From contig CABYPZ010000010.1 in the NCBI GenBank assembly GCA_902521005.1, forward strand, positions 1 to 36,420: a stretch of 36,420 nt of DNA, written 5' to 3'. Positions within the stretch are counted from its first letter, which is position 1. Every line of letters begins with the position of its first letter. A program made the position numbers and the translations under genes. Under the pieces are notes generated by a model. The model did not search any database. It saw only the letters and a program-made list of their open reading frames with translations, and had not been told where the DNA came from. The stretch is from an uncultured Pelagibacteraceae bacterium. GTDB lineage: Bacteria; Pseudomonadota; Alphaproteobacteria; Pelagibacterales; Pelagibacteraceae. Below, in pieces: positions 1 through 36,420 of this stretch.

Positions 1-651
1 TTTTTTCCTGGACCGTTAGGAAAGGGTTTGTATGGTAAAGCTTTAGATGAAAAAATTTGGAAATTAGAGACGGTAAATATTAGAGATTATGCAGATGACA
101 AACATAAAACTGTAGATGATACAACTTATGGCGGAGGATCTGGTATGTTAATGAAACCTGATGTAATAGCTAAATCATTAGATAAAAACACTAAATCCTC
201 AGAAAAAATAATTTATTTATCTCCAAAAGGCAAACTATTTAACCAGAGTCTGGCTAAGAAATTTTCAAAAGAAAAAACTATAAATTTAATTTGTGGTCAT
301 TTTGAAGGTATAGATCAGAGAGTAATAGAAGGTAGAAACATAGAAGAAGTCAGCATAGGTGATTTTGTATTATCAGGAGGAGAGAGTGCTGCAATAGTTG
401 TCATAGACTCTATATTAAGGTTATTACCAAAAGTTCTAGGTAATGAATTTTCAAATAAAGAGGAGAGCTTTGAAAATGGTCTATTAGAGTATCCTCAATA
501 TACCAAACCTCAAATTTGGGAGGAAAAATCAGTACCAGATGTGCTATTATCTGGAGATCATGCGAAAATTAAAGACTGGCGTTTATCTCAATCAGAGGCT
601 ATAACACGCGACCGAAGACCGGATTTGTGGCAAAAATATAAAAAAAATTAA
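1..651 (+). CDS. trmD: tRNA (guanine-N1)-methyltransferase TrmD, 5'-truncated by the window edge
   Basis: TrmD methylates N1 of G37 in tRNAs with a G at position 36, using S-adenosylmethionine; this prevents +1 frameshifting. The reading frame is open from base 1 ([15 protein letters not shown]), so the true start lies upstream; the TTG at 28 is internal. Family hallmarks visible are [18 protein letters not shown], the YGGGSGM segment, [12 protein letters not shown], and [13 protein letters not shown], which is the trefoil-knot SAM-binding part. The end, [15 protein letters not shown], matches the usual C terminus. It is followed after 16 bases by rplS, as in the widespread rpsP-rimM-trmD-rplS operon. 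Only the first roughly 20 residues are missing. Identification is very secure. Confidence 0.96.
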
Positions 652-667
652 CTTGATAAACTTACCA

Positions 668-1204
668 ATGAAAACGATCGAAGAAATAAACGCATCAAAT
701 GTAAAGAAAATTACTGCAGAAAAGAAACTTCCTGCTTTTTTCCCTGGAGATATTATTAAAGTAGGTGTTAAGATAACAGAGGGCAAAAGGGATAGAATTC
801 AGTACTTCGAAGGCGTTTGTATTGCTAAAAAAAATAGAGATATAAATTCGTCTTTTACAGTTAGAAAAATATCATTTGGAGAGGGTGTTGAAAGAACATT
901 CGCATTATTTAGTCCTATAGTAGATTCTATAAAAGTAATAAGATCAGGTAAAGTGAGGAGAGCAAAGCTTTATTATTTAAGAGATAGAAAGGGTAAATCA
1001 GCAAGAATTACTGAAAAAATTAAAAAGAAAATAGGTATTGATGTTGAATCAAAACCTGAAGAGGTTAATGAAGAAACATTAGCACCATCAGTAGAGGAAA
1101 AATCTGAAAAAGTAACTTCAAGTAAAGAAAGTGAAACAGATATAAAAGAACCTGAAATTAAAAAAGAAGGTACAGATAAAGATATTTCCCAAGAGAAAAA
1201 ATAA
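668..1204 (+). CDS. rplS: 50S ribosomal protein L19 with a charged C-terminal tail
   Basis: L19 sits at the 30S-50S interface of the ribosome. The core is clear: [54 protein letters not shown], and [19 protein letters not shown] chose the ATG at 668 (MKTIEEIN). An in-frame TTG at 653 would add only MINLP and begins right after the trmD stop. The product is 178 residues, whereas E. coli L19 is 115. The core ends near residue 118 and is followed by about 60 residues rich in Glu, Lys and Ser that look disordered. There is no sign of a frameshift, and the tail keeps the composition of its neighbours. The gene lies between trmD and leuC on the same strand. Confidence 0.95.
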
Positions 1205-1214
1205 TTTTTTCTAA

Positions 1215-2618
1215 ATGCCATATACTTTATACGATAAAATCTGGAATGATCATCTTGTTCATCAACAGGAAGATGGTACATCTTTACTTTTTGTAGATAG
1301 ACATTTGATTCATGAGGTAACAAGTCCCCAAGCTTTTGAAGGTTTGAGAAATTCTAGCAGAAATGTAAGACAACCAAATCTTACTTTAGCGGTTGCAGAT
1401 CATAATGTCCCTACTACCGACAGAACAAAAGGAATTTCAGACGAGGAGTCTAAGTTACAAGTAGATACCCTTGAAAAAAATTGTAATGAATTTGGTATTA
1501 AATTATTTGGAATGAGTGACAAAAGACAGGGAATAGTTCATATCATCGGTCCAGAGCAGGGATTCACTCAACCAGGAACAATTATTGTTTGTGGTGATAG
1601 TCACACTGCTACACATGGAGCTTTTGGAGCTTTAGCTTTTGGAATTGGAACCTCTGAGGTTGAGCATGTTCTTGCTACTCAGACCTTAGTACAAAAGAAA
1701 TCTAAAAATTTTAGAATAAATGTTAATGGCAAACTTCCATTAGGAGTTACATCAAAGGATGTAATACTTCAAATAATTGGAAAAATAGGAACTGCAGGTG
1801 GTACTGGATATGTAATAGAATATGCTGGGGACTTGATTTCATCCTTAAGTGTTGAAAATAGAATGACTATTTGCAATATGACAATTGAGGGTGGAGCTAG
1901 AGCTGGCTTAATTGAACCTGATCAAAAAGTTTTTGATTATCTAAAAAATAAACCAATGTCTCCAAAAAATGAAAATTGGGAAAAAGCTTTAGAATATTGG
2001 AGTAAACTAAATTCTGATGACGGAGCACAATTTGATAAAGAGATCAATCTAGAAGCAAAAGATATTAAACCTATGGTAACTTGGGGAACATCACCTCAAG
2101 ATGTAATTACTATCGATGGTAAAGTGCCCAACCCAAAAAATGAAAAAGATCCAGACAAAAAAAGCTCAATTGAAAGGTCATTAAAGTATATGGGTTTAAA
2201 CCCTGATATAGATGCAAAAGATATTAAGATCGATAAAGTTTTTATTGGCAGTTGTACAAATGGAAGAATTGAGGATTTAAGAGAGGCAGCTAAAATTTTA
2301 AAAGATAAAAAGATAGCAAATCATGTTGATGCAATGGTAGTTCCTGGTTCAGGACTTGTTAAAGAACAGGCTGAGCAAGAAGGATTACATAAAATCTTTA
2401 TTAATTCTGGATTTGAATGGAGAGAACCAGGTTGTTCAATGTGTTTAGCAATGAATGCTGATAAATTAAAGCCTGGTGAAAGATGTGCATCTACTTCTAA
2501 TAGAAACTTTGAAGGAAGACAAGGAAGAGGTGGTAGAACACATTTAGTTAGTCCAGGAATGGCAGCTGCAGCAGCAATTTCAGGCAATTTAGATGATGTT
2601 AGAAAGTATCAAGGATAA
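1215..2618 (+). CDS. leuC: 3-isopropylmalate dehydratase large subunit
   Basis: LeuC is the [4Fe-4S] aconitase-type subunit that isomerises 2-isopropylmalate to 3-isopropylmalate in leucine synthesis, acting with LeuD. The 467-residue length is normal for the family (about 466). The three iron-sulfur cysteines appear at C347 (GSCTNGR), C407 and C410 ([12 protein letters not shown]). Other hallmarks are [28 protein letters not shown] and [11 protein letters not shown]. Its stop overlaps the leuD start by one base (TAATG), so the two subunits are probably translated in a coupled way. The gene starts 10 bases after rplS, so read-through from the ribosomal-protein operon is possible. Confidence 0.97.
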
Positions 2619-3223
2619 TGCAAAAATTTAATAAAGTTAAAGGTATACCTGCTTATTTGCCAATAGTTAATATTGATACTGATATGTTGATACCAAAGCA
2701 GTTCTTAAAAACAATTAAAAGAACTGGTTTAGGAAAAAATTTATTTTATGAGATGAGGTATGATGAAAAAGGAATTAAAAATGATCAATTTATACTTAAC
2801 CAATCTCCTTATGATAAATCTAAAATATTAATTGCTGGAAAAAATTTTGGATGTGGCTCATCTAGAGAACATGCTCCCTGGGCTTTGTTAGACTTCGGCA
2901 TTACCTGTGTAATTAGTTCTAGTTATGCAGACATTTTTTATAACAATTGTTTTAAAAATGGAATTCTTCCCATTGTAATAGACGAAGAAAAAATTAAACA
3001 AATTTCTGAATATTCATCTAGAAAAGAGGAAATAGAAATTGATTTGGTTAATCAAATAATTAAATTTGGAAATAATGAAATTAAATTTGAAATTGATCCA
3101 TTTAAAAAAAAGTGTTTACTTGAAGGATTAGATGATATTGCGTTGTCTTTAGAAAAAACTGATAAAATCGTGTCGTTTGAAAATAAGCTTAAAAATTCAA
3201 AACCCTGGATATTTAATGATTAA
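2618..3223 (+). CDS. leuD: 3-isopropylmalate dehydratase small subunit
   Basis: LeuD is the swivel-domain partner of LeuC and forms the isopropylmalate isomerase heterodimer. The 201 residues equal the usual length. Visible motifs are [14 protein letters not shown] near the N terminus and [14 protein letters not shown], the substrate-recognition loop of the aconitase swivel domain. [19 protein letters not shown] is also typical. The start shares one base with the leuC stop. The gene ends inside the first codons of leuB (8-base overlap), which again suggests translational coupling. Confidence 0.97.
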
Positions 3224-4322
3224 AGTAAAAAAAAGAAAATTTTTACTTTTACCTGGAGATGGTATTGGCCCGGAGGTTATTAATGAAGTTAAAAAAATAA
3301 TTAACTGGTTTAATAATAAAAAGTCATTAGATTTTGAAATGGAGGAAGATTTAGCTGGAGGTATATCTTATGACAAACATGGCACACCAATTACTGATGA
3401 AGTTTTTTATAAGGCTTTAGAATGTGAAGCGGTAATATTGGGAGCTGTTGGTGGACCAAAGTGGGATAATGTTGAGTTTTCAAAAAAGCCTGAGAGAGCA
3501 CTATTAAAATTAAGAAAAGAATTAAAATTATTTGCCAATTTACGACCGGCAATTTGTTTTAAACAATTGGTTGATGCATCAACACTTAAACCAGAAGTAG
3601 TTTCTGGACTAGATATTATGATTGTAAGAGAATTAACAGGTGGTATTTACTTTGGTGAACCCAGAGGTATTAAGCCAATTGATAATGGGGAAAGAAAAGG
3701 AATTAATACTCATACTTATACTTCTAGTGAAATTCGAAGAGTAGCAAAAGTTGCTTTTGATCTTGCAAAAAAAAGACAAAATAAAGTTACATCTTGTGAA
3801 AAATCAAATGTAATGGAAGCTGGATTACTTTGGAGAGAAGAAGTTCAGGAATTACATGATAAAGAATATAAGGATGTTAATTTAAATCACATGTTGGCTG
3901 ATAATTGTTCAATGCAGCTTCTTAGAAATCCAAAGCAATTTGATGTAATTGTTACTGATAATTTATTCGGCGATATGCTATCTGATCAAGCATCAATGTT
4001 AACTGGATCCCTAGGATTGTTGCCATCAGCTTCATTAGGCGCAAAAAATAAAGATGGTAAATTGAGAGCAATGTATGAACCAATACATGGTTCAGCGCCA
4101 GATATTGCTGGAAAAGGAATAGCAAATCCAATTGCATCTATATTAAGTTTTGCAATGGCACTTAAGTATTCTTTAAACCTTGATAATGAAGCAAACGCTT
4201 TAGAAAAAGCTGTTCAGGATGTTTTAGACGATGGTCTAAGAACAAAGGATATTATTTCTAAAGGAACAAAAGAAGTATCAACCTCTCAAATGGGTGATGC
4301 GATAATTTCAAAATTGCAATAA
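3216..4322 (+). CDS. leuB: 3-isopropylmalate dehydrogenase
   Basis: LeuB is an NAD-dependent oxidative decarboxylase that converts 3-isopropylmalate to the 2-keto precursor of leucine. The start used is the ATG at 3216 ([21 protein letters not shown]), giving 368 residues. A longer reading from 3177 would put 13 extra residues wholly inside leuD, before the conserved first strand, and is less likely. Motifs are [60 protein letters not shown] and the NAD-binding [18 protein letters not shown]. It overlaps leuD by 8 bases and completes the leuCDB cluster. In many alphaproteobacteria asd follows leuB; here the DMSP genes lie between them. Confidence 0.96.
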
Positions 4323-4348
4323 TCTTACATTTATTCTAGAGTTTAGAA

Positions 4349-6112
4349 ATGCCAAATTATACAGCACCACTTGATGATATGATGTTTCTTTTTGATAAGT
4401 TAAGAAATAATCAAAATTATAATGAGATTGAAAAATACAAAGAAGTTAACACAGAACTTGTCAAAGATATTTTAAGTGAAGCAGCCAAAATTAATCAAAA
4501 TATAATATTACCTCTTGCTAAATCAGGAGATGAAAATCCCACAATTCTTGAAAATGGGGTTGTAAGAACACCACCAGGTTATAAAGAAGCATATAAAAGA
4601 TTTATTGAAGATGGATGGACGTCTCTATCTTGTGATCCAAAATACGGTGGCCAAGGAATGCCTAAAACTGTTAGTGCTTTTTTTGATGAAATGTTATCTT
4701 CATCAAGTTTATCTTTTAAATTATACAGCGAACTGAGTATTGGTGCATATAATTGTATTAATCACCATGCAAATGAAGAAATAAAAAATAAATATTTACC
4801 AAAAATTGTTGAAGGTAAGTGGAGTGGTACAATGTGTTTAACTGAACCAGTTTGTGGCACTGATTTAGGTTTATTAAAAACTAAAGCAGTAGAACAACCT
4901 GATGGAACTTTTAAAATAAGTGGTCAAAAAATATTCATAACTTCTGGAGATCATGACTTAACAGAAAATATTATTCATTTAGTCATAGCAAGGGCCACTG
5001 ACTCACCAAAAGGTACCAAGGGAATTAGTTTATTTTTAGTTCCAAAGTATAAAGTGAATGAAGATGGAACAATTGGAATTAGAAATGGAATTTCCACTGG
5101 ATCTATAGAATCTAAAATGGGCATAAAAGGTTCAGCAACATGTGTCCTAAATTTTGATGATGCAGTTGGATACATGATAGGTCCAAAAAATAAAGGTCTT
5201 AATTCGATGTTTACGATGATGAACTTAGAAAGAATAGTTGTTGGTATACAGGGATTAGGAATTTCTGAAACTGCATACCAAAATTCTTTAAGTTATGCCA
5301 AAGAAAGAAAACAAGGAAAAACTCATAATAGCAAATCCTCAAATGGAGCAGACAATATTATTGAACACGCTGATATAAGAAAATCTTTGCTAAATATGAA
5401 ATCTATAATTGAGGGTGAGAGAGCTTTATGTTTTTGGTTGTCTCAACAAACTGAAGTAAGTTTGTATCATGAAAATACAAAAGTTAGAGAAGAAGCTTCT
5501 GATTTTGTTTCCTTAATGACACCAGTTGTCAAAACGATGTTTACGGACCTAGGTATGGAAATTACAAGTGATGCAATGCAAGTACATGGAGGATACGGTT
5601 ATACAAAAGATCAAGGAATAGAACAATTATATAGAGATAATAGAATTACACCTATTTATGAAGGCACTAACTCTATTCAAGCAGCAGATCTAGTATTTAG
5701 AAAACTTATTAATAAGAATGGAGATATTATTGATAAATATTTAAACACAATTCAAAATGATTTAGATAATAACATTAAAGAAATAAAGCCTTTTATTGAT
5801 GATTTTAGGTCTCAAATGCAAATATTAATTAAATTTACCGACTGGATTAAAGAAAAAATATCTAATTCTAAAAATGATGCGAGTGCGGCTTGTAATGATT
5901 ATCTAAAAGCTCTTGGTTATTTATCCATAGCTCATTCATGGATTAAGGTTTTAGAAGTATGTTTTAAGGACTATCAAAATAACAAAGATTTTTATGAGGA
6001 TAAAATTCAGACAGCTAAGTTTTATTTTAAAAGAGTTTTACCAAGGGCTGAAAATCATTTCAAAACTGCATCTTCTGGCAGTGATTATATAATGAATTTT
6101 AAATTTAACTAA
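4349..6112 (+). CDS. dmdC: DmdC-like 3-methylmercaptopropionyl-CoA dehydrogenase
   Basis: This is a flavin-dependent acyl-CoA dehydrogenase of the long (587-residue) class that includes DmdC. DmdC oxidises 3-methylmercaptopropionyl-CoA to methylthioacryloyl-CoA. The acyl-CoA dehydrogenase core is shown by GKWSGTMCLTEPVCGTDLG, KISGQKIFITSGDHDL, and MQVHGGYGYTKDQGIEQLYRD. The IYEGTNSIQA motif supplies the probable catalytic base, about E438. The extra C-terminal helical domain (residues about 460-587) separates this class from classical 390-residue enzymes. It starts 26 bases after leuB and overlaps the ligase gene start by one base (TAATG). The family call is secure; substrate assignment rests on adjacency to dmdB and dmdA. 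A general medium-chain dehydrogenase role is the alternative. Confidence 0.88.
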   Translation: MPNYTAPLDDMMFLFDKLRNNQNYNEIEKYKEVNTELVKDILSEAAKINQNIILPLAKSGDENPTILENGVVRTPPGYKEAYKRFIEDGWTSLSCDPKYGGQGMPKTVSAFFDEMLSSSSLSFKLYSELSIGAYNCINHHANEEIKNKYLPKIVEGKWSGTMCLTEPVCGTDLGLLKTKAVEQPDGTFKISGQKIFITSGDHDLTENIIHLVIARATDSPKGTKGISLFLVPKYKVNEDGTIGIRNGISTGSIESKMGIKGSATCVLNFDDAVGYMIGPKNKGLNSMFTMMNLERIVVGIQGLGISETAYQNSLSYAKERKQGKTHNSKSSNGADNIIEHADIRKSLLNMKSIIEGERALCFWLSQQTEVSLYHENTKVREEASDFVSLMTPVVKTMFTDLGMEITSDAMQVHGGYGYTKDQGIEQLYRDNRITPIYEGTNSIQAADLVFRKLINKNGDIIDKYLNTIQNDLDNNIKEIKPFIDDFRSQMQILIKFTDWIKEKISNSKNDASAACNDYLKALGYLSIAHSWIKVLEVCFKDYQNNKDFYEDKIQTAKFYFKRVLPRAENHFKTASSGSDYIMNFKFN

Positions 6113-7740
6113 TGAGTGATTACGATAAACATCTAGACAAAAATAATGCTAACTTTGTCCCTCTAACTCCAATAAGTTTTTTAGAGAGAGCTAAAGACAT
6201 CTATCCTAACTATGAAGCTCTAATTTATGAAGACAAAAAGTATACCTGGTCAGAAATTTATAAAAGATGTACTAAATTTGCCAGCGCTTTAGAAAAAATT
6301 GGGATTGGTGATGGAGATACCGTTTCCGTTATGGCTTTTAATACTCCTGAAATTTTTGAAGCGCACTATTCTGTTCCAATGTGTGGAGCAGTTTTAAATA
6401 CTATAAATACCAGACTTGATGCAAAGACAGTTGCATATATTTTAGATCATAGCGATGCTAAAGTTCTTATTGTAGATAGGCAACTTCATTCAATTATTGA
6501 AAAAGCTCTAACAATTTCAAAAATAAAACCAATAATTATTGATATTCAAGACAATTTTGCTGATCAATCCTCATTAAAAAAAATAGGCGAAAAAGAATAT
6601 GAAAATTTTTTAAGTACAGGAGATGATAATTATAAGTGGAAATTTCCTAAAGATGAATGGAAAGCTATCTCTTTAAGTTATACATCTGGAACAACTGGAA
6701 ACCCTAAAGGAGTTGTTTATCATCATAGAGGATCTTATTTAATGTCGACTGGTAGTGCTGTTGCATGGAATATGCCTAATAGATTAAATTTTTTAACAAT
6801 AGTACCAATGTTCCATTGTAATGGTTGGGGATATCCCTGGACTATTCCAATGCTTAATGGAAAAACAATATGCTTAAGAGCTATAGATGTAAAAAAGATT
6901 TTTGAATTAATTGAAAAATATGAAATTACTCATTTTGGAGGTGCTCCAATAGTTTTGAATATGATAACGGGAGCCCCAGAAGTGGATAAAAAAAAATTAA
7001 ATAGAAAAGTTTATGTGTTAACCGCAGGCGCACCTCCACCAAGTATAATTTTTAAAAAGATGAAAGCACTAGGTTTTGAAGTCATGCATGTATATGGATT
7101 AACTGAAACGTATGGACATGTAACTCAATGTGCTTGGAATGATGAATGGAATGAACTTGATGAGGAAAAGCAAAATGAGATTAAGGCAAGACAAGGAGTT
7201 AGATATCCAAATACAGAAGGTGTTGCAATAATGGACCCTGAAACTATGAAAGAGGTTCCACGTGATGGCAAAACAATTGGTGAAATTATGATTAGAGGGA
7301 ATGTTGTAATGAAAGGCTATTTTAAAGATAAAGAGGCAACCACAAGAGCAATGAAAGGTGGTTGGTTTCATTCAGGTGATTTAGCAGTGATGCATCCAGA
7401 TGGTTATGTAAAGATACAAGATAGATCCAAGGATATAATAATCTCTGGAGGAGAAAATATATCTTCAATTGAGATTGAGAATACATTAGCAAAACATCCT
7501 GGTGTATCCATTGCAGCTGTTGTTGCAAAACCAGATGAAAAATGGGGTGAAGTTCCTTGCGCTTTTATCGAAAAAGTTAAAGATAAAGAGGTTACTGAAA
7601 AAGAGCTAATTGATTTTTGCAGAGAAACATTAGCTGGATTTAAAATTCCAAAGAAAATAGAATTTTGTGAACTACCTAAAACTTCAACAGGAAAAATACA
7701 GAAATTTGAATTAAGGAAGAAGGCCAAGGAGTCAAACTGA
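6112..7740 (+). CDS. dmdB: DmdB-like 3-methylmercaptopropionate-CoA ligase
   Basis: This is an AMP-forming acyl-CoA synthetase that would activate methylmercaptopropionate with ATP and CoA. The P-loop-like motif YTSGTTGNPKG lies at about residues 190-200, VYGLTETYG forms the A5 region, GWFHSGDLAVMHPDGY follows, and the C-terminal PKTSTGKIQKFELRKK carries the catalytic lysine, about K528. The 542-residue length fits DmdB. The gene is coupled to the dehydrogenase gene upstream through TAATG. Near its end, at 7726-7731, there is an AAGGAG that could serve as the ribosome-binding site of the next gene. The exact acid used cannot be read from sequence, because related ligases take other short and medium acids; context makes DmdB the best call. 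Confidence 0.87.
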   Translation: MSDYDKHLDKNNANFVPLTPISFLERAKDIYPNYEALIYEDKKYTWSEIYKRCTKFASALEKIGIGDGDTVSVMAFNTPEIFEAHYSVPMCGAVLNTINTRLDAKTVAYILDHSDAKVLIVDRQLHSIIEKALTISKIKPIIIDIQDNFADQSSLKKIGEKEYENFLSTGDDNYKWKFPKDEWKAISLSYTSGTTGNPKGVVYHHRGSYLMSTGSAVAWNMPNRLNFLTIVPMFHCNGWGYPWTIPMLNGKTICLRAIDVKKIFELIEKYEITHFGGAPIVLNMITGAPEVDKKKLNRKVYVLTAGAPPPSIIFKKMKALGFEVMHVYGLTETYGHVTQCAWNDEWNELDEEKQNEIKARQGVRYPNTEGVAIMDPETMKEVPRDGKTIGEIMIRGNVVMKGYFKDKEATTRAMKGGWFHSGDLAVMHPDGYVKIQDRSKDIIISGGENISSIEIENTLAKHPGVSIAAVVAKPDEKWGEVPCAFIEKVKDKEVTEKELIDFCRETLAGFKIPKKIEFCELPKTSTGKIQKFELRKKAKESN

Positions 7741-7763
7741 TCTTAGAAGTTAATTCAAAAGAG

Positions 7764-8516
7764 GTGTTCATCTCGACTGGTGGTCTTGACTTTGATGTCA
7801 ACAAACCTTCAATTATTTTAATACATGGAAGCGGATTAACTCATATAGTTTGGTCACTTCATGAACAATTTTATGCTTCACAGGGGTACAACGTTTTATC
7901 TATTGATCTTCCAGGTCATGGCAGCTCTGAAGGACCAAGTCTTGCAACAATAGATAGCATGTCTGATTGGATCAAATCATTAATGGAGGTATTAAATATA
8001 TCAAAGATTACTATTGTAGGTCATTCCCAGGGTTGTTTAGTTGGTATTGACTTTGCGTCACGATATCCGAACCTTATCAAAAATTTAGTATTAGCTGCTG
8101 GCTCATATAAAATGCCTGTTAACCAAGATCTAATAGATTTTGCAGAAGCTGGAGACGAAAAAGCAGTCTTATTAATGATGAAATGGGGATATGAGGGATC
8201 CAAGGCGTTTATTGGTGGAAATCCTGTAAAGAAAATTATTAATTCATCTAGGGATATAATTGAAATTTTATCTGTAGACTTGAACGCTTGTAACAATTAC
8301 AAAGCAGGAAAAGAATCTTTAGAAAAAATTAATTGTCCAACTTTATGTATTTATGGAGATTTAGATAAAATGGTTCCACTTAAAATAGGAAATAAAATGT
8401 CTGAGCTAATAAAAAATTCAGAAACGAAAGTGATTGCAAATTGTGGTCATATGATAATTTTTGAAAAAGCATTTGAAATGAGAAATATTGTAAAAGAATT
8501 TATTTTAAAAAATTAA
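7764..8516 (+). CDS. alpha/beta-fold hydrolase in the DMSP cassette; true start probably upstream
   Basis: An alpha/beta hydrolase of about 250 residues counted from the GTG at 7764. The nucleophile is S88 in GHSQG, the oxyanion region is LIHGSGLTH, the acid is probably in YGDLDKMVP, and the histidine is in NCGHMIIF. The substrate is unknown; esterase, thioesterase and C-C hydrolase activities are all possible. The frame stays open upstream to 7710, and the residues just before the GTG (LEVNSKE) look like the normal first beta strand of this family. An AAGGAG at 7726-7731 sits 5-8 bases before CTG 7737 and ATC 7740, so a non-canonical start there is plausible. It lies between dmdB and dmdA, only 2 bases before the latter, so it is probably co-transcribed and may act on a DMSP-pathway intermediate. 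Confidence 0.85.
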
Positions 8517-8518
8517 AA

Positions 8519-9628
8519 ATGAAAAAATTTCCAATTGTAAAATCTAGAAGATTAAGAAGTACACCCTATACAGACAGAATTGAAGCGCATGGAGTTTCTA
8601 GCTACACAGTTTATAATCATATGCTGTTACCAGCATCATTTAAGTCTTTAGAATCTGACTATCATCATTTAAAAGAATTTGTACAAGTGTGGGACGTAGC
8701 AGCAGAAAGACAAGTAGAAATTACAGGAAAAGATTCAGCTAAACTAGTTCAGCTAATGACTTGTAGAGATCTATCAAAATCAAAAATAGGAAAATGTTAT
8801 TATTCGCCGTTAGTTGATCAAGAAGGTTTCCTAGTAAATGATCCAATTATTAATAAGTTAGCAGAGGATAGATGGTGGCTTTCAATAGCCGACTCTGATG
8901 TAATTTTTTTTGCAAAAGGTATTGCATCGGGAAATAAATTTGAGGTTGAAATAAAAGAACCAAATGTAAATATTCTTGCAGTCCAAGGACCTTTGGCTGA
9001 AAATTTAATGGCAAAATTGTTTGGGGAAGAAATAAGAGAGTTAAAGTTTTTTAATTTTAAATATTTTAACTATAAAGAACATAAATACTTTATAGCTAGA
9101 TCAGGTTGGTCTAAACAAGGTGGTTTTGAGGTCTATGTTGAGGATGATGTAGCGGGTCAAGATTTATACGATTATCTATTTGAGTCTGGTAAAGAGTTTA
9201 ATATTAGACCAGGTTGCCCAAATCTTATTGAAAGAATTGAGTCAGCTTTGTTGTCTTATGGAAATGATTTTGATAACAGAGATAATCCTTTTGAAGCAAA
9301 CTTTGATAAATTTGTTAACCTAGACACTGATATTAATTTTTTAGGAAAAGAAAAATTAAAAAAAATCCAACAAGATGGAATAACTAGAAAATTAATGGGT
9401 GTTAAAATTGATAGTAATAAAATAGATATGTATTGTGAAAAGACGCTATTTGACGATAAAAACAATATAGTTGGTTATGTAAGATCTGCAACCTACTCCC
9501 CAACTTTTAAAAAAGTAATCGGAATTGCAATGATTAATAAACCTTATTGGAACTCCAAAGATCAATTTAAAATTGATATAGATGAAAGAATATTTGTAGG
9601 AACAGTTTGCGATTTACCTTTCATTTAG
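8519..9628 (+). CDS. dmdA: dimethylsulfoniopropionate (DMSP) demethylase
   Basis: DmdA moves a methyl group from DMSP to tetrahydrofolate, giving 3-methylmercaptopropionate and 5-methyl-THF, in the cytoplasm. It has the glycine-cleavage T-protein (GcvT) fold. The 369 residues equal the length I recall for the Pelagibacter ubique enzyme, and long stretches agree with it by memory: [59 protein letters not shown], and the terminal [19 protein letters not shown] runs from S195 to Y206, and I recall Y206 as lying near the substrate pocket of the solved structure. The gene follows the hydrolase by 2 bases. GcvT itself is excluded by the specific blocks above and by the lack of neighbouring gcvH or gcvP. 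Confidence 0.95.
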
Positions 9629-9646
9629 TATAAAAGCTTAAATAAT

Positions 9647-10657
9647 ATGAATATTGCAATTGTAGGAGCCACAGGAAATGTAGGTAGGAAACTTTTAGAG
9701 GTATTAGATAAAAAAAAATTTCCAATTACAGAAATATTTTTAGTTGCATCCCCAAAAAGTGTGGGGAAAAAAATAAATTTTAAAGATAAAGAATTAATTG
9801 TAGAAGATTTAAATAATTTTGATTTTTCAAAAGTGAAAATCGCATTTTTTGCAGCGGGTAGTGCTATTGCCGAAAAGTGGGCCCCAATTGCTGCAGAAAA
9901 AACTATTGTAATTGATAATTCAAAATTCTTTAGAAATGATGAAGAAATACCTTTGATTGTACCTGAAGTTAATTCAAAAGAATTAGTTCACGTAAAAAAT
10001 AAAAATATTATCTCAAATGCAAATTGTTCAGTTATTCCAATTGTAGTTGCTTTAAAACCTCTTCATGATTTATACAATATAAAAAGAATTGTTGCATCCA
10101 CTTATCAATCCGTATCAGGTGCTGGAAAGGAAGCAATGGATGAGCTGCTTTCACAAACCAAAGACTATTTTGATAACAAAGAAATGAACTCAAAAAATTT
10201 TACAAAGCAAATAGCTTTTAATGCAATTCCACATATAGATAGTTTTTTAGATAATGGCACGACTAAAGAGGAGCAAAAAAATCATGATGAAGTAAAAAAA
10301 ATTTTAGACAAAAAAATTAATATTACTTCTACTTGTGTAAGAATCCCAGTTTTAGTATCTCATTCAATAAGTATAAATGTTGAGTTTAATAAAAAACATA
10401 ATTTAGATGAAATCAGAAATGTACTTTCATCATCCCCAGGATGTAAAGTTGTAGATGAAAAAAAAGATGGTGGTTATATAACTCCGGTTGAGGCAGAGAA
10501 TAAATATGAAACTTTTATATCAAGAATAAGAGAAGATAACTCACAATCAAATACAATAAATATGTGGATAGTATCAGACAATTTACTCAAAGGTGCAGCA
10601 TTGAATGCAGTAGAGATAGCTGAAAGTTTAATCAAAGAAAACTTTTATGAAAAATAG
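9647..10657 (+). CDS. asd: aspartate-semialdehyde dehydrogenase
   Basis: Asd makes aspartate-4-semialdehyde from aspartyl phosphate with NADPH, feeding lysine, threonine, methionine and diaminopimelate synthesis. Seen are the Rossmann start NIAIVGATGNVGRKLLEVL, the active-site cysteine C127 in SNANCSVIP, ASTYQSVSGAGKEAMDEL, and RIPVLVSHSISINVEF with its catalytic histidine. The 336-residue length is normal. Its last 11 bases overlap the start of sdhC. In many alphaproteobacteria asd follows leuB directly; the DMSP cassette separates them here. Confidence 0.96.
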   Translation: MNIAIVGATGNVGRKLLEVLDKKKFPITEIFLVASPKSVGKKINFKDKELIVEDLNNFDFSKVKIAFFAAGSAIAEKWAPIAAEKTIVIDNSKFFRNDEEIPLIVPEVNSKELVHVKNKNIISNANCSVIPIVVALKPLHDLYNIKRIVASTYQSVSGAGKEAMDELLSQTKDYFDNKEMNSKNFTKQIAFNAIPHIDSFLDNGTTKEEQKNHDEVKKILDKKINITSTCVRIPVLVSHSISINVEFNKKHNLDEIRNVLSSSPGCKVVDEKKDGGYITPVEAENKYETFISRIREDNSQSNTINMWIVSDNLLKGAALNAVEIAESLIKENFYEK

Positions 10658-11030
10658 CAATCCATTATCTCCTCATATTCAAATTTATAATTGGCATATT
10701 TCTTCACTAGTATCTATTTCTCATAGAATAACAGGTATAATAAATATTTTTGGTATTACATTTGTTTGTTTTTGGGTAGTCTATTTATTGTCAGGAGCAA
10801 GCTCATATGAAGCAATTAATATTTTTTTTAATTCATTCTTTGGAAAATTTATTATTTTAGGATTAACCTGGTCTTTCAGTTTTCAAATGTTAAGTGAAAT
10901 AAGACACTTATTAATGGATTATGGATATGGTTTTGATTTAAAAGTTGCAAATATAACAGGTTCAATTGTTATCTTAGGATCAATAGCACTTACATGTTTA
11001 ATTTATATTTTTGGAAGGAGTTTAATTTAG
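10647..11030 (+). CDS. sdhC: succinate dehydrogenase cytochrome b-type membrane subunit SdhC, heme ligand apparently lost
   Basis: SdhC is one of two membrane anchors of complex II (succinate:ubiquinone reductase). The 127 residues contain three hydrophobic segments and the family signatures SPHIQIYNW, SISHRITG and IRHLLMDYGYG. The ubiquinone-site positions matching E. coli S27 and R31 are kept as S23 and R27. The position matching the heme axial ligand H84 of E. coli is Q80: the family has Tyr-His-X3-Gly-Ile-Arg-His, while here it is FQMLSEIRH, codon CAA at 10884-10886. The following conserved Gly is Glu. The start overlaps the end of asd by 11 bases, and sdhD follows with no gap. The subunit identity is firm; the heme inference comes from alignment by eye. 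Confidence 0.93.
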   Translation: MKNSNPLSPHIQIYNWHISSLVSISHRITGIINIFGITFVCFWVVYLLSGASSYEAINIFFNSFFGKFIILGLTWSFSFQMLSEIRHLLMDYGYGFDLKVANITGSIVILGSIALTCLIYIFGRSLI

Positions 11031-11354
11031 ATGAACAGAACTACAAAAAAATGGTTATTTATGAAATTGAGTTCAATTATTCTGATACCTTTAATGTTTT
11101 GGTTTATAATAAACTTAGTATCTATTTATGATAAAGATTATCAAGATATTTACATTTTTTTTTCATCCCAACCATCTAAATTCCTTTTTAGTTTAACTCT
11201 TATTTTTGCTTACTTTTTTTCAGCTTTAAGTATTAGTGAAGTATTTGAGGACTATATAAAGGATGAAAAAATAAAATATGTCGCAAATAAACTATTGTAT
11301 TTATCTGCTATAGTATTACCTTTATTAACAATAATTGCGGTATTAAACTTATAA
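11031..11354 (+). CDS. sdhD: succinate dehydrogenase membrane anchor subunit SdhD, heme ligand apparently lost
   Basis: The second membrane anchor of complex II. It has 107 residues with three hydrophobic helices, the usual LIPLMFWFI near the N terminus, and the EDYIKDE end of helix 2. D74 and Y75 match the quinone-site D82 and Y83 of E. coli. The heme ligand H71 of E. coli lies 11 residues before that aspartate; bacterial and mitochondrial SdhD share this spacing. Here the residue at that spacing is F63 (FSALSISEVFED), and the Gly four residues on is Ser. The protein contains no histidine at all. It is directly adjacent to sdhC and sdhA with no gap. Position between sdhC and sdhA makes the assignment safe despite low conservation. 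Confidence 0.9.
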   Translation: MNRTTKKWLFMKLSSIILIPLMFWFIINLVSIYDKDYQDIYIFFSSQPSKFLFSLTLIFAYFFSALSISEVFEDYIKDEKIKYVANKLLYLSAIVLPLLTIIAVLNL

Positions 11355-13130
11355 ATGAGTTCTTATAAAATAATTGATCATGAATATGATGTAGTTGTGC
11401 TTGGCGCTGGTGGATCTGGTTTAAGAGCTGCAGTTGGTTTAAGTGAAGCAGGTTTAAAAACTGCTTGTATATCTAAAGTGTTTCCAACTAGAAGCCATAC
11501 CTCTGCTGCACAAGGAGGAATTTCAGCTGCATTAGGAAATATGGGTGAAGATGATTGGCGTTGGCATATGTACGATACTGTTAAAGGATCAGACTGGTTG
11601 GGAGATCAAGATTGTATTGAATATCTTTGCAAAGAAGCCCCTAGAGCAGTATTAGAACTTGAAAAATATGGTGTTCCCTTCAGCAGAACAGAGGATGGAA
11701 AAATCTATCAAAGACCTTTTGGAGGTATGACAAAAAATTATGGTAATGAGCCAGTTCAAAGAACTTGTGCTGCAGCTGACAGAACTGGTCACGCAATTTT
11801 GCATACTTTGTATGGACAAGCATTAAAACATAACACTGAATTTTTTATAGAGTATTTCGCTCTTGATTTGCTTATGAAAGATGGCGAATGTAAAGGTTTA
11901 ATTGCTTGGAATTTAAATGATGGCACAATTCATAGATTTAGATCTCATATAACAATTATTGCTACAGGTGGATATGGTAAGGTTTATTATTCAGCTACAT
12001 CTGCTCATACTTGTACTGGAGATGGGAATGCAATGGTGCTGAGAGCTGGATTACCTTTGCAAGATATGGAATTTGTTCAATTTCATCCAACTGGAATTTA
12101 TGGTCATGGTACTTTAATTTCAGAAGGAGTAAGGGGGGAAGGCGGATATTTACTAAACTCTAAAGGTGAAAGATTCATGGAAAGATACGCACCAAAAGCG
12201 AAAGACTTGGCATCAAGAGACGTAGTTAGTAGATCCATAGCAATCGAAATAAATGAAGGAAGAGGAGTAGGCAAAGATAAAGATCATGTTCATTTACATT
12301 TAAATCATTTAGACCCTAAAGTGATAGAGGAGAGACTTCCTGGAATTTCAGAATCGTCTAGATTATTTGCAAATGTTGATGTTACAAAAGAGCCAATTCC
12401 GGTAGTTCCAACAGTTCATTATAATATGGGTGGAATCCCAACTAATTACAAAGCTGAAGTTTTAACATTAAATGGATCTGAAAAAACAGTCCCAGGTTTG
12501 ATGGCAATTGGTGAAGCTGCATGTGTTTCAGTTCATGGTGCAAACAGACTTGGCTCAAATTCTTTAATTGATTTAGTAGTTTTTGGAAGAGCAGCAGCAA
12601 AAAGAGCTTCTGAACTAATTAAACCGGGCATGCCACATGAAGAAATTTCACAATTAGAAACAGACAAATGTCTTGAAAGATTTGATAAATTAAGAAATGC
12701 TAACGGAAGCAACAACACAGCCGATCTAAGATTGAACATGCAAAAAACAATGCAGTCAAAATGTGCAGTATTTAGAACTGAAAAAACACTAAAAGAGGGA
12801 GTTGAAGAAATCAGAAAACCTTTTGAGGGAATAGATAATATTGCAGTAAAAGATAAATCTTTAATTTTCAATACTGATTTAGTTGAAACTTTAGAATTTG
12901 ATAATTTAATTAGACAGGCTATCACAACAATGGACTCAGCATATCATAGAAAAGAAAGCAGAGGAGCGCATGCAAGGGAAGATTTCCCCAAAAGAAATGA
13001 TGAAAAATTTATGCAACACACTTTATCTTGGTGTGATGGTTTAAAAACTAAGATAGATTATAGACCAGTTCATAAATCAACATTATCAACTGATGTACAA
13101 TATTTTCCGCCACAGGAAAGGGTTTATTAA
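11355..13130 (+). CDS. sdhA: succinate dehydrogenase flavoprotein subunit
   Basis: SdhA oxidises succinate to fumarate with covalently bound FAD, on the cytoplasmic face of the inner membrane. The 591 residues include the dinucleotide fold [20 protein letters not shown], and [16 protein letters not shown] with H48 as the FAD-attachment histidine. [21 protein letters not shown] is the substrate and active-site region, and [19 protein letters not shown] is the second FAD-binding block. The C-terminal [20 protein letters not shown] is typical. It is adjacent to sdhD with no gap, and its stop overlaps the sdhB start by one base. No key residue appears missing, so electron entry into the complex looks normal. 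Confidence 0.98.
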
Positions 13131-13903
13131 TGGTCCAAATAAATTTACCTCAAAATTCAAAAGTACAAAAAGGTAAATATTATAAAGATAAGACTGGATC
13201 AAAAAGTTTAAGAAAAGTAAATATTTATAGATGGGATCCATCTACAGGTGAAAACCCAAGAATAGATACTTATGAAGTGGATATGGACAATTGTCCATCA
13301 AAGGTATTAGATTTGTTAAATAAAATCAAAAATGAAATTGACCCATCATTAGCATATAGAAGATCATGCTCACATGGAGTTTGCGGATCATGTGCTATGA
13401 ATATGGATGGAAAAAATGGATTAGCATGCACAAAACCTCATGACGAAATAAAAGGAGATATAAATATTTATCCTCTTCCTCATTTAAAAGTGCTTAAAGA
13501 TTTAATTGGCGATTTAAGTACACTTTACAAACAGTACGAGTCAATTGAACCATGGTTAAAAAATACTAGTAATAAGAATGAAAAAGAAAACTTACAAACC
13601 AAAGAAGATCGATCTAAATTAGATGGTTTATATGAGTGTATAATGTGTGCATGTTGTTCGACTTCATGTCCAAGTTATTGGTGGAATGGAGAAAAGTATC
13701 TTGGTCCTGCAGTTCTCTTGCAAGCTTATAGATGGATAATTGATTCAAGAGATGAAGATAGAGAAGATAGATTAAAAAAGGTTGCAGATGAATTAAAGTT
13801 ATACAGATGTCATACAATAATGAATTGCACTAATGCTTGTCCAAAAGGTTTAAATCCAGCAAAAGCAATAGCTGAATTAAAAAAAATGCTGGTAACAAGA
13901 TAA
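13130..13903 (+). CDS. sdhB: succinate dehydrogenase iron-sulfur subunit
   Basis: SdhB carries electrons from FAD to ubiquinone through three iron-sulfur clusters. The [2Fe-2S] cysteines are C80, C85, C88 and C100 ([10 protein letters not shown], then LACTKP). The [4Fe-4S]/[3Fe-4S] domain has [16 protein letters not shown] and [17 protein letters not shown]. The quinone-site tryptophan pair (YWW) and the histidine in CHTIMNC are kept. The 257 residues are slightly longer than E. coli SdhB (238). The start overlaps the sdhA stop. The next gene, mmsA, is convergent, with only 22 bases between the stops and no convincing terminator hairpin. Confidence 0.97.
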
Positions 13904-13925
13904 TTATTAAACAAATATAATTGAT

Positions 13926-15419
13926 TTAAGATAGAACTGGTATGGTAAATTCTGGACCTGAATTATCTTCGTTCCAAGTTATTGTTGCTGTTTTAAGTTT
14001 CGTGTAAAATCTAACACCATCAGGACCATGTATAGAATGATCTCCAAATAGTGATCTTTTCCAGCCCCCAAAACTATGATAAGCAACAGGCACAGGTATT
14101 GGAACATTTACACCAATCATACCTATTTTTGCATTTTCAGTAAAATGCTTAGCTATATTTCCACTCTTTGTAAAAACAGCTGCACCGTTACCTAATTCAT
14201 GATCATTTACTAGTTGTAAAGCATCCTCATACTTTTCAGTTGTCATCATACTTAGAACTGGACCAAATATTTCTTCTTTATAAATTTTCATATTTGGTTT
14301 TACCTCGTCAAAGATAGTTGGACCAACAAAGTATCCATTCTCATAACCTTGTTTTTTAAAATTTCTACCATCAGAAAGTAATTTTGCTCCTTCTTTTTCA
14401 CCACTATTAATGTATCCTAAAACTTTTTTATAGTGTGCCTCACTACTTAATGGACCAAAATCAGTTTTTTCATCAGTATAAGGTCCTACGTTTAATTTAG
14501 ATGTTTTTTCTAATAATGTTTTTTTTATATTTTCATTTGTTTGTTTTCCCACACATACTGCGACTGATATAGCCATACATCTTTCACCAGCAGATCCAAA
14601 AGCGGAACCTATTATAGCATCTGTTGTTTTATCTACGTCTGCATCTGGCATTATCACCATATGATTTTTTGCTCCACCAAGAGCTTGAATTCTTTTATTA
14701 TTCTTTGTTCCTGTATGATATACGTATTCAGCAATTGGAGTTGAGCCTACAAAACTAATGGCTTGCACATTTTTATTTTCTAATAATGCATCTACTGACT
14801 CTTTATCTCCATTTACTACATTTAAAACTCCAGGAGGAATACCCGCCTCAATTGCTAGCTCCCCCAATCTTAATGGACAACTTGGATCTTTTTCTGAAGG
14901 CTTAAGAACAAAAGTATTTCCACAGGCAATAGCTACAGGAAACATCCACATCGGAACCATCGCTGGAAAGTTAAATGGTGTTATTCCAGCGCAAACTCCT
15001 AATGGTTGACGCAGTGTATAAGAGTCAACGTTTGTTCCAACATTTGAAGAATGCTCACCTTTCAGTGAAGATGTTATTCCAGTTACATATTCAACAACTT
15101 CTATACCTCTTTGTATTGAGCCTTTTGAATCTGGTATTGTTTTTCCATGTTGTTTTGAAACTAATTCTGCAATTTCACTCATATTTTGAAATAATAAATC
15201 TTTATATTTTGAAAATATTCTCGCTCTAGTTATTGGAGTAGTTTTTGACCATTTAACAAAAGCTTTAGAAGAACTCTCAACAGCCATCCTAACTATGTCT
15301 TTACTAGCTAATTCAACCTCAGCAATTTGTTCACCTGTTGCAGGATTAAATACTTTCCCTTTTCTGGATTTATTATCAGAAAATATTTTTCCATCAATAA
15401 AGTGACTTATTTGTTCCAT
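13926..15419 (-). CDS. mmsA: CoA-acylating methylmalonate-semialdehyde dehydrogenase
   Basis: MmsA oxidises methylmalonate semialdehyde (and malonate semialdehyde) to propionyl-CoA or acetyl-CoA with NAD and CoA. It works in valine, inositol and beta-alanine type catabolism. The aldehyde dehydrogenase fold is clear: GITPFNFPAMVPMWMFPVAIACGN, FVGSTPIAEYVY, and the active cysteine C281 in FGSAGERCMAIS, the MmsA-specific form of the motif. The C terminus GVNVPIPVPVAYHSFGGWK is also specific. Length is 497 residues. It is the only minus-strand gene between the sdh and mdh blocks and is divergent from the exported-protein gene. It could take up C3 semialdehydes made from DMSP or acrylate breakdown; that is inference. 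Confidence 0.94.
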   Translation of the reverse strand: MEQISHFIDGKIFSDNKSRKGKVFNPATGEQIAEVELASKDIVRMAVESSSKAFVKWSKTTPITRARIFSKYKDLLFQNMSEIAELVSKQHGKTIPDSKGSIQRGIEVVEYVTGITSSLKGEHSSNVGTNVDSYTLRQPLGVCAGITPFNFPAMVPMWMFPVAIACGNTFVLKPSEKDPSCPLRLGELAIEAGIPPGVLNVVNGDKESVDALLENKNVQAISFVGSTPIAEYVYHTGTKNNKRIQALGGAKNHMVIMPDADVDKTTDAIIGSAFGSAGERCMAISVAVCVGKQTNENIKKTLLEKTSKLNVGPYTDEKTDFGPLSSEAHYKKVLGYINSGEKEGAKLLSDGRNFKKQGYENGYFVGPTIFDEVKPNMKIYKEEIFGPVLSMMTTEKYEDALQLVNDHELGNGAAVFTKSGNIAKHFTENAKIGMIGVNVPIPVPVAYHSFGGWKRSLFGDHSIHGPDGVRFYTKLKTATITWNEDNSGPEFTIPVLS

Positions 15420-15438
15420 GAAATTTTTTTAATAAGAT

Positions 15439-15455
15439 AAACTTATAGTAAGTTT
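15439..15455. promoter_or_regulatory. perfect palindrome overlapping the predicted mmsA -10 box
   Basis: AAACTTA-TAG-TAAGTTT is a perfect 7-3-7 inverted repeat just upstream of the mmsA start. It covers the minus-strand -10 candidate at 15442-15447, so it could be a repressor or activator site for mmsA. A run of T follows on the plus strand, so a weak plus-strand terminator is another reading. The stem is almost all AT, and nothing on the plus strand directly upstream needs terminating. Confidence 0.35.
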
Positions 15456-15468
15456 TTTTTTGTTTCAA
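15442..15468 (-). promoter_or_regulatory. candidate sigma70 promoter for mmsA
   Basis: On the minus strand, TTGAAA (complement of 15463-15468) and TATAAG (complement of 15442-15447) lie 15 bases apart, about 23 bases before the mmsA ATG. Each box matches the consensus well, but the spacer is shorter than the preferred 17, so this is only a candidate. Confidence 0.3.
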
Positions 15469-15482
15469 CACTTTTTCTACTG

Positions 15483-15511
15483 TTGACTCTTAATTTTACA
15501 TAAGTTTTAAT
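15483..15511 (+). promoter_or_regulatory. candidate sigma70 promoter for the exported-protein gene
   Basis: TTGACT at 15483-15488 and TTTAAT at 15506-15511 are separated by exactly 17 bases. Each differs from consensus at one position. This is the best promoter match I found in the window. The predicted start point falls around 15518, about 44 bases before the ATG at 15562. It points toward the orphan exported-protein gene and possibly on to mdh. Confidence 0.5.
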
Positions 15512-15515
15512 CATT

Positions 15516-15528
15516 GTAACTTAGTTAC
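15516..15528. promoter_or_regulatory. operator-like palindrome at the predicted transcription start
   Basis: GTAAC-TTA-GTTAC is a perfect 5-3-5 inverted repeat covering the start point predicted from the upstream promoter. Its ACTTA core resembles the palindrome at 15439-15455, so one regulator could bind both. Position and symmetry suggest an operator; the regulator is unknown. Confidence 0.35.
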
Positions 15529-15561
15529 CAAAATTTACATACGGTCCTTAAAAAATAAAAA

Positions 15562-16005
15562 ATGAAAAAAATTGTATCAATAGTATTTATTCTATTACTT
15601 TTTTTTGGTCCTTCTTATGCAAGTTTTAAAGATTCATTAAAACAGCATTTAGAAACAAATAGTATTGAGGATGGGTCTACACAAATATATTTATTAAATA
15701 GATGTAGTGCGGTTTACACATATGCATCTGCAATTCTTTTAGAAACTGATAAGTTAAATTCTAAAAATTTTATTGAAATATCAAATAATCTTTTATTCAA
15801 AGCTATCGAATTAATGATTATAGAAAAAGAAGAAAAAAAATTAGAACAAGCTCAAAAAAAAGCAGAAGATATAAGAAAGAAAATGTTCGATATATATATT
15901 ATTGAGGGAAAGAAAAATTGGGAAAAAAATAAATCTCATTTTAAAGGTTCATTTATTTCTGAGGACATGTTAATTTGTTCAAATTTAGTAGAGGGTGAAG
16001 ATTAA
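15562..16005 (+). CDS. hypothetical exported protein with a charged helical segment
   Basis: I do not recognise this 147-residue protein. It begins with a typical signal peptide: MKK, then a hydrophobic stretch, then a probable cleavage after SYA (residues about 1-21). That predicts a periplasmic or exported protein. The mature part has two cysteines (RCSAVYTY and MLICSNL), which could form a disulfide. It also has a long Lys/Glu-rich helix (about residues 90-125) that looks like a coiled coil. It ends with an acidic VEGED. It sits alone between mmsA (divergent) and mdh (53 bases downstream), behind a good sigma70-like promoter. Composition matches the neighbours, so there is no sign of recent transfer. 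Confidence 0.75.
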   Translation: MKKIVSIVFILLLFFGPSYASFKDSLKQHLETNSIEDGSTQIYLLNRCSAVYTYASAILLETDKLNSKNFIEISNNLLFKAIELMIIEKEEKKLEQAQKKAEDIRKKMFDIYIIEGKKNWEKNKSHFKGSFISEDMLICSNLVEGED

Positions 16006-16043
16006 TTTTAAAATTTAGTTGAATAATTTTAATTTATCAATAA

Positions 16044-17024
<981 letters not shown>

Positions 17025-17027
17025 AGA

Positions 17028-18188
17028 ATGAATATTCACGAACATCAAGCTAAAAAAATTCTTAAAAAGTACGGTGCACCCGTTCCTGAAGGTGTTCATG
17101 GTTTTTCTGTTGCAGAGATAGTTGATAAAGCAAAAAATTTAAATACTAAAAAATTTGTTCTAAAAGCGCAGATACATGCAGGCGGTAGAGGCAAAGCAGG
17201 AGGCATAAAGATCCTAAACAATATTGATGAATTAAAAGTTGCATCTGCAGAATTACTGGGAAAAAAACTAATTACACCTCAAACAGGAATAGATGGTAAA
17301 GAGGTTAAAAGAATATATGTAGAGGAGTCTTCAGAAATATCAAAAGAATTTTATCTTTCATGTATAGTTGATAGAGCAACTTCAAAAATAGCATTTATTT
17401 CAAGTGACCAAGGTGGCATGGATATTGAAGAGGTAGCAAAAAACAATCCTGAAAAGATTATTACTACAAGAATAGATTTTCATACAGAAATTAAGCATGA
17501 AGATTGTGAAGAAGTAATTAAAATATTTAAATTAAATTCAGATGCAAATAATCAAGCAATTAAATTAATCAAGTCAATTTATAAATTATTTATAGAGAAT
17601 GATGCAAGTCTTATTGAAATTAATCCTCTTATTTTAACAAAAGATAATAAAATTATTTGTTTAGATGCAAAAATAAATTTTGACGATAATGCACTTTTTA
17701 GAAACCAAGAAATTTTAAGTTTAAGAGATTTAACTGAGGAAGAGGAAAAAGAAATTGAAGCAAGTAAACATGATTTATCATATATAAAGTTAGATGGAAA
17801 TATCGGATGCATGGTTAATGGAGCTGGCCTTGCGATGGCAACAATGGATATCATAAAACTTTATGGAGAAGAGCCTGCTAATTTTTTAGATGTTGGTGGT
17901 GGCGCATCTAAAGAAAAAGTATCAGCAGCATTTAAAATTATTTTATCTGATAGAAATGTGAAAGGAATTTTAATTAATATTTTTGGTGGGATAATGAGAT
18001 GTGATATCCTTGCTCAAGGTGTTGTTGATGCAGCAAATGAAATAAATATAAATGTACCCTTAGTTGTTAGACTTGCAGGTACAAAATTTGAAGAAGGAAA
18101 AAAAATTTTAGATAATTCTGGACTAAAGATTATATCTGCATCAGATCTATCAGATGCTGCAAAAAAAATAGTTGAGGCTATAAAATAA
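17028..18188 (+). CDS. sucC: succinyl-CoA synthetase, ADP-forming, beta subunit
   Basis: SucC is the nucleotide-binding ATP-grasp subunit of succinyl-CoA synthetase, which makes ATP from succinyl-CoA in the TCA cycle. Length is 386 residues (E. coli 388). Hallmarks are [20 protein letters not shown] at the N terminus, [15 protein letters not shown] (ATP-grasp), [28 protein letters not shown], and NFLDVGGGA. It follows mdh after 3 bases, and its stop overlaps the sucD start by one base (TAATG). Confidence 0.97.
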
Positions 18189-19063
18189 TGTCTGTTTTGG
18201 TTGATAAAAATACAAGACTTATATGTCAAGGTTTTACCGGAACGCATGGTACGTTTCACTCAGACCAAGCAATAAAGTATGGCACAAATTTAGTTGGTGG
18301 AGTCACTCCAAAAAAAGGAGGACAAGTACATTTAGGAAAACCTGTTTTTAATTCAGTTATTGAAGCTAAGGAAAATACAAATGCAAATGCCACTATGATA
18401 TATGTTCCTGCAAAATTTGCTGCTTCAGCAATTATTGAAGCGATTGATGCATCTATAGAATTAATAGTTTGTATTACTGAAGGAATACCCGTTTTAGATA
18501 TGCTTAAAGTAAAAAAAAAATTAGCAGGCTCAAAGTCAAGATTAATTGGACCTAACTGTCCTGGGATTATAACTCCTGATGAATGTAAAATTGGAATTAT
18601 GCCAGGAAATATTCATAAAAAAGGCTCAGTTGGAATTGTATCAAGATCTGGAACATTAACATATGAAGCAGTTTATCAAACTACTAAAAATGGGCTTGGG
18701 CAATCAACATGTATTGGAATAGGAGGAGATCCTATTAATGGAACAAATTTTATAGATTGTTTAGATCTATTTTTAAATGACAGAGAAACAAAATCAATAT
18801 TGATGATTGGAGAGATAGGAGGTACCGCAGAAGAAGAAGCAGCTGAATATATAAAAAATCAGAAAATTAAAAAACCAATGGTAGGATTCATAGCAGGTAT
18901 AACCGCACCTCCCGGCAGAAGAATGGGACATGCTGGTGCAATAATATCAGGTGGCAAAGGTGGAGCAAATCAAAAAATAAAAAAAATGGAAGAATCTGGA
19001 ATAACAATTGCAAAATCTCCATCAGAAATTGGAATTACACTAATAAATAAATTGAATAATTGA
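18188..19063 (+). CDS. sucD: succinyl-CoA synthetase alpha subunit
   Basis: SucD binds CoA and carries the phosphohistidine of succinyl-CoA synthetase. The CoA-binding fold starts with [28 protein letters not shown] and [13 protein letters not shown] are conserved, and the active histidine is H248 in [17 protein letters not shown]. Length is 291 residues (E. coli 289). It is coupled to sucC through TAATG. A 31-base gap before sucA contains a small AT-rich inverted repeat (19066-19082), too weak to call a terminator. Confidence 0.97.
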
Positions 19064-19094
19064 AAAATACTATCTAAGTATTATATTTAAAATA

Positions 19095-22007
19095 ATGTCC
19101 TCATCAAAAAATTTGGAATATCAAAAAACATCTTTTCTTTCTAAAACCAATAGTTCATTTATTGAAGAAATGTATTTTAAGTTTATTAATCAAGATAAAA
19201 GCTTACCTGAAAGCTGGAAAAGATATTTCGAAGATATAGGAGAAGATTTAAATATAGTTGCAAGAGAACTTAACGGACCTTCATGGAGCTCAAATAAAAA
19301 AAAAATAGATGTTCATAAAATTCAGAATAATCTTGATTATGAAAGCAATGGTTCAGAAAAAAATCAAAATAAAAATACAGTCAGCAATAAAGAAATAGCA
19401 AAAATGAATGGTCAATCTATTAAGGCAGTATCAATGATAAGATCCTACAGACAAAGAGGCCATTTAATAGCAACACTTGATCCTTTAGAAATGAGAGAAA
19501 TAGATTATCTAGATGAGTTACATCCAGAAAGTTATGGATTTAAAAAAGAGGATTATAATAACAAAATTTATCTAGATGGTGTAATTAACAAGGAATATTC
19601 AAGTATAAGAGAAATTTTATCATTTTTAAAAAAGACATATTGCGAAAAAATTGGATATGAATATATGCATATTTCAAATCCAATAGAGAGAAAATGGTTT
19701 AGAGATAGAGTTGAAAAAGATGATAACAGACTCCATTTTACAAAAAATGGTAAGCAAGCAATTTTAAATAAATTAATTCAAGCAGATGTATTTGAAAAAT
19801 TTTTGCATACCAAATATGTTGGTACAAAAAGATTTGGACTTGATGGAGGTGAAAGTCTAATCCCAGCTTTAGAACAAATAATTAAAATTGGCGGTCAAAA
19901 CAACGTTATAGAAGTTAAGATTGGAATGTCTCATCGTGGAAGATTAAATGTTTTAGCCAATGTATTGCAAAAGTCATACAAAAGAATATTTAATGAATTT
20001 GCTGGAGAGATAAATATTTCAACTGAGGCTGATACGGCTGGGGATGTAAAATATCATTTAGGAGCATCATCCAATAGAGAATTTGATGGAAATTCTGTAC
20101 ATGTCAGTTTAACAGATAATCCATCACATTTAGAGGCTGTTAATCCAGTTGTTTTGGGGCAGACAAGAGCTAAACAGTTTTTTCACAACGATAAGGAAAG
20201 AAAAAAAGTAATTCCAATTCTTATACACGGAGATGCTGCTTTTGCAGGCCAGGGTGTGGTTGCAGAATGTTTTGCGATGTCAGGACTACCTGGTCATAAT
20301 ACAGGAGGAACAATTCATTTTATTATTAACAATCAAATAGGTTTTACAACAAGTCCAAGATTTGCAAGATCATCACCACATCCTTCAGATGTTTCTAAGA
20401 TGGTTGACGCTCCAATTATTCATGTTAACGGAGATGATCCAGAGGCCGTAGTATATGCTGCAAGAATTGCAGCAGAATTTAGATTAAAATTTAATAGAGA
20501 TGTTGTCATTGATTTAGTTTGTTACAGAAGATTTGGACATAATGAAGGTGATGAACCATCTTTTACTCAACCACTTATGTATAAAAAAATTAAGACTCAT
20601 CCTTCAACAGTCAAAGTTTATGGAAACAAATTAGTAAATGAGAATTTTATGTCTACAGAGGATTTAAATAATCAAATTAAAGATTTTAAAGAATTGCTAG
20701 AGGATCAATTCAAAAACGCAAAAAATTATAAACCTAAAATAGAATGGTTTGAGGGTACATGGTCTAGATACAAACCAAAAAAAGGTAAAGATAAAAGAGG
20801 TGTTACAGGATACTCAACAAAAAGACTTAAAGAGATATCTAATAAGGTGCACTCGATACCTGAAAAAATAAATGCACACAAAACTATAATAAAAATTTTT
20901 AATTCAAGAAAAGATATTGTAAATAACGGAGATGGAATAGACTGGTCTACTGCAGAAACTTTGGCATTTGGATCGCTGTTAGAAGAAGGGTATCCAGTTA
21001 GATTAGTAGGACAAGACACAGGTAGAGGAACCTTTAGTCAAAGACATTCTGTGCTTAGAAATCAAATTGATAACACAAGATATATACCTCTAAATAATAT
21101 AACTGATAATCAAAAAAATTTTGAAGTTGTTGATAGTTTTTTATCTGAGTTAGCAGTGTTGGGTTTTGAGTATGGATATAGTTTAGTTGAACCAAATACT
21201 TTAACTTTATGGGAAGCACAATTTGGTGATTTCGCAAATGGGGCTCAAGTAATTATAGATCAGTTTATTGCCTCTGGAGAAAGAAAATGGTCTAGAGCAT
21301 CCGGTTTAGTAATGTTATTACCACATGGTTATGAAGGACAAGGACCAGAACATTCATCTGCAAGATTAGAAAGATTTTTACAGCTCTGCTCAAATGACAA
21401 TATGCAAGTAATGAATTGCACTACTCCTGCAAATTACTTTCACGCTCTAAGAAGACAGATGCATAGAGAATTTAGAAAACCCTTAATTATAATGACACCT
21501 AAATCTCTTTTAAGAAACAAATTTTGCACTTCGAAATTGGATGATTTCAGTAAAAATAATTCCTTTCATAGAGTGCTATGGGATCATGCTATAGACCCAA
21601 AAAGTAATGGTTTTATAAAACTAAAAAAAAATAGTGAAATTAAAAAAGTTGTTCTTTGCTCAGGTAAGGTTTATTTTGATTTATTATCAGCAAGAGAGAA
21701 ACAAAAAAGAAATGACGTTATTCTTTTTAGAATAGAACAGCTTTATCCTTTTCCAGTCAAAAGTCTCGTAAAAGAAATTAAACCTTTTGCAAAAAATGCT
21801 AAGTTTTATTGGTGCCAAGAAGAACCAAAAAATATGGGAGCATGGTTTTCGGTGAGAGATTATATACAATGGACATTAGATCATATTAACGCTAAAAATG
21901 GTAAAATTTCTTATATTGGCAGAAGTCCAGATGCAACACCTGCTACTGGTTATGCAAGGAGACATTTGGCTCAACAAGAAGAAATTATTAATAAAATTTT
22001 TAATTAA
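19095..22007 (+). CDS. sucA: 2-oxoglutarate dehydrogenase E1 component
   Basis: SucA is the thiamine-diphosphate E1 of the 2-oxoglutarate dehydrogenase complex, which makes succinyl-CoA. Length is 970 residues, a little longer than E. coli (933). The N-terminal E2-binding helix region ([20 protein letters not shown]) is present. Core motifs are [50 protein letters not shown], and [34 protein letters not shown] and the C-terminal [16 protein letters not shown] are also present. sucB follows after 2 bases, so E1 and E2 are clearly one transcription unit. Confidence 0.97.
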
Positions 22008-22009
22008 AA

Positions 22010-23290
22010 ATGACTGAAAAAATTTTAGTACCTGTATTAGGAGAAAGCATTACGGAAGCTACCATTTCCAAATGGCTAAAAAATAAGGGTGAAAGTATTG
22101 TAGCTGATGAGCCAATTGTTGAACTAGAAACAGACAAAGTTAATTTAGAGGTTCCAGCACCAACAGATGGAATTTTAAGTGAAGTTAACTTTAAAAATGG
22201 TGATACAGTTGAAGTTGGAGCAATTCTTGGAGAAATCTCCAATTCAGATCAAGAAATAAAAAAACCAGTTGAAAAAAAAGTTGAAGAAAAAAAAATTAAT
22301 AATGTAATTAATTTAAATAAAGAAAAAATTAATCAACCTAAAATTTTTGAAGAAAAAAAAGATATTGAAGAAGTTAAAGAAACACCTCTTGTTTTAACGA
22401 AAGAACTAAAGGTCATAAAAGATCATACATCAAATAACACCTTGTCACCTGCTGTAAGAAAAATTGTTAAAGAAAATAATATTGAAATTGAAGCAGTTAA
22501 AGGTACAGGAAAGTCAGGTCAAATTTTAAAAGGTGACTTATTAAGTTTAATGGACGCAACTCCAATGCCCTCAGAAAGAAAAACAAAATTTGGCGAAGAG
22601 GAAAGAATTAAAATGAGCAGGTTAAGACAAACAATTGCAAAAAGATTAAAACAAGCTCAAGAAAGTGCTGCAATGCTAACTACATTTAATGAAGTTGACA
22701 TGAGCAATATAATTGAAATGAGAAAAAATAATCAAGAAGATTTCCAAAATCGTTTTGGAGTTAAACTTGGTTTTATGTCTTTTTTTGTGAAAGCAAGTGT
22801 ATTAGCGCTCAAATCTTTTCCTCCAATTAATGCAGAAATTGAGGGTGATGAAATAGTTTATAAAAACTATTACAATATAAGCTTTGCAGTAGGCACAGAA
22901 AAAGGTTTGGTTGTTCCAGTCTTAAAAAATGCAGATGAAAAATCATTTGCTGAAATAGAAAAAAATATTAAAGAGATGTCTGATAAAGCAAAAAAAGGAA
23001 ATTTAACAATAGATGACTTACAGGGTGGTACATTCACTATCAGTAATGGTGGTGTTTATGGTTCAATGCTATCAACTCCAATTTTAAATCCCCCACAATC
23101 GGGAGTTTTAGGAATGCATAATATTATTGAAAGACCTATAGTTATTAACGGAGACATAAAAATTAGACCAATAATGTATTTAGCTCTTTCTTATGACCAT
23201 AGGATTATTGATGGAAAAGACTCAGTATCTTTTTTAAAAACTTTAAAAGATAATCTTGAAGACCCAAGAAAATTATTTTTAGATTTATAA
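22010..23290 (+). CDS. sucB: 2-oxoglutarate dehydrogenase E2 (dihydrolipoyl succinyltransferase)
   Basis: SucB is the lipoylated core of the 2-oxoglutarate dehydrogenase complex. Domains in order are: lipoyl domain (residues about 1-77) with the lipoyl lysine K43 in ETDKVNLE; a Lys/Glu-rich linker (about 80-140); E3-binding domain ([25 protein letters not shown] in two blocks); and catalytic domain (about 195-426). The active site is [13 protein letters not shown] with H397. The linker lacks the Ala/Pro-rich composition common in this family and is highly charged. Length of 426 residues is normal. lpdA begins at the next base. Confidence 0.96.
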
Positions 23291-24691
23291 ATGACAGATA
23301 AATTTCAAGCAGTAGTAATTGGAGGAGGCCCAGGTGGCTATGTATGTGCAATTAGACTAGCTCAACTTGGATTTAAGACTGCTTGTATTGAGTCCAGAGG
23401 TTCTTTAGGTGGTACATGTCTTAATATAGGCTGTATCCCATCTAAAAGTTTGCTTAATCTCTCAGAAAGTTTTCATAAGGCCAAAAATTTTTCAAAAATA
23501 GGAATTGAAGTTGGGGAAATAAAATTAAATCTTCAAAAAATGATGGAAAATAAGGATAAAGCAGTAAGTGTTTTAACAAAAGGAGTAGAGTTTTTATTTA
23601 AAAAAAACAAAGTTACATATTTTAAAGGAACAGGAAAATTAAAATCAAATAAAGAAATAAATATTATTGGTTTTGATAATTCACAAACAACAATTGAAAG
23701 TGATAACATAATTATAAGCACAGGTTCAGAACCTGTCTCAATACCTGGAGTAGAGATTGATGAGAAAACAATAGTTTCTTCAACCGGAGCTTTATCACTT
23801 AAAACTGTCCCAAAAAAAATGGTTGTTGTTGGAGGTGGATATATAGGATTAGAAATGGGATCAGTTTGGTCAAGGTTAGGATCTGAAGTACATGTAGTAG
23901 AATTTTTAGACCATATAACACCTGGAATGGATAAAGAAATTTCAAGTGAATTTATGAAGATTTTAAAAAAACAAGGTTTAAAATTTCATTTGAATACTAA
24001 AGTTGAAAAAATAGTTAAAAATAATAATGGCGTGAGAATTAATACAATAGATAAAACTGGAAAAAAAGAGGAATTGGATAGTGATGTTGTATTAATTGCT
24101 GTTGGAAGAAAAGCATTCACAAAACATTTAAATCTGGAAAAATTGGGCATAGAACTAGATGAAAGGAAAAGAATTAATGTAAATAAAAAATTTCAGACAA
24201 ATATTGAAAATATTTATGCAATTGGAGATGTCATTCAAGGACCAATGTTAGCACATAAAGCAGAAGAAGAAGGAATAGCTGTTGCCGAATTAATTGCCGG
24301 TCAATCTGGCCATGTAAATTACAATGTTATTCCTGGTGTAATTTATACTACACCTGAAGTTGCAGCAATTGGTGATACTGAAGAACAACTTATTGAAAAA
24401 AATTTAAAATATAAAGTTGGAAAATTTCCTTTTATGGCTAATTCAAGAGCCAAAGCAATTGACGAGCCAGAGGGATTTGTAAAAATTTTAGCAGATTCAA
24501 CTACAGATAAAGTATTAGGAGTACATTTAATTGGACCCCACGCAGGTGAACTTATTGCAGAAATGGCAATTGCTATGGAATTTGGTGCAAGTTCCGAAGA
24601 TATAGCAAGAACTTGTCATGCTCATCCAACGTTTTCTGAAGCTGTTAAAGAAGCAGCTTTATCAGTAGATAAAAGACAAATTCATTCGTAA
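23291..24691 (+). CDS. lpdA: dihydrolipoyl dehydrogenase (E3)
   Basis: The FAD enzyme that reoxidises the lipoyl groups of 2-oxo acid dehydrogenase complexes. Because it directly follows sucB, its first partner is the 2-oxoglutarate complex. The redox-active disulfide is C43/C48 in GGTCLNIGCIPSKSLL. FAD and NAD folds are VVIGGGPGGYVCAIRLAQ and MVVVGGGYIGLEMGSVW. The C-terminal active-site HAHPTFSEAVKEAA is complete. Length is 466 residues. The stop lies 19 bases before priA, and that gap holds a 20-base perfect palindrome. Confidence 0.96.
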   Translation: MTDKFQAVVIGGGPGGYVCAIRLAQLGFKTACIESRGSLGGTCLNIGCIPSKSLLNLSESFHKAKNFSKIGIEVGEIKLNLQKMMENKDKAVSVLTKGVEFLFKKNKVTYFKGTGKLKSNKEINIIGFDNSQTTIESDNIIISTGSEPVSIPGVEIDEKTIVSSTGALSLKTVPKKMVVVGGGYIGLEMGSVWSRLGSEVHVVEFLDHITPGMDKEISSEFMKILKKQGLKFHLNTKVEKIVKNNNGVRINTIDKTGKKEELDSDVVLIAVGRKAFTKHLNLEKLGIELDERKRINVNKKFQTNIENIYAIGDVIQGPMLAHKAEEEGIAVAELIAGQSGHVNYNVIPGVIYTTPEVAAIGDTEEQLIEKNLKYKVGKFPFMANSRAKAIDEPEGFVKILADSTTDKVLGVHLIGPHAGELIAEMAIAMEFGASSEDIARTCHAHPTFSEAVKEAALSVDKRQIHS

Positions 24692-24692
24692 T

Positions 24693-24712
24693 ATATTTTC
24701 ATATGAAAATAT
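24693..24712. repeat. 20-base perfect palindrome reaching into the priA start codon
   Basis: ATATTTTC-ATAT-GAAAATAT is a perfect inverted repeat that fills the lpdA-priA gap and includes the first two bases of the priA ATG. As RNA it could fold into an 8-pair stem with a 4-base loop, partly hiding the start codon. The word ATGAAAAT also occurs twice in tandem here, the second copy being the priA start. It is AT-rich, so chance is a real alternative. Confidence 0.4.
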
Positions 24713-26669
24713 GAAAATTCCTGTTTTACTTCCAAATATATTTAATCATCCGTTTACATATGATGACCGAGGACTTAATTTAAAAAAAGGTGATTATGTA
24801 GAAATACCTTTTGGAAAAAAAAATAAAATTGGTGTTGTTTGGGACGATTTTGAAAAGGATAATAGTAAGAATTTTTCTATTAAACCAGTAACTAGAAAAC
24901 TAAAAATTCCATCACTCAACAGACAGACGATTGATTTTCTAAAATGGTTTTCAGAATACAATTTAGTTCCATTAGGAATGTCTTTAAAATTACATTTATT
25001 AAGTAATGAGGCTATAGAAAGTCAAAATCATTTAGAATTTGATAAATTTATTACATTACAAAAGACTAGTAAATTTAAGCTTTCTTCGGAACAAGTGCAA
25101 TCTGTAAAACAAATAACTAATAATGACAAAAAATTTAGGGTACATGTAATTCAAGGAACAACAGGATCTGGAAAGACAATTGTATATTTTAATAGTTTAA
25201 AAAAAAAAATCGACCAAAATTTCCAAGGCTTAATTTTATTGCCAGAAATAGGCTTAACTAATGATTTCCAAAAAAAATTTGTAGATTTTTTTGGTTTTCA
25301 ACCAGCAATTTGGCATTCATCTGTTACAAAAAAAAATAAAAAAATTATTTGGAACGGTATAGCCACAGGAAAAATAAAAGTTGTAATAGGGGCTAGATCA
25401 TCATTATTTTTGCCTTTTTTTAAGCTAGGGCTAATCATTGTTGATGAGGAACATGATCAATCCTATAAACAAGATGAAGGAGTAATTTACAATGCAAGAG
25501 ATATGGCTATTTCAAGGGCTTCTTTTTTAAATATACCTATTAATCTTGTTACAGCTGTACCGTCTCTAGAGACATTTCAAAATATAAAAAAAGGAAAATT
25601 TTTAATAACTAGATTACATAAAAGATATATGGATGCAAATCTCCCAAATCATGAGATAGTAAAGGTAAGCGAAGGTTCATTAAAAACAAATTTTTTTATA
25701 TCAAAGAAAATAATAGAAAAAGTTGAAAATCATTTACAAAAAAAAGATCAAGTTCTTTTTTTTGTAAATCGGAGAGGCTTTTCTCCTTTTGTGCTATGTA
25801 AGAAATGTTTAAAACAACATTCTTGTCCAAATTGTTCTATAAATTTAGTTTATCATAAAAGTAAGGGAAATTTAATTTGTCATTATTGTGGATTTAAAAC
25901 TTCACTTTTAAGAAAATGTACCAAAAATTCAAATTGTGAGTTTATATTTAGTGGACCAGGTGTTGAAAAGGTTTTTGAAGAAGTAAAAAATATTTTTCCT
26001 GGAAATAAAATAGAAATATTTTCAAGCGACACTATGAATAAAAAATCTTCGACTGAAATTTTAGATAAAATAATTAGTAATAAAATAAATATTTTAATTG
26101 GAACTCAGCTTATTTCTAAAGGTTTCCATTTTCCTAGTCTAAATTGTATTGTAGTACTTGATATAGATATGAATTTACGTGGGTATGATTTAAGAGTTGC
26201 TGAAAAAAATTTACAACTTTACCATCAATTATCTGGAAGAGCAGGAAGAACAGGAAAACCAGCGACAGTTTATTTTCAAACTTTTAGAAATGATTCAAAT
26301 GTAATTTCCCAAATAACAAATTCAGATCCAGATAAGTTTTTAGAAACAGAATTGGAGCTTAGAAGAAAAAATCAACTCCCACCATTTGAGAGATTTATAG
26401 CTATTATATTAAGTGGAAAAATAGAAATAAAAGTTGAAAGTTTAGCGATTAACTTGAAGCAAACTTTAGAGAAAAAACTAGATGCTAAAATTTTAGGTCC
26501 TGTGGTAGCACCAATTCCAAAAATTAAAAATAACTATAGGTATAGAATTTTGATTAGATCTAAAAAATCAAAAAAAATTCAAAAAAATCTATCTTTAATA
26601 TTAAATACATTCAAAAAACAAAATGAAATAAAACTCGTGGTTGATGTTGATCCAATTAGCTTCAATTAA
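24711..26669 (+). CDS. priA: primosomal protein N' (replication restart helicase PriA)
   Basis: PriA is the 3'-5' superfamily 2 helicase that reloads the replisome at stalled forks. The N-terminal DNA 3'-end-binding domain is visible (VEIPFGKKNKIGVVW). Then come Walker A GTTGSGKT (149-156), Walker B DEEH at about 245, and eight zinc-binding cysteines between C363 and C409. The helicase motif LSGRAGRTGKPATVYFQT follows. At 652 residues it is shorter than E. coli PriA (732). A position just upstream of atpH is common in alphaproteobacteria. The start codon is part of a 20-base palindrome. Confidence 0.95.
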   Translation: MKIPVLLPNIFNHPFTYDDRGLNLKKGDYVEIPFGKKNKIGVVWDDFEKDNSKNFSIKPVTRKLKIPSLNRQTIDFLKWFSEYNLVPLGMSLKLHLLSNEAIESQNHLEFDKFITLQKTSKFKLSSEQVQSVKQITNNDKKFRVHVIQGTTGSGKTIVYFNSLKKKIDQNFQGLILLPEIGLTNDFQKKFVDFFGFQPAIWHSSVTKKNKKIIWNGIATGKIKVVIGARSSLFLPFFKLGLIIVDEEHDQSYKQDEGVIYNARDMAISRASFLNIPINLVTAVPSLETFQNIKKGKFLITRLHKRYMDANLPNHEIVKVSEGSLKTNFFISKKIIEKVENHLQKKDQVLFFVNRRGFSPFVLCKKCLKQHSCPNCSINLVYHKSKGNLICHYCGFKTSLLRKCTKNSNCEFIFSGPGVEKVFEEVKNIFPGNKIEIFSSDTMNKKSSTEILDKIISNKINILIGTQLISKGFHFPSLNCIVVLDIDMNLRGYDLRVAEKNLQLYHQLSGRAGRTGKPATVYFQTFRNDSNVISQITNSDPDKFLETELELRRKNQLPPFERFIAIILSGKIEIKVESLAINLKQTLEKKLDAKILGPVVAPIPKIKNNYRYRILIRSKKSKKIQKNLSLILNTFKKQNEIKLVVDVDPISFN

Positions 26670-26695
26670 GTGCTAAATTAAAGGGTTTTTGCACA

Positions 26696-26730
26696 ATGAG
26701 TCGCTTGAAGAGATGAATATCATATGTTAA
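26696..26730 (+). other. two overlapping mini-reading frames in the priA-atpH gap
   Basis: The 103-base gap before atpH holds ATG 26696 to TGA 26716 (MSRLKR) and, overlapping by ATGA, ATG 26713 to TAA 26730 (MNIIC). AAGGG at 26681-26685 lies 10 bases before the first ATG. The block is visibly richer in G and C than its surroundings. It may be a leader peptide pair, a conserved untranslated element, or chance. I see no convincing hairpin or promoter in the gap. Confidence 0.2.
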
Positions 26731-26772
26731 TTAAACTCAAAATTTAATAAATTCTCACAATAAGGATTAAAA

Positions 26773-27330
26773 TTGAGCAAAAAAAATAGTTTTTCAGATT
26801 CATCTGCGAAAAGCTACTCACAGGCTTTGTATGAACTAGCTTCTGAGGCAAATATTCTTAAAGAAGTAGAGGAACATGTTCAAGTTTTTATCAATTTAAT
26901 TTCCAAAAGCACTGATTTCAATTTTTTAATTAAAGATCCAACTTGCAAACAAGATGAGCAATTAAACATTATAAATTTAATATTTGAAAAATTTAGATTA
27001 AATATTTTACTCAAAAAATTTATAAGTTTTTTGATAAACAAAAGAAGGTTTTTTTATGTAGAAAAAATATTAAAAGGTTTTATCGATACATGTTCAAAAA
27101 ATAGAGGTGAAATAACTGCTAAGTTATCAGTAGCAAAGGAATTAAGTAATGATGAAATTAATAATATTAAAAGTGATTTATCAAAAAATTTTGGTTCAGA
27201 AGTAAAACTGAATTATACATTTGATCCAAGTTTAATTGGTGGATTGATTATGCAAGTTGAAAGTATAATGATCGATACATCTGTAAAAAATAAATTGCAA
27301 CAAATTGAAAATAAAATGATAGAGGCATAA
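26773..27330 (+). CDS. atpH: F1F0 ATP synthase delta subunit
   Basis: The delta subunit (OSCP-type) links the F1 head to the peripheral stalk. Length is 185 residues. The N terminus SSAKSYSQALYELASEA, the middle FLINKRRFFYVEKILKGF, and the C-terminal DPSLIGGLIMQVESIMIDTSVKNKLQQ are typical. I use the TTG start at 26773, because AAGGA at 26762-26766 lies 6 bases upstream and the protein then starts with the expected few residues before the conserved helix. atpA begins at the next base. The F0 genes are not in the window; a separate F0 cluster is normal in alphaproteobacteria. Confidence 0.93.
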   Translation: MSKKNSFSDSSAKSYSQALYELASEANILKEVEEHVQVFINLISKSTDFNFLIKDPTCKQDEQLNIINLIFEKFRLNILLKKFISFLINKRRFFYVEKILKGFIDTCSKNRGEITAKLSVAKELSNDEINNIKSDLSKNFGSEVKLNYTFDPSLIGGLIMQVESIMIDTSVKNKLQQIENKMIEA

Positions 27331-28863
27331 ATGGAAATTAATCCTTCAGAAGTAACTAAGATTTTAAAAGAACAGATCAAAAAATTTGGAGATAAAGCAG
27401 AAGTAACTGAAGTTGGGCAAGTTTTGTCTGTAGGAGATGGAATCGCCAGAATTTATGGATTAGATAACGTTCAAGCTGGAGAAATGGTTGAGTTTGCTGA
27501 TGGATCAAAGGGAATGGCATTAAATTTAGAAAGTGACAATGTAGGCGTTGTTATATTTGGAGATGATAGAGCTGTAAAAGAAGGAGATACAGTTAAAAGA
27601 ACTGGTGCAATCGTAGATACACCAGTAGGTAAAGAACTTTTGGGAAGAGTAGTTGATGGATTAGGAAATCCAATAGACGGTAAAGGAAATTTAGATAAAG
27701 GAGTAAAACGAAGTAGAGTAGAAGTTAAAGCTCCAGGTATTATTCCAAGAAAATCAGTTAGTGAGCCAATGCAATCTGGTTTAAAATCTGTAGACAGTTT
27801 AGTTCCAATTGGAAGAGGGCAAAGAGAACTGATTATTGGAGATAGACAAACAGGAAAAACTGCAGTTGCAATAGATACAATCATTAATCAAAAAAAAATC
27901 AACGATTCTGGAGATGAAAAACAAAAATTATATTGCATTTATGTTGCTATTGGACAAAAGAGATCAACTGTTAGACAAATTGAGAAAACATTAGAAGAGG
28001 CAGGAGCAATGGAATATACAACTATAGTTGCTGCAACAGCATCAGATGCTGCACCTTTACAATTTTTAGCACCCTACACTGGTTGCACTATGGGAGAATT
28101 TTTTAGAGATAATGGTATGCATGCACTAATAATTTATGATGATTTGTCAAAACAAGCAGTTGCATATAGACAAATGTCATTACTTTTAAGAAGGCCCCCT
28201 GGAAGAGAAGCCTACCCTGGAGATGTATTTTATTTACACAGCAGACTTTTGGAAAGAGCTGCTAAATTGAGCGATGAACATGGAGGAGGTTCGCTTACTG
28301 CGCTACCTATTATAGAAACTCAAGGTGGAGATGTGTCTGCATTTATACCAACAAATGTAATCTCCATTACAGATGGACAAATTTTTCTAGAAACAAATCT
28401 ATTTAACCAAGGTATAAGACCAGCAATAAACGTAGGTTTATCAGTTTCTAGAGTCGGATCATCTGCTCAAACAAAGGCAATGAAAAAGGTTTCAGGCTCT
28501 ATGAAACTAGAACTAGCACAATATAGAGAAATGGCAGCATTTGCTCAATTCGGATCCGACTTAGATGCTTCAACTCAAAAACTTTTAAATAGGGGTTCAA
28601 AGTTAACTGAACTTTTGAAACAAAAACAGTATTCTCCAATGACGGTAGCTGAACAGGTTATTTCAGTATTTTGTGGAGTAAAAGGATATTTAGACGATGT
28701 AGACCTAAAGGACATAGCATCTTTTGAAACAAAAATTATTGCTAAATGTAAATCAGAAAAACCAGAAATTATAGATGCAATTTCTAACACAGGAAAACTT
28801 GAGGAAGACTCTGAAAAAGTTTTAGTAGAATTAATCAAGCAACATAAAGAAAGTTCCAAGTAA
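27331..28863 (+). CDS. atpA: F1 ATP synthase alpha subunit
   Basis: The non-catalytic nucleotide-binding subunit of the F1 hexamer. Length is 510 residues. Seen are the N-terminal delta-binding stretch ([16 protein letters not shown]), [21 protein letters not shown], Walker A GDRQTGKT (170-177), and [31 protein letters not shown] in blocks. The arginine-finger region [13 protein letters not shown] is complete. It is directly adjacent to atpH and 5 bases before atpG. Nothing unusual was seen. Confidence 0.98.
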
Positions 28864-28868
28864 AAGTA

Positions 28869-31161
<2,293 letters not shown>

Positions 31162-31162
<1 letters not shown>

Positions 31163-31554
31163 TGAGTGAAGAATTTAAAGTTGAAATAGTAAATCCAGAA
31201 AAATCTTTTTTTTCAAAAGAAGATGTGACTGAGGTGGTTGTACCTGCATTTGAAGGTGAGATGGGAATATTAAAAGATCACATTCCAATAATTTCATTTT
31301 TAAAACCTGGAATCATTAAAGTTTTAAGAAAATCAGAGGAAGAAAGTTATTTTATTGAAGATGGTATACTGGAGTTTAAAGAAAACAACTTATCAATATT
31401 AACTAGTTCAATTATTAAAGTTTCGGATCTAAGCAAAGAAAAAATTGATAAAATTATTTCAGACTCAGAAAAGGAGACAAGCCTGGAAGATCTTGATGAT
31501 CAAAAAAAATTTTTAATTGATCAAAAAATTGATATTTTAAGATCATTAAATTAA
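31162..31554 (+). CDS. atpC: F1 ATP synthase epsilon subunit
   Basis: The epsilon subunit forms part of the central stalk and can inhibit ATP hydrolysis. The beta-sandwich domain is seen: FKVEIVNPEKSFF, VVVPAFEGEMGILKDHIPIIS, LKPGIIKV. A short C-terminal helical pair follows, rich in Lys, Glu and Asp. Length is 130 residues. It starts on the atpD stop (TAATG). Its stop shares the bases TTAA with the stop of the convergent rppH. Confidence 0.95.
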
Positions 31555-32027
31555 TTTATAATTTTGTTAACTTTATTTTTTATTATTTCGTAAATATCTA
31601 ATTTAAAATCAACTACATATTTTGTAATTTTATCTAACTCAATCCATTGCCAATCTAAAAATTCAGGATGTTTTGTTCTTAGGTTGATCTCATTTTCATT
31701 ACCCTTAAACCTCATTAGAAACCATTTCTGCTCTTGGCCTCTATATTTACCCTTCCAAATGATTCCTAATAAATTATCTGGTAACTCATAAGTAGTTATG
31801 CCATCAAGTTCCTTAATTAATTCAACATTTTCTATACTAGTTTCTTCTTTTAATTCTCTTAAAGCTGCGGTTAAAAAATCCTCATTTTTATCTACACCAC
31901 CTTGAGGCATCTGCCAAAAATCTTTTGGGTTATCTATTCTTCTTGCGACAAAAACTTTATTTTCTGAGTTTAATAAAATAACTCCAACACCTTTTCGCAA
32001 AGGTAAATTTTTGAATTTATCCAACAT
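31551..32027 (-). CDS. rppH: RNA pyrophosphohydrolase (Nudix hydrolase)
   Basis: RppH removes pyrophosphate from triphosphorylated mRNA 5' ends, triggering decay. The family signature FWQMPQGGVDKNEDFLTAAL is followed by RELKEETSI, the Nudix box (about residues 43-65). The glycine near the end of the consensus box is Ser, which is tolerated in alphaproteobacterial members as far as I recall. GKYRGQEQKWFLMRFKG and the terminal tryptophan-rich WQWIEL are typical. Length is 158 residues. It lies 3 bases after ctpA in the minus-strand operon and converges on atpC, sharing the TTAA. Confidence 0.93.
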   Translation of the reverse strand: MLDKFKNLPLRKGVGVILLNSENKVFVARRIDNPKDFWQMPQGGVDKNEDFLTAALRELKEETSIENVELIKELDGITTYELPDNLLGIIWKGKYRGQEQKWFLMRFKGNENEINLRTKHPEFLDWQWIELDKITKYVVDFKLDIYEIIKNKVNKIIN

Positions 32028-32030
32028 TTT

Positions 32031-33161
32031 TTATCCGTTAAGTAGTTTTACTGCAAAATCTAACTGATTATCTGTTTCAGTATTAATTCTAAATAGATCA
32101 GAGTCTTCTTCAACCACAATATCTGGCGTAACTCCTTTACCAGAAATAGATTTTCCAGATGGTAAATAATACTTTGAAATTGTTAATCTTATAGCTCCTT
32201 TATTTTTTAAAGGTATAATTGATTGAACCGATCCTTTACCATAACTATTTTCACCAACTATTACAGCTCTTTTGTGATCTTTAAGTGCTCCCGCAACAAT
32301 TTCCGCAGCTGATGCTGAACCATAATTAATTAAAACTAAGAGCGTTTCTCCATTAATAATATCACCTTTTTTAGCAAACCATTTTCTATTTTCATTGGAT
32401 TTTCTTCCTTTTGTTGCAACAATTTCACCATTATTTAAAAAAAAATCAGAAATTCTAATTGCTTGAGAGAGTAAACCACCAGGATTATTTCTTAGATCTA
32501 AAATATATTTATCAATATTATTTTCTTTTTTAAATTTTTTAACTATATCTTTTATTTGATCAGCACTATTTTCATTAAAGGATGTTAGTCTAATATATCC
32601 AACTTTATCATCTTTAAGTTCTGATTTAACTGATTTTACCTCAATAATTTCTCTAATAATTTCAAATACATAAGATTTTTTTTCACCAATTCTTCTTATG
32701 GTAATTTCAATTGGACTTCCGACTGGGCCTCTCATTAATTCAACTGCTTCTGTAAGTGTCTTTCCTTGAACCTGAACTCCATTTATTTTAACAATATAGT
32801 CACCAGCTTTTACTCCTGCTTGTTCAGCAGGTGAATTATCAATTGGAGAAATTACTTTTACAACACCTGCCTCCATACCAACTTCAATCCCCAAACCACC
32901 AAATTCACCACTAGTTTCAGTTTGCATTTCTTTGAATAATTCTGGAGACATGTATGCTGAATATGGATCTAAAGATTGAAGAACTCCGTTAATGGCTGCA
33001 TCCATTGCATCACTTTGGTTTACTTCCTCTACATATTCTTTATTAATTTTATCTAAAACTTCACCAAACAAGTCAATTTTATCGTAAATACTTTCTTCAT
33101 CTGCTGATAAACTTAAGTTTGTAGTCAAAATAAGAAAAAAAAATGAAATTATAGTTCTCAT
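32031..33161 (-). CDS. ctpA: C-terminal processing protease (S41 family, CtpA-like)
   Basis: A periplasmic serine protease with a Ser-Lys dyad that trims or degrades envelope proteins. It starts with a signal peptide (hydrophobic residues about 4-18, probable cleavage after SLSA). A PDZ domain lies around residues 90-170 (GLGIEVGMEAGVVKVISPID, SPAEQAGVKAGDYIVKING). The S41 domain has DLRNNPGGLLSQAI, the nucleophile in NYGSASAAEIVAGAL, and the lysine in GENSYGKGSVQ about 25 residues on. Length is 376 residues, somewhat short for the family because the C-terminal region is brief. Its ATG overlaps the rsfS stop (ATGA). Confidence 0.94.
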   Translation of the reverse strand: MRTIISFFFLILTTNLSLSADEESIYDKIDLFGEVLDKINKEYVEEVNQSDAMDAAINGVLQSLDPYSAYMSPELFKEMQTETSGEFGGLGIEVGMEAGVVKVISPIDNSPAEQAGVKAGDYIVKINGVQVQGKTLTEAVELMRGPVGSPIEITIRRIGEKKSYVFEIIREIIEVKSVKSELKDDKVGYIRLTSFNENSADQIKDIVKKFKKENNIDKYILDLRNNPGGLLSQAIRISDFFLNNGEIVATKGRKSNENRKWFAKKGDIINGETLLVLINYGSASAAEIVAGALKDHKRAVIVGENSYGKGSVQSIIPLKNKGAIRLTISKYYLPSGKSISGKGVTPDIVVEEDSDLFRINTETDNQLDFAVKLLNG

Positions 33162-33508
33162 ATAATAACTTTTTCTTTAGGTATTAATTCTGACCAGATT
33201 TTTTCTATTTCATAAAATTTTCTTTTTTCAGGATTAAAAATATGAACAATTAAGTCTATACCATCAATAAGCTTCCATTCACTACTTTCAGAACCTTCAA
33301 TTTTACAATTCTTAATGCCATTATTCTTAAATTCTTCTAAGACCTGTTCTGATAATGCTTGGATATGCCTTGAAGATGTTCCGCTGGCAATAATCATGTA
33401 ATCAGCTATTGATGATTTATTTGATAAGTCTATTGATACAATATCTAAAGCTTTATTTGAATCTAATTTTTCAATTACTATTTTCTTTAGATCCAAAATT
33501 TTATCCAT
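33158..33508 (-). CDS. rsfS: ribosome silencing factor RsfS
   Basis: RsfS binds ribosomal protein L14 and blocks subunit joining, lowering translation in starved cells. The 116 residues show IVSIDLSNKSSIADYMIIASGTSSRHIQALS in blocks, the typical IEGSESSEWKLIDGIDLIVHIF, and RKFYEIEKIW. It is 17 bases downstream of nadD and overlaps ctpA by 4 bases. In many alphaproteobacteria rlmH and an M23/EnvC-type gene lie between rsfS and ctpA; here they do not. Confidence 0.94.
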   Translation of the reverse strand: MDKILDLKKIVIEKLDSNKALDIVSIDLSNKSSIADYMIIASGTSSRHIQALSEQVLEEFKNNGIKNCKIEGSESSEWKLIDGIDLIVHIFNPEKRKFYEIEKIWSELIPKEKVII

Positions 33509-33525
33509 TAATTATTTTAATCCTA

Positions 33526-34056
33526 TCAAATTTTTCTTAATTTTGAAGATGAAATATTAACTTTTTTAAATTTTATAAATTTTAACCCTTCATTCTTAAG
33601 TTTCCTAAAAGCTACTGAATTAAGTGATTTTGATTTATAATTAGTCCTATCAAATACCAATATATTACATTTTGATGAAATTAACTTCCATTGGTGCCAC
33701 TTATGAAATGTGATTAAATTATCTGCACCCATCAAATAATAAATTTTGTAATTTTTGTATTTTTTTTCTATATGATTTATTAAATTAATAGTTTTATTTG
33801 AATTTATTTTATCTTCAAAAAATCTAACAGAAATATATTTCTTTTTATTTGTAAAATTTTTGGCTAAAGCAATTCTTCTTTTAAGATTAAACAAACTTTT
33901 TTCTTTAAATGGACTTTTTTTTGTTATAGCCCAAATTATATTATTTATTTTATATTTTTTTTTTGCCTCAATAGAAATTTGTAAATGTCCTTTATGAGGA
34001 GGGTCAAATGTTCCACCTAAAATTCCTATTTTTTTTTTATTTTCTAATTTGACCAT
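33526..34056 (-). CDS. nadD: nicotinate-nucleotide adenylyltransferase
   Basis: NadD makes nicotinate adenine dinucleotide from nicotinate mononucleotide and ATP in NAD synthesis. The nucleotidyltransferase signature GGTFDPPHKGH is at residues 14-24. KSPFKEKSLFNLKRRIALA, YLMGADNLITFHKWHQWK and the C-terminal ISSSKLRKI (ISSTxIR-like) complete it. Length is 176 residues, at the short end for NadD. The first 20 bases overlap the end of proA. A run of ten A codes for the lysines at residues 7-9, a possible slippage site. Confidence 0.93.
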   Translation of the reverse strand: MVKLENKKKIGILGGTFDPPHKGHLQISIEAKKKYKINNIIWAITKKSPFKEKSLFNLKRRIALAKNFTNKKKYISVRFFEDKINSNKTINLINHIEKKYKNYKIYYLMGADNLITFHKWHQWKLISSKCNILVFDRTNYKSKSLNSVAFRKLKNEGLKFIKFKKVNISSSKLRKI

Positions 34057-35284
34057 TGCCTAAAACTAAGTATTTAAAAGAGGTCAGTTGATTTAATCCA
34101 ACTGGACCCCTAGGTGGAAGAGTATTTGTTGAAATACCTACCTCTCCACCGAAACCAAATTCTCCCCCATCTGCAAATTGTGTTGAGGTATTATGCATAG
34201 CTATCGAACTTTTAATTTTTTTTAAAAAGTAATCTGCACTTTTTTTATTTTTACTTATGATACTGTCTGTATGCATGGTTCCAAATTTATTAATATGATA
34301 GATTGCTTCATCGATGTTATTCACTGTTTTAACTGAAACTTTTGAAGATAGATATTCAGTAGACCAACTTTTTTTATTTGATCTTTTTGATGGACCTTTA
34401 AAAGTTTTTCTAATTATATTGTCACCAATTATTTCACAATTACTTTCAGTTAATTTATTTAAAATAGGATTACAAAAATTTTTAACAATATTTTTATGCA
34501 TCAATATAGTTTCTGTAGCTCCACAGATGCTAGTATTTCTCAATTTTGCGTTATGAACTACTTTGATAGCCATTTTTAAATCAGCATCTTTGTCTATATA
34601 GGTATGACAAATTCCTTCCAAGTGTCCAATTATAGGAACTTTAGATAAAGTTTGAACTTTTTTAACAAGATTTTTTCCACCTCTTGGAATGATTACATCT
34701 ATAAAATTCTGCATATTAGAAAGCATATAGTCTACCGATTTTCTATTTTTATTCTTTACTATTTGAACAAAGTTTTGATTAATTCTATTAAGTTTTAAGG
34801 ATTGTCTAAAAAGTTCTGTAATAATTAGATTTGAATTAATTGCCTCAGATCCACCACGTAAAATTACAACATTACCTGATTTAAAACATAGGCTTGAAAT
34901 ATCCGATGTAACATTTGGTCTACTCTCATAAATGATACCTATTACTCCAATAGGTGTTGATATCTGTTTAATTAATAAACCATTGGGTCTTTTCCATCTT
35001 TCAATAATTTTATTTGTAGGATCATCTAATTTTTTAATTTTATGTATTGATTTTTGCATACCCTCAATTTTTACTTTATCTAATTTTAATCTATCAATTA
35101 AATTTTCTGGAATTTTTTTTTTTATAGCTAAAAAGACATCTTTTTTATTTGCTGATAGAATTTTCTTCTTATTTTTTTCAATTAATAATAAAAATTTTTC
35201 TAAAACTTTATTTTTAGAATCTTTATCGACTTTAATTTGTGAAGCTCTCTTTGCATTGTTTCCTATTCTTATTAACTCTTTCAT
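34037..35284 (-). CDS. proA: gamma-glutamyl phosphate reductase
   Basis: ProA reduces gamma-glutamyl phosphate to glutamate-5-semialdehyde with NADPH, the second step of proline synthesis. It has the aldehyde dehydrogenase fold: GVIGIIYESRPNVTSDISSLC, RGGSEAINSN, VIIPRGGKNLV, and the active cysteine C254 in RNTSICGATETIL. The C terminus GGEFGFGGEVGISTNTLPPRGPVGL in blocks is diagnostic. Length is 415 residues. It lies 3 bases after proB and overlaps nadD by 20 bases. Confidence 0.96.
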   Translation of the reverse strand: MKELIRIGNNAKRASQIKVDKDSKNKVLEKFLLLIEKNKKKILSANKKDVFLAIKKKIPENLIDRLKLDKVKIEGMQKSIHKIKKLDDPTNKIIERWKRPNGLLIKQISTPIGVIGIIYESRPNVTSDISSLCFKSGNVVILRGGSEAINSNLIITELFRQSLKLNRINQNFVQIVKNKNRKSVDYMLSNMQNFIDVIIPRGGKNLVKKVQTLSKVPIIGHLEGICHTYIDKDADLKMAIKVVHNAKLRNTSICGATETILMHKNIVKNFCNPILNKLTESNCEIIGDNIIRKTFKGPSKRSNKKSWSTEYLSSKVSVKTVNNIDEAIYHINKFGTMHTDSIISKNKKSADYFLKKIKSSIAMHNTSTQFADGGEFGFGGEVGISTNTLPPRGPVGLNQLTSFKYLVLGNGQIRK

Positions 35285-35287
35285 AAC

Positions 35288-36394
35288 TTAAACCTCTACC
35301 ATATCATCTTTATGAACAACCTCTGATTTTGAAATATACCCCAATAAATCACTAATTTTTCTTGAGTGTTGACCTTGAATTTTTAATATTTCATTTGAGG
35401 AGAAAGAACTTAATCCTCTAGCATATTCACTAAAATTTTTATCTAAAATTCTTATATGATCGCCTTTTTTAAATATTCCATTAACTTTTTTTATTCCAGC
35501 GGCTAACAAACTTTTTCCATTTTTAAGAGCGTTAATTGCACCTTCATCTATAATTAAATCTCCTTTTGGTGAGACAGAGCTTATAATCCATTTTTTTCTA
35601 GCATCTAATTTTGAAATTTTAGGCAAAAACCAAGTACAATTATTTTTTTCTAAAATATTCTTAATTGGTCTTTCTATAAGGCCATTAGCTATTGCCATTG
35701 AGCAACCAGATAGTTGGCAGATTTTTGCTGCTTCAATTTTAGTTCTCATGCCCCCTGTTCCATAATTACTTACACTTTTTTTAGCAATTTTATCTATGTT
35801 GCTATCTATATTTTTTATCTCTTTTATTAATTTTGAATCTTTAAATAATTTAGGATTTTTTGTGTACAAACCATTAACATCTGAAAGAAGTATTAAGCAA
35901 TCTGCGCCAGATATTTGAGCAACCCTAGAAGCCAACCTATCATTATCACCATATTTTATTTCAGAAGTTGCTATACTATCATTTTCATTTACTACAGGCA
36001 CAAATCCAAGCTGAAATAAATTTTGAAAGGTTCTTTTTGCATTTATAGCTCTTCTTCTTTGTTCTGTGTCTTCAAGCGTTAATAGCATCTGAGAAAGATT
36101 GATTTTTTTAATACTGAAAATTTTATTAAGTAGATTCATTAATTCAATTTGTCCTATAGATGCAACGGCTTGGCTTTTATCAATTTTTAAATTAGATTTT
36201 TTAAGTTTTAACTTTTTACATCCAAGTGCTATTGCACCAGAGCTAACAATAATGATATTTTTTTTTTGTTTACTTAGTTCTTTTATATCTAAAGCAAATG
36301 CAGATAACCATTTTCTTCTGATTTGATTATTTTCATCAATTAATAAAGATGAGCCAATTTTAATAACGACTGTTTTTGATTTATTTAGTGACAT
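35288..36394 (-). CDS. proB: glutamate 5-kinase with PUA domain
   Basis: ProB phosphorylates glutamate to gamma-glutamyl phosphate, the first and normally feedback-controlled step of proline synthesis. The amino-acid-kinase domain has VVIKIGSSLL at the N terminus, VSSGAIALGCKKL, VNENDSIATSEIKYGDNDRLASRVA and GTGGMRTKIEAA. A C-terminal PUA domain (about residues 275-368, ending KSEVVHKDDMVEV) makes it the full-length 368-residue type. The 26 bases upstream of its ATG reach the window edge; obgE is the usual upstream neighbour in alphaproteobacteria, but none of it is seen. Confidence 0.95.
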   Translation of the reverse strand: MSLNKSKTVVIKIGSSLLIDENNQIRRKWLSAFALDIKELSKQKKNIIIVSSGAIALGCKKLKLKKSNLKIDKSQAVASIGQIELMNLLNKIFSIKKINLSQMLLTLEDTEQRRRAINAKRTFQNLFQLGFVPVVNENDSIATSEIKYGDNDRLASRVAQISGADCLILLSDVNGLYTKNPKLFKDSKLIKEIKNIDSNIDKIAKKSVSNYGTGGMRTKIEAAKICQLSGCSMAIANGLIERPIKNILEKNNCTWFLPKISKLDARKKWIISSVSPKGDLIIDEGAINALKNGKSLLAAGIKKVNGIFKKGDHIRILDKNFSEYARGLSSFSSNEILKIQGQHSRKISDLLGYISKSEVVHKDDMVEV

Positions 36395-36420
36395 ATTTAA
36401 TTAATTTAGATTTTAAGTTA

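Follow-up and report, generated by a model that had tools for sequence, protein, structure and literature searches.

The window analyzed here, a 36,420-nucleotide stretch of DNA from a SAR11 bacterium, carries an intact sdhC-sdhD-sdhA-sdhB operon on its + strand, to which all sdh coordinates below refer. The first gene, sdhC (10647-11030), is an open reading frame for a 127-residue cytochrome b556-type membrane anchor that scores 120.2 bits against TIGR02970 (cut-off 52.3) and 95.8 bits against PF01127; its start is overlapped by the end of an upstream asd-like gene (9647-10657). It is followed by sdhD (11031-11354), an open reading frame for a 107-residue hydrophobic membrane anchor with the E. 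coli SdhD fold (TIGR02968, 50.8 bits against a cut-off of 41.8), by sdhA (11355-13130) for the 591-residue flavoprotein subunit (TIGR01816, 953.8 bits), and by sdhB (13130-13903) for the 257-residue iron-sulfur subunit (NF004616, 359.4 bits). By our reading of the open reading frame list, a succinyl-CoA/2-oxoglutarate/malate gene cluster adjoins sdhCDAB. The closest named record is AG-916-I17, a single-cell genome of an uncultured Pelagibacteraceae bacterium, with 98% identity in SdhC. The genome that we searched comprises about 1.0 Mb in 33 contigs and is 86% complete, and within it the sdh operon is the sole Sdh_cyt (PF01127) locus found; a second, heme-carrying SDH was rejected because there is only this one locus. 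A search for a phage copy of sdhCD found none. Against the FrdC/FrdD anchor families, SdhC reached only 18.5 bits with PF02313, below the cut-off of 25, and SdhD matched neither FrdC nor FrdD.

A sequence-only reading of this DNA had proposed that both axial ligands of heme b are missing from the anchors, and both substitutions hold up. SdhC has Gln80 (CAA, 10884-10886) at the position of the E. coli SdhC heme b ligand His84: phmmer aligns SdhC residues 2-98 without gaps to residues 6-102 of E. coli SdhC (1nek_C), which puts Gln80 on residue 84, the Met of the E. coli H84M mutant chain 2wu2_C falls in the same column, and the relatives agree. SdhD has Phe63 (TTT, 11217-11219) at the position of the E. 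coli SdhD ligand His71. A search of PDB sequences with SdhD returned no significant relative, and its register therefore rests on relatives and on the predicted fold. Alignment through heme-site-bearing relatives places Phe63 on E. coli SdhD residue 71, and so does an AlphaFold model whose input was SdhC-SdhD read through the TAG stop (mean pLDDT 75.8) and of which the SdhD half alone was used; its residues 131-235 superpose without gaps on residues 11-115 of E. coli SdhD (Z 9.5, 2.5 A). The third SdhC helix of the read-through model has a pLDDT below 50, probably because the joined ends lie on opposite faces of the membrane, and the type-B fumarate reductases that top the whole-model fold ranks (Z about 15) reflect its six-helix single chain, not membership in that type. 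The two codons are as the earlier reading gave them, and translation confirms its statement that SdhD contains no histidine anywhere.

In both subunits the ligand histidine belongs to an HxxxG motif whose glycine lies one helix turn further on, and both glycines are replaced as well: SdhC Glu84 (GAA, 10896-10898) takes the place of E. coli SdhC Gly88, and SdhD Ser67 (11229-11231) that of E. coli SdhD Gly75. All 90 sequences that have both histidines carry Gly in the SdhC Gly88 column, whereas 168 of the 169 that have lost at least one ligand carry another residue there, namely Glu or, rarely, Cys or Ser; in every one of the 134 that have lost both it is Glu. The SdhD Gly75 column has become Ser or Thr in 130 of those 134. 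Four further E. coli residues, SdhC Phe38 and SdhD Val19, Arg20 and Ala23, are located at the edge of the heme or on its propionates (PMC3290573), and the window has Ile34 (10746-10748) at the first of these and Met11, Lys12 and Ser15 (11061-11075) at the other three. In the Phe38 column, bulky Phe or Ile is found in 127 of the 134 both-lost sequences, Leu, Thr or Val in intact SAR11, and Ala, Gly or Ser in other intact classes. In SdhD the lost group has shifted to Leu at V19 (Gln or His in intact SAR11), to Lys at R20, and to Ser or Gly at A23. When 232 columns are ranked by how well they separate intact from lost sequences, these four rank 6 (SdhD V19), 9 (SdhC F38), 10 (SdhD A23) and 13 (SdhD R20). 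The rank-sum p for seven pocket columns is 0.011, uncorrected for phylogeny, and the column shifts are not phylogenetically independent: the pairs that are independent number only 4-5 (sign test p 0.125). Two propionate partners are retained, SdhC R27, which also serves the quinone site, and SdhC His87 (10905-10907; E. coli His91). The column comparison across the clade found no new conserved His, Cys or Met at a heme-facing position. Elsewhere in SdhD, residue 22 (11094-11096) is Met in 130 of the 134 both-lost sequences and mostly Leu, Tyr, Phe or Ile in intact SAR11 relatives.

The quinone-site residues, which the earlier reading had listed as kept, are in place. S23 and R27 of the SdhC quinone-site and propionate-side group S23-H26-R27 (10713-10727) are invariant in every class of sequence, as are SdhD Asp74-Tyr75 (11250-11255); these are the equivalents of E. 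coli SdhC Ser27 and Arg31 and SdhD Asp82 and Tyr83. SdhB retains its cluster cysteines and the motifs SYWW and RCHTIMNC, as judged from its alignment with E. coli SdhB. Median dN/dS values of 0.09 for sdhC (1,054 pairs) and 0.17 for sdhD (95 pairs) indicate purifying selection and are close to the corresponding values of 0.14 and 0.15 in heme-site-bearing relatives. By gene content heme is still made and used elsewhere in the cell, since ferrochelatase, COX1 and a cytochrome b that retains all four heme-ligating histidines (both His-x13-His pairs) are present.

We collected SdhC/SdhD pairs from the family, order and class and from named Pelagibacteraceae records, mostly single cells, and write their states as SdhC84-SdhC88/SdhD71-SdhD75 in E. 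coli numbering. This alignment of both ligand columns in SAR11 and other alphaproteobacteria had been suggested by the sequence-only reading. As read from these sequences, ligand loss is a clade-wide trait of Pelagibacteraceae (SAR11), with INTERMEDIATES. Both ligands are missing in 134 pairs, in which SdhC has Gln (Tyr once) and SdhD has Phe, Tyr or Asn; SdhD is devoid of His in 128 of them. One ligand is missing in 31 pairs within SAR11, and both are kept in sister genera, at the base of the order and in nearly all other Alphaproteobacteria. All 80 SdhC loci fetched from named Pelagibacteraceae/Pelagibacter records (mostly single-cell) have Gln/Glu, the accompanying SdhD having Phe in 69, Tyr in 10 and being unread in 1. 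The window's genus shows Q-E/F-S (33), Q-E/F-T (7), Q-E/Y-S (4) and Q-E/F-N (1), together with Q-E/H in three genomes. Genus g4 has H-E/F-T (15) and Q-E/F-T (1), g2 has both of these states and one H-G/H-G, g14 has Q-E/N-A, g7 has Y-E/N-G, and genera g3, g5, g6, g8, g9 and g12 are H-G/H-G or H-G/H-S. In the sister family g16 is H-G/H-G, g15 Y-C/H-G and g17 Y-S/H-G, and among other Alphaproteobacteria both histidines are present in 54 of 58, the remaining four having SdhC Tyr with the SdhD His kept. No double loss was found outside SAR11 among the lineages sampled.

Several individual cases deserve mention in their own right. In the window's genus, L273, L276 and L282 have the Gln/Glu form of SdhC while their SdhD His is kept or regained; with the reverse state in g4, they make up natural one-ligand enzymes of both kinds. 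L080 of genus g7, with a Tyr/Glu SdhC and an Asn SdhD, has a long branch that falls outside the main clade, and it is likely an independent double loss. L263-L272, from g15 and g17 of sister family f2, represent a separate single-ligand loss in which the SdhC His has become Tyr and its HxxxG Gly has become Cys or Ser, the SdhD His being kept. Finally, the distant Alphaproteobacteria L173, L174, L178, L180 and L182 have Tyr at the SdhC ligand site, with the SdhD His kept in four and SdhD unread in L182.

On a tree built from SdhA(1-200), SdhC and SdhD after masking of the four motif columns, losses and one-ligand intermediates cluster, and the Glu84 sequences of g1, g2, g4 and g14 all fall into a single clade of 54 rows (SH-aLRT 99), to which His/His sequences are the nearest sisters. 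The minimum number of changes on this tree is 8 at the SdhC His and 4 at the SdhD His. A tree of SdhA alone fits a single origin of Glu84 without proving it (p-AU 0.52). In sequences with Glu84, SdhC has Gln or His at its ligand site while SdhD has Phe, Tyr, Asn or His, the pattern that would be expected had heme been lost before the ligand codons were released. A parsimonious reading would have the Gly to Glu change and heme loss come first, followed by release of both ligand codons. A change from His to Gln, Tyr or Asn takes one base substitution and from His to Phe two, and the near-fixation of Gln80 and Phe63 suggests that these residues have acquired a new packing role. Pelagibacterales appear to preserve the steps of this process: both histidines present, one lost on either side after the Gly to Glu change, and both lost, in addition to the separate single losses in sister lineages.

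These findings are consistent with the idea that sdhCDAB encodes a working four-subunit type-C succinate:ubiquinone reductase that has lost heme b, and we hold this to be very probable. The loss of both ligands, together with a pocket altered to match, implies that the enzyme probably works without heme. Electrons would pass from succinate through FAD, [2Fe-2S], [4Fe-4S] and [3Fe-4S] to a ubiquinone that sits between SdhB, SdhC and SdhD, and would not travel by way of the heme position. In E. coli complex II the heme lies off the direct electron path, and cells with a heme-free variant can grow on succinate (PMC3290573). Larger or polar side chains, those of SdhC Gln80, Glu84 and Ile34 and of SdhD Phe63, Ser67 and Ser15, would close the gap between the two HxxxG helices and may pack the four-helix core directly in a yeast-like manner. 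Here we infer the absence of heme, the packing role of the pocket residues and the activity of the enzyme alike.

Ligand loss alone is no proof of heme loss, since E. coli axial-ligand mutants keep their heme according to work cited in PMC13066397. Heme b might still be bound, perhaps at partial occupancy, through the cavity and the propionate contacts of SdhC R27 and H87, SdhD K12 and an SdhB His, the two SdhC residues and the His of the SdhB motif RCHTIMNC being retained. We consider this unlikely, since both ligands are jointly gone, the HxxxG glycine is Glu without exception where both are lost, the pocket-edge residues are enlarged or altered, and there would be little reason to keep a heme that has no ligand at all. 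The sequence-only reading had left a choice between a heme-free and a re-liganded reductase. Its second option would draw on SdhC Glu84 or Gln80 or the clade-specific SdhD Met22; Glu84 (134/134) and Met22 (130/134) are indeed specific to the lost group and Gln80 is nearly fixed. However, position 63 of SdhD, which is almost always Phe, offers no ligating substitute, Met22 is some 7 residues past heme-edge Ser15 and so is probably too deep, and no conserved new His or Cys faces the heme position, so that re-liganding seems very improbable. The heme-free option, on the other hand, is well supported by the lost ligands, the pocket Gly to Glu change, the changed edge residues, the invariant quinone site and purifying selection.

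That the substitutions stem from assembly errors or a decaying operon deserves almost no credence: we found no evidence in its favor, and against it are the same states in 80 of 80 fetched named records, dN/dS well below 1, and four intact genes at the only PF01127 locus found in the 86%-complete genome. The comparative data already refute it, and chance, sequencing error and a pseudogene were likewise rejected. Why the heme would have been lost is a separate matter. Specific adaptation to iron scarcity, as opposed to neutral relaxation of a dispensable cofactor, might be suggested by the fixation of the trait across the sampled genus and by the fact that SAR11 raises Fe(III)-binding transporter genes under Fe shortage (PMC11069385). 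By known cofactor counts, however, the saving would amount to no more than about one Fe in 10 per complex, and unrelated lineages of Alphaproteobacteria have lost single ligands as well; we regard this explanation as doubtful.

With type-C succinate:quinone reductases (E. coli SdhCDAB and mitochondrial complex II) the SAR11 enzyme shares the sdhCDAB gene set and order, two three-helix anchors, the quinone site, and the Fe-S and FAD subunits; it differs from them in lacking both heme b ligands and both HxxxG glycines. The type-D fumarate reductase of E. coli, FrdABCD, is naturally heme-free and has two anchors. It resembles the SAR11 complex in these respects, heme being probably absent from the latter, but it is a menaquinol:fumarate enzyme with anchors of another family and is not the origin of the SAR11 anchors. 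A parallel is the complex II of S. cerevisiae, which was found to be heme-free by cryo-EM in 2026, its His-heme-His arrangement being replaced by hydrogen bonds and Phe packing; the authors ask for a subdivision of type C (PMC13066397). The two share the type-C fold, the quinone site, a heme site with altered side chains and what appears to be a derived loss, but on the SDHC side yeast has retained the His, with Cys in place on the SDHD side, whereas SAR11, known from sequence, has Gln and Phe with Gly changed to Glu. Heme b is also naturally missing from the otherwise respiratory complex II of Tetrahymena and Perkinsus (PMC13066397, PMC10227065), but these are divergent mitochondrial complexes, that of Tetrahymena having many extra subunits and a cardiolipin at the heme position (PMC10227065). 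Engineered heme-free E. coli SdhCDAB keeps activity and growth on succinate (cited in PMC3290573); it differs in being a laboratory variant in which heme is needed to stabilise the isolated enzyme, a need for which the SAR11 pocket changes may compensate.

The sequence-only reading knew of no description of such an enzyme. For SAR11 this stands, as we found no report of a heme-free SAR11 or Pelagibacter complex II, and no spectrum or structure of a SAR11 complex II, in the open-access full text that we searched; for the kind as such it does not, since heme-free complex II is already known, natural cases having been published for S. cerevisiae, Tetrahymena, Perkinsus and E. coli FrdABCD. What appears to be new here is the lineage, the loss of both ligands in a bacterium that lives free, the glycine as a marker and the graded series of intermediates. 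It is likely that the citric acid cycle of the ocean's dominant heterotrophs relies on a type-C complex II that is naturally heme-free, works aerobically and reduces ubiquinone, which would be a bacterial case new to the literature searched.

The role of heme b in complex II has long been disputed, proposals including a structural brace, an electron buffer and a guard against ROS. Close relatives with two, one and no ligands among the most abundant heterotrophs of the ocean make this role testable by sequence comparison and a few residue swaps. Estimates of the cofactors and iron that SAR11 respiration requires would change, and the annotation 'cytochrome b556 subunit' would be wrong for the SAR11 proteins if heme is absent.
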